Shown one piece after another: positions 1-64,000 of a stretch of DNA of 64,000 bases (position 1 is the first letter of the stretch; every line of letters begins with the position of its first letter). This DNA comes from Flagellimonas profundi (GTDB lineage Bacteria; Bacteroidota; Bacteroidia; Flavobacteriales; Flavobacteriaceae). Below the pieces are notes generated by a model. It was not told where the DNA came from and ran no database searches. It saw only the letters and a program-made list of their open reading frames with translations. The stretch spans positions 1 through 64,000 of the forward strand of contig NZ_JAFLNM010000003.1 of NCBI RefSeq assembly GCF_017313275.1. The letters run 5' to 3'. The position numbers and the translations under genes were made by a program.

Positions 1-113
1 ATTAATTCTACGCTGTCGTTACAATATGTATATGAACTTCTTCTCTTGTCTTTTACTTCCGAAAACCCCTCTCGGTGTCTCAGAAGCGCCCTGCCTTATC
101 AGCTAAGCGGGTG
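1..113 (-). other. probable rRNA operon 5' leader (16S gene outside window)
   Basis: On the minus strand, downstream of a strong promoter, runs a G+C-richer non-coding stretch with no ORF that ends in a segment (GTTCATATACATATTG, about 13-35) resembling the conserved leader found just upstream of 16S rRNA in flavobacteria. The first transcribed bases after the -7 element match those of the tRNA-Lys promoter at 17583 over 20 nt, which suggests a stable-RNA promoter. The 16S gene itself would lie left of position 1, so this is an inference from promoter and leader only. Confidence 0.5.
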
Positions 114-144
114 CAAATATAGAGAGGTTTAAATGATCCCACAA
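114..144 (-). promoter_or_regulatory. strong Bacteroidota promoter, probably of an rRNA operon
   Basis: Read on the minus strand: TTG (144-142), 20-nt spacer, TATATTTG (121-114). This is an exact match to the TTG-N19/20-TAnnTTTG consensus of the Bacteroidota primary sigma factor. The following bases GCACCCGCTTAGC are identical to those after the tRNA-Lys promoter. Confidence 0.75.
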
Positions 145-303
145 AACAATTTTGCGATTTTTTTAAAAAAAATTACACTTCATTGATTTACAGACTTTTA
201 ATATAGGAATAATTTTAAATCGAGCCAAGGAACCATCAAAAATATTTTATACATATATATAAGGCCCTGATTGATTAGAACTTACAAATGCAACCGCTTC
301 CTA

Positions 304-334
304 TTGTAAGCATCAAATCAAGATAGTATCTTTG
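304..334 (+). promoter_or_regulatory. thrS operon promoter
   Basis: TTG at 304-306, 20-nt spacer, TATCTTTG at 327-334, an exact TAnnTTTG match; the thrS ATG follows 26 nt later, preceded by AAAGGAG (350-356), an unusually good Shine-Dalgarno sequence for this group. Confidence 0.7.
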
Positions 335-360
335 GCACCATCCAAAATAAAGGAGCGTAA

Positions 361-2301
361 ATGATTGATATTACATTGCCAGATGGCGCAGTAAAGAAAG
401 TTCCAGAAGGAACTACACCCATGGAGGTTGCTAAAAGCATCAGTGAAGGTTTAGCTAGAAATGTTATTTCGGCAAAATTCAACGACACCACCGTTGAAAC
501 CGTCACACCATTAAAGGAGAGCGGCACCCTTACTTTGTATACCTGGAAAGATGATGAAGGCAAAAAAGCTTTTTGGCACTCCACTTCGCACGTAGTGGCA
601 CAGGCATTGGAGGAACTCTATCCTGGAATTAAACTTACCATTGGCCCTGCCATTGAGAACGGTTTTTATTATGATGTTGATTTTGGAGACCAGTCCATTT
701 CCGAGAAGGATTTTCCTAAAATTGAGAAAAAAGCCCTAGAGATTGCTCGCGGCAAACATGACTATAATATGCGAAGTGTTTCAAAAGCCGATGCGCTTTC
801 CTATTATAAAGAACAAGGCAATGAATATAAGGTTGAACTCATCGAAAACCTTGATGACGGCACCATTACCTTTTGCGACCATAGCACTTTTACCGATCTA
901 TGCCGTGGCGGACACATTCCAAACACGGGGATCATTAAAGCCATCAAATTGTTGAGTGTTGCCGGTGCCTACTGGAGAGGTGACGAAAACAACACACAGT
1001 TGACACGTGTTTATGGCATTTCCTTTCCAAAACAAAAGGAGCTCACCGAATACTTGCAGCTTTTGGAAGAGGCCAAGAAAAGAGACCACAGGAAACTGGG
1101 CAAGGAATTGGAGCTTTTCACCTTCTCACAAAAAGTAGGACAAGGTCTTCCTTTGTGGCTGCCCAATGGTGCCGCATTACGGGAACGCTTGGAACAATTC
1201 CTAAAGAAAGCACAGAAGAAGGCAGGCTACGAAATGGTGGTTACCCCCCATATTGGCCAAAAGGAACTATATGTTACCTCGGGCCACTATGCCAAATACG
1301 GGGAAGATAGCTTTCAGCCAATACACACGCCCAAAGAGGACGAAGAGTTCCTATTGAAACCGATGAACTGTCCGCACCATTGCGAGATATACAATAGTCA
1401 TCCGTTCAGCTATAAAGATTTACCAAAGCGTTATGCCGAGTTCGGTACGGTATATAGGTATGAACAAAGTGGAGAGTTACATGGTCTTACCAGGGTAAGA
1501 GGATTTACCCAAGATGATGCTCACATTTTTTGTACCACGGAACAATTGAACGACGAGTTCAAAAATGTAATTGACCTTACACTATATGTATTGAACTCCC
1601 TAGGTTTTGAAGATTTTACAGCCCAGGTATCTGTAAGGGATTTGGAAAATCCGGACAAATATATTGGCAACAAGGACGACTGGAAAAAAGCCGAGCAGGC
1701 CATTATAAACGCTGCTGAAGAAAAAGGTTTGAACTACGTAGTTGAGACTGGCGAAGCTGCTTTTTATGGCCCCAAGTTGGATTTTATGATCAAGGATGCC
1801 CTTGGAAGAAACTGGCAATTGGGAACCATTCAAGTGGATTATAACCTGCCAAAACGTTTCGACCTCACCTATAAAGGAAGTGACAATGAGCTGCACAGAC
1901 CCGTGATGATTCACCGCGCTCCTTTTGGAAGCATGGAACGATTCGTGGCTCTATTACTCGAGCACACTGGCGGTAACTTCCCATTGTGGTTGATTCCAAC
2001 ACAGGCTATCGTACTGCCCGTCAGTGAGAAACATGAAAAATATGCAGAAAAAGTTTTGAATTCGTTAGAAAATCACGAAATTCGCGCGCTCATTGATAAT
2101 AGGAACGAGACGGTAGGGAAAAAAATCCGTGAGGCAGAACTTAAGAAAATCCCTTTCATGATCATTGTCGGGGAACAGGAAGAAGAGTCTGCGACCATTT
2201 CTGTAAGGCGACATGGAGGTGAAGATTTGGGCAGTTTAAGCGTAGATGCATTTTCAGACTTGGTAACTACTGAAATAAATAGTACCTTAAAGTCGTTCTA
2301 A
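361..2301 (+). CDS. thrS: threonine--tRNA ligase
   Basis: Charges tRNA-Thr with threonine in the cytoplasm. The 646-aa product has the full bacterial layout: an N-terminal TGS domain (residues 1-60), the editing domain with the HSTSH motif (about 78) and CRGGH motif (about 181), the class II catalytic core with the zinc cysteine in MNCPHH (about 335), motif 2 in YRYEQSGELHGLTRVRGF (about 364) and motif 3 around HRAPFGSMERF (about 516), and a C-terminal anticodon-binding domain. The length is normal. It is the first gene of thrS-infC-rpmI-rplT, the standard bacterial order, and the start is supported by the promoter and AAAGGAG just upstream. Confidence 0.97.
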   Translation: MIDITLPDGAVKKVPEGTTPMEVAKSISEGLARNVISAKFNDTTVETVTPLKESGTLTLYTWKDDEGKKAFWHSTSHVVAQALEELYPGIKLTIGPAIENGFYYDVDFGDQSISEKDFPKIEKKALEIARGKHDYNMRSVSKADALSYYKEQGNEYKVELIENLDDGTITFCDHSTFTDLCRGGHIPNTGIIKAIKLLSVAGAYWRGDENNTQLTRVYGISFPKQKELTEYLQLLEEAKKRDHRKLGKELELFTFSQKVGQGLPLWLPNGAALRERLEQFLKKAQKKAGYEMVVTPHIGQKELYVTSGHYAKYGEDSFQPIHTPKEDEEFLLKPMNCPHHCEIYNSHPFSYKDLPKRYAEFGTVYRYEQSGELHGLTRVRGFTQDDAHIFCTTEQLNDEFKNVIDLTLYVLNSLGFEDFTAQVSVRDLENPDKYIGNKDDWKKAEQAIINAAEEKGLNYVVETGEAAFYGPKLDFMIKDALGRNWQLGTIQVDYNLPKRFDLTYKGSDNELHRPVMIHRAPFGSMERFVALLLEHTGGNFPLWLIPTQAIVLPVSEKHEKYAEKVLNSLENHEIRALIDNRNETVGKKIREAELKKIPFMIIVGEQEEESATISVRRHGGEDLGSLSVDAFSDLVTTEINSTLKSF

Positions 2302-2331
2302 GAAATTAAGTTTAATTAAAAAGTTTACGTC

Positions 2332-2889
2332 ATAGCAATTAGAAGAAGATTTAGACCCCAACCAAGGAGGGAGAATAAAAACCCTCACAACATCAATGAG
2401 AAAATAAAAGCCCGAGAAGTAAGGCTTGTCGGCGATAATGTTGAAATGGGTGTTTATCCCATTTCCAAAGCAAGGGATATAGCCAACGAACAGGAGTTGG
2501 ATTTGGTGGAAATTTCCCCAAAAGCCGACCCACCTGTTTGCAAGGTGATGGATTATAAAAAGTTTCTTTACGAACAAAAGAAACGTGACAAGGCCATGAA
2601 GGCCAAGGCGAGTAAAGTTGTCGTAAAGGAAATCAGGTTTGGACCACAGACGGATGACCATGATTATGAATTCAAGAAAAGACACGCAGAGAAATTCTTG
2701 AAAGATGGTGCCAAACTTAAAGCCTATGTATTCTTTAAGGGACGGTCTATCGTTTACAAAGATCAAGGCGAAATATTACTGTTAAGACTGGCCCAAGAGC
2801 TCGAAGAGTTAGGAAAAGTTGAACAGATGCCTAAATTGGAAGGCAAGCGTATGACCATGTTCATCGCACCCAAGACAAGTAAAAAATAA
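2332..2889 (+). CDS. infC: translation initiation factor IF-3 (non-AUG start)
   Basis: IF-3 binds the 30S subunit and checks initiator tRNA and start codon. The first in-frame ATG (2446) would cut into the conserved N-domain, because upstream codons continue it: [18 protein letters not shown] lies before that ATG. The frame is open back to the TAA at 2317-2319. The most likely start is ATA at 2332 (giving M-A-I-R-R-R-F-R-P...), with ATT at 2338 as alternative; either gives about 185 aa, the normal IF-3 size. Rare start codons are a known property of infC, which allows IF-3 to autoregulate. The N-domain is followed by the C-domain ([14 protein letters not shown], then the C-terminal MTMFIAPK). 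Confidence 0.93.
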
Positions 2890-2937
2890 AAACTGAACCC
2901 TGGTTCGGTATAATAAGCGGAGTTAAATACTAGGAAA

Positions 2938-3135
2938 ATGCCTAAGATGAAAACAAAATCCAGTGCCAAGAAGCGTTTTAAGCTTACAGGAACTGGTAAA
3001 ATCAAAAGAAAGCACGCTTTTAAGAGTCACATTTTGACAAAAAAATCTAAAAAGCGTAAGCTAAAGTTGACACATTCCACTTTGGTTCACAAAGCGGATG
3101 AGGACAACATCAAAGAACAATTGCGTTTAAAATAA
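2938..3135 (+). CDS. rpmI: 50S ribosomal protein L35
   Basis: Small, very basic 65-aa protein beginning [20 protein letters not shown], the L35 signature, with the [16 protein letters not shown] stretch. It is a component of the large ribosomal subunit. It sits between infC (48 nt upstream) and rplT (91 nt downstream), the conserved order, and is presumably cotranscribed with both. Confidence 0.97.
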
Positions 3136-3226
3136 TTGTTCACCGGTACATTATTTATTAACCATGGAGTCGGGCTCATAAAAGTTCTCAATAATTGAGA
3201 CGCCTGCTACAAAAAAATGACACATT

Positions 3227-3571
3227 ATGCCAAGATCAGTAAATTCAGTTGCTTCAAGAGCTAGAAGAAAAAAAGTGATGAAGCAAGCCAAAGGTTACTT
3301 TGGAAGACGTAAAAACGTTTGGACAGTAGCCAAAAATGCGGTAGAAAAAGCAATGCTTTATGCTTACCGCGATAGAAGAAACAAAAAGCGTACTTTCCGC
3401 TCTTTATGGATTACCCGTATTAATGCTGGTGCCAGGATGCACGGAATGTCTTACTCTCAATTTATGGGGAAGGTAAAAGCCAATGGAATTGAACTTAACA
3501 GAAAAGTTCTTGCCGATTTGGCCATGAACCATCCAGATGCTTTTAAAGCAATTGTTGAGAAAGTAAAGTAA
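3227..3571 (+). CDS. rplT: 50S ribosomal protein L20
   Basis: A 114-aa basic protein, [20 protein letters not shown] at the start and [19 protein letters not shown] next, both diagnostic of L20, which binds 23S rRNA early in 50S assembly. It is the last gene of the operon and a strong hairpin terminator follows. In other bacteria L20 represses its own operon; the 91-nt gap to rpmI could hold such a site but I cannot identify one. Confidence 0.97.
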
Positions 3572-3602
3572 AAAACTTATATAAACTTACCCCGCTTATT
3601 TG

Positions 3603-3633
3603 GATCCCGCCTTGTGCGGGATCTTTTATTTTA
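3603..3633 (+). terminator. rho-independent terminator of the thrS-rplT operon
   Basis: Perfect 8-bp stem GATCCCGC (3603-3610) / GCGGGATC (3616-3623) with a 5-nt loop, followed by TTTTATTTTA. The next 150 bases hold nothing I recognise. Confidence 0.85.
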
Positions 3634-3791
3634 GTTTAGTACCAAACTGGTTGACACGAATTACTCGAACTGTCGTAAATGCTCTCTGTTTCACTCTAAT
3701 TACCCGCTGCTGAAAAGAGAACTATATAACCCGATAGGTTTGTAGCACAAGCCACTTCCTTATTTATTGAAAATTATAGACTTATAATGGT

Positions 3792-4214
3792 TTATTGCCC
3801 AAAGGCCGTAACCACCAACTTTCTTCCAGAAGCATGATTACGATGCTCACATAAGTAAATACCTTGCCAAATCCCCATGTTCAAACGTCCGTTGGTAATG
3901 GGAATCTGAACAGATGCACCCATTAATGAAGCTTTAATGTGGGCGGGCATATCATCCGGACCTTCATAGTTATGCACATAATAGGGTGCATCTTCGGGCA
4001 CCATTGTATTGATGTGGCTTTCAAAATCCGTTCTCACCGTTGGGTCGGCATTTTCATTTATCGTTAAACTGGCCGAAGTATGTTTAATAAACACCTGTAA
4101 AAAGCCTGTATTTATCTTTCGGAGCTCTGGCATCGCATCCAAAACAGTATCCGTAATCAAATGGAACCCTCTGGAGTACGACCGTAGTTGTATTTCTTTT
4201 TGATAAAAATTCAT
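3792..4214 (-). CDS. YjbQ/UPF0047 family protein
   Basis: 140-aa member of the YjbQ (UPF0047) family, small cytoplasmic proteins for which a thiamine-phosphate synthase side activity was reported. Diagnostic stretches are IKHTSASLTINENADPTVRTDFE and GPDDMPAHIKASLMGAS, with the C-terminal GIWQGIYLCEHR. An in-frame start at 4325 would add 37 residues lacking family resemblance and overlap the divergent HAD gene; the ATG at 4214 gives the family's usual N-terminus and length, so it is chosen. True function in this organism is unknown. Confidence 0.88.
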   Translation of the reverse strand: MNFYQKEIQLRSYSRGFHLITDTVLDAMPELRKINTGFLQVFIKHTSASLTINENADPTVRTDFESHINTMVPEDAPYYVHNYEGPDDMPAHIKASLMGASVQIPITNGRLNMGIWQGIYLCEHRNHASGRKLVVTAFGQ

Positions 4215-4287
4215 GTAAAAAACATTCTTTGGCCTCAAATTAATATAAAGTTTACCAAAACAAGGAACCATTTCCATGAATAACAAA

Positions 4288-4295
4288 TAACTTTG
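4288..4295 (+). promoter_or_regulatory. -7 element upstream of the HAD gene
   Basis: TAACTTTG matches TAnnTTTG, 17 nt before the ATG at 4313. No clear TTG is seen 19-20 nt upstream, so this is a partial promoter match. Confidence 0.4.
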
Positions 4296-4312
4296 CAGCT
4301 TAATTAGTTGGA

Positions 4313-5104
4313 ATGGACCTATCACAAATAAAAATGGTGGTTACCGATATGGATGGAACACTTTTGAATTCCAAACATGAAGTAAGCCCCCGGTTTTTTG
4401 AAATCTACGAAGAACTCAAAAAGAAAAACATTGCCTTTGTTGCCGCTAGTGGAAGACAGTACCACAGCATGGTGGACAAATTGGAGTCCATCAAAAATGA
4501 GATTTTGGTCATTGCTGAGAACGGTGCTCTGATCAAGAAGCAAGAGGAAACCTTACTTACAACCCCTATCAATACATCCGAGGTGCATCGAATTTTGGAC
4601 ACTGTGCGCCCATTGGAAAATGTACATCCCGTATTGTGCTGCCAAAACAATGCATTTGTAGGCGGCGACTCCGATGAGTTTATTGATATGCTTAAAGAGT
4701 ACTATTCCGAATTCGAGATTGTTGAAGATCAAAAGCAAGTGGATGCGGAAGTACTTAAAATAGCCATTTACCATTTTGAAGATTCCGAAAAACACATTTA
4801 TCCCAACGTTAAACACCTGGAAGGTGACCTAAAAGTAAAAGTATCAGGGGCCAATTGGGTTGATGTATCCGATTTGAATGCACATAAAGGATACGCCCTA
4901 AAAAAAGTGATGGACGAATTTCAGATTGCATCCAACGAAATTATGGTGTTTGGGGATTACAACAACGATCTGGAAATGCTGGAACTGTCCGATTACAGTT
5001 TTGCCATGGCCAACGCACACCCCAATGTGCTGAAAACCGCAAAATACACCACCCACAGCAACGATGAATTTGGTGTGGAGCGAATATTGGAAAAGTTGCT
5101 TTAG
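4313..5104 (+). CDS. Cof-type HAD-IIB family hydrolase
   Basis: A 263-aa haloacid dehalogenase-superfamily phosphatase of the Cof/HAD-IIB type. Motif I is DMDGTLL (about residues 12-18, nucleophilic and acid/base Asp), motif II the Ser in AASGRQ (about 44), motif III the Lys in the NAHKGYALKKVMDEF region and motif IV GDYNNDLEML (about 205), all present. Relatives dephosphorylate sugar phosphates, pyridoxal phosphate or flavin precursors; substrate cannot be told from sequence. A -7 element precedes the start. Confidence 0.92.
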   Translation: MDLSQIKMVVTDMDGTLLNSKHEVSPRFFEIYEELKKKNIAFVAASGRQYHSMVDKLESIKNEILVIAENGALIKKQEETLLTTPINTSEVHRILDTVRPLENVHPVLCCQNNAFVGGDSDEFIDMLKEYYSEFEIVEDQKQVDAEVLKIAIYHFEDSEKHIYPNVKHLEGDLKVKVSGANWVDVSDLNAHKGYALKKVMDEFQIASNEIMVFGDYNNDLEMLELSDYSFAMANAHPNVLKTAKYTTHSNDEFGVERILEKLL

Positions 5105-5192
5105 TTTCGCAATAATATTCCACACCTCTCTTACTGAGTAATTTGCTTTTGTAAAATTTGTACCTTAAGGAACAAACTATAAAAGCAATACT

Positions 5193-6080
5193 ATGGCACC
5201 TTTAAAAAAAGAAGACATTAAACAAGAGGTCTTTGACCTCTATGATAAATATGCCCACAACCAGATAGACCGTAGGGAGTTTATGGAAAAACTTTCCGTG
5301 TATGCCGTTGGCGGTATTACTATGGCTTCGTTGATGAGCTTTATTATGCCCAATTACAAGGATACACTTACCGTTTCACCCAATGACCCGGAACTGGATT
5401 CCAAATTTATCACCTACAACTCTCCAAAAGGTGGTGGTGAAATCAAAGGCTTGCTGTCCAAACCCAAAAACAGTACCGGTAAAATGGGCGGTATTGTGGT
5501 AGTACACGAAAATCGGGGCCTCAACCCTTATATTGAAGATGTTGGACGCAGGGCGGCCAAAGCAGGGTTTATTTCCTTGGCTCCAGATGCCCTTACACCA
5601 CTTGGAGGATATCCAGGCAACGATGATGACGGCAGGACACTTCAGCGACAACGAGATCGTAACGAGATGTTGGAAGATTTTATTGCAGCCTACGATTATC
5701 TCAAAAACCATGAGGATTGCAACGGAAAAGTAGGTGTTGTAGGGTTCTGTTTTGGTGGATGGATATCGAACATGATGGCCGTAAAAGTTCCAGATTTAGC
5801 AGCCGCAGTACCGTTTTATGGTAGTCAACCCGCAGATGATGAAGTAGCACAGATCAATGCCCCTTTATTGATTCACTACGCGGGATTGGATGAAAGGGTA
5901 AATGCTGGTTGGGAAGATTACAAAGCGAAACTGAACGAACTCGACAAGGATTATGAAGTGCATTTTTATCCAGATGTCAACCATGGGTTCCACAATAATA
6001 CAACACCTCGTTTTGATAAGGCCTCAGCTGATTTGGCTTGGAAAAGGACTATAGATTTCTTCAAGGAGCACTTGAGTTAG
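5193..6080 (+). CDS. dienelactone hydrolase family protein, possibly exported
   Basis: A 295-aa alpha/beta hydrolase of the dienelactone hydrolase family. The nucleophile elbow is GFCFGGW (Cys about residue 186), the acid HYAGLDERVNAGW and the base the His of NHGFHN near the end, giving the Cys-Asp-His triad of the family. The first 60 residues are extra: a charged helix, then RREFMEKLSVYAVGG and a hydrophobic stretch, resembling a Tat-type signal placed about 25 residues in. Related proteins in proteobacteria carry the same extension. Substrate unknown. Its stop overlaps by 4 nt the stop of the convergent gene. Confidence 0.9.
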   Translation: MAPLKKEDIKQEVFDLYDKYAHNQIDRREFMEKLSVYAVGGITMASLMSFIMPNYKDTLTVSPNDPELDSKFITYNSPKGGGEIKGLLSKPKNSTGKMGGIVVVHENRGLNPYIEDVGRRAAKAGFISLAPDALTPLGGYPGNDDDGRTLQRQRDRNEMLEDFIAAYDYLKNHEDCNGKVGVVGFCFGGWISNMMAVKVPDLAAAVPFYGSQPADDEVAQINAPLLIHYAGLDERVNAGWEDYKAKLNELDKDYEVHFYPDVNHGFHNNTTPRFDKASADLAWKRTIDFFKEHLS

Positions 6081-7384
6081 GTCTTCTGTTTCTTTTTACG
6101 GGCGGCAGGAAACAACACATTGTTCAAGATCAATCGGTATCCCGGTGAAGTGGGATGCAGTTCCAATTCCGTTTTAGGATCTCCTACCCTATGCTGATAA
6201 TCCTCGGGGTCGTGACCTCCATAAAAGGTAAAGAATCCTTTGCCCTTAATGCCATGTATGTACCTTGCCTCCCCGTTGATTTTGTTCTCACCAAGCACCA
6301 TTACCGTTGGCTTTACTTGGCTTCGGGTGTAGGCTGTGGTCTGCCCCATAAATCCCTTCACCAAACTGGTATGGTTTTGTGTCAACATGGTGGGAACAGG
6401 ATCCCATTTGGCCGAAAATTCCATCAAAGAGAAATAATCGGATTCTTTGGGCACATTGGCCCTTTTGTTGGTCATATCGATGGATGAAAACTCATAGCGG
6501 ATGGGATTTCGCTCCAAGGTAAAATTGGTAAAGGCGAACGTATTGCTAAAATCCAATTTGGCCTGATAATTGGCATCGGATGGATCACCATCGAACATTG
6601 GCTCGCAGATATCCACATCTTCGGCAGCCAGTGCAATATCAAAACTATCGGTAGCGGAACACATGGCAAACATAAACCCACCACCAATCACATAATTTCT
6701 GATTTTCAGGGCTACGGCAAGCTTCTCTTCGGAAACCTTGTCATACCCCAAGCTTTGAGCCAACTCCTCTGCATTGGCCTTGTCCTCAATGTACCATGGA
6801 GCTGCTCTGTAATGCCCATAGAAGCGCCCATATTGTCCAGTGAAATCTTCATGATGGAGATGTAGCCAATCGTACAAGGCCAATTTATCGCCCAGTACCT
6901 CCGTATCATATATGGTGGTATAGGGAATCTCCGCATAGGTAAGTACCATGGTCACGGCATCGTCCCAAGGCTGATTCCCTTTTGGGGAATACACCGCAAT
7001 CTTTGGTGCTTTTTCAAGTATGACAGCATCTTGGTTTTGGGATGGACTACTGATTTCATCCAGTATTTGAGCCGCCTGTCCATCGGAAAGCACTTCAAAC
7101 GAAACACCCCGTATTTGGCACTCCTTGCGAATGGCCTCTCCATCGGGCAATATAAAAGAGCCCCCTCGATAATTGAGCAACCACTGCACCTTTTGCTGTT
7201 TGGAGAGCACCCAATAGGTTATTCCGTAAGCTTTCAAATGGTTTTTCTGCCCCTCGTCATCCATTGGGATTAGGATAACGGAAGCAAAAGATTGAAAAGT
7301 AAGTAGTAAAAAAAATGCTAAAAGCACACCTCTGATTTCTGTGCGAGGTGATAAAAAAGTAACTATTTTAGAAAGGTACGTCAT
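6077..7384 (-). CDS. secreted protein of the flavobacterial 'asparagine synthetase B' annotation family
   Basis: About 435 aa with an N-terminal signal peptide (RGVLLAFFLLLTFQSFAS). In flavobacterial genomes this family is labelled asparagine synthetase B, yet I see neither the N-terminal Cys/GATase domain nor an ATP-pyrophosphatase SGGxDS motif, and a signal peptide makes that role unlikely. Conserved-looking blocks are YDWLHLHHEDFTGQYG, GGGFMFAMCSATDSFDIALA and FYGGHDPEDYQHRVGDP; the layout suggests a DUF4159/GATase1-like fold acting outside the cytoplasm. The ATG at 7384 is chosen because it overlaps dnaB by 17 nt and sits right before the signal peptide. True function unknown. Confidence 0.72.
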   Translation of the reverse strand: MTYLSKIVTFLSPRTEIRGVLLAFFLLLTFQSFASVILIPMDDEGQKNHLKAYGITYWVLSKQQKVQWLLNYRGGSFILPDGEAIRKECQIRGVSFEVLSDGQAAQILDEISSPSQNQDAVILEKAPKIAVYSPKGNQPWDDAVTMVLTYAEIPYTTIYDTEVLGDKLALYDWLHLHHEDFTGQYGRFYGHYRAAPWYIEDKANAEELAQSLGYDKVSEEKLAVALKIRNYVIGGGFMFAMCSATDSFDIALAAEDVDICEPMFDGDPSDANYQAKLDFSNTFAFTNFTLERNPIRYEFSSIDMTNKRANVPKESDYFSLMEFSAKWDPVPTMLTQNHTSLVKGFMGQTTAYTRSQVKPTVMVLGENKINGEARYIHGIKGKGFFTFYGGHDPEDYQHRVGDPKTELELHPTSPGYRLILNNVLFPAARKKKQKT

Positions 7385-8915
7385 TATCATCTGGGTCATC
7401 GTCACTGTTCATTGCGCTACCAAAAGCATCGTCCGTACTCGGAAGATTTGGTGTCGCAAAGGGATTTTCTTCGTCCGCATTCATCTTCGATTGGAATTCG
7501 AATGGGGAATCAAAGTCATCCAAGTTATCAAATTTACCCAGAGCACCCACAAATTTTAACCTAATATTTTCTAAACCACCATTACGGTGTTTGGCTACAA
7601 TGAACTCAGCTTGACCTTGGGTGGGGGTGCGTTCTTCATCGTCCCACTCGTCAATTTTATAATATTCGGGCCTGTAAATGAACGATACGATATCCGCATC
7701 CTGTTCAATGGCACCTGATTCCCTCAAGTCGGAAAGAATAGGTCGTTTACTACCTCCACGGGTCTCAACGGCCCTCGATAACTGGGATAGTGCAATTACA
7801 GGAACATTGAGTTCCTTGGCCAATGCTTTTAGGTTCCTAGAAATAGTTGAAATCTCCTGTTCACGGTTCCCTCCTTTTTGACTTCCCCCAGCCGTCATCA
7901 ACTGCAAATAATCAATCACAATAAGTTTAATATCGTGTTGTGAGGCTAAACGTCTTGCTTTGGCACGAAGGTCAAAAATGGAAAGGGAAGGCGTATCATC
8001 AATAAACAAAGGCGCCTTTTCCAAAGTTTTCACTTTAACATTCAACTGTTCCCACTCGTGCTTTTCCAGTTTACCGGTCCTTAATTTTTCCGAGGACAAG
8101 CCTGTTTCCGAAGAAATCAAACGGGTGATCAACTGTACCGATGACATTTCCAAGGAGAAAAAGGCAACAGGAATTTCGGAGTTTACCGCAATATTCCGTG
8201 CCATTGAAAGTGTCAGGGCGGTTTTACCCATACCCGGACGCGCTGCCACAATGATCAAATCACTGGGCTGCCAACCAGAGGTAAGCTTATCCAGTTTGTC
8301 AAAACCGGAAGGAATTCCACTCAAGCCCTCTTTATTGGAAATTTCCTCTATTCGTTTTTTGGCCTGAATCACCAAATTTTGGGCAGTCTCCGCAGAACGC
8401 TTTAAGTTTCCTTGCGTTACTTCGTATAATTTTGCCTCTGCATTGTCCAGAAGGTCAAATACGTCGGTCGCATCACTGTATGCTTCCTCAATAATATCGT
8501 TGGATATTTTGATCAGGCTACGCTGAATGTACTTTTGAAGTATGATCCTCGCGTGAAACTCAATATGTGCTGAAGAAGCCACTTTTTGAGTGAGTTTTAT
8601 CAAATAAAAATCACCACCAACAGCTTCTAGCTTCCCATCTTTCTTTAATTGTGACGAAACAGTTAATAAATCCACCGGTTCGGAAGATTCGAACAATTTG
8701 AAAATGGCTTCGTATATGTATTTATGGGAATCCTTGTAAAAAACGTCGGGATGAAGAATGTCGATCACTTCATCAACACCTTTTTTATCAATCATCATAG
8801 CGCCCAGCACAACCTCCTCTAAATCAACAGCTTGAGGCGGTATTTTACCTTTCTCGAGATTGATAAGTGCGGATTTGTCCACTCGATGTCCAGCGATGGG
8901 GCTCGGTTTTTCCAT
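7368..8915 (-). CDS. dnaB: replicative DNA helicase DnaB
   Basis: The hexameric 5'-3' helicase of the replication fork. 515 aa: N-terminal primase-interacting domain (EEVVLGAMMIDKKGVDEVI), a linker, then the RecA-like ATPase with Walker A ARPGMGKTALTL (about residue 226), the Walker B region LIVIDYLQLM and the conserved LSQLSRAVE and SDLRESGAIEQDAD blocks. The C-terminus has an acidic tail rich in Asp. No intein is present. The downstream secreted-protein gene overlaps its end by 17 nt. The -7 element lies only 5 nt before the ATG, so the mRNA may be leaderless. Confidence 0.97.
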   Translation of the reverse strand: MEKPSPIAGHRVDKSALINLEKGKIPPQAVDLEEVVLGAMMIDKKGVDEVIDILHPDVFYKDSHKYIYEAIFKLFESSEPVDLLTVSSQLKKDGKLEAVGGDFYLIKLTQKVASSAHIEFHARIILQKYIQRSLIKISNDIIEEAYSDATDVFDLLDNAEAKLYEVTQGNLKRSAETAQNLVIQAKKRIEEISNKEGLSGIPSGFDKLDKLTSGWQPSDLIIVAARPGMGKTALTLSMARNIAVNSEIPVAFFSLEMSSVQLITRLISSETGLSSEKLRTGKLEKHEWEQLNVKVKTLEKAPLFIDDTPSLSIFDLRAKARRLASQHDIKLIVIDYLQLMTAGGSQKGGNREQEISTISRNLKALAKELNVPVIALSQLSRAVETRGGSKRPILSDLRESGAIEQDADIVSFIYRPEYYKIDEWDDEERTPTQGQAEFIVAKHRNGGLENIRLKFVGALGKFDNLDDFDSPFEFQSKMNADEENPFATPNLPSTDDAFGSAMNSDDDPDDNDVPF

Positions 8916-8920
8916 GAATA

Positions 8921-8928
8921 CGAAAGTA
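8921..8928 (-). promoter_or_regulatory. -7 element of dnaB
   Basis: On the minus strand TACTTTCG, one mismatch to TAnnTTTG, ends 5 nt before the dnaB ATG at 8915. If used, transcription would begin at or next to the start codon. Confidence 0.4.
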
Positions 8929-9082
8929 GCTAATTAACCTTTAGTTAACTTTAATTTAAACGAATACGATTTCCACAGGTACTCAACAATTTTATTGTTA
9001 ATAACTTTAATTACCTGTTAATAACATAAAAAAAATCCGGGATATACCCTAACAAAAAAGGTGAGCCCCCAAAAAACAAGAA

Positions 9083-10036
9083 TTATTCACTGAAAACACC
9101 CATATTCGCATATTTTTCCATGCGGGTTTTCACCAATTCTTTTGGTGATAACTTTTTGAGTTCTTCAAAATGGGAAGAAATTTTGTTAGCGACAGTATCA
9201 AATGTTTTTTCTCGGTTGGAATGTGCACCACCAAGAGGTTCCTTTACAATTTCATCGACCAAACCTTGCTTTTTCATGTCAGTAGCGGTCAATTTTAAGG
9301 ATTCGGCAGCTTGTTCCTTGTATTCCCAACTTCTCCAAAGGATAGATGAACAGGATTCTGGAGAAATAACAGAGTACCATGTATTTTCCAACATCAATAC
9401 CTTATCCCCTACTCCAATACCCAATGCGCCACCTGAAGCTCCTTCTCCAATAATGACTACAATAATAGGAACCTTGAGACGGGTCATCTCCAAAATATTA
9501 CGTGCAATCGCCTCTCCTTGTCCACGTTCCTCGGCTTCAATACCTGGGTAAGCCCCTGGAGTATCCACAAAGCATACTACGGGAATCTTAAATTTTTCGG
9601 CAGACTTCATCAACCGAAGTGCTTTACGGTAGCCCTCGGGATTGGCCATACCAAAATTTCGGTACTGACGGGTTTTGGTATTATATCCTTTTTGTTGACC
9701 AATGAACATAAAGCTTTGGTCACCAATCTTACCCAATCCGCCAACCATGGCCTTATCATCCTTTACATTTCTATCACCGTGAAGCTCCAGAAAGGTGTCT
9801 CCACAGATAGCATTGATGTAATCCATGGTATAAGGTCTGTTGGGGTGTCTGGACAACTGTACTCTTTGCCAAGCGGTAAGGTTTTTATAAATATCCTTTC
9901 GGGTCTGATCCAGTTTTTTCTCAATTTGAGAGCACGTTTCTGTAACGTCTACATCACTTTCTTCCCCGATCACCATACATTTTTGAAGTTGATCTTCAAG
10001 TTCTTTGATGGGGAGTTCAAATTCTAGATATTCCAT
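9083..10036 (-). CDS. accA: acetyl-CoA carboxylase carboxyltransferase subunit alpha
   Basis: With AccD it transfers the carboxyl group from biotin to acetyl-CoA, the committed step of fatty-acid synthesis. 317 aa, normal length, with [14 protein letters not shown] at the start, [28 protein letters not shown], the [25 protein letters not shown] block and [16 protein letters not shown], the crotonase-fold core of the family. It stands alone between dnaB and the lptF/G-tgt pair, with a -7 element 36 nt upstream of its ATG. Confidence 0.97.
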
Positions 10037-10071
10037 GGGAAGTCTTTTATTTTCACGAAAAACAATGGGGA

Positions 10072-10079
10072 CAAATATA
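10072..10079 (-). promoter_or_regulatory. -7 element upstream of accA
   Basis: On the minus strand TATATTTG, an exact TAnnTTTG match, 35 nt before the accA ATG. No TTG at the expected spacing. Confidence 0.5.
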
Positions 10080-10150
10080 TAACTTTATGGAATACTCACA
10101 TGAAATATACAAGTCTTTTAACTTCAACAATATACGCTATACTTAATGAA

Positions 10151-11233
10151 TTATCGCTTGGCCTTCATAAGCATATAAATGGCAAAAACACCAAAAATGA
10201 GGTTGGGAATCACCACGGCCAGCAAAGGTGAAAATCCTGATTGCTCGGCCAAGGTTCCAAAAACCTTGTCAAAAAAGATATAGACAAAGGCCACTCCTAT
10301 ACCAAAGGCCAAATTGAGCCCCATACCTCCCCTACGCTTTACGGAAGATACGGCTACCGCTATTACGGTAAGTATAAATGCTGCTATGGGCAAGGCCCAT
10401 CTTTTATATTTTACAAGTACGTAGGCGTTTATATTTGATGCACCTTTTCTACGTTGATCCTCGATAAAATCGTTGAGCTCAAAAAGGTTCTTGGTCTCCG
10501 CTACATAGGAAACCGGGGTAAGATCATCTATTTGAAATGAGAAAACGGTATCCAACCTACGCTTTGCATTAATGTACTCGGTCTCATTTATGACCTCTCG
10601 TTTTTTATAGTTGGTAAGCCTATAAATGCTGTCATCTTCCACCCACCTTATGTTACTGGCAGTAATCTTATAATCGAGTTTACCAATAGAGTCAAAATGT
10701 TCGTAGGTAAAGTTGTAACCGATCTGACGATTGGGATCAAAACTGCTCACATAGATATAATCCCGCTCGTTCAATTGATTAAAGATATTCTCGGTAACCC
10801 TAGTTTGTTTACCTTTTTTAAAGTATTTGTACTCAAACTCGTTAAAACCAATACTGGCATGGGGCACTATAAACATCCCCATCATAAAAATAAGTATGGC
10901 TACCATGGTGGCCCCAACAAAATAGGGACGTAAGAAACGCCCAAAGGAAACACCTGAACTCAAAATGGCAACAATTTCGGTATTGCTGGCCAGTTTAGAA
11001 GTAAAAAATATAATCGATAGGAAAAGGAAAATGGGCAACAATAAATTACCGATCACCAAAGTAAAGTTACCGTAAAAGACAATTACCTCGGCCAATGGGG
11101 CCTCGTTGTCAATGATTTTCCCGATTTTTTCCGCCAAGTTGGCCATGATCCCAATAGGCACGAACAACAATAGCATCCCCATAAAGGTGATCAGGTAGCG
11201 TTTTAGGATGTATCTATCGAGTATGGTGAACAT
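10151..11233 (-). CDS. LptF/LptG family permease
   Basis: A 360-aa inner-membrane protein of the YjgP/YjgQ family: MFTILDRYILKRYLITFMGM begins the first of three N-terminal membrane helices, a large periplasmic beta-jellyroll domain occupies about residues 125-260, and three helices follow. LptF and LptG, with the LptB ATPase, extract lipopolysaccharide from the inner membrane. Flavobacteria usually have two such genes in different places, and F versus G cannot be decided here. Its ATG overlaps the tgt stop (TAATG), indicating translational coupling with tgt. Confidence 0.9.
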   Translation of the reverse strand: MFTILDRYILKRYLITFMGMLLLFVPIGIMANLAEKIGKIIDNEAPLAEVIVFYGNFTLVIGNLLLPIFLFLSIIFFTSKLASNTEIVAILSSGVSFGRFLRPYFVGATMVAILIFMMGMFIVPHASIGFNEFEYKYFKKGKQTRVTENIFNQLNERDYIYVSSFDPNRQIGYNFTYEHFDSIGKLDYKITASNIRWVEDDSIYRLTNYKKREVINETEYINAKRRLDTVFSFQIDDLTPVSYVAETKNLFELNDFIEDQRRKGASNINAYVLVKYKRWALPIAAFILTVIAVAVSSVKRRGGMGLNLAFGIGVAFVYIFFDKVFGTLAEQSGFSPLLAVVIPNLIFGVFAIYMLMKAKR

Positions 11234-12363
11234 TACAGTCTTTTATCCATCTGGCCGACCATTTTGGTCTTCCACTCCAAAAAATCTCCGGCTAAAATAC
11301 GTTCTCTTGCCGTACGCACCAACCATAAATAAAAACCTAGGTTGTGAATGGTGGCAATTTGCTTGCCCAAATACTCGTTGGCAGCAAACAAATGTCGCAA
11401 ATAAGCCTTGGAATATTCTGTATCCACAAAGGTAATCCCCATCTCATCTATTGGGGAAAAATCATTTTCCCATTTTTTGTTTTTAATGTTGATGGTCCCG
11501 TGTGCCGTGAACAACATTCCATTTCTAGCATTACGGGTAGGCATTACACAATCGAACATATCCACACCCAACGCTATATTTTCCAAAATATTGATTGGTG
11601 TGCCAACTCCCATTAAATATCTTGGTTTGTCTTCTGGCAGGATATCGCAGACCAATTCTGCCATTTCGTACATTTCCTCTGCGGGCTCTCCTACCGATAG
11701 GCCGCCAATGGCATTACCTTCTGCCTCTACAGATGCAATGTATTCTGCGGATTGTTTTCTTAGGTCCTTATAAGTGGAACCCTGCACGATCGGGAAGAAA
11801 CTTTGTGAATAATCATAGGTGTATGGCAGTTTTTCCAAATGATTGATACATCTGTCCAACCACCGATGCGTCATGTGCATGGAACGCTTTGCATATTGGT
11901 AGTCGCATGGATAGGGTGTGCACTCATCAAAAGCCATAATAATGTCGGCACCTATAGTACGTTGGATCTCCATTACATTTTCTGGTGTGAAAAGATGACG
12001 GGACCCATCAATATGGGACTTAAACCTTACCCCCTCTTCCTTGATCTTTCTGTTATCCGAAAGAGAGTATACCTGATAGCCACCACTGTCTGTTAAAATG
12101 GGGCGGTCCCAATTCATAAATTTATGGAGTCCACCGGCCTCCTGTAAGATTCCCGTTTTTGGTCTTAAAAACAGGTGGTATGTATTGCCCAGAATAATGT
12201 CCGGGTCAATCTCATCCCTCAACTCTCTTTGGTGCACCCCTTTTACGGAAGCTACCGTGCCAACCGGCATAAATATAGGGGTCTGTACAGTGCCATGGTC
12301 GGTGGTCAACTCCCCCGCCCTAGCCTTACTTTTGCTATCCTTTTGTACTAAGGTAAAATCCAA
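11233..12363 (-). CDS. tgt: queuine/preQ1 tRNA-ribosyltransferase (tRNA-guanine transglycosylase)
   Basis: Exchanges guanine 34 for preQ1 in tRNAs with a GUN anticodon, on the queuosine pathway. 376 aa, TIM barrel, with catalytic DSGGYQVYSL (about residue 92), AFDECTPYP, the GGLSVGEP substrate loop and FDCVMPTRNARNG. Odd point: the usual zinc site (Cys-x-Cys-x2-Cys before YSRAYLRHL) is absent; the equivalent stretch reads PIDEMGITFVDTEYSKAYLRHL. The later His of TIHNLGFYLWL remains. First gene of a pair with the LptF/G permease; a TATATTTG element lies 19-26 nt upstream. Confidence 0.95.
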   Translation of the reverse strand: MDFTLVQKDSKSKARAGELTTDHGTVQTPIFMPVGTVASVKGVHQRELRDEIDPDIILGNTYHLFLRPKTGILQEAGGLHKFMNWDRPILTDSGGYQVYSLSDNRKIKEEGVRFKSHIDGSRHLFTPENVMEIQRTIGADIIMAFDECTPYPCDYQYAKRSMHMTHRWLDRCINHLEKLPYTYDYSQSFFPIVQGSTYKDLRKQSAEYIASVEAEGNAIGGLSVGEPAEEMYEMAELVCDILPEDKPRYLMGVGTPINILENIALGVDMFDCVMPTRNARNGMLFTAHGTINIKNKKWENDFSPIDEMGITFVDTEYSKAYLRHLFAANEYLGKQIATIHNLGFYLWLVRTARERILAGDFLEWKTKMVGQMDKRL

Positions 12364-12381
12364 TTGTTTGTTTTAGAACCG

Positions 12382-12389
12382 CAAATATA
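12382..12389 (-). promoter_or_regulatory. -7 element upstream of tgt
   Basis: Minus-strand TATATTTG, exact TAnnTTTG match, ending 18 nt before the tgt ATG. Confidence 0.5.
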
Positions 12390-12468
12390 ACCAACTCTGT
12401 TTCGTTGATCCTTAACAAAAAAATAAAGTTTCCAAGGTTAAATCATTTAATAAATGTATATTTAACAC

Positions 12469-12499
12469 TTGTTTTCGAACAATAATGCGATTACATTTG
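12469..12499 (+). promoter_or_regulatory. promoter of the transketolase operon
   Basis: TTG (12469-12471), 20-nt spacer, TACATTTG (12492-12499): full consensus match, 20 nt before the ATG at 12520. Confidence 0.7.
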
Positions 12500-12519
12500 A
12501 TATCTAAATTAGACACACA

Positions 12520-13365
12520 ATGCCGAACACGCAAGAATTACAAGACCTGGTAATACAGGTAAGAAGGGACATTTTACGAATGGTCCACAAGGTTAATTCG
12601 GGGCATCCGGGGGGCTCCTTGGGTTGTACCGAGTTCTTTGTAGCACTCTACAACGAGATCATGGATTTAAAGGATGGGTTTGATATGGATGGAATTGGGG
12701 AAGACCTCTTTTTCCTTTCCAATGGCCATATTTCTCCTGTATTTTACAGTGTTTTAGCCAGAAAAGGGTATTTCCCGATAGAAGAGCTGAACACGTTTAG
12801 GCTGATCAATTCCAGATTACAGGGACACCCGACCACCCACGAAGGATTGCCTGGGGTTCGAGTGGCTTCCGGTTCTTTGGGACAAGGAATGTCCGTTGCG
12901 ATAGGTGCTGCCCTTGCCAAAAAATTGAACGGAGATGATCATTTGGTATTCAGTCTCCACGGAGATGGTGAATTACAAGAAGGGCAAAACTGGGAAGCCA
13001 TCATGTATGCCGCTGGTAACAAGGTGGATAATTTGATCGCCACTGTAGACAGAAATGGCCAACAAATCGATGGTGCAACCAAAGATGTGCTTCCTCTTGG
13101 TGATGTAGGCGAAAAATTTAAGGTATTTGGATGGGATGTTCTGGAAATTGAGGACGGTAACGATTTGGAACAGGTAATTGCCGGTTTAAATGAAGCCAAG
13201 AGCAGAACAGGCAAAGGAAAACCTGTTTGTATCATCATGAAGACCGAAATGGGCAATGGTGTAGACTTTATGATGCATACCCATGCATGGCACGGTAAGG
13301 CCCCAAGCGATGAGCAATTGGCCACTGCATTGGAGCAAAATCCAGAGACTTTAGGCGATTACTAA
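12520..13365 (+). CDS. transketolase, N-terminal (thiamine pyrophosphate) subunit
   Basis: The 281-aa first half of a two-gene transketolase of the pentose phosphate pathway. It carries the SGHPGGSLGCTEFF loop and the thiamine-diphosphate/Mg motif GDGELQEGQNWEA (about residue 147, GDG...N about 28 residues later at VDRNGQ). The pyrimidine-binding half lies in the next gene, 17 nt downstream. This split arrangement is normal in Bacteroidota, archaea and Firmicutes, and is not a frameshift, because the second gene has its own ATG and conserved N-terminus. Confidence 0.95.
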   Translation: MPNTQELQDLVIQVRRDILRMVHKVNSGHPGGSLGCTEFFVALYNEIMDLKDGFDMDGIGEDLFFLSNGHISPVFYSVLARKGYFPIEELNTFRLINSRLQGHPTTHEGLPGVRVASGSLGQGMSVAIGAALAKKLNGDDHLVFSLHGDGELQEGQNWEAIMYAAGNKVDNLIATVDRNGQQIDGATKDVLPLGDVGEKFKVFGWDVLEIEDGNDLEQVIAGLNEAKSRTGKGKPVCIIMKTEMGNGVDFMMHTHAWHGKAPSDEQLATALEQNPETLGDY

Positions 13366-13382
13366 TCATAGAAAAAGAGAAA

Positions 13383-14336
13383 ATGACAAAATATACAGAT
13401 CAAGGAAAACAAGATACTCGAAGCGGATACGGCGCTGGAATGACAGAATTGGGGAGAACCAACCCAAACGTTGTGGCGCTTTGTGCCGACTTGGTAGGTT
13501 CTTTAAAGATCGACACTTTTATTGAAGAAAACCCAGAGCGTTTCTTTCAAGTTGGTATTGCAGAAGCCAATATGATGGGTATTGCAGCAGGTTTGACCAT
13601 TGGTGGAAAAATCCCGTTTGCATCAACTTTTGCAAACTTCGCAACTGGGCGTGTTTACGATCAAATTCGTCAATCCATTGCATATTCCGATAAAAACGTG
13701 AAAATATGTGCCTCCCACTCTGGTTTAACCCTTGGAGAAGATGGTGCCACACACCAAATCCTGGAAGATATCGGTTTAATGAAAATGTTACCCGGAATGA
13801 CGGTCATCAACACATGTGACTATAACCAGACCAAAGCTGCAACATTGGCTATAGCCGAGCACCATGGTCCGGTTTATTTGCGTTTTGGACGACCCAAAGT
13901 GGCCAATTTTACGCCAGTAGACCAAAAATTTGAAATTGGTAAAGCCCTTATGCTCAATGAAGGTACCGATGTAACCATTTTGGCCACCGGCCATTTGGTA
14001 TGGCAGGCCCTAATGGCCGCGGAAAGTTTGGAAAATCAGGGTATTTCAGCAGAAGTAATCGATATCCATACCATTAAACCTTTGGACAGTAAAGCCATTT
14101 TGGATTCTGCAAAGAAAACAGGATGTGTGGTAACCGCCGAAGAACACAATTACTTAGGAGGACTAGGTGAAAGCGTAGCCCGTGTACTGGCCTCCCACCA
14201 CCCTACCCCTCAAGAGTTTGTGGCAACACAAGATACTTTTGGCGAAAGCGGAACCCCAGAACAACTTATGGAGAAGTATGGCTTGAACAATAAAGCCATT
14301 GAAGAGGCCGTTTTAAAAGTGTTGAAACGCAAATAG
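13383..14336 (+). CDS. transketolase, C-terminal (pyrimidine-binding) subunit
   Basis: A 317-aa partner of the preceding subunit; together they form one TPP-dependent active site that moves two-carbon units between sugar phosphates. It has the catalytic Glu in FFQVGIAEANMMGIAAG (about residue 62), ASHSGLTLGEDGATHQ and the C-terminal domain with VVTAEEHNYLGGLGE. It closely resembles the PP-domain plus C-domain organisation of DXS/transketolase family members, but pairing with the upstream N-subunit indicates transketolase. Confidence 0.94.
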   Translation: MTKYTDQGKQDTRSGYGAGMTELGRTNPNVVALCADLVGSLKIDTFIEENPERFFQVGIAEANMMGIAAGLTIGGKIPFASTFANFATGRVYDQIRQSIAYSDKNVKICASHSGLTLGEDGATHQILEDIGLMKMLPGMTVINTCDYNQTKAATLAIAEHHGPVYLRFGRPKVANFTPVDQKFEIGKALMLNEGTDVTILATGHLVWQALMAAESLENQGISAEVIDIHTIKPLDSKAILDSAKKTGCVVTAEEHNYLGGLGESVARVLASHHPTPQEFVATQDTFGESGTPEQLMEKYGLNNKAIEEAVLKVLKRK

Positions 14337-14388
14337 TTTCATAAAATATCTCTGAATAGATATTTTACAATCATTTAAAACAACACTT

Positions 14389-15000
14389 ATGAAAAAAACT
14401 TTTCTAGTAGCTGTATTTGCCTTGATCGGTTCTGCAGCAATGGCCCAAAGTGGTTCAGGATTCGGTGTAAAGGCCGGTCTATCGTATAACAAGAACGGTG
14501 ATCTGATCCAATCAGTCAGCGAAGGTGGAAGTGATATTACCAAAGGAGCCGAAGGTAAAACAGGCTACCATTTTGGTTTTTGGGGCAAATTGGACTTCCC
14601 AAAAATTTATCTAAGACCTGAATTGGTGTATTCCAAAACCAAAAGTTCCTACGATATAGAAGGCGACTCACAGGATTACGATGTTTCCAAATTGGATATG
14701 CCCGTACTTTTAGGATATAAGCTTATTGGGCCCCTGCACATTTTTGCAGGTCCTGCTTTTCAGTATACCTTGAACAATGATTTGGGCGACCTACAGGTCG
14801 AAGATGTGAAGAACGACTTTACGGTAGGTCTTAATGCAGGTGTAGGTGTTAACCTTGGTAAATTAGGCTTGGACGTAAGATATGAAAGAGGTTTCTCGGA
14901 GAACGAAGCCGAATTTATCGACACCAATGTCGCCAATGTTGAAGGAAGGGTTGATTCGAGACCTTCGCAAATTATATTTGCTCTTTCGCTTAAATTGTAA
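14389..15000 (+). CDS. outer-membrane beta-barrel protein (PorT-like)
   Basis: 203 aa with a clear signal peptide cut after SAAMAQ, then alternating hydrophobic/polar strands and a C-terminal QIIFALSLKL ending in aromatic/hydrophobic residues, as in small flavobacterial outer-membrane barrels of the PorT/OmpW-like class. Expected to sit in the outer membrane; the ligand or role is unknown. It lies 52 nt downstream of the transketolase pair and could share its transcript, and a perfect palindromic terminator follows. Confidence 0.82.
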   Translation: MKKTFLVAVFALIGSAAMAQSGSGFGVKAGLSYNKNGDLIQSVSEGGSDITKGAEGKTGYHFGFWGKLDFPKIYLRPELVYSKTKSSYDIEGDSQDYDVSKLDMPVLLGYKLIGPLHIFAGPAFQYTLNNDLGDLQVEDVKNDFTVGLNAGVGVNLGKLGLDVRYERGFSENEAEFIDTNVANVEGRVDSRPSQIIFALSLKL

Positions 15001-15020
15001 GCGTTTAATCATAACAAATA

Positions 15021-15053
15021 AAAAAGCCCAGCTGCATGCAGCTGGGCTTTTTT
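15021..15053. terminator. bidirectional terminator
   Basis: A perfect 22-bp palindrome (15026-15047, GCCCAGCTGCA and its complement) flanked by A-run and T-run, between the convergent barrel-protein gene and FKBP lipoprotein gene; it can terminate both. Confidence 0.85.
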
Positions 15054-15068
15054 TATCCTATGTTTTTT

Positions 15069-16022
15069 TTAGTTGGAATCCGGGTCCAAATAATCAGGAA
15101 TACCATCACCATCTGAATCAGGATAAGGAGTGATTATATTTCCGTTATCATCGGATATTTCATTTTTTGTAGAAACCCCATCTCCATCATCGTCGGCGTC
15201 CCTAAAGTTCGCCAGAGGGTTAAAAGGTTCCTCTTCCAGATCGGTATTATCATCAAACAAGTATTCGTTTCCGTTTAAATCCTCTTCAATGGAAGGAATC
15301 CCATCATTGTCCCTATCAGTGTTTTCAACATAAAGGCCCAACTCCACTTTAAACAATAAAGGAGAGTAAGAGGGTATCAGTGCAGACCCCGAACTATTAA
15401 AATAACCTAAACCCGATGGTATCACAATAATTCCCATTCCACTATTGGTCACACTGTAAGTACCGTCCGCATTTTCCACTACTTGGTCCGAAGTTCCCGC
15501 TTTTAGTTTAGAAATTCCGCTACCGTATCCACGCACCGTGAAAGGAAGCTCTTGCCATGTAAAGTCTTGGCTCTCATCAAACAATGTCCCATCCAATAAA
15601 GAACCTTGATATCTTACCAAAGTGGAATCTGCATAAGTTGGGCTACCTCCCCCTCCTTCTTTAACCTCAATATAGTAGTAAGTATGGGCTATATCTTCCT
15701 CCCCTGCTTCCAGGTTCAAATAAACTGAAGAAACGTTGAGCGTAACAGGAACAGCATCTTCCATCATAGGTCTTTTGTCCGCATTATCGCCTGCTATGGT
15801 ATCGATAACAATCTTATAGTCAAAACCTTCAGGAAGGTTTTCAAAGTCTTCATAATTATAAAAATGCGTATTTAAAAACTCTTTTATCGTAGCATCATCT
15901 TCTGGTGCCACATCGCTCAATAAGCTTGGTGGTATCACAACAACATCGTTGTCATCATCCTTTTTACACGATAAGAGTGTGACCGCAAAACATAAAAAAA
16001 CTAAAATTCCGTACCTCATCAA
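15069..16022 (-). CDS. FKBP-type peptidyl-prolyl isomerase lipoprotein with Ca-binding-type repeats
   Basis: 317 aa. Signal sequence with lipobox LLSC (Cys about 19) followed by an Asp-rich linker; an FKBP domain in the middle (LVRYQGSLLDGTLFDESQDF to YSPLLFKVELGLY); and a C-terminal tail of Asp-rich repeats (DRDNDGIPS, DADDDGDGVS, DSDGDGIPDYLDPDSN) of the thrombospondin type 3 Ca-binding kind. It probably helps protein folding in the periplasm or at the outer membrane. The domain insertion is typical of flavobacterial FKBP lipoproteins (GldI-like neighbours of gliding genes), but no gliding gene is adjacent. Confidence 0.88.
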   Translation of the reverse strand: MMRYGILVFLCFAVTLLSCKKDDDNDVVVIPPSLLSDVAPEDDATIKEFLNTHFYNYEDFENLPEGFDYKIVIDTIAGDNADKRPMMEDAVPVTLNVSSVYLNLEAGEEDIAHTYYYIEVKEGGGGSPTYADSTLVRYQGSLLDGTLFDESQDFTWQELPFTVRGYGSGISKLKAGTSDQVVENADGTYSVTNSGMGIIVIPSGLGYFNSSGSALIPSYSPLLFKVELGLYVENTDRDNDGIPSIEEDLNGNEYLFDDNTDLEEEPFNPLANFRDADDDGDGVSTKNEISDDNGNIITPYPDSDGDGIPDYLDPDSN

Positions 16023-16058
16023 GTCTGATATTTAGGCGCGCAAGATACAATTTTCCAT

Positions 16059-16066
16059 TATTTTTG
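16059..16066 (+). promoter_or_regulatory. -7 element upstream of the S4-domain gene
   Basis: TATTTTTG, exact TAnnTTTG match, 31 nt before the ATG at 16098; no good -33 box. Confidence 0.4.
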
Positions 16067-16097
16067 CTTTGTCCATTAACAAAGAATTGCGAAGACC

Positions 16098-16469
16098 ATG
16101 CGAATAGACAAGTACCTTTGGTGCATCAGATACTTTAAAACTCGGAGCATTGCATCCAATGCAGTAAAAAAAGGACATGTGAAAGTAAATGGAAGTGCGG
16201 TTAAACCTTCCAGGGATGTATATCCAATGGACAAAATAGTGGTCCGTAAAAACCAAATTGAATACCAACTAACCGTTTTGGACATTCCAGAAAGCCGCGT
16301 GGGGGCGAAATTGGTGGATATTTACAGAAAAGACACCACCCCGAAGGAAGCCTTTGAACATACCGAGTTGCTACAGTATGCCAAAAAGCATTATCGCAAA
16401 AAAGGGTTGGGACGGCCTACCAAGAAAGATCGTCGTGATTTGGACGATTATTTGGACGAACCGGAATAA
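16098..16469 (+). CDS. S4 domain RNA-binding protein (Hsp15-like)
   Basis: 123 aa. The N-terminal S4 fold is clear: MRIDKYLWCIRYFKTRSIAS and VKKGHVKVNGSAVKPSRDV. The C-terminal half is basic and charged (HYRKKGLGRPTKKDRRDLDDY), as in Hsp15/YrfH, which binds stalled 50S subunits carrying peptidyl-tRNA. Same-strand neighbour is a PRTase gene starting 36 nt downstream that has its own -7 element. Confidence 0.9.
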   Translation: MRIDKYLWCIRYFKTRSIASNAVKKGHVKVNGSAVKPSRDVYPMDKIVVRKNQIEYQLTVLDIPESRVGAKLVDIYRKDTTPKEAFEHTELLQYAKKHYRKKGLGRPTKKDRRDLDDYLDEPE

Positions 16470-16505
16470 ACTGTTTTTATATCTTTGAATCAAGCATCGA
16501 AAACT

Positions 16506-17003
16506 ATGATAAACCGCATTCTTACCCACGACCAAATACAGCATATTGCCAAGCGAATCGCTTACCAGATCTATGAGACCAATGTGGACGAAAAGGAAAT
16601 TGTGGTCGCTGGAATAAAAGGAAGCGGGGAAAGCTTTGCCAAGAAGATAATTACGGTTTTGAAAAAAATTACAGACGCCGAGATTATTTTGTGCAAAGTG
16701 GACATGGACAAGAAGAATCCATTGGAAAGTGGGGTCAAAACCTCTCTTTCGAGGGAGGACTACGAAAACAAATCCATTGTATTGGTAGATGATGTACTGA
16801 ATTCGGGCACCACATTAATTTATGGCACCCACCACTTCCTAAAAACCCCGATAAAGCAATTAAAAACGGCGGTACTGGTAAATAGAAACCATAAAAAATA
16901 CCCTATTAAAGCAGATTTTAAAGGTATTTCGCTATCAACATCGTTAAGCGAACATATCAAGGTGGATTTTGAACCGAAGAACAACGCGGTTTACCTAGAG
17001 TAA
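16506..17003 (+). CDS. phosphoribosyltransferase domain protein (PyrR-like)
   Basis: 165 aa type I PRTase: the PRPP-binding motif VLVDDVLNSGTT (about residues 93-104) follows a hydrophobic strand, and GIKGSGESFAKKI occupies the first loop. PyrR-like proteins regulate pyrimidine genes or have uracil phosphoribosyltransferase activity; no pyr gene is adjacent, so the role is open. A TTG at 16485 in the same frame lies inside a TATCTTTG -7 element (16480-16487), so the ATG at 16506 is the better start. The end overlaps the convergent aroK by 9 nt. Confidence 0.85.
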   Translation: MINRILTHDQIQHIAKRIAYQIYETNVDEKEIVVAGIKGSGESFAKKIITVLKKITDAEIILCKVDMDKKNPLESGVKTSLSREDYENKSIVLVDDVLNSGTTLIYGTHHFLKTPIKQLKTAVLVNRNHKKYPIKADFKGISLSTSLSEHIKVDFEPKNNAVYLE

Positions 17004-17507
17004 CTCCTTTATTTTTTCAACAACGGTTTCGGCATCTGTTCCGTTGCAGTCCAATATATGTTTTGCTTGCCTATAGTATGGTCTACGCTCAAAAAGGTGT
17101 TTTCCTATGAACTCTGGTAATTCCTCATTGGAAATGTTTTTCACCAAAGGACGATGTTCCTTCTCATTTGAAATTCGCTCCAATAAGTTCGGGATACTTA
17201 CATCCAGATAAATAGAATGATCGGCTTGGTCCAATATTGTAGCCATATTGGTTCCGTAACATGGTGTCCCCCCTCCTGTGGAAATCACAAGTGATTCTTC
17301 TTTTCCCAGCACTTCATTTAGCATTTGATGCTCCAACTTCCTGAAAAAAATTTCACCTTTTTCTGAGAATATCGTTTTGATGGATTTTTTTTGATGTTCT
17401 TCTATATAATCATCCAAATCGATAAACCGAATCCCTAATTGTCTGGCCAACAATCGTCCAACAGTTGACTTTCCACTTGCCATATATCCGACTAAAACAA
17501 TTTTCAT
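16995..17507 (-). CDS. aroK: shikimate kinase
   Basis: 170 aa P-loop kinase that phosphorylates shikimate in aromatic amino acid synthesis. Walker A is GYMASGKSTVG (residues 7-17), the shikimate-binding DLDDYIE (about 32) and FRKLE (Arg about 57) are present, as is STGGGTPC and the lid Arg around EHRPLV. Length normal. It lies divergent to tRNA-Lys and convergent to the PRTase gene. Confidence 0.95.
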   Translation of the reverse strand: MKIVLVGYMASGKSTVGRLLARQLGIRFIDLDDYIEEHQKKSIKTIFSEKGEIFFRKLEHQMLNEVLGKEESLVISTGGGTPCYGTNMATILDQADHSIYLDVSIPNLLERISNEKEHRPLVKNISNEELPEFIGKHLFERRPYYRQAKHILDCNGTDAETVVEKIKELL

Positions 17508-17560
17508 CTTTGAGAATTTTATCCGATTTCAAAAAAACACAAATTTATCATTAATTCACC

Positions 17561-17590
17561 TTGGAAAATAGATTATTGATGTTATATTTG
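17561..17590 (+). promoter_or_regulatory. tRNA-Lys promoter
   Basis: TTG (17561-17563), 19-nt spacer, TATATTTG (17583-17590). The initially transcribed bases GCACCCGCTTAGC are identical to those of the rRNA-type promoter at the left end, and here GCTTAGC pairs with GCTAAGC six nt later to give a perfect 7-bp hairpin in the leader. Confidence 0.75.
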
Positions 17591-17625
17591 CACCCGCTTA
17601 GCCAAACAGCTAAGCACAAAGTGGA

Positions 17626-17698
17626 GACCTGATAGCTCAGTTGGTAGAGCATCTCCCTTTTAAGGAGAGGGTCCTGGGTTCGAGCCCCAGTCAGGTCA
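17626..17698 (+). tRNA. tRNA-Lys (anticodon TTT)
   Basis: Full cloverleaf: acceptor GACCTGA/TCAGGTC, D stem GCTC/GAGC with loop AGTTGGTA, anticodon stem TCTCC/GGAGA with loop CTTTTAA (anticodon TTT), T stem CTGGG/CCCAG with TTCGAGC, discriminator A, no encoded CCA. Its 3' end is the left boundary repeat of the island that follows. Confidence 0.97.
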
Positions 17699-17699
17699 C
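17686..17699 (+). repeat. island left boundary repeat (att-like, 3' end of tRNA-Lys)
   Basis: CCCAGTCAGGTCAC, the last bases of tRNA-Lys plus one, recurs exactly at 25346-25359 on the same strand; upstream of both copies GGTTC also matches in register. Confidence 0.75.
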
Positions 17700-17704
17700 A
17701 GAAA

Positions 17705-17742
17705 AACCCTTCAAATTGAAATTTGAAGGGTTTTGTTTTTTT
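17705..17742 (+). terminator. terminator after tRNA-Lys
   Basis: Perfect 13-bp stem AACCCTTCAAATT (17705-17717) / AATTTGAAGGGTT (17720-17732) followed by a T-rich tract. It lies on the island side of the boundary, so the incoming element may have brought the tRNA's present terminator. Confidence 0.8.
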
Positions 17743-17885
17743 ATCGACTATCGTAAACACAATTTGAGCGAACACTTCTTCGGGTTTGCCATCTTCCGGA
17801 ACCGATTCCTCAAAAAAACGGATACTTTTTCAAATACTACAGCCGATCCGTGGCATTTAACATCATAAACAAAGGCTTTTAAGGT

Positions 17886-17904
17886 ACCGTTTATTTGAAC
17901 TTTC
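17886..17904 (-). repeat. recurring island motif, inverted copy 1
   Basis: Minus strand reads GAAAGTTCAAATAAACGGT. It is one of two inverted copies between the left boundary and the recombinase; a further AAAGTTCA at 17932-17939 forms an inverted pair with the TGAACTTT at 17896-17903. Confidence 0.6.
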
Positions 17905-17971
17905 ACTCTAAAACGAGTCCACTGGTTTGTTAAAGTTCATTTCCCCGTACTAAATAAATAGTTTACATTCT

Positions 17972-17990
17972 ACCGTTTATTTAAACTTTC
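17972..17990 (-). repeat. recurring island motif, inverted copy 2
   Basis: Minus strand reads GAAAGTTTAAATAAACGGT, ending 5 nt before the serine recombinase start codon. Confidence 0.6.
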
Positions 17991-17995
17991 AGGTT

Positions 17996-18604
17996 ATGGT
18001 TTTTGGATATGCACGGGTGAGTACCATGGAACAAAGTTTGGACCTTCAATTGGATGCACTGCTCAAAGAAGGGATTCCACAAAAGAACATTTACACAGAC
18101 AAAGTATCGAGCACCAAGGAAGTAAGGAAGAGCTTGAGCAAACTTTTAAAATGTGTGAGGGACGGAGACACCATTGTGGTTTGGAAACTTGATCGGTTGG
18201 CAAGGAGCTTGATACATTTTACCAATCTAATGGCAAAGTTGAAGGAAAAGGGAGTTCGTTTCAGAAGTATCACCGAACCCTTTATAGATACTACGGAGAA
18301 GTCTTCCCATTCAGAATTCATCATTAACATATTCGCTGCCTTGGCACAATTGGAAAGGGACATCATCATTGAACGCACCAAAGCAGGATTGGAATCAGCA
18401 AGACGAAGAGGAAAGATATTGGGAGCTCCAAAAGGATTAAGTAAGAAAAACCAACAAAAAGCTGTACTTTGTGAGGAGTATTTCAATGATGGCGTGTTGA
18501 CCGTAACTGAAATATGTGAACGGTTGAGAATTTCGAGAGCCACCTATTACAAGTATTTGCGACATAGGGGGCTATCAGGAAAGTTAAGATCATATAAAAG
18601 ATGA
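17996..18604 (+). CDS. serine recombinase (resolvase/invertase family)
   Basis: 202 aa. The catalytic domain starts YARVSTMEQSLDLQ with nucleophilic Ser at residue 9, and continues with the conserved arginines in WKLDRLARSL (about 62-71) and the E helix LAQLERDIIIERTKAGLESAR. The C-terminus has a helix-turn-helix (VTEICERLRISRATYYKYL) for DNA binding. Size and layout fit Tn3-type resolvases and Pin/Hin invertases, not the large serine integrases. It is the only recombinase in the island and could act on the nearby inverted motif copies. A 90-bp repeat begins inside its last codons. Confidence 0.92.
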   Translation: MVFGYARVSTMEQSLDLQLDALLKEGIPQKNIYTDKVSSTKEVRKSLSKLLKCVRDGDTIVVWKLDRLARSLIHFTNLMAKLKEKGVRFRSITEPFIDTTEKSSHSEFIINIFAALAQLERDIIIERTKAGLESARRRGKILGAPKGLSKKNQQKAVLCEEYFNDGVLTVTEICERLRISRATYYKYLRHRGLSGKLRSYKR

Positions 18605-18682
18605 TCAAACACATCGATAATATTCCATTTTGGGTGTATATAGACGAATTTCATACTTATATAAAAAGTTGCCAACAAGTTT
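18594..18682 (+). repeat. long direct repeat, copy A
   Basis: Starts in the last codons of the recombinase (ATAAAAGATGATCAAAC) and runs through GTTGCCAACAAG. Copy B at 20376-20464 matches it along its length, with near identity in the first 45 bp (one or two changes) and lower identity later. The two copies bracket the HxlR, VOC and lipoprotein genes. Confidence 0.75.
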
Positions 18683-18700
18683 GAAATCAAGCTTAAGCAA

Positions 18701-19012
18701 TTACTTTTGACAATCTTCAGAACCCCATTTATCTAAACTTATTAAAATATCTTTTAGTGACATACCCCTATCAGTTAAACTGTATTCAACTTTAGGAGGA
18801 ACAACAGGAAAGACTTTTCTGAAAATCAGCCCATCTTTTTCTAAATCTCGTACTGTTTGGGTAAACATTTTATTTGAAATTCCAGGAATTTTCTTTTGTA
18901 ATGTTCCAGAACGCAGACCCCCTTCCAATAAATGAAATAAAACTAAAGGCTTCCATTTTGTCCCTATTAAATTCATTGTATAATCTAATGGACAAACATT
19001 TTTTTTAGTCAT
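18701..19012 (-). CDS. HxlR family transcriptional regulator
   Basis: 103-aa winged helix-turn-helix protein of the HxlR/MarR-like family: CPLDYTMNLIGTKWKPLVLFHL, the recognition region LRSGTLQKKIPGISNKMFTQTVRDL, and the wing VEYSLTDRGMSL. The early Cys (CPLD) is the redox or aldehyde-sensing cysteine in several relatives. It is divergent from a VOC-family gene with a 121-nt intergenic region containing a palindrome, the normal layout for HxlR regulators that control the adjacent gene. Confidence 0.93.
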   Translation of the reverse strand: MTKKNVCPLDYTMNLIGTKWKPLVLFHLLEGGLRSGTLQKKIPGISNKMFTQTVRDLEKDGLIFRKVFPVVPPKVEYSLTDRGMSLKDILISLDKWGSEDCQK

Positions 19013-19066
19013 AAGTCAATATTTAAATAACTGTTTATCCATATTTTACTCGTTTAGGTAACTATA

Positions 19067-19115
19067 TCACTTATTAGTGAGTTATTGCCTATTGGACAAA
19101 TATAGACTAATTTTG
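19067..19115 (+). promoter_or_regulatory. VOC gene promoter with adjoining palindrome (probable HxlR operator)
   Basis: TCACT-TATT-AGTGA (19067-19080) is a perfect 5-bp-arm palindrome within a longer imperfect one extending to GGTAAC and GTTATTGCC. It directly abuts a promoter: TTG (19085-19087), 20 nt, TAATTTTG (19108-19115), with the ATG at 19134. Confidence 0.55.
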
Positions 19116-19133
19116 TAATCTAAAATAAATCTT

Positions 19134-19643
19134 ATGACAGTTAATAAAAATTATCCAAAATCATTTTCACACATTGGAATAACGGTTCCTGATATAAATG
19201 AAGCAGTGAAATTCTACTCAGAAGTAATGGGATGGTACGTAATTATGAAACCTTCCAATGTCAAAAAAGAAAGTGATACAGCTATTGGACAAATGTGTAT
19301 TGACGTTTTTGGAGACGAATGGTCTGAATTCGAAATTGCTCATTTGGCGACTTCTGACGGAATTGGGATTGAGCTTTTCTCCTTCCCGCACGGAATAAAA
19401 GAAGCGCCTGAATTCAATCCTTTCAATACAGGACTTTTTCATTTTTGTGTGCAAGACCCCAATATTGAGGAATTGATTGATAAAATTTTGTCTTATGGTG
19501 GAAAACAGAGAATGCCAATTAGAGAATACTATCCAAATGACAAGCCTTATAAAATGTGCTATGTAGAAGACCCGTTCGGAATTGTTTTTGAAATCTATAC
19601 CCATAGTTATGAATTGACATATTCCTCTGGTGCATATTCATAA
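19134..19643 (+). CDS. VOC (glyoxalase/bleomycin-resistance) family protein
   Basis: 169 aa, one vicinal-oxygen-chelate domain in two beta-alpha-beta-beta-beta modules: FSHIGITVPDINEAVKFYSEVMGW at the start supplies the first metal His, LFHFCVQDPNIEELIDKI the second, and YVEDPFGIVFEIYTHSYE the C-terminal Glu. Such proteins are lactoylglutathione lyases, dioxygenases or drug-binding proteins. Control by the divergent HxlR regulator suggests an inducible detoxification role, possibly toward aldehydes; the substrate is unknown. Confidence 0.88.
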   Translation: MTVNKNYPKSFSHIGITVPDINEAVKFYSEVMGWYVIMKPSNVKKESDTAIGQMCIDVFGDEWSEFEIAHLATSDGIGIELFSFPHGIKEAPEFNPFNTGLFHFCVQDPNIEELIDKILSYGGKQRMPIREYYPNDKPYKMCYVEDPFGIVFEIYTHSYELTYSSGAYS

Positions 19644-19652
19644 AAAAATCAG

Positions 19653-19790
19653 TTGGCAACAACGTGTATAAGCAATAACGGTTTGGGTACCAATCTAAAC
19701 CGTTATTTCGTTTCAATAAAGTATATTGTAATCTGAAAAGTAGTTGCTTAAATCCGCTACTGCTCATACACAAGACCGTTACCAAAGTTC
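19653..19790 (+). repeat. large imperfect palindrome (cassette-boundary-like)
   Basis: Starts TTGGCAACAACGTGTATAAGC and ends GCTCATACACAAGACCGTTACCAAAG; the arms pair as GTGTAT with ATACAC and TTGGCAAC with GTTACCAA. An inner GGTTTGGGTACC region also folds. It is followed at once by the recurring motif at 19785. The shape resembles integron attC-type sites, though the canonical core consensus is not met. Confidence 0.5.
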
Positions 19791-19802
19791 AAAAAAATGA
19801 TG
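19785..19802 (+). repeat. recurring island motif (variant)
   Basis: AAGTTCAAAAAAATGATG, the motif following the palindrome end CCGTTACCA; the second half is degenerate. Confidence 0.45.
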
Positions 19803-19863
19803 TGATGCAGGTCATTGTTTTTTCTAAACTCCGAAAATATTTTTATCAAATAATAACGGTAAA

Positions 19864-20247
19864 ATGTCTCGGAGGTTTTTCACATACATGGCTGTAGCAT
19901 TCATAGCTTTATTCGCCTTTTCCAATTGTAGTGGCGATGACTCATTTGAATTTTCACCAGACCCTACATGTGGTCGAAATATCAACTTCATCGTTGAAGT
20001 AATACCCCAAGGAGCTGGAATTGTCACTAGATCCGAATATGTCAATTCATTTGGGCTAAACGGGTTAATGCCCTTTCAGGTTATCGAATACTTTGCCATT
20101 CCTACAGATGGGTATCAGTTCATAAAATGGGACTTGGCTCCAATAGCGGATAGGGAAGAAAATCCCATTTCCTTGATTCCTTGTGATATAAACCCTGTTT
20201 ATACCACTATAAGGATTAAGGCCATTTTTGAAATCATAGAAGAATAA
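19864..20247 (+). CDS. small predicted lipoprotein, unknown function
   Basis: 127 aa. Signal sequence FTYMAVAFIALFAFSNCSGDD with lipobox-like SNC (Cys about 22), then a small beta-rich domain with two further Cys (PTCGRNIN and IPCDINP) and a GYQFIKWDLAP segment like bacterial InlB-type repeat domains. Expected to be anchored in the outer membrane or periplasm. I recognise no family beyond this. It lies between a cassette-like palindrome and long direct repeat copy B. Confidence 0.65.
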   Translation: MSRRFFTYMAVAFIALFAFSNCSGDDSFEFSPDPTCGRNINFIVEVIPQGAGIVTRSEYVNSFGLNGLMPFQVIEYFAIPTDGYQFIKWDLAPIADREENPISLIPCDINPVYTTIRIKAIFEIIEE

Positions 20248-20354
20248 TCGAATGCTCGTCCTGTAGTTGTGAAAATCATTTGGGAAAGGTATCGTCAATT
20301 CCAAATTTCCAAAAACTCAATTACCTTCCTTGGACTATAGGATACAAAGCGTCA

Positions 20355-20372
20355 AAGTTCAACTAAACGATT
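20355..20372 (+). repeat. recurring island motif
   Basis: AAGTTCAACTAAACGATT, one change from the commonest form (AAGTTCAAATAAACGATT). Confidence 0.65.
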
Positions 20373-20375
20373 CCA

Positions 20376-20464
20376 ATAAAAGATGATCAAACACATCGAT
20401 AATACTCCATTTTGGGTTTATAAAGATGTATTTTATACTTAATAAAAAGTTAGCCACAAGCTAA
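20376..20464 (+). repeat. long direct repeat, copy B
   Basis: Matches copy A at 18594, including the last codons of the recombinase, and ends GTTAGCCACAAGCT. It could be the scar of a recombinase-linked insertion. The next ORF begins right at its end. Confidence 0.75.
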
Positions 20465-21010
20465 ATGACCGCTAAGACAATACACGAAATAGACAAAACT
20501 AGGAGGCTCAAATTGACAGCTGGACAAAAGTTCTGGCATTATTTTTTGGCAATTGGATTTGTGGCTGTAGGACTTATCAGCTTTTATTTGTTTTTGGAAT
20601 CGAAGTATGATGAGAATTATATTAGGGCGAGAACAGGAAATCAGATTTTGGGTTCGGTAATTTTTTGGATTTCACTAGCACTTGTGGTTTTCATTATAAA
20701 AAAAAGACGCCTGCGTTTTAGACAAATTGATGTTTCTCTTTCTGAAAATGAGTTTAAAGAAAAAATGCAGCTAATTGCGGAAAAAGAAAATTGGACTTTA
20801 TCAAATAACAATAAAAGGTTCGCAATTTTTTACAACGGTTCCATGTGGACTTGGGGACTTAAAATGACTGTTCTGCGATTTGAAAAATACATTCTGGCGA
20901 ATAGTATTTGTGACTTGGATTCAAGAGTATCAATTTTAAATGAAAACGAGCGGAACATAAAAAAACTGGAAAGGGGCCTAAAAAAAGCCCGTGGCAAACA
21001 AGGGCTATAA
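20465..21010 (+). CDS. membrane protein of unknown function
   Basis: 181 aa with two membrane helices (about residues 26-46 and 62-78) and a soluble C-terminal domain (about 90-181) rich in Lys/Glu. No recognised family. It follows direct-repeat copy B and ends 91 nt before the next recurring motif, so it looks like one unit of the cassette-like series. A+T-rich codon use sets it apart from the flanking core genes. Confidence 0.6.
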   Translation: MTAKTIHEIDKTRRLKLTAGQKFWHYFLAIGFVAVGLISFYLFLESKYDENYIRARTGNQILGSVIFWISLALVVFIIKKRRLRFRQIDVSLSENEFKEKMQLIAEKENWTLSNNNKRFAIFYNGSMWTWGLKMTVLRFEKYILANSICDLDSRVSILNENERNIKKLERGLKKARGKQGL

Positions 21011-21100
21011 TTCATTGCTGTTTTTGGCTAACTTTAAACTTATTAACCTTTAACATGGCTGGATTTATCCGCAACGAAATCATAGCCTTGACCGTTACTA

Positions 21101-21118
21101 AAGTTCAAATAAACGATT
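21101..21118 (+). repeat. recurring island motif
   Basis: AAGTTCAAATAAACGATT, preceded by ACCGTTACTA as at the palindrome end at 19778; commonest form of the motif. Confidence 0.7.
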
Positions 21119-21165
21119 GGCAAGATTAATCTTATAAAAAACAAACATGACCAGGATAAATAAAA

Positions 21166-21504
21166 ATGATTGTATCTAACATTGGAATAGTAACTGTTAT
21201 CACCATTTTATTATTTGGACTTCCAATATTGTGGAGTGCCAAAAAGAAGGGTCTTTGGAGTTCATTCAGTTTTGTTGGGCTTTTAAAATCATTGAATATT
21301 TCACTTTTGATACAAGTAATTGTTGGGCTAATTTTAATACTTGTGACTTGGTTATGGAATTTAACAGAGTTTGAAATTCCTAGTTTGTTAGGCGGGACAA
21401 CATACACCTATTTGATAATCGGTTTAATGATTTATTTGCCAACATTGGTTGTGTTGAATTTATTAAACTTATTATTTAAAAATATCTCAAATAAAAAACA
21501 ATAG
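21166..21504 (+). CDS. small membrane protein of unknown function
   Basis: 112 aa with three predicted membrane helices (about residues 3-22, 43-62 and 80-102); LPILWSAKKKGLWSSFSF separates the first two. No family recognised. It sits between two recurring motifs (21101 and 21520) as a single-gene unit. Confidence 0.6.
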   Translation: MIVSNIGIVTVITILLFGLPILWSAKKKGLWSSFSFVGLLKSLNISLLIQVIVGLILILVTWLWNLTEFEIPSLLGGTTYTYLIIGLMIYLPTLVVLNLLNLLFKNISNKKQ

Positions 21505-21519
21505 AAGTCTAGGCCTTTA

Positions 21520-21537
21520 TAGTTCAAATAAACGATT
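21520..21537 (+). repeat. recurring island motif
   Basis: TAGTTCAAATAAACGATT, 16 nt after the preceding stop codon. Confidence 0.7.
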
Positions 21538-21567
21538 GCCAACACTGAATAAATTGATTAAGCAAAA

Positions 21568-21891
21568 ATGGTCTATCTGATTATCGCTTTGTGTATTTCT
21601 TATTTCTTTTGGGTTTATATTTCGAACGCTGATTTGAAAATTGACAGAATTAAATCCTATTTGGAGAAAAGAGAATTGAAATATGTTAGCCACACAAAAG
21701 TGCGGAAATCTACTTTTCCGAAATTTGATATTGGAGAAAATTTATTTACATGGTTGTTTTTTCGAAAGCATCAATATGAAGTTATAGCATCAGGGGTAAA
21801 AGGTGAAACAAAGAATATATATGTGGTCTTCTATCAAACCACCACTTTCTTTTATAAAAATAGAGTGTTTTATGATTTGCCCTTAAAATAG
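21568..21891 (+). CDS. small protein with one membrane helix, unknown function
   Basis: 107 aa: an N-terminal helix (MVYLIIALCISYFFWVYI), then a basic region and a domain with GENLFTWLFFRKHQYEVIAS. No family recognised. The stop codon TAG is the first part of the next recurring motif, so gene and repeat abut exactly as in a gene cassette. Confidence 0.6.
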   Translation: MVYLIIALCISYFFWVYISNADLKIDRIKSYLEKRELKYVSHTKVRKSTFPKFDIGENLFTWLFFRKHQYEVIASGVKGETKNIYVVFYQTTTFFYKNRVFYDLPLK

Positions 21892-21906
21892 TTCAATTAA
21901 ACGATT
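21889..21906 (+). repeat. recurring island motif
   Basis: TAGTTCAATTAAACGATT, overlapping the stop codon of the preceding ORF. Confidence 0.65.
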
Positions 21907-21940
21907 GTGAAGGCATTCTAATGAATAATTAGGCTAACCA

Positions 21941-22582
21941 TTGAAAAAAATTGTATTAATATTAATACTTGCCAATTTGTTTTATATGTGCGAAACAAAA
22001 AAGGTGAAAGCGGAATTCAAAAAAACTGAATTCTATTATCCTCGAGTTTCATATTTTAAAACGGATTCTTCTCTGACAGAAATATATCTGGATTCAATAA
22101 AAAACTACGGCGAACTTATTAAAGCAACAGAACAAATTGCTTGCGCTGGTAAAGCACCTTTACTAAAATTCAGCACCGACTCAACCGAATTTAATTTGAT
22201 TGTTTACAAAGAATGCACCAATAGAATGGATATTGTTGATTATCATTTAAGTAATGTTATATCAATTCAAAAGGATTCAATAATTATAAACGACGAAATC
22301 GAAATGGGATTTGACAGTTTACAGCCAATATTGCGAAATCACATACTAAATCCGAATCAAGAATTTAACTATTCGAAAAGTGTAGATAAAGCATTAGTCT
22401 TTTATTATCAAGACAGTTTAGTTTCTGCGAAAAAAATAAAATACCAACTCATTAAAATAACAAAGGCATTCAATGAGCTGAATAGAAAAAATGGAGATAG
22501 TCTTCCTTTGAAAATTAAATTGAGTGAACATCCATATATTAGAATTCTAAATCCACCGACACCTGATGAAGAATCTAAGTAA
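21941..22582 (+). CDS. predicted lipoprotein, unknown function (TTG start)
   Basis: 213 aa starting at TTG, required to include a plausible signal sequence (KKIVLILILANLFYMCETKK, lipobox-like YMC). No ATG lies nearby upstream in frame. The mature part is rich in Asn, Lys and Asp without membrane segments. No family recognised. Again one gene between two copies of the recurring motif. Confidence 0.55.
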   Translation: MKKIVLILILANLFYMCETKKVKAEFKKTEFYYPRVSYFKTDSSLTEIYLDSIKNYGELIKATEQIACAGKAPLLKFSTDSTEFNLIVYKECTNRMDIVDYHLSNVISIQKDSIIINDEIEMGFDSLQPILRNHILNPNQEFNYSKSVDKALVFYYQDSLVSAKKIKYQLIKITKAFNELNRKNGDSLPLKIKLSEHPYIRILNPPTPDEESK

Positions 22583-22585
22583 TAA

Positions 22586-22603
22586 AAGTTTAAATAAACC
22601 ATT
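22586..22603 (+). repeat. recurring island motif (variant)
   Basis: AAGTTTAAATAAACCATT, 3 nt after the preceding stop codon; two changes from the commonest form. Confidence 0.6.
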
Positions 22604-22682
22604 CTTATTCTCTTCAACACAACTATTCCTATGGTTCATCCTAATTCCATAAAAACCATATCTTTAGAGAAACCAACCTCTA

Positions 22683-23429
22683 ATGATCAAGTTCTTTAGA
22701 AAAATCCGCCAAAACTTACTTTCAGAAGGCAAAACAGGAAAATACCTTAAATATGCCATTGGAGAAATAGTTCTTGTCGTTATTGGAATTTTGCTTGCGC
22801 TTCAACTTAATAATCTTAATGAGTCTAAGAAAGAGCGCATTTATGAAATCAAAATGTTGAATGAGGTAAAGCTAGCATTACAAAATGATATATCCTATTA
22901 TAGAAGAATGGTAAGTCGAATGAGTATATTAGATTCTTCTGCAACTCATCTTATTTCATTGGCTTATAACAAGAGAACATTTCAAGATTCCCTATACATA
23001 AAAGCAGATAATCAAGGTAGATGGTTTAAATTAAAAACTGGTATTGCATACCGATTTAATTCTGGTCCCTACCAAGCGATTAAATCCTCTGGAATGGACA
23101 AAATATCGAATGACTCACTTCGAAACTTACTTGTTAATTTTTATGATTTCGAGTTACCTCGACATATGGAAATTACTAAATGGTACGACAGAGAATATGA
23201 AGCTCATATTACTAAACTTGACTCTTTTCTTGGACCCTCTGAAATTATAGAGAAGAACGGTGATTTTGAGATTGTAAGAAAGTTTCCTGATGATCTATTT
23301 AAACGTCAAGAATTTATCGAATTGATTGGTCAAATTAGGAAAAGGGCTCGATTTGTTGGAAATTATGTTGAGAGTATAGTTCCAAATATGGAAAATATAG
23401 TTGAAAAAATAGAAGGTGAAATTAAATAA
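22683..23429 (+). CDS. DUF6090 family protein
   Basis: 248 aa. The N-terminus IKFFRKIRQNLLSEGKTGK followed by the helix YAIGEIVLVVIGILLALQLNN is the signature of the DUF6090 family, common and often multicopy in Flavobacteriia; the rest is a helical soluble domain, probably periplasmic. Function unknown. It is the last small gene of the array before the MFS transporter. Confidence 0.85.
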   Translation: MIKFFRKIRQNLLSEGKTGKYLKYAIGEIVLVVIGILLALQLNNLNESKKERIYEIKMLNEVKLALQNDISYYRRMVSRMSILDSSATHLISLAYNKRTFQDSLYIKADNQGRWFKLKTGIAYRFNSGPYQAIKSSGMDKISNDSLRNLLVNFYDFELPRHMEITKWYDREYEAHITKLDSFLGPSEIIEKNGDFEIVRKFPDDLFKRQEFIELIGQIRKRARFVGNYVESIVPNMENIVEKIEGEIK

Positions 23430-23435
23430 TAACGA

Positions 23436-23575
23436 AAGCACAACAATGGCCATAAGTAATTGCTTGTTCTCGCCTACTTCTGAAAATCCTCGCGGACTTT
23501 CTATCTGTGATTTATTTGTTGAATCAGTTGCTTAAACACGCAACTAATCTTATACAATCACGTTAAGTGAAAGCT
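23436..23575 (+). repeat. imperfect palindrome (cassette-boundary-like)
   Basis: The left arm CATAAGTAATTGC pairs with the right arm GCAACTAATCTTATAC (complement GTATAAGATTAGTTGC) around an inner fold. Similar in plan to the element at 19653, it separates the DUF6090 gene from the MFS gene. Confidence 0.4.
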
Positions 23576-23588
23576 TTAAAAAGAAAAA

Positions 23589-25103
23589 ATGACAAACAAC
23601 ATTAAACTCGGACTTAAAGAGAATTGGAAACAGTTTACACTTTTGGTAATAGTGAACGGATTTGTGGGCGGAATGATCGGAATGGAACGCTCCATCTTTC
23701 CACAGTTTGCAGAATTAGAGTTTGGTGTTGCTTCTAAAACAGCCATTCTTTCATTCATTACAGCATTTGGAATTACTAAAGCCATAGCCAATTATTACAC
23801 AGGACGACTTGCTAATAAATTCGGACGTAAAAATTTACTTCTATTTGGCTGGCTAATTGCAATTCCTATCCCGTTTATGCTTATTTACGCGCACAATTGG
23901 AGTTTCGTGATTTTAGCAAATGTGCTATTGGGAATTAGTCAAGGTTTAACTTGGAGCAGTACTGTAGTGATGAAAATTGACCTCGTTGGCGAGAAAGACC
24001 GTGGTTTTGCCATGGGGTTAAACGAATTTGCAGGTTATTTTGCAGTTGGAATCGTCGCTTTTTTGACAGGATATATTGCCAACACCTATGGTATTACCCC
24101 TTATCCATTTTACATTGGAATTTTCATTTCTATTATCGGTTTTATTTTGACAGCCTTGTGGGTTAAGGACACAAGAGTGTTTGCACATAAAGAAAGTGTT
24201 ACAGATAATACCCCACAGCTCGACAATGTATTTTGGGAGACGACTTTTAAAAACAAGACTTTGAGTTCAGTTACACAGGCAGGACTTGTCAATAACCTGA
24301 ATGATGGTATGATTTGGGGATTGCTTCCTATTGTTCTCATGTCTCTGAACTATAATAATGAAAATATAGGTGTTGTTACAGCTATTTACCCAACAGTTTG
24401 GGGAATAGGTCAGCTATTCACAGGAAAAATGTCTGACCATTACTCAAAAAAGGCAATGCTGTTTTGGGGAATGTTTTTACAGGGTTTAGCCATTTTACTT
24501 ATTCCATTCAGTAGTGGCTTTTATATATTGTCATTGATTTCGGCAATTTTAGGTTTAGGAACAGCTTTGGTTTATCCAACTTTTCTTTCCACCATTGCCT
24601 CTGCAACAAGCCCAAGGCAACGAGCTGAAAGCATTGGTTCCTTTAGGCTTTGGAGGGATTTAGGGTATGCATTTGGTGCAATTTTATCTGGAATCACAGC
24701 TGACTTACTCGGAATATCATTTGCCATATTTTTGATTGGTGGTCTAACAATCATTTCCTCCCTCATCATTAAATTCCGCATGCCTGAACAAATAAAATCC
24801 ATCAAAGAATGTATTGAAGTTGAAGAAGTAAAAAAGGCAATTAAAGCGAACAAGAAGATTCAAATCATTGACGTAAGAAACAAGGAAGAATACGAACAAG
24901 CGCACATTCCAAATGCATTGAACATTTCACTACAAGAATTGAAATACAAAATTTCCCAACTTGACAAGAATGTTCAATTTGTAATTGCTTGCGGAAAAGG
25001 TGGAGGACGCTCAGCAGACGGAGCAAAATTGTTGAAAGAATTTGGACTAAATGCAATTTGGCTTTGTGGAGGAACAAATAAATGGTTGAAAATTGAAAAG
25101 TAA
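23589..25103 (+). CDS. MFS transporter fused to a rhodanese domain
   Basis: 504 aa. Residues 1-400 form a 12-helix major facilitator with the loop motif GRLANKFGRKN between helices 2 and 3 and its echo GKMSDHYSKK at 6-7. Residues about 405-504 are a rhodanese domain: IIDVRNKEEYEQAHIPNALNI and the active-site loop IACGKGGGRS with catalytic Cys. Rhodaneses carry persulfide sulfur, so the transporter may move a sulfur, cyanide, arsenic or related compound that the domain processes at the membrane. Both parts are complete and in one frame. It is the last gene of the island. Confidence 0.9.
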   Translation: MTNNIKLGLKENWKQFTLLVIVNGFVGGMIGMERSIFPQFAELEFGVASKTAILSFITAFGITKAIANYYTGRLANKFGRKNLLLFGWLIAIPIPFMLIYAHNWSFVILANVLLGISQGLTWSSTVVMKIDLVGEKDRGFAMGLNEFAGYFAVGIVAFLTGYIANTYGITPYPFYIGIFISIIGFILTALWVKDTRVFAHKESVTDNTPQLDNVFWETTFKNKTLSSVTQAGLVNNLNDGMIWGLLPIVLMSLNYNNENIGVVTAIYPTVWGIGQLFTGKMSDHYSKKAMLFWGMFLQGLAILLIPFSSGFYILSLISAILGLGTALVYPTFLSTIASATSPRQRAESIGSFRLWRDLGYAFGAILSGITADLLGISFAIFLIGGLTIISSLIIKFRMPEQIKSIKECIEVEEVKKAIKANKKIQIIDVRNKEEYEQAHIPNALNISLQELKYKISQLDKNVQFVIACGKGGGRSADGAKLLKEFGLNAIWLCGGTNKWLKIEK

Positions 25104-25172
25104 AAAGCCAGCACCTAGCAAAGGGTATAGTTCATGCCCTTCGGGACACGCACCATACCCAAGCCGTTATCA
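25104..25172 (+). repeat. strong imperfect hairpin after the MFS gene (cassette-boundary-like)
   Basis: GGGTATAGTTCATGCCC, loop TTCG, GGACACGCACCATACCC: the arms pair over 17 positions with few mismatches, and outer bases CCTAGCAAA/CCGTTATCAAAG extend it. It is followed by the recurring motif. A terminator role for the MFS gene is possible too. Confidence 0.55.
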
Positions 25173-25190
25173 AAGTTCAAAATAAAGGAT
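25173..25190 (+). repeat. recurring island motif (variant)
   Basis: AAGTTCAAAATAAAGGAT, directly after CCGTTATCA, as at 19785 and 21101. Confidence 0.5.
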
Positions 25191-25263
25191 AACTTATCGT
25201 TTCAATCCCAACCATTTATGACGCTTTAATTATATTTGAAATAACGAAAGTATTTCAACCATA

Positions 25264-25300
25264 AAAGTTCACAAATCGTCAACATTAAAGTGTGAACTTT
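25264..25300. repeat. perfect inverted repeat near the right island end
   Basis: AAAGTTCACA (25264-25273) and TGTGAACTTT (25291-25300), 10-bp perfect arms that share the AAAGTTCA core of the island motif; a similar inverted pair (TGAACTTT/AAAGTTCA) lies near the left end at 17896-17939. Confidence 0.55.
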
Positions 25301-25345
25301 CGCAGGATATTGATAAATACTGGGCTGATGAGCAAAGGTTCTGAA

Positions 25346-25359
25346 CCCAGTCAGGTCAC
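25346..25359 (+). repeat. island right boundary repeat (copy of tRNA-Lys 3' end)
   Basis: CCCAGTCAGGTCAC, identical to 17686-17699; the bases before it (GGTTC at 25338-25342) match the tRNA T-arm in register but the rest of the tRNA is missing, as expected at the far end of a tRNA-targeted insertion. Confidence 0.75.
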
Positions 25360-25392
25360 TTAAAATCCTCCCTTGTAAAGTTGGTTTTGCTT

Positions 25393-28300
25393 TCAACAGG
25401 ACACAAAGGAAAAATCACCTCCCATCATGGCAATAAGGTTTTCCACTCCGGCCATTCCACTGCCAACTGGTCCTAAACTTGAATATGTAATTTCCTTGTA
25501 CACACTACACGCCAATCCTTGCATGGCATGGACTACCTGATCGTCCAAGTTGGAAGCATCCATTAAAATGATAGCTTCAGAAGCATATGCGTAGAGTTTA
25601 ACAAGGGTAACACTGTATGCCGCAACAATGCCGAGTGCCATTCCCCCTCCTGTAACAATCATCATATTACCCAATGCAGCAACTACTTTTTGATATTCGT
25701 CCACCACAGATTGAAGATGCTCTAGTTGAAGTTGAACCGATTCACCTCCTCCCCCGGTCATGTCAGGTAAAACGCCGAACAGCTCCCCATAGTTTCCATC
25801 AATATTCCAAAAAGCCTTCTTTTTAGCTTGAGCATCGAAAAAATTGTAGTCGCCCCCTCGATGTATATATTCCCTGAAATAATTGTAATCATCACCTAGA
25901 AAATCCTGGGATATGGTTTCCCGAATATCCGCTGCCTGACTATATTTAAGAGGAAGCGCATCCAGTTCTGAATAGGTGCTTTGCGGAAAATTTGCCGCTT
26001 CCAACAAGGCAAGTTGTGCTGTTTTTTCGGCGTTGGCAGCAAACCAATTTTTACCGTTACGGGTAAGTGTTCGGTACTGGGCGGTACGCAGATAATCAAA
26101 TGAAACTTTTGACTCCTCGGAATACAATGCGGGCGTGAATCTTAATATGCCCACTCTCAATCCCTCGACATAGGTAGCTGAATTTTCGTTCACACTCTCT
26201 TCTATAGGCTGCATCATACTGAGCAACGGTGCAGGGTAGTCGAAGAACCCTTCTTGTAATTTGGCAACAGCCTCTCTTGAATTTCCGTCCAAATAAGGCT
26301 CCATCCAATTTCTGGTACTCAAAAGTGTCTGCAGATATTCCGAAAGTCGAACCGAGGTGGTCGCACCCGCTTTTTCAAATGCAATGGTCATGGAGCCCAA
26401 CAAAGCCTCGTGCACCTCCTGTACCATTTTTTTTGTAGGTTGGGCATAGTATTCCAATGCTTTATCAAAACCTGCCAGCACCCTCCGATTTTCCCTCTGA
26501 TTACCGATTTTCACATAGAGGTACAATCCAACCAGGCGCTTGCCCACAGCTGTTTCGGCAACCTCTGGAAATTGGTAGTCATCTTGAGCGGTGTGGGAAG
26601 TTTTAGTAAGGGAAACCTCAACTTGATGGTTGCCCTCTCTGTTCAGGGCATTATACGTAAATAAGTACGGGGCCAGCTCCAATTGCCCCAAGATGTTTTT
26701 GGTCTGCTCGATTACCGCCTCTTGGTCACTTGCTGGAATTTCAGTTATATCGATATTTTCCCGGAGGGAATCATAATATTTTTTATGATCATATACATTA
26801 AGATAGATTATGGGCGGACCTGATTCATATATTTCTTTGAACTGGGGAAGATATTTATCGTTATTATGTCCGTCCGTAGCGTACAATACCAAATCATTAC
26901 TGGTTTGCGCCGCCTTTAGATGGGTCGTATAAACGTTGGACCCTGTGGCCATCAATTCAATCCGTGCACTGGGATATATCTCCCTAATGTTTTGCTGCAT
27001 TTGGTCTAAAAAAGACTTGATACCGGTACCCCTATATTCTCTTGGCATACTCCCGGAAGTATCGAAAATGAGCAGTATTTTGGGAGCTATGATATTTTTT
27101 CGGAGCATTCCCCTAACCACAGTACCATTGTCCTCTATCTTGAAATTACCTGCCGAAAGCCCTTCTACAAGATTGCCCTCTGCATCTTTCGGAAACAACT
27201 CCAACTGTACTTCTGGAAATACCTTGGGATTTGCTTTCACCCCCATGGAAACGACTTGTTCCGGATTACCGGCTTGTTTTTCTTCACCATATACTTCCGA
27301 AAAAATAACAACTTCCTCAAAAACCTTTTCTCCTCCCAAAGTAATGGGTTCACCGACCACCGATCGTTCTTGAAGATATTCCGCATCCTTGTCCAAGTCC
27401 TGTAAAGCGATACTTGGTGTGTAGGTACTGATACTGTCTATTCCCTGACTTGCCTGCTCTTCAAAAGTGAGGTTGTTAAGGAAAGATATCTTTAGCTGGT
27501 TCCCTATTAATTCGGAAGCTTTGAAAGTTCCTTTGATCAATTCCTTTTCATTTCGCATGTCAAAGGAAGTAGTGCCCTTTACGGTAAGGGTCACCTCAAA
27601 ATCGTCCTCCTTGAATTTGGTGGTGTCCCTTACATTTTGATTTTTATTATCGGGATGCATTTTACCATATTCCACTTTAGGGTCGAATAAATGCAGGTAA
27701 ACATCTTCCTCACCATTTTTAAAGGTAACACCGGGAATGTTGTTGTTGCTCAACATGAATTTGGATTCACGGTCTTCCTTGCGCTGTTCCGGGGTGGTTT
27801 TCTGTAAAAGCGACTGGGCAAGTTCTCTGCCCCGTTCAACTACATTTTCCACTTCCGTTATCTTTCCATTGACCTCAGTTACCCCTAATTCTTTACGCCA
27901 TTTTTTTAGCTGTCTTTTACTGACCGGCAAATAAAAGCCTACATCATGCCTTTTAAATAGGATGTCCTTTGCCTGCTCTTCCGTCATTTCAATATGTTCT
28001 GTGATCACCTTGGCCTCAAATCCTGATTCAATCAGCATATTCTTAAGGATTTCGGCCTTTTCCCTAATGGTGGCCATCCCTGTTCGCAATGCACCTTCTA
28101 CCCCATACATGCCTCCATAGGTGGTCCGTTGGAAGTATCTGGCATCACTGGGCAAAAGCATAAACTCATCCCTTACAAAATCAAACATTGCTTTTGGGTC
28201 TTTTTGTTGAACCAACCTATCACGTTTGGCTTTATAATTATCAGGACTAAATTGGAGGGCATACAACATCTCTTCCCATGTCTTGAAAGGTGGGGCTCCA

Positions 28301-28440
28301 CTACCTTCCGGAATTTCTATAGCATTACCGTCATCACATCCTTGCAACAAAGGAAATAGACATAGACCTGCGCTGGTCAACATTATTTGTTGAAAAAACT
28401 CTCTTCTGGATGATAATCCGATCGTTTTGGAATCTTTCAT
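25393..28440 (-). CDS. large Tat-signal lipoprotein with VWA domain
   Basis: 1015 aa. The N-terminus has a Tat motif SRREFFQ followed by LTSAGLCLFPLLQGCDDGN, a lipobox (Cys about 35), so the protein probably folds in the cytoplasm and is then exported and lipidated. Residues about 455-600 form a von Willebrand A domain: KILLIFDTSGSM is the MIDAS Asp-x-Ser-x-Ser motif, with YATDGHNN downstream. The C-terminus contains a hydrophobic segment (GNMMIVTGGGMALGIVAAYSV, about residue 930). No chaperone or partner gene is adjacent. Role unknown; VWA lipoproteins often mediate surface adhesion or complex assembly. It begins the native sequence right of the island. Confidence 0.82.
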   Translation of the reverse strand: MKDSKTIGLSSRREFFQQIMLTSAGLCLFPLLQGCDDGNAIEIPEGSGAPPFKTWEEMLYALQFSPDNYKAKRDRLVQQKDPKAMFDFVRDEFMLLPSDARYFQRTTYGGMYGVEGALRTGMATIREKAEILKNMLIESGFEAKVITEHIEMTEEQAKDILFKRHDVGFYLPVSKRQLKKWRKELGVTEVNGKITEVENVVERGRELAQSLLQKTTPEQRKEDRESKFMLSNNNIPGVTFKNGEEDVYLHLFDPKVEYGKMHPDNKNQNVRDTTKFKEDDFEVTLTVKGTTSFDMRNEKELIKGTFKASELIGNQLKISFLNNLTFEEQASQGIDSISTYTPSIALQDLDKDAEYLQERSVVGEPITLGGEKVFEEVVIFSEVYGEEKQAGNPEQVVSMGVKANPKVFPEVQLELFPKDAEGNLVEGLSAGNFKIEDNGTVVRGMLRKNIIAPKILLIFDTSGSMPREYRGTGIKSFLDQMQQNIREIYPSARIELMATGSNVYTTHLKAAQTSNDLVLYATDGHNNDKYLPQFKEIYESGPPIIYLNVYDHKKYYDSLRENIDITEIPASDQEAVIEQTKNILGQLELAPYLFTYNALNREGNHQVEVSLTKTSHTAQDDYQFPEVAETAVGKRLVGLYLYVKIGNQRENRRVLAGFDKALEYYAQPTKKMVQEVHEALLGSMTIAFEKAGATTSVRLSEYLQTLLSTRNWMEPYLDGNSREAVAKLQEGFFDYPAPLLSMMQPIEESVNENSATYVEGLRVGILRFTPALYSEESKVSFDYLRTAQYRTLTRNGKNWFAANAEKTAQLALLEAANFPQSTYSELDALPLKYSQAADIRETISQDFLGDDYNYFREYIHRGGDYNFFDAQAKKKAFWNIDGNYGELFGVLPDMTGGGGESVQLQLEHLQSVVDEYQKVVAALGNMMIVTGGGMALGIVAAYSVTLVKLYAYASEAIILMDASNLDDQVVHAMQGLACSVYKEITYSSLGPVGSGMAGVENLIAMMGGDFSFVSC

Positions 28441-29089
28441 ATGTTTTTGATTTTAGATTATCGTTTACTTTGCCAATAACCCGTAAAAGTTCAACGCATC
28501 AATCGCCTTCCATGTATTGTACCTCACCAAAGGATACAATTAGCCAAAATGTTAGCATTAGAGAGGACTTGATCTTAATTTTTTAATGTTCCTTGAGTTT
28601 TGGATTATTCCATTCTTGACTGAAAGTCAGTTTTAACTACTCTATGAAAATAGTGTTCACACACAAGGTTTAATATTATTTATGTAACAGAGTATACAAC
28701 AGATGTAACTTAAAAACGAAAACATTCGTGATCTACTGGCTTTGGACAAGGTCTTTCCATGTAGAATCCAGTTTCAAGAACAACCGTTCTATAGGTAACA
28801 TGCATAACTTTTTCTCTCCTAATACTGGATTGAGTACTTTATTTCCTAAAAGTTCGGCCAACATACTGTTGGACTACCCAAGGCTTGCCATCGAGATCGG
28901 AAATAACCTTTACCACATTACTGATGTCTCAAAAAAAATAAGGGCGTATAATTAACAATTATGCTAAAAAAATCTGCTTACATCATAAAAAATGCAATTT
29001 ATAGTCCCTTTAACAGGATTTTAATACAAAATATTCATGAAAATTATAATTTCACTGCGATATTTCTAAACAAAGATCGTTAAACAATT
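28441..29089. other. 650-bp A+T-rich region without a confident gene
   Basis: A 75-codon reading frame on the plus strand (28728-28955) has no family resemblance, start context or promoter I can support. A short palindrome TGACT-GAA-AGTCA lies at 28617-28629. The region separates the VWA gene from the SulP gene and presumably holds the VWA promoter, which I could not identify. Confidence 0.4.
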
Positions 29090-29422
29090 TTGTCAATCCA
29101 CTTAAAACATATCATCCCACCCTTTATTGTATCCACTTTCTTATTGTTATTGGGACTGTCCCTTGAACTAAGCAACAAACATTCTAAAGACACCAGCATT
29201 TCTCTTGAATTTGAGCACCCTGATAATCAAGATGATTCCAAACCTGAAACCGTTAATGACGTGGTCGATTTCAAACTTTTGATGGAACAGGTCCTTATGG
29301 CCAAGTTTGGCCTATCTGAAAAACAGTACCAACTTATCCGTATACATGGTCCCACCTTTCCAATTGATTGGGACTTCCAAACCAACACCAACATCGGAAT
29401 ACATAGGATAACCCTCATCTAA
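29090..29422 (+). CDS. small hypothetical membrane-anchored protein (TTG start)
   Basis: 110 aa if started at TTG. A single N-terminal hydrophobic helix (PPFIVSTFLLLLGLSLELS) is followed by an acidic stretch and a helix containing LLMEQVLMAKFGLSEKQYQLI. No family recognised, and no good promoter or ATG start. The clean signal-anchor plus soluble layout favours a real gene, but it could be chance. Confidence 0.4.
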   Translation: MSIHLKHIIPPFIVSTFLLLLGLSLELSNKHSKDTSISLEFEHPDNQDDSKPETVNDVVDFKLLMEQVLMAKFGLSEKQYQLIRIHGPTFPIDWDFQTNTNIGIHRITLI

Positions 29423-29531
29423 TTACCATCAAACAATCATGTTGTGATGTTTTTTTCAAAGCTTAATCTTTTAAGGTTGTTTTTTCAATACTTATTGCTG
29501 CGGCCAGAATTCTTATTATAAAAATAGTTTC

Positions 29532-31091
29532 ATGAATTTATTCAAATATTGGAAGAAAGACTTGCCTGCAAGTCTTGTAGTTTTCTTTGTTGCACTACCG
29601 TTATGCCTAGGGGTAGCATTAGCCAGTGGTGCACCTCCATTCGCTGGTCTGATTGCTGGTCTGATAGGCGGGATTTTGGTGGGCTACCTCTCTGGTTCGT
29701 CCATAGGGGTCAGTGGACCGGCAGCCGGATTGGTCGTTATTGTTTTTAATGCCATAACCGACCTGGGCAGTTATGAGCTCTTCCTTACCGCTGTGGTCCT
29801 AGCTGGCATCATCCAGATTATATTGGGTATTCTCCGGGCAGGGGTCATAGGTTATTATTTCCCTTCAGCGGTTATCAAGGGGATGTTGAGTGCGATCGGT
29901 ATCATGATATTTATGCAACAGATTCCTTTAGCACTTGGATTCAGTGGCAACGTGAACACAGACAGGATTAATTTTCAAAATCTTTATGATAAGATTATAC
30001 CGGGAGCTGTCCTTGTTACCCTGATTTCCTTGATCATCTTAATACTTTGGGACGGTATTTTGGCCAAGAAGAACAAGTTCTTCAAACTTATTCCGGGACC
30101 CCTTATTGCTGTGGTCGTGGGAATCATCATTTATACTTCCCTGGGTACCTCAGGATTCTTTGCCCTTCATGCAAACCAATTGGTAAGTGTGCCCATCCCC
30201 AAAGATGTGGCTTCCTTTTTTGGAGAGTTCAGCCTACCGGATTTTTCATCCTTGACCAATGGGTCTGTATATGTTACGGCATTCACCATTGCCATAGTGG
30301 CCAGCTTGGAGACTTTATTGAGTGTAGAAGCCACCGATAAATTGGACCCTTATAAAAGACAAACACCCACTAACCGCGAACTGATCGCCCAAGGGATCGG
30401 TAACAGTGTTTCCGGTTTAATCGGAGGAATACCCATAACTCAGGTGGTGGTAAGGAGTTCGGCCAATATCATGAGCGGGGCCATGTCCAAACTATCGGCC
30501 ATATTGCATGGGCTTTTACTGCTGCTGAGCGTCATAGCCATACCAACTTTGTTGAACCTGATTCCGCAGGCAGTACTGGCTAGTGTCCTATTGATCATAG
30601 GATACAAACTTGCCAATCCCAAGAGTTTTGTCCAAATGTATAAATTGGGGAAGGCCCAGTTTATTCCCTTTATAGTTACGGTAATCGGCATAGTGGCTAC
30701 GGATCTATTGAAAGGCATCATCGTGGGACTAACCGTTGGGCTCATTGTGGTACTATTGAAGTCCTATTACAATTCACACCATATGCTCATCAAAGAGTAC
30801 CAAGGAAAAAAGAATCTGTTTCACATCAATTTTGCGGAAGAGGTTACCTTTATAAACAAAGGGCCCATCATGAAGGAGCTCAATGGGCTTGAAAAAGATT
30901 CCTTCTTGGAACTGGATTTTAGGAAAACCAAAGTCTTGGACTATGATATCCTGGAATATTTGGACGAATTTGCGACCAAGGCAAGGAACAACAACATTAA
31001 TATTAAATTGATATCTGATAAAGGAGTAATTGACAACCCTGATAGCTTTAGAAGCTTTTTTGGACATCGTGTATACCATTTGAGCCATTGA
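29532..31091 (+). CDS. SulP family inorganic anion transporter
   Basis: 519 aa membrane transporter of the SulP/SLC26 family. The N-terminal signature WKKDLPASLVVFFVALPLCLGVALASGAPP opens the first helix; GSSIGVSGPAAGLVVIVFNAI is the conserved helix 3 region; a short STAS-like domain follows the last helix (about residues 420-519). Bacterial SulP proteins carry sulfate, bicarbonate or dicarboxylates, and this short class is often linked to carbonic anhydrase in marine bacteria, but none is adjacent here. No palindrome of the downstream regulon type was found at its promoter. Confidence 0.93.
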   Translation: MNLFKYWKKDLPASLVVFFVALPLCLGVALASGAPPFAGLIAGLIGGILVGYLSGSSIGVSGPAAGLVVIVFNAITDLGSYELFLTAVVLAGIIQIILGILRAGVIGYYFPSAVIKGMLSAIGIMIFMQQIPLALGFSGNVNTDRINFQNLYDKIIPGAVLVTLISLIILILWDGILAKKNKFFKLIPGPLIAVVVGIIIYTSLGTSGFFALHANQLVSVPIPKDVASFFGEFSLPDFSSLTNGSVYVTAFTIAIVASLETLLSVEATDKLDPYKRQTPTNRELIAQGIGNSVSGLIGGIPITQVVVRSSANIMSGAMSKLSAILHGLLLLLSVIAIPTLLNLIPQAVLASVLLIIGYKLANPKSFVQMYKLGKAQFIPFIVTVIGIVATDLLKGIIVGLTVGLIVVLLKSYYNSHHMLIKEYQGKKNLFHINFAEEVTFINKGPIMKELNGLEKDSFLELDFRKTKVLDYDILEYLDEFATKARNNNINIKLISDKGVIDNPDSFRSFFGHRVYHLSH

Positions 31092-31245
31092 TATCCAAAA
31101 CAACACATCCAAATGGAATCCGATTTTTATAACAACCTGATCATAAACAATAAAAAATAAAGGATTGATCAACGAAATCCCAGAAAACCACATTGGCCCA
31201 AACCATTATTAATAAAACTTATCATTTTTTTAATTGCCCGTGCAT

Positions 31246-31259
31246 ATGACCAAGATCAT
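31246..31259 (+). promoter_or_regulatory. Crp/Fnr-type palindrome upstream of the WG-repeat gene (site 1)
   Basis: ATGACCAAGATCAT, centre 31252.5. At +33 from the centre lies GATCTTAG (31282-31289), a poor -7 match, so geometry is kept while the box is weak. The gene starts at 31313. Confidence 0.6.
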
Positions 31260-31312
31260 TTGATATACCCCCAATACATGAGATCTTAGTAAGATGATAA
31301 AAAGCAATGGCC

Positions 31313-31933
31313 ATGAAAAAAATAACAACATTGATTGCTGCTTTTATAGCTATGGGCCTAAGCGCCCAACTTCCTGACAGTTTGGATTTTGTGAGCCCGT
31401 TCCATGAGGGATTCGCAGCAATACAGAAAGAAAACAAATGGGCTTTTGTTGATGAGACCGGAAACATCGTTATTGATTTCAGGGATGACCTTTATTGGAA
31501 TACGGATGCCGATACATCCTATAATGATATTAGAGCCATGGCCTATCCTCAATTTTCGAGCGATAGATGTGTAGTTCAAAAAATGGTGGACGGTATACCA
31601 ATATTTGGATTTATTGATACTACCGGCAAATTGGTCATAGAACATCAATTCTTGAATGTTGCCCCATTCGCGAATGGTTGGACAACCGGTATTATTTTCG
31701 AAAAAGTATTTAGGGGCAAAAATGAATTCAACCTGGATATTTATGAATTTAAATTCCATGAAGTATTGATGGATGCAGACGGCAATATCAATGAGTTTCT
31801 CAACCGTAGGCATAACATTCAAATGACAAAAAGAAGGTATGAAATACCAGAAATACGTTCTAAAATATTAAATGGAAACTTGATAGCCGTTGAAAAGGAT
31901 AACCTCTGGCAGATCAAAAAAATAGACCTCTAA
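31313..31933 (+). CDS. WG repeat-containing secreted protein
   Basis: 206 aa counted from the ATG at 31313 (an in-frame ATG 6 nt upstream is the alternative). A signal peptide ends at GLSAQ; two WG-type repeats follow: PFHEGFAAIQKENKWAFVDETGNIVI and FGFIDTTGKLVIEHQFLNVAPFANG. WG-repeat proteins are beta-propeller-like and found outside the cytoplasm or on surfaces; the function is unknown. It is the first gene of the block controlled by the TGA-N6-TCA palindromes, and a terminator follows. Confidence 0.8.
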   Translation: MKKITTLIAAFIAMGLSAQLPDSLDFVSPFHEGFAAIQKENKWAFVDETGNIVIDFRDDLYWNTDADTSYNDIRAMAYPQFSSDRCVVQKMVDGIPIFGFIDTTGKLVIEHQFLNVAPFANGWTTGIIFEKVFRGKNEFNLDIYEFKFHEVLMDADGNINEFLNRRHNIQMTKRRYEIPEIRSKILNGNLIAVEKDNLWQIKKIDL

Positions 31934-31968
31934 ATCAAATCGTAAAGCCTATAGGTCATTCAACAAGC

Positions 31969-32016
31969 GAACTGGATTGTCCACACTTTAGGGGATGGGC
32001 AATCCAGTTCTTTTTA
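31969..32016. terminator. terminator between convergent WG-repeat and GerW genes
   Basis: Perfect 11-bp arms GAACTGGATTG (31969-31979) and CAATCCAGTTC (32000-32010), followed by TTTTTAATTG; loop of 20 nt. Confidence 0.75.
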
Positions 32017-32030
32017 ATTGTTGTCCTCGG

Positions 32031-32399
32031 TTAGGCAACAACTTCTTCTTTGTTTCTTTCAGAAACAATTTTTTCGATTAAATCGGGTACTTTTTCAAAT
32101 GCAGCTGCCAATCCGTGGGTCTTGCCTGCTTCCAAAAATGAGATTTCATCTCCTTTGGTCACCAAAAAGCCGATAGGTTGAATACCGATACCGGCACCTG
32201 CACCTACTCCTTCACCTTTTCTTGCTTTGCCTTCAACTCCTTCGCCTCCTCCGGAGCCAAATCCCATACCTACTTTAATTACAGGTACACACTTAAATTC
32301 ACCCAATTGAAAGGGTTCACCAATAATGGTCTCTGTTTTGGCCTCTGACTTAATAAAGTCAGTTACCTTGTTCAATAATTCTTCAAAATGTAAATCCAT
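32031..32399 (-). CDS. GerW/YtfJ family protein
   Basis: 122 aa. The Gly-rich core KVGMGFGSGGGEG...GAGAGIGIQPIGFLV and the C-terminal helix are typical of the YtfJ/GerW family, named for a spore germination protein of Bacillus but widespread in non-spore-formers. The adjacent gene upstream resembles DUF2953, its partner YtfI in Bacillus, so the pair is conserved. Function outside Bacillus is unknown. Cotranscribed with it (14-nt gap) from a promoter with a regulon palindrome. Confidence 0.88.
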   Translation of the reverse strand: MDLHFEELLNKVTDFIKSEAKTETIIGEPFQLGEFKCVPVIKVGMGFGSGGGEGVEGKARKGEGVGAGAGIGIQPIGFLVTKGDEISFLEAGKTHGLAAAFEKVPDLIEKIVSERNKEEVVA

Positions 32400-32413
32400 G
32401 ACCTTAAAATTTT

Positions 32414-32908
32414 TTAATGATTAATAAATGTTTTTAGAATTCTGTAAGGCCTGTTTCGAATGTCCAACACCAATCTGTTATGGTCTTCAAAATTGATATG
32501 GAACGAGGCTACATAACGGTTTAGCAATACAAAAACAGGATACAATTTTGCATTGGCTACGTAATCGCCGGTATCCATATCCAATGCAAACCGTTTAATC
32601 TCGAACGATTTAAGCAATTGGACCATCTTCCTGAACGTAATCCTCCTTTTAGGTTTGGTTTTCTTTTTTTTGGCTGGTTGTTTTGGTTTTGAAGATTTTG
32701 TCAAGGGATAAAAACAGCGTTCATAAAAAAGCACTTTTAACCGAACCCGTAAAAGTTCTTTCTCATCAGGTTCGAAACTCGCCTTTGCCAAGCCCTTTAA
32801 GCCTGCATAATACTTTCCTGTATCTGTGTCAATAAAAATTTGAATTGGAACAAATAACAGCCCAAGGGCAAGGAGCACAACTAATAATATCACAATGGTC
32901 AGTATCAT
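32414..32908 (-). CDS. DUF2953-like membrane protein (YtfI-like), partner of GerW/YtfJ
   Basis: 164 aa from the ATG at 32908 (a TTG at 32923 in frame lies within the -7 element, so it is not favoured). One N-terminal helix (ILTIVILLVVLLALGLLFVPI), a beta-rich domain, a Lys-rich stretch (KPKQPAKKKKTKPKRRI) and a second domain ending in RILKTFINH. Position next to a GerW/YtfJ gene, as for B. subtilis ytfI-ytfJ, supports the family call. Role unknown; presumably at the membrane. Confidence 0.65.
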   Translation of the reverse strand: MILTIVILLVVLLALGLLFVPIQIFIDTDTGKYYAGLKGLAKASFEPDEKELLRVRLKVLFYERCFYPLTKSSKPKQPAKKKKTKPKRRITFRKMVQLLKSFEIKRFALDMDTGDYVANAKLYPVFVLLNRYVASFHINFEDHNRLVLDIRNRPYRILKTFINH

Positions 32909-32950
32909 TAGTTTTTGCCACAAAGGAAATAGGAGGATGTTTTATATGCA

Positions 32951-32964
32951 ATGACGCGGGTCAA
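32951..32964 (-). promoter_or_regulatory. Crp/Fnr-type palindrome of the DUF2953-GerW operon (site 2)
   Basis: ATGACGCGGGTCAA, centre 32957.5. Minus-strand -7 element TTCCTTTG (32928-32921), centre 32924.5, exactly 33 nt away. It lies divergent to site 3. Confidence 0.65.
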
Positions 32965-33020
32965 CATCGCATAGATAATTCGGTAAAAGTTGATAAGTTT
33001 TTTTCCAGTGCTTTTTTCGA

Positions 33021-33034
33021 CTGATCTAACTCAT
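33021..33034 (+). promoter_or_regulatory. Crp/Fnr-type palindrome of the exporter operon (site 3)
   Basis: CTGATCTAACTCAT, core TGA-N6-TCA, centre 33027.5. The -7 TTTG lies at 33061-33064 (GTAATTTG, centre 33060.5), 33 nt away; the gene starts at 33088. Confidence 0.6.
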
Positions 33035-33087
33035 ATTACAAATCGGTTTTTTATTGGTAATTTGATGTCCGTATTCATACCGGGCCA

Positions 33088-34173
33088 ATGAAATATCCTT
33101 TATTGTTTTGCATTGTTTTAATGAGTTTTTTCTCTTGTAGCGAGAGCAAAGAGAAAGTCTACCCAACTATAATGCCTTTAACGGAATCCGTATATGCCTC
33201 TGCCACAGTTCAACCCGATAGTCTTTACCAAGCGTATTCCATAGTAATCGGTATTTTGGACAAAACCTGGGTCGAAGAAGGTGATAAAGTAAAAAAGGGA
33301 GACCCAATCCTTCAAATCACGAACACTTCACCGGAATTAAATGCGGAGAACGCCAAACTGTCGCTACAACTTGCTCGAGAAAATTATAATGGTAGAGCGG
33401 CTGTCCTTACTAGCATTCAGGATGAAATTCATGCTGCAACCCTAAAGTTGACAAATGATTCTGTTAATTACTACAGACAGAAAAACCTTTGGGACCAAAA
33501 TATTGGCTCTAAGGTGGAATACGATAACCGAAAGCTCAATTATGAACTCTCCAGAAACAACCTGGACCTGCTCAAAAGAAAGTATAGGCAAACAAAAAAC
33601 GAGCTCGAGACCCAATTAAAGCAATCCGAAAACAATTACCGAACATCTTTGACCACTTCCGAAGACTTTACCATAAAAAGTAAGATAAACGGAACTGTTT
33701 ATGCTATTTATAAAAATCCTGGGGAAATAGTAAATACCCAACAACCTGTGGCATCTATCGGTAAAAGCGAAGATTTTATAATTGAGTTATTGGTAGATGA
33801 AGTGGATATTGTAAAATTAAAAACGGGACAGCAGGTCTTCCTCACCCTTGATTCTTATAACTCGGAGGTTTTTGAGGCTACATTGGACAAAATCTACCCG
33901 AGAAAAGATGAACGTTCGCAGACTTTTAAGGTAGAGGCCCTATTTAAAGATCCTCCCAATACGTTGTATCCCGGCTTATCCGGCGAGGGCAATATTGTTA
34001 TTTCCAAAAAAGAGCAAACCCTCACCATCCCAAAAGAATACCTCATCGATGCATCCAAAGTGCTTACAGACGATGGTGAAATCGAAGTTACCCTAGGACT
34101 TCAAAATTTGGACAGGGTAGAAATTTTGAAAGGTATCGATGAAAACACCGCAATTTATAAACCGGAGCAATGA
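33088..34173 (+). CDS. efflux transporter periplasmic adaptor (HlyD/MacA-like) lipoprotein
   Basis: 361 aa with a signal peptide and lipobox (FFSC, Cys about 17). It has the membrane-fusion layout: lipoyl half-motif (GILDKTWVEEGDKVKKGDPIL), a long coiled coil (about residues 85-185), the second lipoyl half (IKSKINGTVYAIYKNPGEIV) and a beta-barrel region. It starts a three-gene operon with an FtsX-type permease (4-nt overlap) and an ATPase, a MacA-MacB-like or Lol-like exporter whose cargo is unknown. Confidence 0.9.
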   Translation: MKYPLLFCIVLMSFFSCSESKEKVYPTIMPLTESVYASATVQPDSLYQAYSIVIGILDKTWVEEGDKVKKGDPILQITNTSPELNAENAKLSLQLARENYNGRAAVLTSIQDEIHAATLKLTNDSVNYYRQKNLWDQNIGSKVEYDNRKLNYELSRNNLDLLKRKYRQTKNELETQLKQSENNYRTSLTTSEDFTIKSKINGTVYAIYKNPGEIVNTQQPVASIGKSEDFIIELLVDEVDIVKLKTGQQVFLTLDSYNSEVFEATLDKIYPRKDERSQTFKVEALFKDPPNTLYPGLSGEGNIVISKKEQTLTIPKEYLIDASKVLTDDGEIEVTLGLQNLDRVEILKGIDENTAIYKPEQ

Positions 34174-35432
34174 TCAATTGGAGCGTGATATTGGGCATTG
34201 CCAAAACACATCTTATTACCAAGATGAAATCCACGGTCACCGCAACACTTGGGGTTACTTTTGGAATCGGTGCCTATATCACCTTGGTAAGTTTTATGAC
34301 AGGGCTCAACGGCATGCTGGATGATTTGGTACTGAACCAAACACCGCACATCCACATGTACAACGAGATTCGTCCTTCCAAAACCCAACCCATTTCACGT
34401 TACCAGGAGTTCCAAGATGCCATGAATTTTGTACACTCCATAAAACCCAAACAAAATCAAGAAAAAATCCATAACGCACTCCCTATTCTCGGCTATCTAA
34501 AAAAGCACCCCAATGTAAAAGGAGCGACCCCCCAACTAAGGGCCCAAATCTTTTACCTATCCGGTTCCATAGAACTCGGTGGCAATCTTGTGGGAGTTGA
34601 TATTATGGAGGAAACTCGACTTTCCAACATTCAGGACAATATTGTGGAAGGCTCGGCAGAAGCCTTAAAAAACAGCAATAACGGAATTTTATTGGGTGCG
34701 GGGCTGGCTGATAAAATGTCTCTTTCCATTGGCGACAGAGTTCAAATAAGCACCGTAGCAGGGGATATTTTCCCGCTGAAAATTGTGGGTATCTACCAAA
34801 GTGGTATTGCGGAAATCGACAATGTGCAAAGTTTTGCAAACCTAAATACCGTGCAGCGCATATTGGGTGAGTCCGAAAACTACGTGACCGACATCAACAT
34901 CAAATTATTGAATATTGGAGAGTCCGAGTCCATGGCCCGCAATTTGGAAAAACAGTTCAAAATAAAGGCGGTGGATATTAATGAGGCCAATGCCCAATTT
35001 GAAACAGGCTCCAACATAAGGAACCTTATTACCTATGCGGTTTCCATAACCCTTCTTATTGTGGCGGGATTTGGTATTTACAATATTCTGAACATGCTCA
35101 TTTATGAAAAAATGAAGGATATTGCCATTTTAAAGGCCACTGGGTTTTCGGGTAATGATGTGCAATACATTTTTATGGCACAGGCCATACTGATTGGAAT
35201 TTTAGGAGGCCTTTTGGGTTTATTGATCGGGTTTGGTCTTTCTCACCTTATTGACAACACTCCCTTTGAAACAGATGCATTGCCCACCATTACCACATAC
35301 CCTGTAAATTACAACGGGACCTATTATTTTATTGGAATTGCCTTTGCACTTATTTCAACTTTTGTTGCAGGATATTTACCCTCCAACAGAGCCAAAAAAA
35401 TAGATCCCGTAAAAATTATTAGAGGAACTTAG
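34170..35432 (+). CDS. ABC transporter permease (FtsX/LolC-MacB type)
   Basis: 420 aa with four membrane helices: one near the N-terminus (ATLGVTFGIGAYITLVSFM), a large periplasmic domain (about 50-280) and three C-terminal helices, the FtsX/LolCE/MacB topology. The C-terminal cytoplasmic tail NRAKKIDPVKIIRG is typical. It overlaps the adaptor gene by 4 nt and is followed 8 nt later by its ATPase. These mechanotransmission-type exporters act on lipoproteins, toxins or peptides in the periplasm. Confidence 0.9.
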   Translation: MINWSVILGIAKTHLITKMKSTVTATLGVTFGIGAYITLVSFMTGLNGMLDDLVLNQTPHIHMYNEIRPSKTQPISRYQEFQDAMNFVHSIKPKQNQEKIHNALPILGYLKKHPNVKGATPQLRAQIFYLSGSIELGGNLVGVDIMEETRLSNIQDNIVEGSAEALKNSNNGILLGAGLADKMSLSIGDRVQISTVAGDIFPLKIVGIYQSGIAEIDNVQSFANLNTVQRILGESENYVTDINIKLLNIGESESMARNLEKQFKIKAVDINEANAQFETGSNIRNLITYAVSITLLIVAGFGIYNILNMLIYEKMKDIAILKATGFSGNDVQYIFMAQAILIGILGGLLGLLIGFGLSHLIDNTPFETDALPTITTYPVNYNGTYYFIGIAFALISTFVAGYLPSNRAKKIDPVKIIRGT

Positions 35433-35440
35433 CAAAGCGT

Positions 35441-36124
35441 ATGGACCATGTTTTAGAAGCTAAAAATATCAACAAGCATTTTCATAAGCCCAAGGATTTC
35501 CATGTGCTCAAAAATATTTCATTTGGGGTAAAGCAAGGGGAGTTTGCCTCCATTATGGGCAAATCAGGCTCTGGAAAATCTACCTTGCTGTACATTCTTT
35601 CCACCATGGATACCGACTATACTGGCGAGCTATATCTCAATGACCAACTTGTAACTGGCAAGTCACAAAAAGAATTATCGCGAATCAGAAACAAAAACAT
35701 TGGCTTTGTATTTCAGTTTCATTATTTGCTTTCTGAATTCAGTGTATTGGAAAACGTTATGCTACCCGCCAAGAAACTAGCGGAAAAGTCCCTTGCAGAA
35801 ATTGAGAAGAATGCACACCGAAAACTCGAAATGTTACATATTGGCCATTTGGCCGATCAGCGAGCTTCTAGAATATCGGGAGGTGAAAAACAGCGAGTTG
35901 CCATCGCAAGGGCCCTGATCAACGACCCCACTATTTTAATGGGTGATGAGCCTACAGGAAATCTGGACAGCCACAATTCTGAAAATGTGTTCAATATCTT
36001 TAAAAATTTAAAGGAAGAGCAAGGCCTATCCCTTTTAGTAGTGACCCACGATAAAGATTTTGCCAAGCGGACAGACCGTATCATTGAAATGGAGGATGGT
36101 ATAATAATCAGTCATGGAACTTGA
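35441..36124 (+). CDS. ABC transporter ATP-binding protein (LolD/MacB-type)
   Basis: 227 aa with Walker A GKSGSGKST (about residues 41-49), Q-loop FVFQFHYLL, signature ISGGEKQRVAIARAL, Walker B ILMGDEPTGNLD and H-loop VVTHD. The SGxKQR signature and NLDSHN D-loop fit the LolD/MacB/FtsE group. It drives the FtsX-type permease encoded just upstream. Its end is 5 nt from the convergent mlaD-like gene. Confidence 0.95.
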   Translation: MDHVLEAKNINKHFHKPKDFHVLKNISFGVKQGEFASIMGKSGSGKSTLLYILSTMDTDYTGELYLNDQLVTGKSQKELSRIRNKNIGFVFQFHYLLSEFSVLENVMLPAKKLAEKSLAEIEKNAHRKLEMLHIGHLADQRASRISGGEKQRVAIARALINDPTILMGDEPTGNLDSHNSENVFNIFKNLKEEQGLSLLVVTHDKDFAKRTDRIIEMEDGIIISHGT

Positions 36125-36129
36125 AATCA

Positions 36130-37116
36130 TTAATTTTGATTCGCTTGCTTTTTTTGTTCTCGTTCCAGTTTTCTAAAATACCTTCGGGTCAAGAAATTGT
36201 GTTTAAGGGCCTCCATATTCTCATTGAACTTTTCTGTTCCCTCTTCAATGTTCTTCATGGTTTCCATTAACTGATTGGCCAATATGGTATCGGTCGCGAC
36301 CTTGTTGAGAACTCCCTCACCATTTTTTATTTTTCCTATGACGGTGTTCAAATCTGTGGTCACCTTGGTAATTTCATTGCTCGATACTTCTAGGTTTTGT
36401 ATAATGTTTCTAATCCTTTCTGCGGACAAAGTGTCCGACAGTAAAACTCCCGCAATTCCATCTCCCGAATTAATGGTTTTCAATGTTGTTTGAAGTTCGT
36501 TCAAAGTTCTATTCACCTGATTACCGCTCAACTTTAAGTTGGTGATGGTTTCCTTTAGATCATTTGCCATCAAGGTATCGTTCAGCAAACGTCCCAATGT
36601 ACCTTTTCCTGTGGTTAAGGATTGAGTGACTTTCAATAGGTCCGAGGTTAACAAAGCAGCATTTTCATTGGTTACACTTAGTGTATTGAGCATGTCCTGG
36701 GATGAAATCTTACTGTAGGATGTCAATCTGGAACCATCTTCTATCAAAGAAGCATCTCCTTTTCCCGGCACAATATTGACCAACATACTGCCAACCAGTC
36801 CATCGGAACCTATCGTTGCAATCGCATCACCTCTAATATGTTCCTTCATTTTTTTGTTGATGGCCATATAAACAATTATCGTGGAATCGTTTATCATTTC
36901 AATATTGTCCACCGTACCAATGTCAATACCTGAAAAGCGTACATTGTTGCCAACTTGTAGTCCATTTACATTATTAAAGACCGCATTGACCGTAAATTTC
37001 TTCACAAACAGACTTTGCTCGTTTCCGATAAGATAAGCTGCAATTATCAGTAACAAGGTGCCAAGCACCACAAATATGCCCAGCTTTAGATTCTGCATTG
37101 GAGTTTTTGTTGTCAT
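36130..37116 (-). CDS. MlaD family protein (MCE domain)
   Basis: 328 aa from the ATG at 37116, which lies 1 nt after the upstream gene's stop; an ATG at 37137 in frame is possible but would overlap the upstream gene. One N-terminal helix (LKLGIFVVLGTLLLIIAAYLI) anchors it, and an MCE domain follows (VFNNVNGLQVGNNVRFSGIDIGTVDNIE). The rest is a long helical periplasmic region. In Mla systems the MCE protein forms a hexameric ring that moves phospholipids between the membranes. The C-terminal helix is longer than in E. coli MlaD, as usual in Bacteroidota. Confidence 0.9.
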   Translation of the reverse strand: MTTKTPMQNLKLGIFVVLGTLLLIIAAYLIGNEQSLFVKKFTVNAVFNNVNGLQVGNNVRFSGIDIGTVDNIEMINDSTIIVYMAINKKMKEHIRGDAIATIGSDGLVGSMLVNIVPGKGDASLIEDGSRLTSYSKISSQDMLNTLSVTNENAALLTSDLLKVTQSLTTGKGTLGRLLNDTLMANDLKETITNLKLSGNQVNRTLNELQTTLKTINSGDGIAGVLLSDTLSAERIRNIIQNLEVSSNEITKVTTDLNTVIGKIKNGEGVLNKVATDTILANQLMETMKNIEEGTEKFNENMEALKHNFLTRRYFRKLEREQKKQANQN

Positions 37117-37117
37117 A

Positions 37118-37903
37118 TCATTTTTTAAAAAAGGCATTTATTTTAGGGTCGGTCGATGCCACCAATTCTTCATAGGTCCCTTCGGCATAGTTGATTCCAT
37201 CGACCAACAAAATCATTCTTTCGGAGATTACCCTAGCACAATCAACATCGTGTGTGATAATCAATGCAGATGTCCCATATTTTTTTTGAATGCTCCTCAT
37301 AAGTCCAATAATTTCCTTAGCTGTTATGGGATCCAAACCACTGGTTGGTTCATCGTACAATATCAGCTTGGGCTTTAAAATAATGGCCCGGGCCAGTGCA
37401 ACACGCCTTTTCATACCTCCCGACAGTTCTTCGGGCATCAAATCCATGGTATGGGCCAAACCTACATTTTCCAAAGCTTCTTGAACCAGTGGCAAGGTAT
37501 CGGTAATCCCATCAAACTTTTTTCGGTGCCGCCTCATGGGAAACTCCAAGTTTTCCCTTACGGTCATGGAATCGTACAGGGCGCTGCCCTGAAAAAGAAA
37601 TCCGATTTCCGAGCGCAATTCATCCAAATCCACTTGATCCAAACTAGCTATATCTTCTCCCAAAACCTCTACCAATCCGCTATCCGGGGTCATTAATCCC
37701 ACCAGGCACTTGATCATAACCGATTTTCCCGAGCCAGATTTCCCCATCACCACCAAATTCTCGCCCTTGTGCAACATCATATTAAAACCATTCAATACAT
37801 GGTTATCGCCAAAACTCTTGTACAGGTCTTGTATCCGGACTACAACTTCTTCCGAAGATCTGTTGTTTTGAAGTGTCGCTATGTTTTCTTTTACATCCAT
37901 CAC
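37118..37903 (-). CDS. ABC transporter ATP-binding protein MlaF-like
   Basis: 261 aa ATPase: Walker A GKSGSGKSVM (about residues 54-63), Q-loop FLFQGSALYDSMTVRENL, signature LSGGMKRRVALARAI and Walker B LILYDEPTSGLDP, H-loop ITHD. GMKRR in the signature and the YDSMTVREN stretch after the Q-loop identify the MlaF class of lipid-transport ATPases. Middle gene of mlaE-mlaF-mlaD, overlapping mlaE by 4 nt. Confidence 0.93.
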   Translation of the reverse strand: MMDVKENIATLQNNRSSEEVVVRIQDLYKSFGDNHVLNGFNMMLHKGENLVVMGKSGSGKSVMIKCLVGLMTPDSGLVEVLGEDIASLDQVDLDELRSEIGFLFQGSALYDSMTVRENLEFPMRRHRKKFDGITDTLPLVQEALENVGLAHTMDLMPEELSGGMKRRVALARAIILKPKLILYDEPTSGLDPITAKEIIGLMRSIQKKYGTSALIITHDVDCARVISERMILLVDGINYAEGTYEELVASTDPKINAFFKK

Positions 37904-38682
37904 AGTTCATAAAAAATATCCGACACGAAAACAGCAATAAAATCAACCACAAACAATAGCAAGGAGGCCATTACCACAGCGGTATTTGCCGCGATTCCGA
38001 CACCGGCGGTGCCCCTACCCGTCTTGTAGCCCTTGTAACAACCGGTCAATCCAATAACAAATCCAAAGAAAAAGGACTTTATGGTGGCCGGCACCAAATC
38101 CCCATAGGACAAGGCATCAAAAACCGTATTAAAATACAAGGTAAAAGACACATTCCCTTTCATGAATTCGACCAAAGAGGAACCAAAAAGAGCTATTAAG
38201 TCTCCGAATACCACCAACAGGGGGAGCATGAGCGTAGCTGCCAAAATTCGCGTGACCACCAAATATTTAAACGGGTTGGTACCGGAAACCTCCATCGCAT
38301 CTATTTGCTCGGTTACCCGCATAGATCCCAACTCGGCCCCAAAACCAGATGCAATTTTTCCAGAACATATCAATGCAGTGATCACTGGACCAACTTCCCT
38401 GACTATGGAGATACCGACCATGTTCGGCATCCAGGAAACTGCACCAAACTCAATCAAGGTTGGCCTGGTCTGCAACGTTAGCACCAAACCGATGATAAAT
38501 CCGGTCGTGGCTACCAGTAATAAAGATCTGTTGCCAACTTGGTAGCTTTGCTTAAGCAATTCCTTAAACTCAAAAGGAGGTATTACCGCTTGTTTAAAAA
38601 AACGCACGGCGAAATAAGAAAGGTCTCCTATTTCGATAAAAAACTCCTTGGTCTTATTGATCATTTGCGCTGCAATAGCCAT
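37900..38682 (-). CDS. MlaE family lipid ABC transporter permease
   Basis: 260 aa with about five membrane helices and the MlaE signature: VATTGFIIGLVLTLQTRPTL, the EVGPVITALICSGKIASGFGAELGSM block, and the DAMEVSGTNPFKYLVVTR stretch. First gene of the minus-strand Mla-like lipid transport operon, which is expressed from a promoter with regulon site 4 upstream. Expected in the inner membrane, working with the ATPase and MCE protein. Confidence 0.93.
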   Translation of the reverse strand: MAIAAQMINKTKEFFIEIGDLSYFAVRFFKQAVIPPFEFKELLKQSYQVGNRSLLLVATTGFIIGLVLTLQTRPTLIEFGAVSWMPNMVGISIVREVGPVITALICSGKIASGFGAELGSMRVTEQIDAMEVSGTNPFKYLVVTRILAATLMLPLLVVFGDLIALFGSSLVEFMKGNVSFTLYFNTVFDALSYGDLVPATIKSFFFGFVIGLTGCYKGYKTGRGTAGVGIAANTAVVMASLLLFVVDFIAVFVSDIFYEL

Positions 38683-38735
38683 ATTTCATCGGATTTCGGC
38701 CTAATCAAAAATAAGTTTGTTGTGCTTACTTTCAT

Positions 38736-38749
38736 ATGACCAATATCAT
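38736..38749 (-). promoter_or_regulatory. Crp/Fnr-type palindrome of the mlaEFD-like operon (site 4)
   Basis: ATGACCAATATCAT, centre 38742.5. Minus-strand -7 element TATTTTTG (38713-38706), an exact consensus, centre 38709.5: 33 nt apart. Divergent to site 5. Confidence 0.7.
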
Positions 38750-38842
38750 TAAGAAGCTTTCAATCAATCAGATGCACAGCTAAATAAAACCTATTTTCCA
38801 GCTATTTTGTGCATACCACAAACGCTACTCCTAATTCAAGAA

Positions 38843-38856
38843 ATGACTCAGGTCAT
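38843..38856 (+). promoter_or_regulatory. Crp/Fnr-type palindrome of the lipoprotein gene (site 5)
   Basis: ATGACTCAGGTCAT, centre 38849.5, with perfect 7-bp arms AAATGAC/GTCATTT. Expected -7 position holds TACCTTAC (38879-38886), a weak TAnnTTTG match 33 nt away. The ATG used is 38905. Confidence 0.65.
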
Positions 38857-38904
38857 TTACTGAACTTTTCTATCACACTACCTTACCGAATAAAATGTAA
38901 TACC

Positions 38905-39285
38905 ATGAAAAAGGCTATTTTATTCCTCGGATTATTCTTGGCTTTATCAGGATTTCAGGCCTGTGGCCCAGTGATTGTCTCACATAGACTGGCAGATCCG
39001 CCACCCCCATGGTTCTATCCGCATAGGGTGGAAACGGTTCGATATGTATTTTTTCCAGAGTTCAGCATCTACTACGATCTCTCGGCGAGAACCTATATTT
39101 ATTTGGATGGAGGCATATGGAGACGAAATAAAGTATTGCCCCCACGTTACCGCTCCTACAACTTGAACAGGTCAAGATACGAGCGGGTGCGCAACTATTT
39201 TGATGATAATATTGAGCGCTATCATAATCAAAATAACAGCAATAGGGGGCGTAGCAACAAAAGTGGGGTTAGAAGAAATAACTAA
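38905..39285 (+). CDS. small lipoprotein of unknown function
   Basis: 126 aa from the ATG at 38905, which begins a signal sequence MKKAILFLGLFLALSGFQACGP with lipobox (FQAC, Cys about 20); an in-frame start at 38809 would precede the promoter and is rejected. The mature part is rich in Tyr, Arg and Pro (VRYVFFPEFSIYYDLSARTYIYLDGGIWRR) and ends in a basic Asn-rich tail. No known family. Controlled by site 5. Confidence 0.7.
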   Translation: MKKAILFLGLFLALSGFQACGPVIVSHRLADPPPPWFYPHRVETVRYVFFPEFSIYYDLSARTYIYLDGGIWRRNKVLPPRYRSYNLNRSRYERVRNYFDDNIERYHNQNNSNRGRSNKSGVRRNN

Positions 39286-39307
39286 TCATACTTTGCACTA
39301 ACCATAG

Positions 39308-39321
39308 TTGAGTAATATCAT
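39308..39321 (+). promoter_or_regulatory. Crp/Fnr-type palindrome of the TerB-deoC-deoD operon (site 6)
   Basis: TTGAGTAATATCAT, core TGA-N6-TCA (39309-39320), centre 39314.5. The -7 box TACTTTTA (39344-39351), centre 39347.5, is 33 nt away. ATG at 39374. Confidence 0.55.
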
Positions 39322-39373
39322 AAAAATTAAGAAGCATTAGTTCTACTTTTAATAAGAACTAAAACATAATGGT

Positions 39374-39778
39374 ATGCTCAATTCTGAAAAAATAGGAAAC
39401 GAATTCTACCAAAGCCTTGGAAAATTATTCTATGCCGTGGCCATGGCCGATAATAATGTCCGCCCCAAAGAAGTTAAAAGATTAAGGGAATATGTGCGGC
39501 AACATTGGTTGGAGGTAGACAAGTTTGAAGATGAATTCCATACCGATGCTGCCTATCAAATAGAGATTGTTTTTGATTGGTTGGAAGGTGAGGAAAAAGA
39601 CGGGGAAGAATACTTTAAAGAGTTTAAGGAGTTCTATATGGAACATCACGAAAAATTTCCTGAAACCATCAAAAAGCTGATTGTAGAAACCGCTGAATCC
39701 ATTGCGAGTGCCTTTGCTGGAAAAAATAGATCGGAGATGTTGACTATATTTAAGCTCAAACAGCTCTTTAACCACTAA
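39374..39778 (+). CDS. TerB-like (tellurite resistance/DjlA-type) helical protein
   Basis: 134 aa, all-helical and acidic. LGKLFYAVAMADNNVRPKEVKRLREYV resembles the TerB/DjlA N-terminal metal-binding helical repeat, in which conserved Asp and Glu residues bind a divalent ion. Role in this organism is unknown, and tellurite resistance is only a family label. First gene of a tightly packed operon with deoC (1-nt gap) and deoD. Confidence 0.72.
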   Translation: MLNSEKIGNEFYQSLGKLFYAVAMADNNVRPKEVKRLREYVRQHWLEVDKFEDEFHTDAAYQIEIVFDWLEGEEKDGEEYFKEFKEFYMEHHEKFPETIKKLIVETAESIASAFAGKNRSEMLTIFKLKQLFNH

Positions 39779-39779
39779 T

Positions 39780-40430
39780 ATGGGATTAGCAGACTTTATT
39801 GACCATACCAATTTAAGACCCTCCGCCAATATCGCGGATATTCAAAAATTGTGTAAAGAGGCTAAAACCTATGGTTTTTATGCCGTATGTGTAAACGGTT
39901 GTAATGTACCCATCGCTAAGAAAACATTAAAGAACACTTCGGTAAAAGTAGCTGCCGTAATTGGTTTTCCATTGGGAGCCATGTCCACTAAAGCAAAGGT
40001 GTTTGAGGCCAAGGACTGCATTGAAAATGGTGCTGACGAAATTGATATGGTCATCAATATCGGGTGGATGAAATCAGAAATGTACGATGCTGTTCGAGAT
40101 GAGATCAAAGTTATAAAACAGGCTATCGGAGATAAAATACTTAAGGTGATCATTGAAACATGCTACCTCACTGAGCCAGAAAAAGAAAAAGCTTGTGCCC
40201 TGGCCGTGGAGGCCCATGCGGATTTTGTAAAAACCTCCACGGGATTTGGAACGGGCGGTGCCACTTTTGAGGATGTAAAACTGATGAAAAGAATCGTTGG
40301 TGAAAAGGCAAAAATAAAAGCTTCCGGCGGAGTAAAGGATAAGGGAACCGCTTTACAATATATTGAGCTAGGCGTATCACGCATAGGAACCTCATCTGGT
40401 CCCAAACTATTAAAACAAGAAGCCCCATGA
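39780..40430 (+). CDS. deoC: deoxyribose-phosphate aldolase
   Basis: 216 aa TIM-barrel enzyme that splits 2-deoxyribose 5-phosphate into glyceraldehyde 3-phosphate and acetaldehyde. Start [10 protein letters not shown]; Schiff-base Lys in FVKTSTGF (about residue 151), conserved [12 protein letters not shown] and [13 protein letters not shown]. It sits next to deoD, so deoxynucleosides from DNA breakdown can feed into glycolysis. The stop overlaps the deoD start (ATGA). Confidence 0.95.
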
Positions 40431-41131
40431 GTACCCATATAGAAGCTAAACCAGGTGAAATTGCCGAAACCGTTCTAATGCCAGGAGACCCTTTAAGGGC
40501 CAAATGGATTGCGGAAACATTTCTGGAAAACCCGGTATGTTATAACAAAATCCGTGGTATGCTGGGCTATACTGGTACTTATAAAGGAAAAAGAGTGTCC
40601 GTTCAGGGCAGTGGAATGGGAATGCCTTCCGCCATGATCTATTTTCACGAACTCATCAACGATTATGGAGTAAAAAACATTATTCGAGTGGGGTCCGCAG
40701 GGTCATACCAAGAAAATGTAAAGCTCAATGATGTGGTCTTGGCCATGTCAGCTTCCACCACCTCAGGTATCAATAACTCGAGGTTTATCAACTCAGATTA
40801 TTCCCCTACCGCGGATTTTGATCTTTTTATAAAGGCAGTTAATTATGCCCAGGAGAACAACATTGCCATAAAGGCGGGAAATGTGCTCTCTTCGGATGAG
40901 TTTTATAGTGATGACCCCGAAGAATACAAACTCTGGGCACAATACGGGGTTCTTTGCGTTGAAATGGAAACCGCAGGGCTTTATACCGTTGCGGCAAAAT
41001 ACAACGTAAAGGCTTTGACTATTTTAACCATTTCCGACTCTTTGGTAACGGATGAAAGACTTTCTGCCCACGCACGGGAAACAACTTTTAAGGACATGGT
41101 CCGAATTGCGCTCGCGGCTGCAATATCTTAA
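40427..41131 (+). CDS. deoD: purine nucleoside phosphorylase, DeoD type
   Basis: 234 aa, trimeric/hexameric nucleoside phosphorylase: [16 protein letters not shown] at the start (phosphate-binding Arg), the [17 protein letters not shown] block, and [16 protein letters not shown] with the ribose-binding Glu and Met. The DeoD type acts on purine (deoxy)nucleosides; together with deoC it forms a salvage route. Last gene of the operon with TerB and deoC; a convergent gene starts 7 nt after the stop. Confidence 0.95.
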
Positions 41132-41138
41132 GTACCAT

Positions 41139-42857
41139 TCAACAATTGGCGCTTTTATTTAGATGGCAGGCCTGCAAAACTTGATCGGCCTTACTACCAT
41201 CCCTATAAATGGTTATTCCCTTGAGACCGTACTTCCAGGCCGTCATGTAAATATCCGAAACGGTTTCTTTGGAGGTGCTTTTTGCCAGATTAATCGTTTT
41301 GGAAACGGCATTGTCCGTATATTTTTGGAAAGCTTGTTGGTGTTTTAAGTGGTATTCCCATGGAATCTCCAAACTTGTTTCGAACACTTTTTTCACCTTT
41401 TTCGGCATATGTTCCAACTGTTGTATACTTCCAGTATGGAGCACTTCATTTTTCACCTGATCTGTCCATAATCCCAATGCTTGCATTTTACCAACAAAAA
41501 GCGGATTCACCTCCATTTGCGTTTGATTATCCAATATACCAACACGTTTGTAAGCCAAGGCATATAAGGGCTCAATGGAATACGATGTGTCAGCAATCAC
41601 AGAAATGCTCCCTGTTGGTGCAATACTGTTACAAGTAGCATTTCGCATGGGTTTATTTGGGTAGAAAATACTTTTTTTCCAATTGGGAAACTCGCCCCGT
41701 TCCTTAGCTAATTCAGCTGAGGCCATATAACTCTTTGATTGAATAAACCGCATTACCTCTTCACCGAGGGAAATGGCTTCTTCAGAGGCATAGGGTATGT
41801 TGAGCAATACCAACATTTCTGCCCAGCCCATTACACCAAGCCCCACTTTTCTATTGTTTTTTGTTATTGCTGCTATCTGTGGAAGCAAATAATGGTTTAT
41901 CGATATAATGTTGTCCAAAAACCTAATGGCCAATGCAACGGTCCGTTCAAGCTTATTCCAATCCACTACCGTCCCTTCCGGTTCTTTTAATGTGACCATT
42001 TTGGATAGATTGATAGAGCCAAGATTACAGCTTTCATATTCGAACAATGGGACTTCTCCACAGGGGTTGGTACTTTGTATTTTACCAATTTCGGCCACCG
42101 TATTATGTTTGTTTATCGCATCCAAGAAAATAAGGCCTGGATCTCCCGTGGCCCACGCTTGTGAAACTATTTGGTCCCAAAGCTTCTTGGCTTTGATGGT
42201 TTTTGCAATCTTTTTTGTTCTCGGATTCATCAACTTCCAATCTCTTTCATGTTGTACAGTCTCCATAAAATCATCCGTAATACCCACGGATAGATTAAAA
42301 TTATGCAAAGTATCCCCTGCTGTTTTTGCAAGGATGAACTCTTCAATATCTGGATGGTCTACATTTAATATACCCATGTTTGCCCCTCTCCGTTTTCCTC
42401 CTTGCCTTATATGTTCCGTTGCAGTATCATAAATTTTGATGAAGGCCATGGGGCCCGATGATACCCCTCCAGAAGATGAGACCATGTCACCTTTAGGCCG
42501 GAGTTGAGAAAAGTTATATCCTGTTCCTCCCCCGCTCTGATGAATCATAGCTGTATTTTTTAAGGTGGTAAATATGCTGCTCAGGCTATCTTCAACAGGT
42601 AGAACAAAGCAAGCGCTCAGCTGCCCATTGGGCAATCCTGCATTCATCAGTGTTGGCGAGTTCGGTAAAAAATAGAGATGGGTCAGCAGGTCATTAAACC
42701 TAACCTCCCACTTTTCTTTATCCTCGTTTTCGGCACTTGCCACATATTTGGCTACCCTACCAAAAAGTTGTTCCGGAGTTTCCATTACCTCATCTTCGGA
42801 ATTCTTTAGCAAATACCGGGCATTAAGTAATTGTAGGGCGTTTTTGGAAAGTTTCAT
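41139..42857 (-). CDS. nrdJ: adenosylcobalamin-dependent (class II) ribonucleotide reductase
   Basis: 572 aa. Reduces ribonucleotides using B12-derived radical chemistry and needs no oxygen. Visible: LPNSPTLMNAGLPNGQLSACFVLPVEDS (first redox Cys), QSGGGTGYNFSQLR, catalytic NPCGE (radical Cys with Asn and Glu), YESCNLGSIN (second redox Cys), PTGSISVIADTS and a C-terminal Cys pair (ACHLNKSANC). There is no ATP-cone, so it is a short form. The ATG at 42857 overlaps the upstream stop (ATGA); a longer in-frame start upstream would lie inside that gene. Last gene of a four-gene operon with site 7. Confidence 0.93.
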   Translation of the reverse strand: MKLSKNALQLLNARYLLKNSEDEVMETPEQLFGRVAKYVASAENEDKEKWEVRFNDLLTHLYFLPNSPTLMNAGLPNGQLSACFVLPVEDSLSSIFTTLKNTAMIHQSGGGTGYNFSQLRPKGDMVSSSGGVSSGPMAFIKIYDTATEHIRQGGKRRGANMGILNVDHPDIEEFILAKTAGDTLHNFNLSVGITDDFMETVQHERDWKLMNPRTKKIAKTIKAKKLWDQIVSQAWATGDPGLIFLDAINKHNTVAEIGKIQSTNPCGEVPLFEYESCNLGSINLSKMVTLKEPEGTVVDWNKLERTVALAIRFLDNIISINHYLLPQIAAITKNNRKVGLGVMGWAEMLVLLNIPYASEEAISLGEEVMRFIQSKSYMASAELAKERGEFPNWKKSIFYPNKPMRNATCNSIAPTGSISVIADTSYSIEPLYALAYKRVGILDNQTQMEVNPLFVGKMQALGLWTDQVKNEVLHTGSIQQLEHMPKKVKKVFETSLEIPWEYHLKHQQAFQKYTDNAVSKTINLAKSTSKETVSDIYMTAWKYGLKGITIYRDGSKADQVLQACHLNKSANC

Positions 42858-43882
42858 TTTGTTTTGAGTGACATCCCTGTTTTCTCTGTCAAAATTTCTT
42901 TTAATGCTTTGGTAGTGGTGGAGTCTATCAAGTTTAAAGCTCTTACACCACACAATTCCTTCACCATTCTTGCTCCCGCCAAAGTATTGGAAGCAACCCC
43001 TGTGACAATATCGGGCACCAGTTCAAAAGCCTTCATCAAACCATGAACAGCATAAGGGTCCGAAGCACTCAAAATGGTGCATTTAATATGTTCCCTAAGC
43101 GCATTTATGGCGACATCCCCATTATAAGGTTCCAAAGGGGACGCTCCAATTTCTATAATGGCAATATCGGCATCTTCCATTGCAATCCTACTGAGCATTT
43201 GATCAAGTTTTTCCTTGTACACCTCGGTAGGACAAATGGACGAAGGAAGTCCCACGTCCACAAAATCCATTATCTTGTCCGCCCCAACATCCTTGAAGGC
43301 CAAAATATCCTTATAACGACCAGCTCCAGTTAGTTTTGCACCGACCACTTTATAGCCTGCCTGCTTAAAAATGTTGGTCACTATTCGGGCAGAGGTTGTT
43401 TTACCGGCGGACATGGAGGTTCCCACAAACAGAATTACCGGGGTATTGAATGGAACCTTGGGGATGGGCTCAACAAAATCATCCATGGTTACCTTTTTGC
43501 CTTCCCTAACCGCATGGCCTTTGTAAATAATCTTGATCATTTTAGGAATAAACATGGACTTGGACGTTAGTTTCCCCAAAAGCCCGGCACCTGTAAGTAC
43601 CGTCATTTTTAGATCGTCCGTTACATTTCTCCAACTCCCTGTCGCTTCCAGAGTTGCATAACGTTCCCCCAATACGCCTACAATAAACTCACCAGCGATA
43701 ACCCCTCTCATCCTACCGTTTGGGAGTTCTATCTTCAAGCTCTCCCCTCCTTCGTTCAAAATTTCACAAACGACATAATCGCCAGTTTGCCATTGGTCCC
43801 TGGGCAACTCCTTTACTTGAAATCCTTTTTCCGCCAAATCGGAAATTCGGGTCAACGATGCGTAAATATATTTGTGGTCCAT
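42854..43882 (-). CDS. DUF1611 (DgcN-like) P-loop protein
   Basis: 342 aa with Walker A GTSMSAGKTTSAR (about residues 152-164), then VGAKLTGAGRYKD, and IIEIGASPLEPYNGDV, a BioD-like arrangement as in the DUF1611 family. Members (DgcN) act in D-glutamate catabolism, often with a racemase-like partner, but the N-terminal 140 residues here are an unrelated beta-rich domain and no racemase is adjacent. In this operon it sits between an M20 peptidase and the class II RNR. Exact reaction unknown. Confidence 0.72.
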   Translation of the reverse strand: MDHKYIYASLTRISDLAEKGFQVKELPRDQWQTGDYVVCEILNEGGESLKIELPNGRMRGVIAGEFIVGVLGERYATLEATGSWRNVTDDLKMTVLTGAGLLGKLTSKSMFIPKMIKIIYKGHAVREGKKVTMDDFVEPIPKVPFNTPVILFVGTSMSAGKTTSARIVTNIFKQAGYKVVGAKLTGAGRYKDILAFKDVGADKIMDFVDVGLPSSICPTEVYKEKLDQMLSRIAMEDADIAIIEIGASPLEPYNGDVAINALREHIKCTILSASDPYAVHGLMKAFELVPDIVTGVASNTLAGARMVKELCGVRALNLIDSTTTKALKEILTEKTGMSLKTK

Positions 43883-43893
43883 AATACAAAGTT

Positions 43894-45066
43894 TTAATTG
43901 TCCCCTACTTCGGCCAACATCAATAGGGCCAACAATGCTGTCCTAACCGGAAACTCGTCCAATAAAATATGTTCATGTTGGGCATGGGCCCCATCTCCCG
44001 TAGTACCCAACCCATCCAAGGTGGCGGTATATAAACTGGTGGTATTGCCATCCGAACCCCCACCGGCAGTTGCTTCCTCCAATTCCAACCCTAAAAGGGC
44101 TCCGTTCGCCTTTGCCAATTTCCAGAGCATCCGATTGCCCGGTGTATGCTCCATGGGAGGTCTTCCTATTCCCCCTTCTATGTGCACTTCCACATCTGGT
44201 AATGTAGGTTGGAGCGCAAGAATCTGTTTTGTTATCTGTTCACCATCTTTTTTGTTCAATACACGAACATCAACGACCGCCTTGCTTTCCGGTGCAATTA
44301 CATTGGGCGAAACACCACCTTCTATCATCCCGACATTTACGGTAATCCCCTTGTCAAAATCGTTCATAGCGTATAGGTGCTGTACTTGATGGGACAACTC
44401 CACAATGGCACTTGCCCCCTTTTGAGGGTCCAATCCTGCATGGGCAGCTTTCCCCTTTACGGTAATGGTAAAGCGGCCAAGGCCTTTTCTGGCGGTTTTC
44501 AGTTTACCCTTCAATCCCAACGGAGGCTCCATAACATATGCTCGTTCGCACACCTTGGCCAATCGTTCAATGGCTTTTCTGGATTCCTTGCTTCCAATTT
44601 CTTCATCGGAATTGATCAGAATAACAGGAATCAATGGCAAGCTTAAATTCAATTTATCAATGGCCTTTAAAGCAAATATGATTTGGGTAAGCCCGGCTTT
44701 CATATCATAAATTCCGGGGCCGCTCATAATTGCGCCATCTTTTGTCAATGGCATCTCTTTAAGTGTATCCAGTTCCCAAACGGTATCACAATGGCCGATC
44801 ATTAACTGCAAAGCCTTGTTTTTATCCCTGTTTTTGGGTCTTGCATATAGGAAGCCACCTGTTTCCTTTCCTGGTACATGTAGCGTATAAAACCCTAATT
44901 TCTGCAATGCTTTCCCTATAAATTTCAAAATTTGATATTGGGACTTCGGGTCACGTGAAGGTGATTCCAACGATACGAGCTTCCCCAAAAAATCCAACAT
45001 TTCTTTCTCACTTGATTTGAGTTGATTCAAGATACCATCGGCCATATGTGTAACCTTGGAAGTCAT
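43894..45066 (-). CDS. M20 family metallopeptidase (carboxypeptidase G2-like)
   Basis: 390 aa. Two-zinc peptidase motifs are all visible: MIGHCDTVWE (His and Asp, about residue 90), GPGIYDMKAGL (Asp, about 122), NSDEEIGS (Glu-Glu, about 155), and a C-terminal GGGSDGN. The order and spacing, with a lid dimerisation domain between, fit the CPG2/ArgE subfamily that cleaves C-terminal Glu or acyl amino acids. No signal peptide, so probably cytoplasmic. Overlaps the flavin reductase gene by 4 nt. Confidence 0.9.
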   Translation of the reverse strand: MTSKVTHMADGILNQLKSSEKEMLDFLGKLVSLESPSRDPKSQYQILKFIGKALQKLGFYTLHVPGKETGGFLYARPKNRDKNKALQLMIGHCDTVWELDTLKEMPLTKDGAIMSGPGIYDMKAGLTQIIFALKAIDKLNLSLPLIPVILINSDEEIGSKESRKAIERLAKVCERAYVMEPPLGLKGKLKTARKGLGRFTITVKGKAAHAGLDPQKGASAIVELSHQVQHLYAMNDFDKGITVNVGMIEGGVSPNVIAPESKAVVDVRVLNKKDGEQITKQILALQPTLPDVEVHIEGGIGRPPMEHTPGNRMLWKLAKANGALLGLELEEATAGGGSDGNTTSLYTATLDGLGTTGDGAHAQHEHILLDEFPVRTALLALLMLAEVGDN

Positions 45067-45674
45067 CTTTTAAAATCTTTAGGAAAAGGAAAGTTGTAAG
45101 TTTCATCGATTTTGGCAAAACGACCATAAGAAATGTATGCTAGCAACGGGTTATTTTTCAATTGTGCCTGTTCGTCCTTTTCTGATACCCGCAAATACTC
45201 GTTACGCACGCACGCATGCTTAATACTCCCTGTAATCATACTGTTCTCACCAAAACCATCAATAATCTTGAACAACTCACATTCCAAGTACAAATAAGCG
45301 TTCTTGACCAAAGGAGCATCCATGGAGGTTGCTTTGATCAAGGGCAAAGCTTCAACAATCTGTTGGGACTTGGTCAATGCATCTGTTCTTGGAGAAGCAC
45401 TCAATGAAGTGGTGGTCACTTGGTCGGGAGTAGGAAAGCTGACCGTGAACTCACCCGTTTTTTTTACATTTTGATACGTACCGTGCCGTGGGGTACAAAC
45501 AAACCCAAAATAGTTGTCGAACCCAAGCGGAGTAACCATATGTTTTGGCGCAAGATCATACCCATCTTTCTCTTTGGTTCCAACAACAACCAAAGGAGCA
45601 ACGGTAAATATCCTATCCCAAATTGGATGCTGGATATCCAATGAAACGTATTTCTTGTCCTGAAGAATGTTCAT
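45063..45674 (-). CDS. flavin reductase family protein
   Basis: 203 aa with the FMN-binding flavin reductase fold: the GFDNYFGFVCTPRHGTYQNVKKTGEFTVSFP stretch (split-barrel core) is typical of the family. Such proteins reduce flavin with NAD(P)H or bind FMN tightly. First gene of the four-gene minus-strand operon ending in nrdJ, with site 7 upstream of its promoter, so it is the regulated head gene. Possible link: it supplies reduced flavin or electrons to a partner, but which one is unclear. Confidence 0.88.
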   Translation of the reverse strand: MNILQDKKYVSLDIQHPIWDRIFTVAPLVVVGTKEKDGYDLAPKHMVTPLGFDNYFGFVCTPRHGTYQNVKKTGEFTVSFPTPDQVTTTSLSASPRTDALTKSQQIVEALPLIKATSMDAPLVKNAYLYLECELFKIIDGFGENSMITGSIKHACVRNEYLRVSEKDEQAQLKNNPLLAYISYGRFAKIDETYNFPFPKDFKR

Positions 45675-45724
45675 AATATCCGTATTGCTATTTCTAAAAA
45701 TACGATTATGAATCAGGGTCTCCT

Positions 45725-45738
45725 ATGACCTAAATCAG
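45725..45738 (-). promoter_or_regulatory. Crp/Fnr-type palindrome of the flavin reductase-nrdJ operon (site 7)
   Basis: ATGACCTAAATCAG, centre 45731.5. Minus-strand -7 box TATTTTTA (45702-45695), centre 45698.5: 33 nt apart. ATG at 45674. Divergent to site 8. Confidence 0.7.
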
Positions 45739-45803
45739 GAACACCTTATGAAAACAATAGTGCTCCCACACTTAAAAAAACAACGGTTTCACAGGTAATT
45801 TGA

Positions 45804-45817
45804 ATGACCTAAATCAT
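45804..45817 (+). promoter_or_regulatory. Crp/Fnr-type palindrome of ftsH (site 8)
   Basis: ATGACCTAAATCAT, centre 45810.5. The -7 box TAGATTTG (45840-45847), exact consensus, centre 45843.5: 33 nt apart. ATG at 45891. Confidence 0.75.
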
Positions 45818-45890
45818 TTTAAATGATGGTATTGTAACCTAGATTTGAGATAATCCATAGGTATGGTTAAATCAACGCTTAAGGAAATAA

Positions 45891-47918
45891 ATGGATGTAA
45901 AAATGGATACCAAATCCGAATATAAAGGCAATAATGCCAATGGGAACAACAAGAACGAAAACCCTAAACCTCCCAAAGGAGGCAGTAATCTTACTTGGGT
46001 ATATTGGATATTGTTGATTTTCCTTATAGTTTTTCCATTTTTCACCAACACTATTGGAGCGTCCAAAGAAATTGCCTGGTCTAAATTCGAGGATGACCTT
46101 TTGGCCAAAAATGCTATTGAAAAGATTGTTGTCATCAACAAAGAGGTTGCGCAGATCTACATTAAAAAAAGTGTTTTGGACGATTCCGAATTCAAAAATG
46201 ACAATGACGGGCTATTCTCCTCAAACTCGGGACCCCAATATTACATCACCATTGGTTCAGTAGAAAGTTTCGAGAATAAATTACAACGTGCACAGGAAGA
46301 TGCAGGCATTTCTGAAAAAATTGATGTTAGATATGAAAACCGGACAGATATTGTTACCATTTTATCTTGGCTATTGCCCCTGGCCTTTTTCATATTTATC
46401 TGGGTATTTATGTTTCGCAGAATAGGCGGTGGAAAAGGAGGTAGCTCGATGTTCAATTTCGGCAAGTCCACGCCAAAACTTACCGAAATAGGCACCAAAA
46501 GCAAAGTGACCTTTAACGATATTGCCGGTCTTAAAGAAGCAAAGACCGAAGTAATGGAAGTTGTGGACTTCCTTAAAAACCCGGAGGACTACACCCGATT
46601 AGGTGCAAAAATCCCCAAAGGTGTTTTACTTGTTGGACCACCCGGAACCGGAAAGACCTTAATGGCCAAAGCTGTTGCCGGCGAGGCCCAAGTGCCTTTT
46701 TTCTCCATGTCGGGTTCCGAGTTTGTGGAGATGTTCGTGGGTGTGGGCGCATCACGTGTTCGTGACCTTTTCAAAAAAGCCAAGGCAAAAGCACCAAGCA
46801 TCATTTTTATTGATGAGATTGATGCCGTTGGCCGCTCCCGAGGCAAAATAAACGCCTTCCAAGCGAATGATGAACGCGAAAGCACTCTGAACCAACTACT
46901 TACCGAATTGGATGGATTCGGCGATAATACAGGTGTTATTGTTTTGGCCGCGACCAACCGACCCGATGTATTGGACAAAGCACTTTTACGACCGGGAAGG
47001 TTTGATCGCCATATTTATTTGGAACTCCCCAACCAAACGGAACGGGCAGAGATCTTTAAAGTGCACATTCGTTCCTTAAAACTTTCAAAAAATGTTGACA
47101 TCGAAGTTCTGGCCAAATTAAGTCCGGGATTCTCCGGAGCAGATATTGCCAATATTTGTAATGAGGCTGCCTTGATCGCGGCAAGACAAAAGAAAGACGA
47201 AGTGGAACAAGAGGATTTCATGGCTGCAAGAGACCGGGTTATTGTTGGAATGGAACGTAAAAGCAAGATTATCTCCCCCGAAGAAAAGGAAATCGTTGCT
47301 TATCATGAAGCTGGCCATGCCGTTGCCAGTTGGCACTTAAAACATGTGGATTCCCTTGTAAAGGTTTCCATCATCCCAAGGGGGAAATCCCTCGGTGCTG
47401 CATGGTATTTGCCGGAAGAACGTCAAATTGTGACCAAATCACAATTTATTGACCAAATGTGTGCTTCGCTTGGTGGACGGGCTGCAGAGGAAATTATTTT
47501 CAATGAAATCTCATCCGGCGCGCTTGACGATCTTGAAAAAGTGACCAAACAAGCCTATACCATGGTCTCCTACTATGGTTTGGACGAAGAGATAGGTCCT
47601 ATCAGCTTTTATGATTCCACTGGGGAAAACGAACGGTTACTTGGCAAACCTTATAGCGAGGAGATGGCCAAAAAAATTGATCATGAAGTACATAATTTGA
47701 TTATGTCCGCCTATGAACGAACCAAAAAATTATTGATAGCACATAAGAAAGAATTGGAAAATTTGGCACAATTGCTTCTAAAAAAAGAGGTCGTGGATAT
47801 AAATGACCTTGAAGAGCTTTTGGGCAAGCGCGGTGAAAAAATATTGAGCAAGGAAACTGAAAAGCCCAGCAAACCAAACTTGCTGATAAATTATTTTAAT
47901 ATTCTAAACAATAAATAA
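45891..47918 (+). CDS. ftsH: ATP-dependent zinc metalloprotease FtsH
   Basis: 675 aa membrane protease. A short acidic/Asn-rich N-terminus is followed by two membrane helices (about residues 35-52 and 155-172), with a periplasmic domain between. The AAA module has Walker A GPPGTGKT (about 247), Walker [12 protein letters not shown] and the SRH arginines ([18 protein letters not shown]), then the zinc site HEAGH (about 466-470) and distal Asp. The HEAGH-containing peptidase domain is complete. Flavobacteria normally carry a housekeeping ftsH, so with a regulon promoter this is probably a second, stress-induced copy. A small helical protein gene follows 55 nt later. Confidence 0.95.
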
Positions 47919-47973
47919 AGAGAACCGTTCAATTAAGTTGCCCCCGACTTTTTGAACATAAAAACAACATGCC

Positions 47974-48360
47974 ATGGAAACATTAATTTACGATTCAGAC
48001 CTCCATTTTGAACACAAACAATGGAAACGCGAGCTTGATTTCTGGAAAGACGAATTAAAAACATTCAAACACAGGTTAGGTGAACTTATAAATCGCTACG
48101 ATGACAAAAAAGTTCTTGTGAAACTGGAACATTATCAGAATGAATTTATTTTACAGGATAGTGTTATCGAAGAACTAGAGGAAGCTATTGCGGAACATGA
48201 GTCCAACATGGCCGAACATAGTAAAGTGGGCGAGGATGCCCTGGACGTCTCCTTGGTTAAAAAACATGTGGAATTCAGAAAGAAGATGGAAACCCAACGT
48301 GAAATTTATGCCGATCTTAAAAAAGAATTCTTTGGATTTTTAACGGAATACTGGACATAA
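47974..48360 (+). CDS. small helical protein of unknown function
   Basis: 128 aa, predominantly coiled-coil: long heptad-like stretches KQWKRELDFWKDELKTFKHRL and EELEEAIAEHESNMAEH. No membrane helix or signal. No recognised family. It follows ftsH on the same strand at 55 nt, so it is probably on the same regulated transcript; no separate promoter was seen. Confidence 0.7.
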   Translation: METLIYDSDLHFEHKQWKRELDFWKDELKTFKHRLGELINRYDDKKVLVKLEHYQNEFILQDSVIEELEEAIAEHESNMAEHSKVGEDALDVSLVKKHVEFRKKMETQREIYADLKKEFFGFLTEYWT

Positions 48361-48416
48361 ATAATTGATGGTTTAAAATATTGCTGTTACCAACAAAGTA
48401 ATCTAAGAAAATCACT

Positions 48417-49691
48417 TTAGCCCTTTTGTGTAGGTTCCAACGAAACCGGCAATTCAAAAACCTCAAGGGAAAAATAGGGTAAAGCAGCTAATAAGTGGTC
48501 AAAAATATCGGCCATCACATATTCGTAGTTTTCCCAACGTTTATCGGAACTGAACGCATAAATTTCCAAAGGAATACCTTGCGGGGTAGGTTGCAATTGC
48601 CTTACCATGAGGGTCATCCCTGTATTGATCGCAGAATGCTGCTCTACATAGTCTGTTACGTATTTTCTAAAAACACCAAAATTGGTCAGGTTACGCCCAT
48701 TGACCAAAAGTTCCTTGTTTATTTGGTTGGATGCGTTATAGCTTTTTATTTGCTCGTCCCTATTGGCAATATATGCTTCTACCAACTGAATCTTTTTTAA
48801 CTTTTCAACTTCTTCGGGTGTTAAAAATCGAATACTCTTTTGACTGATGATCAATGACCGCTTTATTCGACGACCTCCGGACACCTGCATGCCACGCCAA
48901 TTTTTAAAAGAATCAGAAATCAAGGCATATGTCGGTATCGTGGTTATGGTCATATCAAAATTCTGGACTTTAACCGTAGCCAAACTTATCTCGACTACAT
49001 CACCATCGGCACCATACTTCTCAAAAGTAATCCAATCCCCGATCCGGACCATATCATTAATGGTAACCTGTATACTGGCCACAAGGCCCAAAATAGAGTC
49101 TTTAAATATGAGCAGCACTACAGCTGATGCAGCACCTAGGGCCGTAAAAAACTTCCAAACCGTGGTATCTGTTACAATGGCAAAAATGGTTAAGATACCA
49201 ACCACCCAAGCAAAGATCATGAATACCTGAACATAGCTATCTATAGGCTTATCCTTAAATTTTGGAAGGGTTTTCAGATATCCGTTCACGCTTTTGAAAA
49301 ACTTTCTGAAAATGACCAACGTTAAAAAAACAAACAGTATTTTAATCATTTTCAGCACAATACCACCGGCATAATCAAAATTTGAAAAGGCAACGGGAAC
49401 AAATTCAAGTAAAATTAAAAGGGGAACTACATGTGCCAAAAAACGTGGTACTCTGTGGGCCACCAAAAAATTATCAAAATTATTTTTTGATTTTCTGGCC
49501 AACTTTATAGATAGGGCACGTAATATCTTCCAAAGAAGAACATCCAACAAAAAAACAAGCACAAGAACCACAACAACCAATACAAACAAGTTGATGTAAG
49601 AGGCCAATCCCTCTGCCATTCCTGTTTCTATCAAATAATTATAAAGTAAGCGACCTAAATCTTTTTCCACAGTTTGCAGTTCAATAAACAT
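48417..49691 (-). CDS. mechanosensitive ion channel family protein (MscS type)
   Basis: 424 aa, MscS superfamily with extra N-terminal helices: five membrane helices (about residues 30-50, 85-105, 110-130, 150-170, 175-195), then the pore helix region GAASAVVLLIFKDSILGLVASIQV and the beta domain IGDWITFEKYGADGDVVEISLATVKVQNFD. The closest E. coli relatives are YbdG/YnaI-like channels. It protects against hypo-osmotic shock in relatives. The promoter -7 element is only 6 nt before the ATG. Confidence 0.92.
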   Translation of the reverse strand: MFIELQTVEKDLGRLLYNYLIETGMAEGLASYINLFVLVVVVLVLVFLLDVLLWKILRALSIKLARKSKNNFDNFLVAHRVPRFLAHVVPLLILLEFVPVAFSNFDYAGGIVLKMIKILFVFLTLVIFRKFFKSVNGYLKTLPKFKDKPIDSYVQVFMIFAWVVGILTIFAIVTDTTVWKFFTALGAASAVVLLIFKDSILGLVASIQVTINDMVRIGDWITFEKYGADGDVVEISLATVKVQNFDMTITTIPTYALISDSFKNWRGMQVSGGRRIKRSLIISQKSIRFLTPEEVEKLKKIQLVEAYIANRDEQIKSYNASNQINKELLVNGRNLTNFGVFRKYVTDYVEQHSAINTGMTLMVRQLQPTPQGIPLEIYAFSSDKRWENYEYVMADIFDHLLAALPYFSLEVFELPVSLEPTQKG

Positions 49692-49697
49692 AAAAAC

Positions 49698-49727
49698 AAA
49701 ATTACAAGATTTAATCCACCTCCCAAT
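49698..49727 (-). promoter_or_regulatory. mscS-type gene promoter, start-adjacent
   Basis: Minus strand: TTG (49727-49725), 19-nt spacer, TAATTTTG (49705-49698), full consensus. The ATG at 49691 lies at the expected transcription start, so the mRNA may have no leader. A degenerate TGA-N6-TGT with centre 33 nt upstream was noted and not accepted as a regulon site. Confidence 0.6.
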
Positions 49728-49829
49728 ACAAGTAAATCACCATTTTACAAAAGGAACAATGGTTGTAAATTTTAAAAGGCCCATTAAAAAACAAAGCTAT
49801 TGGACCAATCATAAAATGCGATTTAAATC

Positions 49830-49859
49830 CTGCCCTTTTAGACAAAAAAATTATATTTG
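49830..49859 (+). promoter_or_regulatory. tRNA-Leu promoter
   Basis: CTG (49830-49832), 19-nt spacer, TATATTTG (49852-49859), followed by GCAC as in the tRNA-Lys and rRNA-type promoters; one mismatch in the -33 box. Confidence 0.6.
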
Positions 49860-49878
49860 CACACCTAAAATTCCGTAG

Positions 49879-49962
49879 GCCCACGTGGTGGAATTGGTAG
49901 ACACGCTACCTTGAGGGGGTAGTGTTCGTAAGGACGTGCTGGTTCGACTCCAGTCGTGGGCA
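49879..49962 (+). tRNA. tRNA-Leu (anticodon GAG)
   Basis: 84-nt class II tRNA: acceptor GCCCACG/CGTGGGC, D arm with GGTAGAC, anticodon stem CTACC/GGTAG with loop TTGAGGG (anticodon GAG), long variable arm TGTTCGTAAGGACG, T arm with GGTTCGACTCC. No encoded CCA. Confidence 0.96.
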
Positions 49963-49970
49963 CAAAAAAA

Positions 49971-49993
49971 CCGCAAGCAATTGCGGTTTTTTT
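49971..49993 (+). terminator. tRNA-Leu terminator
   Basis: Stem CCGCAA (49971-49976) / TTGCGG (49981-49986) with a 4-nt loop, then TTTTTTT; 8 nt after the tRNA. Confidence 0.85.
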
Positions 49994-50101
49994 ATTTAAA
50001 CACCCCTTGAGAAATCCTCAAACCTTTTCCCAAAACACTGATATTTATAAAGAAGAATCTAAATTTTATGATAAAAAACTAGGATGGCATCTATTTAATC
50101 G

Positions 50102-50122
50102 TAAATTTGTTTAACGTTTAAA
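50102..50122 (+). promoter_or_regulatory. carH-crt promoter -7 element with overlapping direct repeat (possible CarH operator)
   Basis: TAAATTTG (50102-50109) is an exact -7 element. Immediately after it come two 7-bp direct repeats, GTTTAAC (50109-50115) and GTTTAAA (50116-50122), just before the ATG at 50131, where a repressor would block RNA polymerase. CarH-type proteins bind direct repeats over the promoter; no other copy is in view. Confidence 0.45.
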
Positions 50123-50130
50123 TAAAAAAG

Positions 50131-51030
50131 ATGAACAACGTAAAAACTTCTTTTAGCATTCGGGATATGGAAAACCTTTCAGGTATTAAGGCCCATACCA
50201 TCCGAATTTGGGAAAAGAGATACAATTTGTTCAGCCCTGAACGAACAGATACCAATATCCGTACATATAATCTTGAAAGCCTGCAAAAGCTGTTGAACGT
50301 TACCCTCCTTTATAATAATGGGTATAAGATTTCCAAGATTGCCAAAATGGGCGAGGAAAAAATTCCCGCCTTGGTCAATGAAATTATTTCAGAAAAAAGT
50401 GAGAAAAGCCATGCACTGAATTCATTAAAGTTGGCCATGCTCAATTTTGATCAATCGCTATTCTTGAAGACCTATAATGGGCTAATGGAAGAAAAGTCGT
50501 TCACCCAAATTTTCAATGACGTTTTCATTCCATTACTGAACGAACTTGGATTATTGTGGCAGACCAATACCATAAGTCCCGCCCACGAACATTTTATTTC
50601 CAATTTGATCAAACAAAAAATCTACATCCATACGGAAAAGCTTCAATTTGAGGCCCCGACCAAAAAAGATGAAGTATATGTTCTCTTTTTGCCCGAGAAC
50701 GAAATCCACGAACTAGGGCTGTTGTATGTCAATTACCAATTGGCCTTGCACGGCTACAAGACCATTTATTTAGGCCAAACCATGCCCATAGAAAGCTTGG
50801 AAGATTTGCTCAAATACTACACCAACATAAGATTTGTTTCGTACTTCACCGTTTCACCGACCAAGGATGAGATCGATGATTATTTTGATCGATTCAATGA
50901 AGTGCTGAAAAAATCACCTGGATCAAAACTTTATGTAATGGGCTATCAAATACAAGAGATAAGGGAAGAAAAGCAACTTGGCCCCATTAAGATATTTAAA
51001 TCCATTAATCAACTCGTAGATTTTCTGTAG
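50131..51030 (+). CDS. CarH-like MerR-type B12-binding photoreceptor repressor
   Basis: 299 aa. N-terminal MerR DNA-binding domain (IRDMENLSGIKAHTIRIWEKRYNLFSPERTDTN), a four-helix bundle (about 90-175) and a Rossmann B12-binding domain. The bundle has the CarH signature Trp-x9-Glu-His (LLWQTNTISPAHEHF), and the Rossmann domain the Glu-x-His-x-x-Gly motif in NEIHELGLLYVN, supplying the lower axial His. In Thermus and Myxococcus such proteins hold adenosylcobalamin, repress carotenoid genes in the dark and release DNA in light. It heads crtI-crtB-crtZ, which supports the same role. Confidence 0.88.
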   Translation: MNNVKTSFSIRDMENLSGIKAHTIRIWEKRYNLFSPERTDTNIRTYNLESLQKLLNVTLLYNNGYKISKIAKMGEEKIPALVNEIISEKSEKSHALNSLKLAMLNFDQSLFLKTYNGLMEEKSFTQIFNDVFIPLLNELGLLWQTNTISPAHEHFISNLIKQKIYIHTEKLQFEAPTKKDEVYVLFLPENEIHELGLLYVNYQLALHGYKTIYLGQTMPIESLEDLLKYYTNIRFVSYFTVSPTKDEIDDYFDRFNEVLKKSPGSKLYVMGYQIQEIREEKQLGPIKIFKSINQLVDFL

Positions 51031-51037
51031 CCCCCAA

Positions 51038-52498
51038 ATGAAAAAAGTAATTGTTATTGGTTCTGGTTTTTCATCCCTTTCCGCTTCTTGCTATCTGGCA
51101 AAAGCCGGATATGAGGTAGAAATGTTCGAGAAGAACGATACTGTCGGTGGAAGGGCCAGACAATTGGTAAAAGATGGGTTTACTTTTGATATTGGCCCAA
51201 GCTGGTATTGGATGCCCGATATTTTTGATAAGTTCTTCGCCGATTTCAACAAAAAAACCTCGGATTACTACCAACTGGACAAGCTGAATCCGGCCTATAA
51301 GATCTTCTTTGAGGATGATACGATTACCATTGGCGATTGCATGGACACTATTTGTACCGAATTCGAACGAATCGAAACAGGGAGCAGCGAGCACCTAAGA
51401 CAATTTATCAGTGAGGCCCAAGAAAATTATGATATCGCCATTAATAAGGTGGTGCTCAGACCTGGGCTTTCACCTCTGGAACTTGTGACCAAGGAAACAG
51501 TATTAAAAGTGGACCAATTCTTTAAGACCATTAGCCAACAGGTCCGCAAACGGTTCAAAAATCCAAAATTGGTCTCGACCTTGGAATTCCCTGTACTTTT
51601 TTTAGGTGCTAAACCGAGCAAAACACCATCCTTTTATAACTTTATGAACTTTGCCGATTTTGGTTTGGGCACATGGCATCCCAAGGGGGGTATGTACGAA
51701 ATTATCAAAGCCATGAAAAGTGTGGCAGAAGAATTGGGGGTCACCATACACACCAATAGTCCTGCAACCCATATTTTGGTATCGGATGGTGAAGTTCTGG
51801 GTATTCGCAGCAAAGGAGCCAACCATTTGGCGGATTATGTGGTTAGTGGAGCGGATTATCATCATTCCGAGACCTTATTGGACAAAAAATACAGACAGTA
51901 CTCCGAGGAATACTGGGACAAAAAAACCTATGCTCCTTCCTCTTTGTTGTTTTACATCGGTTTTGACAAGAAGTTGAAAAACATTGAACACCATAATCTG
52001 TTCTTCGACACCGATTTTGAAAAACACGCACAAGAAATCTATGACAACCCGCAATGGCCCAGCAATCCATTGTTCTATGCCAATTTTCCATCCGTAACCG
52101 ATGCCTCCATGGCGCCAAAAGACCAAGAAACTGGGTTCTTTTTGGTTCCGATTGCTCCCGGATTGGAAGATACTCCACAACTTAGGGACCAATATTTTGA
52201 TATTGTGATGGACCGATTTGAAAAATTGACCCATCAATCTGTAAAAAAATCAGTAATTTTTAAAGAGAGTTTTTGTGTTAACGATTTTGTGGAGCAATAC
52301 AATTCCTATAAAGGAAATGCCTATGGTTTGGCAAATACGTTGCGCCAGACGGCTTTTTTAAGACCTAACCTCAAAAGTAGCAAGGTAAAAAACCTGTTCT
52401 TTACCGGTCAGTTGACCGTACCCGGCCCAGGGGTCCCACCATCCCTGATTTCCGGCAAACTGGTGGCTGATTTAATCATTAAAGAAGTAAAAAGATGA
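51038..52498 (+). CDS. crtI: phytoene desaturase (CrtI type)
   Basis: 486 aa FAD-dependent desaturase: dinucleotide motif VIGSGFSSLSASCYLAKAGYEVEMFEK at the N-terminus, the conserved GGRARQLVKDGFTFDIGPSWYWMPD block and C-terminal FFTGQLTVPGPGVPPSLISGKLVADLI. It converts phytoene in several steps to lycopene. Starts 7 nt after carH; its stop overlaps the crtB start (ATGA). No lycopene cyclase gene lies nearby, so the cyclisation step must be encoded elsewhere. Confidence 0.95.
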   Translation: MKKVIVIGSGFSSLSASCYLAKAGYEVEMFEKNDTVGGRARQLVKDGFTFDIGPSWYWMPDIFDKFFADFNKKTSDYYQLDKLNPAYKIFFEDDTITIGDCMDTICTEFERIETGSSEHLRQFISEAQENYDIAINKVVLRPGLSPLELVTKETVLKVDQFFKTISQQVRKRFKNPKLVSTLEFPVLFLGAKPSKTPSFYNFMNFADFGLGTWHPKGGMYEIIKAMKSVAEELGVTIHTNSPATHILVSDGEVLGIRSKGANHLADYVVSGADYHHSETLLDKKYRQYSEEYWDKKTYAPSSLLFYIGFDKKLKNIEHHNLFFDTDFEKHAQEIYDNPQWPSNPLFYANFPSVTDASMAPKDQETGFFLVPIAPGLEDTPQLRDQYFDIVMDRFEKLTHQSVKKSVIFKESFCVNDFVEQYNSYKGNAYGLANTLRQTAFLRPNLKSSKVKNLFFTGQLTVPGPGVPPSLISGKLVADLIIKEVKR

Positions 52499-53337
52499 AA
52501 ACTATTTTTGACGACGTATCTTATGACTGTAGCAAGGTTGTAACAAAATCTTACAGCACCTCTTTCTCCTTGGCCACCAAAATGTTGGCACCCTCGATCA
52601 GGGCAGATATTTATAATATTTACGGTTTTGTGCGGTTTGCCGACGAAATTGTGGATACCTTTCATGACTATGACAAGGCCAAATTGTTCGATGCCTTTGA
52701 AAAGGATATGGAACAGGCCATTGAGGACAAGATCAGCTTAAACCCTATTTTGAATTCCTTTCAGTATACCTACCATAAATATGACATACCACATCACTTG
52801 GTAGCTTCTTTTATGAAGAGTATGCGTATGGACCTTACCAAGAAAAACTACGAAAATTTTGATGAATATCGCGAGTACATTTACGGTTCTGCGGATGTGG
52901 TTGGGTTAATGTGCCTATGCGTGTTTGTTAAAGGTGATAAAGAAAAATACGAGGAGTTAAAAGAATCTGCCATGGCTTTGGGTTCCGCTTTCCAAAAGGT
53001 GAACTTCCTACGGGATCTAAAGGCCGATTATGAAGATTTGAATCGTACGTATTTCCCTAATACTAACCTATTGGAGCTTGACGAAGAATCCAAAAGACGT
53101 ATCGTAAACGAGATAAAGGCGGATTTTGCATTGGGCTACTCCGGAATTGTACAATTGCCCGAGCAAGCAAAATTTGGAGTGTATACTGCTTATCGCTATT
53201 ACAAAAAACTGCTTCAGAAATTGCAGAGCACACCACCTCTGGAAATAAAGAACACCAGGATTCGTGTACCCAACTACCAAAAATTTGGTTTGTTGGCGCA
53301 ATCTTATGTAAATTATAAACTACAATTGGTACAATGA
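52495..53337 (+). CDS. crtB: phytoene synthase
   Basis: 280 aa squalene/phytoene synthase: joins two geranylgeranyl diphosphates to phytoene. First aspartate-rich motif in YGFVRFADEIVDT (DEIVD, about residue 56) and second in FQKVNFLRDLKADYED (about 165), with YIYGSADVVGLMCL between. Starts with overlap of crtI and overlaps crtZ by 4 nt. Cytoplasmic or membrane-associated. Confidence 0.96.
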   Translation: MKTIFDDVSYDCSKVVTKSYSTSFSLATKMLAPSIRADIYNIYGFVRFADEIVDTFHDYDKAKLFDAFEKDMEQAIEDKISLNPILNSFQYTYHKYDIPHHLVASFMKSMRMDLTKKNYENFDEYREYIYGSADVVGLMCLCVFVKGDKEKYEELKESAMALGSAFQKVNFLRDLKADYEDLNRTYFPNTNLLELDEESKRRIVNEIKADFALGYSGIVQLPEQAKFGVYTAYRYYKKLLQKLQSTPPLEIKNTRIRVPNYQKFGLLAQSYVNYKLQLVQ

Positions 53338-53789
53338 AAGTAGCACTTTGGATATTGATTTTTTTGGCAACCTTTTGCTTTATGGAATTTATGGCATGGT
53401 TTACCCATAAATATGTGATGCACGGATTTTTGTGGAGTTTACATAAAGACCACCATAAAAAGGACCACGATTCTTGGTTTGAGCGAAATGACGCCTTTTT
53501 CATTTTTTATGCTGTGGTAAGCATGACGCTCTTTTATTTGGGCAGTTACACCTCTTTTTGGTACGGCTGGCCGTTGGGCTTTGGTATTTTAGCCTATGGA
53601 ATCGCTTATTTTATGGTCCATGACATCTTTATCCACCAACGATTTAAAATATTCCGAAACGCCAATAATTGGTATGCCCGCGGGGTTCGTAGGGCCCATA
53701 AGATGCATCACAAGCATTTAGGTAAACAAGATGGGGAATGCTTTGGTATGCTGCTGGTTCCCTTTAAATATTTCAAGAAGAAATATTAA
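53334..53789 (+). CDS. crtZ: beta-carotene hydroxylase
   Basis: 151 aa di-iron membrane hydroxylase that adds 3-hydroxyls to beta-carotene to give zeaxanthin. The histidine boxes are visible: HKYVMH, HKDHH, HDIFIH and HKMHHKH, with four membrane helices. Last gene of the carH-crtI-crtB-crtZ operon (4-nt overlap with crtB, ATGA); the stop overlaps by 4 nt the convergent thioredoxin gene. Zeaxanthin is the yellow pigment expected for this genus. Confidence 0.94.
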   Translation: MKVALWILIFLATFCFMEFMAWFTHKYVMHGFLWSLHKDHHKKDHDSWFERNDAFFIFYAVVSMTLFYLGSYTSFWYGWPLGFGILAYGIAYFMVHDIFIHQRFKIFRNANNWYARGVRRAHKMHHKHLGKQDGECFGMLLVPFKYFKKKY

Positions 53790-54352
53790 TCAGCTATCAA
53801 CTTATCCAGCAAGCTACGGGTCTTATCAGAATTCCAATTGGCGGCTCCTGTTTTCTCGACCACAATATGTCCGGCCTTGTCGATGATATAGGTAACGGGA
53901 ATACTGCTACTTTCCAATTCCATTGGGGTGGCCGAGGCTTGAAAGTATACAGGCAACTCATATTCTTTTTTCTTTAAAAAGGCTACTACCTTTTCCTTCT
54001 CATCATTGGCCACAAAGGCAAAAGTCACCTTATCCTTGTAATCTCCATATAGCTCCACAAACCCAGGCAGTTCTGCAACGCATGGAGGGCACCATGTGGC
54101 CCATACATTTACCAAAACGACCTCTCCTTTTTTAGATTGAAGGTTGCTCGACCTACCCTCCAAATCAACCAAGTTCCAGTTGTAATTGTTCAAAGTGGCT
54201 TGCTCTTCTTCATCCACGGTACTCGGACTGATTACGGTAGCAACTACCTTGTTCACCCAAACCCTTACATGAAAACCTATTGGGGTAAAAAGAATAAGCA
54301 ATATGGCCAAAATCCATATACCATTGCTGATCTGTTCCTTTGTTAACTTCAT
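53786..54352 (-). CDS. TlpA-like thioredoxin family protein with active CPPC
   Basis: 188 aa. One N-terminal membrane helix (ISNGIWILAILLILFTPIGFHV) anchors a periplasmic thioredoxin fold with the redox motif WATWCPPCVAELP (about residues 86-98), cis-Pro SIPVTYIIDKAGHIV, and the C-terminal helix. Such TlpA/ResA proteins reduce disulfides in the periplasm. A paralogue without the cysteines lies immediately upstream, and its stop overlaps this ATG (4 nt). Confidence 0.9.
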   Translation of the reverse strand: MKLTKEQISNGIWILAILLILFTPIGFHVRVWVNKVVATVISPSTVDEEEQATLNNYNWNLVDLEGRSSNLQSKKGEVVLVNVWATWCPPCVAELPGFVELYGDYKDKVTFAFVANDEKEKVVAFLKKKEYELPVYFQASATPMELESSSIPVTYIIDKAGHIVVEKTGAANWNSDKTRSLLDKLIAD

Positions 54353-54909
54353 TCTGCAATTAATTCATCCAATAACTTGTATACTTTTCCATTGCTCCAA
54401 TCGGATATACCCTCTTCATGGATGACGATGTTCCCTGATTTATCGATTAAATAAGATGAGGGCACTTTACTGGCGTCCACCGCCATTTTATCCCCAATGA
54501 TCAAATAAGTAACGGGAAAAGTAAATCCATGCTCTTCCATAAAAGCTTCAACAGGTTCCTGCTCCTCATTGGTGATGATATAGAAATCCATCTTGCCTTT
54601 GTATTTGTCGTACAATTCTTGAATACTTGCAAGTTCAGCCTCGGAAGGTAATCGCCATGAAGCCCAAAAATTGACAAAAATTACATTTCCCCTGGATTCT
54701 TCAAAGTTGAAAAAATTCCATTCTCCATCCTTTAGCCTCCAATCGTAATCGGTGATTTTTTGCTGCTCCGATTTTTCAATTACCGAAGGGGAAAACGCAA
54801 ACAGTCTATTCAACCATATCTTTCCGTAATACCCTATTGGCGTTACAAAAAATGATAGGATAAAAAGAATCAATATAATATTGAGAACGGTCTTTTTACT
54901 GATCTTCAT
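54349..54909 (-). CDS. TlpA-like thioredoxin fold protein lacking both catalytic cysteines
   Basis: 186 aa, tandem paralogue of the neighbour (same N-terminal helix, PIGYYGKIWLNRLFAFSPSV region, cis-Pro KVPSSYLIDKSGNIVI, C-terminal LLDELIAE). The redox motif position reads FWASWRLPSEAELA, with neither Cys. The fold is otherwise intact, so it is probably a non-catalytic chaperone or regulator, not a pseudogene. First of the two-gene operon. Confidence 0.85.
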   Translation of the reverse strand: MKISKKTVLNIILILFILSFFVTPIGYYGKIWLNRLFAFSPSVIEKSEQQKITDYDWRLKDGEWNFFNFEESRGNVIFVNFWASWRLPSEAELASIQELYDKYKGKMDFYIITNEEQEPVEAFMEEHGFTFPVTYLIIGDKMAVDASKVPSSYLIDKSGNIVIHEEGISDWSNGKVYKLLDELIAE

Positions 54910-54932
54910 GAATTATTATTTCTCAAAAATTA

Positions 54933-54969
54933 AAAACTCCTGATATCTTTTTACAACATCAGGAGTTTT
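54933..54969. terminator. terminator downstream of aconitase
   Basis: Arms AAAACTCCTGAT (54933-54944) and ATCAGGAGTTTT (54958-54969), perfect 12-bp pairing, T-rich on both sides; serves the minus-strand aconitase gene. Confidence 0.8.
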
Positions 54970-54990
54970 TACAGATTATATTAGATACAA

Positions 54991-57258
54991 TTAAGCATTC
55001 TGTTTCTTGATCAAGTTCAAGGCCGAACCTTGGTTGAACCACTTGATCTGAGCATTGTTATACGAGTGGTTTGCCCTAATAGTATCCTTGCTTCCATCGG
55101 CGTGTACAACTTCAATGGTCAAAGGCTTGTCCGGTGCGAACTCCGCAGCGTCGACAATGTTGAATGTGTCGTCTTCTTGAATCAAATCGTAATCATCCTC
55201 ATTGGCAAAGGTCAAGGCCAACATACCTTGTTTCTTCAAGTTGGTTTCGTGAATCCTTGCGAAGGATTTTACCAATACAACGGCAACACCCAAGTGTCTT
55301 GGCTGCATGGCCGCATGCTCACGTGAAGAACCTTCTCCATAGTTATGGTCCCCCACAACAACCGTCATGATTCCTTTTTTCTTGTATTCACGCTGCGTAT
55401 CCGGAACCCCTCCGTACTCACCTGTCAATTGGCTTTTTACCAAGTTGGTTTTTTGGTTGAAGGCGTTTACCGCTCCAATCAAGGTGTTATTGGCAATGTT
55501 GTCCAAATGTCCTCTAAAGCGCAACCAAGGTCCTGCCATGGAAATATGATCTGTAGTACATTTTCCAAACGCCTTGATCAAAAGCTTCATTCCTTGAAGA
55601 TCACTGGCTTTAATAGGTTCAAAAGGCGTCAACAATTGTAAACGCTCCGAACCTTCGGCCACAATTACATCTACACCACTACCATCTTCGCGAGGCTCCA
55701 CATAGCCGTTCTCCTTTACTTCAAAACCTTTTGGTGGCAATTCCCACCCTGTTGGCTCGTCCAACATCACTTCTTCTCCATCCTCATTGATCAATTTATC
55801 GGTCAACGGGTTAAAGTCCAAGCGACCGGCAATGGCTATAGCAGCTGTCATTTCAGGTGATGCAACAAATGCGTGGGTATTTGGGTTACCATCGGCACGC
55901 TTTGCAAAGTTTCGGTTAAAGGAATGCACGATACTGTTCTTTGGTGCATTCTTTGGGTCTTCATAACGACCCCATTGACCGATACATGGTCCACATGCAT
56001 TGGTGAAAATCTTGGCATCCAATTTTTCAAATATATCAAGGATACCATCACGCTCTGTAGTATATCTTACTTGTTCCGAACCTGGATTGATACCAAATTC
56101 AGCTTTTGTCTTCAATTTTTTGTCCAAAGCCTGTTGTGCAATGGATGATGCTCTCGACAAGTCTTCGTAAGAAGAGTTGGTACAAGAACCGATCAATCCC
56201 CACTCAACGGCCAAAGGCCAATCATTCTTTTCTGCCTTTTCCTTCATAGTACCGACTTCGGTAGCCAAGTCAGGGGTAAATGGTCCGTTCAATAAAGGCA
56301 TCAGCTCCGATAGGTTGATCTCGATTACTTGGTCGAAATACTGCTCTGGATTGGCGTACACCTCAGGGTCGGCCGTCAAATGCTCTTTTACCTTGTTGGC
56401 TTCATCCGCTACATCCGATCTATCCGTAGCTCTAAGGTAACGCTCCATGGACTCGTCGTAACCAAAAGTTGATGTGGTCGCTCCAATTTCGGCACCCATG
56501 TTACAAATGGTTCCCTTACCTGTACAGGACATGGAAGTTGCTCCAGGGCCAAAGTATTCAACAATAGCTCCAGTTCCACCTTTTACCGTAAGAATCTCGG
56601 CCACTTTCAAAATAACGTCTTTTGGGGCGGTCCAACCGGATAGCTTGCCGGTCAATTTTACACCGATCAACTTAGGAAATTTAAGTTCCCAAGCCATTCC
56701 TGCCATTACATCCACAGCATCTGCTCCACCTACACCAATGGCCACCATGCCCAAACCACCTGCGTTCACAGTATGGGAATCGGTTCCGATCATCATACCT
56801 CCAGGGAAGGCATAGTTTTCCAAAACCACTTGGTGTATAATTCCTGCACCTGGTTTCCAAAACCCGATACCATATTTGTTTGATACAGATCCCAAAAAGT
56901 CAAAAACCTCTTTACTGGTCTCGTTGGCGTGCTTCAAATCTGTTGCGGCACCATCCTTAGCTTGAATCAAGTGATCACAGTGAACGGTTGTTGGCACGGC
57001 CACTTTATCCTTGCCTGCTTGCATAAACTGCAACAAGGCCATTTGCGCCGTTGCATCTTGACAAGCAATCCTGTCAGGAGCAAAGTCAACGTAATCCTTA
57101 CCTCTAACAAAGGCCTTTTCTGGTTTACCGTCCCAAAGATGAGAGTATAATATTTTTTCGGAAAGTGTCAGGGGTTTGCCCACCAATTCGCGGGCTTTTT
57201 CTACGCGCTCACCTATGGTGGCGTAGACTCCCTTAATCATGTCTATATCAAATGCCAT
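54991..57258 (-). CDS. aconitate hydratase
   Basis: 755 aa aconitase of the mitochondrial type (not AcnB). Interconverts citrate and isocitrate in the TCA cycle. The Fe-S ligands are seen in [11 protein letters not shown] (first Cys) and [12 protein letters not shown] (the Cys pair), with substrate loops [10 protein letters not shown] and [14 protein letters not shown] and the swivel domain [17 protein letters not shown]. Length normal. A TAAATTTA box lies about 40 nt upstream as a possible -7 element. Confidence 0.96.
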
Positions 57259-57363
57259 TATACAATTGAGTTTTTTAAGATTTTCGTAATTCGGTAAATT
57301 TACTAAATCGTGAAGTATTTTGGAATTAGAATCGCATTAAATAAGTGTTGACTTTCTTATTTT

Positions 57364-58317
57364 TTATAACAATTCCGTGATAATTTTTTCCTCGGTGATA
57401 CCTTCTGCCTCAGCTTTATAGTTTTTTAGTATCCTGTGGCGAAGTATTCCCAAGGATACTGCTTTGACATCCTCGATGTCCGGAGAGAACTTTCCATGAA
57501 TGGCCGCATGGGCCTTAGCGGCCAAGACAAGGTTCTGTGATGCCCTGGGTCCAGCTCCCCAATCAATATAATTTTTCACGTAATCTGATGCGCCTTTTTG
57601 CCCAGGTCTGGTCCTGTTGACCAACCTTACCGCATAATCCACAACATTGTCGGGCACGGGTATACGTCTGATCAAATGCTGCACTTCAACAATTTCATCG
57701 GCATTGAAGAGTGACTTTATTTGAACCTCATCGTCCGTAGTAGTGGATTTAACGACTTGGATCTCTTCTTCTATCGAAGGGTATTTTAGTTGTATGGCAA
57801 ACATAAAACGGTCCAATTGGGCCTCTGGTAACGGATAGGTTCCTTCTTGCTCAATTGGGTTCTGGGTAGCCAATACAAAATAGGGTCGGTCAAGCTTGTA
57901 TTGCTTTCCGGCAATGGTGACCGCTCTTTCCTGCATGGCTTCCAGCAAAGCTGCCTGTGTTTTTGGTGGAGTCCTATTGATCTCGTCCGCCAAAATTATG
58001 TTCCCGAAAACAGGGCCCTTGATAAATTTGAAGTTTCGGTTTTGGTCCAGCACTTCACTTCCCAAAATATCGCTGGGCATTAAATCGGGAGTAAACTGAA
58101 TTCTTTTAAAATCCAATCCCAAGGTTTGTGCAATAGTGTTCACCATCAAGGTCTTTGCCAAACCGGGAACCCCTATTAAAAGCGAATGGCCACCAGTATA
58201 AATGGATAGCAGTATTTGTTCGATCACCTCTTCTTGGCCCACAATGACCTTGGCAATCTCCTTTTTTAACTCTTGGTGTTTTTTTACCAGATTTTCTACC
58301 GCAACTACATCCGACAT
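57364..58317 (-). CDS. MoxR family AAA ATPase
   Basis: 317 aa. Walker A GVPGLAKT (about residues 45-52), Walker B IILADEINRTPPKTQ, the sensor region FVLATQNPIEQEGTYPLPEAQLDRF and the C-terminal helical lid. MoxR proteins act as chaperones for VWA-domain proteins. Usually they precede DUF58/VWA genes, but here the gene ends an operon of folding factors; the large VWA lipoprotein at 25.4 kb is a possible client but there is no direct evidence. Confidence 0.94.
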   Translation of the reverse strand: MSDVVAVENLVKKHQELKKEIAKVIVGQEEVIEQILLSIYTGGHSLLIGVPGLAKTLMVNTIAQTLGLDFKRIQFTPDLMPSDILGSEVLDQNRNFKFIKGPVFGNIILADEINRTPPKTQAALLEAMQERAVTIAGKQYKLDRPYFVLATQNPIEQEGTYPLPEAQLDRFMFAIQLKYPSIEEEIQVVKSTTTDDEVQIKSLFNADEIVEVQHLIRRIPVPDNVVDYAVRLVNRTRPGQKGASDYVKNYIDWGAGPRASQNLVLAAKAHAAIHGKFSPDIEDVKAVSLGILRHRILKNYKAEAEGITEEKIITELL

Positions 58318-58321
58318 ACAA

Positions 58322-59719
58322 TTATTGCTTTACCCAGTTATTAGCAAAATTGCAGCCTCTATTTTCTGGATCTACGTGAATATAGGTATCATCAATATGC
58401 TCGTTCATCCATTCTTTTATGGCCTTGAACTGTTTTTCCCTCAACGCAAGTTCTTGAATCTTCATGTAATCTTTGGCAAAGTCGGCCACATGTTCATCGT
58501 AGCGATTGGAAATTTTCATGATTTTGAATTTGGGAGCTCCTCCCCTTTGGTCATCTTCACGAACTGGTCTGGATATTTCGCCATCTTTTAAATCTCTAAC
58601 CTGATTGTAAAGCGTTGGGTCCATTTTGGTCAATTCAAAACGGGAATCGAAATTTACAGGGTTTCGAAGCAATCCACCGTCAAACTTTGTTTCTTTTTCT
58701 TCAGAAAAATTCAATGCTGCCTCTGCGAAAGTATATTTCCCATCCAATATTTGCTGACGGATGGTATCCAATTCACTTACCGCCTTATCAATCGAACTTT
58801 GTGGAATCTCGGGTGTCATAAGAATATGACGGATATCTCTTTCCTGCCCTCTCACTTTTTCCACCAAAATAATATGATAACCAAAAATGGTCTCAAATGG
58901 CTCCGATATCTCACCTTCCTGAAGACTGAAAGCCACATCTTTAAATTCTTTCACAAACTGGGTTTCCTTGGTCATGCTATACAGACCGCCGTTTGCCCTG
59001 GATGCGCCGTCTTGCGTGTACAGGATGGCCTTTACCTTAAAACTGGCATCGTTCTCCAAAACATCTTGACGGATCTCCTTTAACTGGTTGATCACCTTTT
59101 GCTTTTCCTCCTCCGGGGCTTCGGGCTGCTTCACAATTTGTGCAATTTCCAGTTCTGCTCCAAAAACCGGTCTTTCATCCTCAGGTATTTTGTAGAAAAA
59201 TTGGCGTACCTCTTCTGGGGTCACTTCAATTTCTTCCACAATTTTGCTCTGCATTTTCTCGGAAAGCATTCTCAATTTGTTGATTTCGAAAAGCTCTTCC
59301 CTAAAGCTTTCCATATCCGGTTTTTTATAATAACTGAGCATCTTTTCAACACTACCTATCTGTTGTGTCAGCTGTTGGATCTGTCTATCACTTTGGGCAT
59401 TTACCATGTCATCGGACACCAACAAACTGTCCTGTACGGCTTGGTGGGCATAGAGTCTGTCTTCCATTAGTTTGCCCAAAAGGCCACAGCGGGTAACATC
59501 TTCGGTGGATGCGCCCTGGTTTTTAAGGTCGATCAATGTTTTATCAATGTCGGATTCCAAGATCACATAATCCCCTACCACTGCAGCAATTCCATCAAGC
59601 TTTACTTTTTTGCTATTGCTGGTCGTATCCACACTCAATGCTTGATCAGCTTCTTGTGCTTGGACCATTCCCAACATTGCAAAAAATGCAATGGAAAGTC
59701 CTTTAATTTTCTTTGTCAT
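58322..59719 (-). CDS. SurA-like peptidyl-prolyl isomerase (two parvulin domains)
   Basis: 465 aa from the ATG at 59719, which overlaps the end of the upstream gene by 17 nt and begins the signal peptide (LSIAFFAMLGMVQAQ). A SurA_N-type domain is followed by two PpiC/parvulin domains (about residues 168-275 and 280-380), with FGYHIILVEKVRGQERDIRHIL joining them. Periplasmic chaperone for outer-membrane proteins. The four-gene set 60584-57364 is a folding-factor operon. Confidence 0.92.
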   Translation of the reverse strand: MTKKIKGLSIAFFAMLGMVQAQEADQALSVDTTSNSKKVKLDGIAAVVGDYVILESDIDKTLIDLKNQGASTEDVTRCGLLGKLMEDRLYAHQAVQDSLLVSDDMVNAQSDRQIQQLTQQIGSVEKMLSYYKKPDMESFREELFEINKLRMLSEKMQSKIVEEIEVTPEEVRQFFYKIPEDERPVFGAELEIAQIVKQPEAPEEEKQKVINQLKEIRQDVLENDASFKVKAILYTQDGASRANGGLYSMTKETQFVKEFKDVAFSLQEGEISEPFETIFGYHIILVEKVRGQERDIRHILMTPEIPQSSIDKAVSELDTIRQQILDGKYTFAEAALNFSEEKETKFDGGLLRNPVNFDSRFELTKMDPTLYNQVRDLKDGEISRPVREDDQRGGAPKFKIMKISNRYDEHVADFAKDYMKIQELALREKQFKAIKEWMNEHIDDTYIHVDPENRGCNFANNWVKQ

Positions 59720-60584
59720 AAACCTCAAATTCATTCTTCTTAATAGCTTCATCTATAATTTCGGTTTCCAGTCTTTTTACGTAGTTCAACCGGCGCCTGT
59801 TCAAAATCAATTGCCGGATATCCGGCTCAACATAATCAAATGGTGCTGTTTCGTTGACTTCCAACACATTGGTCACCCAGCCCAAATATACTTCTAACGA
59901 ATCTTGTAGCTCAAAAAATTGTGATTTTTTTAAGTGCTCGTCTTCATTTGCCTGTGTTAGCGGTGGAATTTCTTCAATTACACGTGATGCGCTCACCCAT
60001 ATAGAATCGTTAAAATGTATTTTCTTGAACTGTACGGCTATGGAGTCCAAATAATTTTTGTCCTGATTGTCCCAATTTTTGATTTTGGCCTCCACTCCAT
60101 CACGATCCAAAAACTGATTCGACATGCCCACAAACCTCAGCTGTACCAGTTTTTCGTTCAGTTTAAAATTTTCCTTTTCTCGCTCATAGAATTCCTCAAG
60201 CTGATTTTTGGTAACGGCCGTATCCTGGGATTGGTTTACCAAAGCTTCAATATAGGCCCGTGTGTATAGGTCCGCACGGTAATCAGCCACCAAACGATCA
60301 TACTCCGCCAACTTTTCCTCGGGCAGATTGATCTTTGATTTGGACAACAACAACTGTTTTGATGCCCAGTTATTAATGTAATTGGTCACAAAAACCGTAC
60401 TGTCCTCGGCGGACATGTCATTTCGAATCAAAGAAGTAATGTCCTCTTTGTACAGAAACGTGTCCCCAACCCTTGCCAATGGTTCCTTTTCTTCTACTTT
60501 ATTGAACATGCCCTCGCAAGAAGTAAGTAATATTGAGGTCAAAGCAAAAAGGATGAAAAGCGTATTTTTTTGGTGCTTAAGCAT
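59703..60584 (-). CDS. SurA-N/PpiC-related lipoprotein (peptidyl-prolyl isomerase-like)
   Basis: 293 aa with signal peptide and lipobox (LLTSC, Cys about 23). The sequence resembles the SurA N-terminal chaperone domain (LARVGDTFLYKEDITSLI) with a helical body, but I see no clear parvulin domain. In flavobacterial genomes it is usually annotated as a peptidyl-prolyl isomerase. Upstream gene of the surA-like gene, with a 17-nt overlap, so the two probably act together on exported proteins. Confidence 0.78.
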   Translation of the reverse strand: MLKHQKNTLFILFALTSILLTSCEGMFNKVEEKEPLARVGDTFLYKEDITSLIRNDMSAEDSTVFVTNYINNWASKQLLLSKSKINLPEEKLAEYDRLVADYRADLYTRAYIEALVNQSQDTAVTKNQLEEFYEREKENFKLNEKLVQLRFVGMSNQFLDRDGVEAKIKNWDNQDKNYLDSIAVQFKKIHFNDSIWVSASRVIEEIPPLTQANEDEHLKKSQFFELQDSLEVYLGWVTNVLEVNETAPFDYVEPDIRQLILNRRRLNYVKRLETEIIDEAIKKNEFEVYDKEN

Positions 60585-60701
60585 TTCGCAAAAATAACAA
60601 TTACAAAGTCCCCTACAAGAAGGTTCTCATTTCATTAACAGATTTTTTAGTTGGAACTAGATGGACAGAAATTGCTACATTAGTGCAAAACCAAACCAAA
60701 C

Positions 60702-61154
60702 ATGAAGTATACCACCGAGATTGTTGTTGATGTCCCTAGGGAAAAATTCATAAAAAAAATGGACGACCCCGACAACATGAAGCATTGGCAACGAGGACTC
60801 ATTGGATATGAACAATTGTCCGCCAATCCCGGACAAGAAGGTTCACGTATGAGTCTTAGCTATGAAATGGGCAAACGGAAAATGGACATGGTAGAAACCA
60901 TCATCAAAAGAAACCTTCCCGAAGAAATACACATGACCTACGACACCAAGGGTGTACACAATATTCAAAAAAACTACTTTAAGGACGAAAATGGTTCAAC
61001 CCGATGGATATCAGAATCGGAATTTCAATTTTCGGGTTTGGGTATGAAACTAATGGGATTTTTAATGCCAGGTGCTTTTAAAAAGCAGTCCTTAAAATAT
61101 ATGCAAGACTTCAAGGCTTTTGCCGAAAACGGAACATCAGTGCTTAATTCATAA
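60702..61154 (+). CDS. SRPBCC family protein
   Basis: 150 aa, START/SRPBCC fold: KYTTEIVVDVPREKFIKKMDDPDNMKHW at the start and C-terminal helix QSLKYMQDFKAFAENG. Such proteins bind small hydrophobic molecules. A weak -7 box TACATTAG is at 60676-60683. Next same-strand gene begins 5 nt after the stop. Confidence 0.85.
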   Translation: MKYTTEIVVDVPREKFIKKMDDPDNMKHWQRGLIGYEQLSANPGQEGSRMSLSYEMGKRKMDMVETIIKRNLPEEIHMTYDTKGVHNIQKNYFKDENGSTRWISESEFQFSGLGMKLMGFLMPGAFKKQSLKYMQDFKAFAENGTSVLNS

Positions 61155-61159
61155 AATCA

Positions 61160-61417
61160 ATGGAAAAACTTTTGGACAGAAAAATTAAGATTATTTGGGA
61201 TTTTAGAGGACCGAGTGCAGCACAAACCGCTGAGCACTACCTAAAACACCTTAAGGAATTTGTGGAGGTCGAGGAACTCAAGTACGACCTTGGGGGCACA
61301 GAACATTTTAGCCCTACACACAGCATTGCCTATCTGGTGGTTGCAGAATTTGAGCTCAAAGAGGTTCGTAGTATTCTTAAACCTCATCGGGGACAAATCT
61401 ACAATCAAGAAATTTAA
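61160..61417 (+). CDS. small conserved-looking protein of unknown function
   Basis: 85 aa, no signal. RKIKIIWDFRGPSAAQTAEHYLKHLKEF and KPHRGQIYNQEI are distinctive. No family name comes to mind, but tight spacing (5 nt) after the SRPBCC gene and lack of competing frames support it as real. It ends 10 nt before the serine hydrolase start. Confidence 0.75.
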   Translation: MEKLLDRKIKIIWDFRGPSAAQTAEHYLKHLKEFVEVEELKYDLGGTEHFSPTHSIAYLVVAEFELKEVRSILKPHRGQIYNQEI

Positions 61418-61427
61418 CTTTTTGCCT

Positions 61428-62561
61428 ATGTGGCAAAGACTTGCTTTTTTAGCCTTTTTGGTTTTGGGCACATCGTGTTCAGATACTGCCCCTACCCGAC
61501 CTTTGAGAAAAGTGTTGGCCTCCCAAAACCCGAAGATCAAAAACGTAATGGACCATCTGGATGAATACGAGGTTCAAATACGGTATACCCAAATTAATCG
61601 AAGAAATGACAGTGTTGTTTTTACCGATTACGATTTTCAAGTCGACGACAATACCTATTTTTACCCGGCAAGCACCGTAAAATTTCCTGCGGCAGTGGCG
61701 GCTTTGGAAAAGCTCAACGAAATTGATTCCCTTTCGTTGGAAACCCGTTTTTTTGTTGAAGGTGATTCCGTGGAGACAACATTCGCAAAAGCTATCTCAG
61801 AAATTTTTGCCGTTTCGGACAATGCCGCCAATAATCGTTTGGTCGAGTTTTTAGGGCAAGACGATTTAAACAATAGAATACGAAAAAGAGGTGTTTCACC
61901 AATTCGCATTGCCCACCGACTGTCCACAAGCAATGCAGATGACGTAACAACAAAGCCTTTGGTTTTTTACCTGAACGATTCCACAACTTCCTTGAGCAGT
62001 CCCATTATAAACTCACCTATCGACCCGCTTGAATTAAAAGGTATAAAAAAGGGGAAAGGGTTTATCGCCAATGAATCCTATCAAGAAGGAATGTTTGATT
62101 TCAGCCAGAAAAACTACTATCCCATTACCGCGCAATCGGCATTGTTGAAACGTATTATTTTTCCAGAAGCATTTTCCAAGGGACAACGTTTTGACCTTAG
62201 TGATGACCAACGGGAGTATTTATTGACCGCCATGCATACCTTGCCATCGGCTGTTGGGTATGACAAAGAGGAGTTTTACGATAGTTATGTAAAGTTTTTT
62301 ATGTTCGGAGACAATACAGATCCAATGCCCGACCACATCAAAATTTACAACAAAGTTGGGTATGCCTACGGAACACTAACGGATTGTGCTTATATCCAGG
62401 ACACCAAAAACAATATCGATTTTATGCTTACGGCCACCATTTTGGTGAACAGCAATGGTATTTTCAACGACAATACCTACGAATACGACGAGGTCGGCAT
62501 CCCATTCTTGGCCCAGCTAGGAAGGGAGCTATATCAATTGGAATTGGAAAGGGCCAATTAA
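61428..62561 (+). CDS. serine hydrolase lipoprotein (class A beta-lactamase-like fold)
   Basis: 377 aa from the ATG at 61428; upstream in-frame codons overlap the previous gene and lack the signal peptide. Signal peptide with lipobox GTSC (Cys about 15). The catalytic motif Ser-x-x-Lys is in YPASTVKFPAA, the SDN motif in AVSDNAANNRL, and a KxG-like KVG lies near GYAYG. These are hallmarks of the penicillin-binding/beta-lactamase superfamily. An enzyme acting on peptidoglycan or esters is as likely as true beta-lactamase. Probably outer-membrane anchored. Confidence 0.85.
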   Translation: MWQRLAFLAFLVLGTSCSDTAPTRPLRKVLASQNPKIKNVMDHLDEYEVQIRYTQINRRNDSVVFTDYDFQVDDNTYFYPASTVKFPAAVAALEKLNEIDSLSLETRFFVEGDSVETTFAKAISEIFAVSDNAANNRLVEFLGQDDLNNRIRKRGVSPIRIAHRLSTSNADDVTTKPLVFYLNDSTTSLSSPIINSPIDPLELKGIKKGKGFIANESYQEGMFDFSQKNYYPITAQSALLKRIIFPEAFSKGQRFDLSDDQREYLLTAMHTLPSAVGYDKEEFYDSYVKFFMFGDNTDPMPDHIKIYNKVGYAYGTLTDCAYIQDTKNNIDFMLTATILVNSNGIFNDNTYEYDEVGIPFLAQLGRELYQLELERAN

Positions 62562-62588
62562 AAAAGCACCGCAGAACGGTGCTTTTCA
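62562..62588. terminator. bidirectional terminator
   Basis: AAAAGCACCG (62562-62571) and CGGTGCTTTT (62577-62586), perfect 10-bp arms with a 5-nt loop, between convergent serine hydrolase and fasciclin genes. Confidence 0.85.
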
Positions 62589-62610
62589 ACTCAAAACGAA
62601 CAACACTTAA

Positions 62611-63129
62611 TTAGTTGGGCATAACCACATCCTCAATAATATGGATTACTCCATTTGAGGCTTCTACGTCAGTCTTGGAGATTTTGCTCCAACTTCCATT
62701 GGCATCCTTCAAATAAATGCCATCATCCTTTTTCATAGCAGTTAATTTCCCACCGTTCAAGGTTGTAAGTTCTGCTTTTCCATTTCCTTTCTCGAGGGCG
62801 GCTGCCACATCAGAGGCCATTAATTCCCCCGATACCACGTGATAGGTTAGAATAGCTGATAGTTTTTCCTTGTTTTCAGGTTGTAGCAAGGAGTTCAAGG
62901 TTGCAGCATCAATTTTAGCAAATCCTGAATTTACAGGAGCAAATACGGTAAAAGGTCCATCACCTTTCAAGGCACCTACCAAATCGGCGGCCTTTAGCGC
63001 TGTAACCAATGTAGAAAAGTCATCTACTGATACAGCGATATCCACAATATCCTGTGATTTTTGAGCATTGGTTTGTTGCGTGCCCATCAATAAGATTACG
63101 GCAACTAGGGCAAAGACTAATTTTTTCAT
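62611..63129 (-). CDS. fasciclin (FAS1) domain secreted protein
   Basis: 172 aa: signal peptide ending NAQ, then a single FAS1 domain with DIVDIAVSVDDFSTLVTALKAADL, the H1 motif GPFTVFAPVNSGFAKI, the YH motif LTYHVVSGEL, and the H2-like GVIHIIEDVVMP. Predicted extracellular or cell-surface adhesion. Neighbour to an ECF sigma/anti-sigma pair on the opposite strand, a frequent association in flavobacteria. Confidence 0.93.
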   Translation of the reverse strand: MKKLVFALVAVILLMGTQQTNAQKSQDIVDIAVSVDDFSTLVTALKAADLVGALKGDGPFTVFAPVNSGFAKIDAATLNSLLQPENKEKLSAILTYHVVSGELMASDVAAALEKGNGKAELTTLNGGKLTAMKKDDGIYLKDANGSWSKISKTDVEASNGVIHIIEDVVMPN

Positions 63130-63230
63130 TTTTTTCTGATTTAAATTTTAATGATTATTGTTTTAAAGCGCTTTCTACTATTATTTACACATGGTTCTGC
63201 CCATTGGATGAGGATCGCGGATTTTTATCA

Positions 63231-63238
63231 TATCTTTA
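63231..63238 (+). promoter_or_regulatory. -7 element upstream of the sigma gene
   Basis: TATCTTTA, one mismatch to TAnnTTTG, 9 nt before the ATG at 63248; no TTG at the usual spacing. Confidence 0.35.
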
Positions 63239-63247
63239 ACAATAACA

Positions 63248-63811
63248 ATGAAGAAAAGTTTTGACGACAATGAGGCAATCACCCGATTGATGTCCGGTGA
63301 TAACGATGCGCTCTTCCAACTTTACGATAAATATTCCGGAGCACTCTACGGGGTCATCCTTCGCATGTGCAGGGATCAAACAAAAGCTGAAGATCTATTA
63401 CAGGAAACTTTCATTAAAATTTGGAGAAGTATCGACTCTTATGATTCGTCAAAAGGAAGGTTTTACACTTGGGCCTATCGAATAGCACGGAATACCACCT
63501 TAAATTCCATGCGTTCCAAAGAAAAGCTCATCCAAACAGATGATTTCCGTGTATATGATAGCAAGGAAACAAATGAAGAAGTACCCGATTACACCGAATT
63601 GAAAGGTTCCATTAAAACGCTGGAACCCCATCACCAAGAAGCAATAACCTTAGTGTATTATAGGGGCTATACCCACAAACAGGCACACAAAGCCATGGGC
63701 GTACCTCTGGGAACCTTCAAATCCTATGTAAGGCAAGCACTTAAACAACTCAGGAAAACCTACACCAAGAAGTTAGTTTATATTTGGATCTTTTTAGAAT
63801 TAATGGCATGA
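63248..63811 (+). CDS. ECF-type RNA polymerase sigma factor
   Basis: 187 aa with region 2 (ALFQLYDKYSGALYGVILRMCRDQTKAEDLLQETFIKIWR, including the DLLQETF motif) and region 4 (HHQEAITLVYYRGYTHKQAHKAMGVPLGTFKSYVRQALKQL), joined by an acidic linker. Resembles SigK-type ECF factors. It is followed by an overlapping anti-sigma gene (ATGATG), so its activity is released by an extracytoplasmic signal. Confidence 0.95.
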   Translation: MKKSFDDNEAITRLMSGDNDALFQLYDKYSGALYGVILRMCRDQTKAEDLLQETFIKIWRSIDSYDSSKGRFYTWAYRIARNTTLNSMRSKEKLIQTDDFRVYDSKETNEEVPDYTELKGSIKTLEPHHQEAITLVYYRGYTHKQAHKAMGVPLGTFKSYVRQALKQLRKTYTKKLVYIWIFLELMA

Positions 63812-64000
63812 TGGATAAGAAAAAGATATTGGACGAAGGCCTTCTGGAGCTTTATCTTACCGGTGAGCTCTCTGAAGAATTGACCAATGCTGTTGAGGAA
63901 GTACTTGAGAAGGACAAATCCCTCAAGGAGCATTTTGATGTGTTGGAATCCGACTTTGAACAAATGGGCATGGAGCAGGCCATTGTTCCTCCAAATATCG
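63808..64000 (+). CDS. anti-sigma factor, N-terminal part (truncated by window end)
   Basis: Starts at ATG 63808 (second ATG 63811), overlapping the sigma stop by 4 nt. The visible 64 residues (DEGLLELYLTGELSEELTNA, then VEEVLEKDKSLKEHF) form an acidic helical domain typical of RskA-like anti-sigma proteins, which hold the sigma factor through this cytoplasmic part. The membrane helix and extracytoplasmic part lie outside the window. Confidence 0.85.
   Translation, partial: MMDKKKILDEGLLELYLTGELSEELTNAVEEVLEKDKSLKEHFDVLESDFEQMGMEQAIVPPNI

Follow-up and report, generated by a model that had tools for sequence, protein, structure and literature searches.

How might a single stretch of 216 nt set two quite different groups of genes going in opposite directions, and to what, if anything, would the two be answering together? 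The stretch lies at positions 45675-45890 of a 64-kb window (the whole of the DNA that was analyzed) in a Flagellimonas/Allomuricauda genome of 4.0 Mb, with a flavin reductase gene on the minus strand to its left and an ftsH gene on the plus strand to its right. A preliminary description had seen in it two divergent promoters, members of a regulon with one fixed spacing, and proposed neither a regulator nor a signal. Here, we offer a candidate for each.

Two divergent palindrome-box units

The 13-mer ATGACCTAAATCA has two perfect matches in the window, at 45725-45737 and 45804-45816. On the left, the 14-mer at 45725-45738 is ATGACCTAAATCAG, which read on the minus strand from its own promoter becomes CTGATTTAGGTCAT; on the right, the plus strand reads ATGACCTAAATCAT at 45804-45817. 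Each has its -7 box, TAGATTTG at 45840-45847 (plus strand) and TATTTTTA at 45702-45695 (minus strand), and on both sides, the centre of the palindrome lies 33 nt from the centre of the box (45810.5 to 45843.5 and 45731.5 to 45698.5), which is to say that 23 nt separate TGA-N6-TCA from the box. The coordinates thus bear out the geometry first described: a shared 13-mer and a -7 box 33 nt away, on opposite strands. The -7 consensus of Bacteroides is TANNTTTGY (PMC12632263, in the passage cited). Against TAnnTTTG, TAGATTTG agrees at 8 of 8 positions, defined or free, and the minus-strand box TATTTTTA has one mismatch, an A for the final G. We regard both palindromes as candidate FNR-type sites, one for the flavin reductase promoter, with a predicted start near 45691, and one for the ftsH promoter, where the sequence of the box would put the start near 45851; positions near 45690 and 45853, proposed earlier, lie within a few bases of these.

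What do the two promoters serve? Leftward, all on the minus strand, the order is a flavin reductase-like gene (45063-45674; PF01613, 6.9e-16), an M20 family peptidase/deacylase overlapping it by 4 nt (43894-45066; Pfam and NCBIfam), a 342-aa P-loop protein (42854-43882), and nrdJ, the class II (adenosylcobalamin) ribonucleotide reductase (41139-42857; TIGR02504, 699 bits with a cut-off of 400). The longest nrdJ reading frame starts at 42953; the likely start is 42857, overlapping the stop of the preceding gene. The operon had been introduced as flavin reductase-nrdJ, and both of these genes are there, but the peptidase and the P-loop gene stand between them. The P-loop protein has a single NCBIfam match, weak and far under its cut-off, and a weak DUF1611 match, also below cut-off; it keeps its place after the flavin reductase and the peptidase in most of the related loci examined. 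Because the genome also holds a class I ribonucleotide reductase small subunit, nrdJ would be a second route, independent of oxygen. Rightward stands a membrane AAA+ protease with the AAA and peptidase M41 domains of FtsH (45891-47918, plus strand; TIGR01241, 772 bits with a cut-off of 600; PF00004 and PF01434). The gene had simply been called ftsH, and so it is, but it is the accessory second copy, ftsH2, 55% identical to the other copy at C4:174804.

Could two such units be an accident? With the strict pattern TGAY-N4-RTCA-N23-TAnnTTT, the intergenic region holds one match per strand; among 20,000 dinucleotide shuffles of it, 3 had any strict match, and none had one on each strand. In the window as a whole, there are 4 strict matches, and 200 shuffles of it gave a mean of 0.015 and a maximum of 1. 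A looser pattern finds 10 palindrome-box pairs in the window over spacings of 10-39, 5 of the 10 at spacing 23. The 13-mer alone, allowing up to three mismatches, is not enriched in the window (32 matches and 29.3 expected), for which reason we rejected it as a repeat in its own right. The signal is the palindrome with its fixed spacing and not the 13-mer by itself, and the pair of units is genuine, not chance. We also rejected promoters of the sigma-70 -35/-10 kind, which are the wrong promoter type and are present at chance level: a scan of the region, which does not model Bacteroidota promoters, gave nothing above chance (3 and 2.2 expected).

One spacing across the genome and its relatives

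If the spacing matters, it ought to stand out elsewhere, and it does. We searched the genome for TGAYNNNNRTCA followed, after 8-38 nt, by TANNTTT (31 allowed spacings) and found 104 matches and 19 for the reversed pattern. Among the 100 pairs listed of these 104, 41 stand at spacing 23; at each of the 30 others, there are 0-5 pairs (59 in all), with a mean of 2.0. At about two pairs per spacing, some 2 of the 41 would be expected as background, and it is likely that some of the 41 are just that. The same 41 of 100 listed pairs place the palindrome at one fixed distance, its centre 33 nt from that of the box, as expected of a class II promoter with its activator near -41.5, and such a spacing is the signature of a class II activator of the CRP/FNR type. 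Two of the 41 sites (C4:19803 and C5:80215) are an identical copy, so the logo was built from the remaining 40; it reads MTGAY-NWWN-RTCAT, 22 nt, TAnnTTTR, with a T-rich stretch at the place of the -33 element. Letters fixed by the search are necessarily invariant; it set no constraint on the A/C and T at the outer ends, on the T-rich stretch, or on the A/G that follows TTT.

Three further sites lie in the window. One precedes mlaE (37900-38682) at 38736-38749 on the minus strand, with its box at 38706-38713. Another, a TGAG variant outside the strict pattern (39308-39321, plus strand, box 39344-39351), precedes a 134-aa gene and then deoC and a nucleoside phosphorylase. The third (19802-19815, plus strand, box 19838-19845) precedes a 127-aa gene without a Pfam match. 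Some proteins here deserve a remark of their own. Similar proteins of 134-135 aa without a Pfam match are encoded at 39374-39778 of the window and at L041:2901-3308, each after a spacing-23 site; the site, spacer, and 127-aa gene at 19803-20247 recur identically at G000:C5:80215-80256, by recent duplication or as an assembly repeat; and at 25393-28440, there is a protein of 1015 aa with no Pfam match at 0.001.

As the target of each of the 41 sites, we took the longest plausible first gene downstream and scanned all of them against Pfam, which gave a match in 30 of the 40 distinct first genes and none in ten. The targets include a COX1-FixO fusion (CcoN-CcoO, of the cbb3 oxidase), a cytochrome c, the small subunit of a NiFe hydrogenase, six universal stress proteins, an S30AE ribosome-hibernation factor, PPDK, a ferritin-like protein, thioredoxin, an old-yellow-enzyme homologue, MlaE, and the gene of an FNR-like regulator; we read by eye the radical-SAM target as HemN and the Pyr_redox_2 target as a sulfide:quinone reductase. 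A family 3 glycosidase (one among 41), OmpW, FadL, and ArsP fit low oxygen less plainly, and the site at C2:495332 has no convincing gene downstream. To judge from these annotations, the set reads as one of low-oxygen functions.

The regulon with fixed spacing, as first suggested, also holds beyond this genome. With the spacing set at 23 and the box ending in TTTR, 71 genomes of the genus hold 1665 matches and 25 of the reversed pattern, at least 8 per genome. The same pattern in the order gives 109 matches and 9 reversed in the 24 genomes with a match to the FNR-like regulator and 20 and 5 in the 23 without, which are mostly small genomes. In the class (197 genomes, box ending in TTTG), the 122 genomes with a match at 1e-30, a set that also includes frames of the REC-CRP type, give 556 and 8 reversed, and the 75 without give 132 and 8. 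The co-occurrence of regulator and site is therefore only partial; the surplus of sites where no FNR match exists speaks against a strict one-to-one link and may come from distant homologues or paralogues.

The locus itself was compared in 26 flavin reductase loci from named genomes, leaving out L117, a 22%-identical clostridial match. A spacing-23 site lies within 150 nt of the flavin reductase in 22 of the 26, among them loci with as little as 55% protein identity; no spacing other than this occurs in more than 5 of them, and the rest of the 26 loci holds 32 matches in 269 kb. Four (L097, L102, L103, and L114) have no site in reach of the flavin reductase. Where ftsH diverges from it, in six of these loci, both units are kept (6 of 6), and the left box keeps the sequence TATTTTTA at spacing 23 in 5 of 6 divergent relatives and in the locus of [Muricauda] yonaguniensis (L095). 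That last locus is a special case: a single palindrome ATGACCTAAATCAT is placed for both promoters, flanked at spacing 23 by TATTTTTA in one direction and by TAGATTTG in the opposite one, and it looks like the product of a deletion between two 13-bp copies.

On the ftsH2 side, where we counted as ftsH2 a second ftsH copy of at least 68% identity, the gene is present in 13 of the 71 genus genomes, the window genome included, and a spacing-23 site lies upstream in 12 of the 12 others (13 of 13 with the window genome). These counts overlap, six of the 12 genomes evidently being those of the six divergent loci. The site is within 120 nt of the start of the match in 8 of the 12; in G040, it is further out because the match there begins only with residue 142; in G027, G035, and G039, where perhaps a gene stands between, the distance is 441-448 nt. 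These last three genomes also have a gene of the REC-CRP type less than 2 kb from ftsH2 (G027:C2:1079332-1082743, G035:C1:1358249-1360884, and G039:C11:1164457-1168876). The earlier claim of two divergent promoters has thus fared well, in that site, box, and spacing of both are kept in relatives.

A candidate regulator and its cysteines

What protein might read these sites? The genome encodes three proteins with PF00325. The one that we think most likely, from its sequence and its setting, to be the regulator of both palindromes is an FNR-like protein of 229 aa found in that search (L054:3147-3836; G000:C3:815149-815835). Its gene sits in the densest cluster of sites, with a site of its own before it. 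The protein has PF00027, PF13545, and PF00325 above cut-off, a cNMP-binding-type sensor joined to a Crp helix-turn-helix; its best NCBIfam match is Fnr (PRK11161, 1.4e-32), at 113 bits, short of the cut-off of 228, and a comparison with the PDB gives first a Porphyromonas CRP/FNR protein (2gau) and next the FNR of Aliivibrio fischeri. All 71 genomes of the genus have an orthologue, and the protein is also matched in 24 of the 47 other genomes of the order (E<=1e-15). CRP3 (L060) was rejected as the main regulator since its recognition helix differs.

The cysteines of Escherichia coli FNR are Cys20, Cys23, Cys29, and Cys122. In the alignment, C5, C8, and C107 of our protein fall on FNR cysteines and N14 falls at the place of Cys29, so the four cysteines of E. 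coli FNR are not all there; in the recognition helix, the E and R are kept and the serine between them becomes I. Each of the 31 genus sequences has C5, C8, C54, and C107, and the two paralogues in the genome lack all four. For a wider set, we took our own protein, 20 homologues of the order, and 29 of the class or family, leaving out the other 30 uniform genus loci; the homologues were cut with up to 25 extra upstream residues and may include residues before the true start. C54 and C107 occur in 45 of the 45 with CxxC and neither in the 5 without, and as those five (L133-L137) are all of one genus, their joint loss counts as one event. This pattern suggests that CxxC, C54, and C107 are ligands of an iron-sulfur cluster; C54 and C107 would presumably be neighbours inside the sensor barrel of this fold. 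Read by eye, the class-level regulators L143-L166 carry one more N-terminal cysteine in 18 of 24 cases, C-x2-C-x8-C; our own protein and the flavobacterial ones lack it.

Discussion

Activation of the class II kind by CRP/FNR proteins is textbook matter, and we think it probable, from the arrangement of sites, targets, and cysteines, that an FNR-like class II activator serves both promoters and is switched on as oxygen or redox potential falls. Both palindromes would be operators of a dimeric activator of this family, bound with its centre some 41 bp before the expected start, next to the place of the -33 element. By itself, the -7 box would make a weak promoter; the bound activator would touch RNA polymerase and recruit a Bacteroidota sigma factor that needs only the -7 box. 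Falling oxygen (or redox potential) would cause the FNR-like protein to switch on a regulon of about 40 promoters. Leftward, through flavin reductase, M20 peptidase, P-loop protein, and nrdJ, this would provide for deoxynucleotide synthesis without oxygen, with NrdJ serving when oxygen is short; rightward, through FtsH2, it would provide for turnover of membrane proteins. Binding, activation, start sites, and the oxygen signal are all predicted here, and oxygen is proposed as the signal from the functions of the targets and the cysteines.

Perhaps a different protein uses the sites. A response regulator of REC-cNMP-HTH build (L038:12962-14035), once phosphorylated by the PAS histidine kinase whose gene immediately precedes its own, might be their main user, with the signal being that of the kinase. 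The recognition helix of this REC-CRP paralogue (C2:333037) is nearly identical (ETAIR and ESAIR), so it could bind the same sites; the kinase gene has a spacing-23 site of its own, and matches of the REC-CRP type accompany ftsH2 at less than 2 kb in G027, G035, and G039. We nevertheless consider it unlikely, because 11 of the 71 genus genomes have the FNR match as their sole CRP-type match (E<=1e-15) and yet contain 8-24 sites each (two of these, G014 and G029, are 75% and 71% complete), from which it follows that the paralogue is not needed. The tandem of PAS kinase and regulator (L038:12962-16586, in G000:C2) is perhaps a feed-forward branch of the regulon.

Might the sites instead be read by a CRP-type sensor of carbon supply, like MalR/Cur, or by a repressor? 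Flavobacteriales homologues of CRP/FNR have been predicted to be carbon sensors of the MalR/Cur kind (PMC8510549, in the part cited), and BT4338/Cur (MalR) of Bacteroides thetaiotaomicron, which regulates in answer to carbon limitation, is the closest relative in class among experimentally studied Bacteroidota proteins, a CRP-family activator whose fusA2 site, like ours, lies upstream of a Bacteroidota -7 box (PMC6989115). Its 22-bp motif, wwwTATGTTnTAnAACATAwww, and its carbohydrate genes (as given in the cited part of PMC3878776) set it apart: the motif is quite unlike MTGAY-N4-RTCAT, and most of our targets belong to respiration and stress, with a lone glycosidase among them. A repressor, for its part, would have no need of one fixed spacing. 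We regard either of these as very unlikely. That the resemblance is accidental or the pair a functionless repeat, the 13-mer being merely a duplicated stretch, is scarcely credible, for although the 13-mer alone shows no enrichment, not one of the shuffles held both units, the two copies are flanked by different sequence, each site varies among relatives independently of the other, and the flavin reductase and ftsH2 sites are conserved in 22 of 26 and 12 of 12 loci.

The FNR-like activator that we prefer resembles the FNR of E. coli and A. fischeri (TTGAT-N4-ATCAA) in its CRP-type fold, its 14-bp palindrome with a centre near -41, its aligned CxxC and VCxIP cysteine, its E and R in the recognition helix, and the presence of cbb3 oxidase and universal stress proteins among the targets. 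It differs in the half-site, MTGAY, whose first letter is mostly A or C and rarely T, in the I for the aligned serine, in having no cysteine at the Cys29 position and an extra conserved C54, and in promoters that carry a -7 box TAnnTTTG in place of a -10. HcpR2 of Bacteroides and Porphyromonas is also an FNR-like regulator in Bacteroidota, but its motif is GTAACnnnnGTTAC, and its regulons, on the account in the cited part of PMC1274295, comprise nothing but hcp genes in most Bacteroides. PgRsp and CrpPg of Porphyromonas gingivalis belong to the CRP/FNR superfamily too, and PgRsp is called redox sensing; it is said to bind heme and is set apart by its description, which, in the part of PMC12040651 cited, gives no such regulon geometry. 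In the passages cited, the two closest cases from Bacteroidota, BT4338/Cur and HcpR2, differ from ours in motif, and among the matches listed from the open-access literature, no title describes a flavobacterial FNR regulon.

Might all of this be typical of the phylum? We put forward as a tentative idea, possible but somewhat doubtful, that Bacteroidota have an oxygen regulon of their own kind, in which an FNR-like sensor with a cluster on CxxC and the barrel cysteines C54 and C107 switches on -7-box promoters from a fixed site 33 nt upstream, those of nrdJ and a duplicated FtsH included. Proteobacterial FNR has three N-terminal cysteines plus one, whereas the set proposed for Bacteroidota would be CxxC, C54, and C107.

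Flavobacteriia are very abundant marine bacteria, and to our knowledge, how they sense and respond to a shortage of oxygen is poorly described. A control circuit for that shortage looks widespread in the relatives of this organism. One rule (palindrome, 23 nt, -7 box) yields about 40 predicted promoters in this one genome and holds throughout the genus, so that the regulon can be read off any related genome; it comes with a candidate regulator whose unusual set of cysteines is directly testable, and the locus with which we began would be a compact two-way reporter for it, with a natural one-site version in [Muricauda] yonaguniensis.
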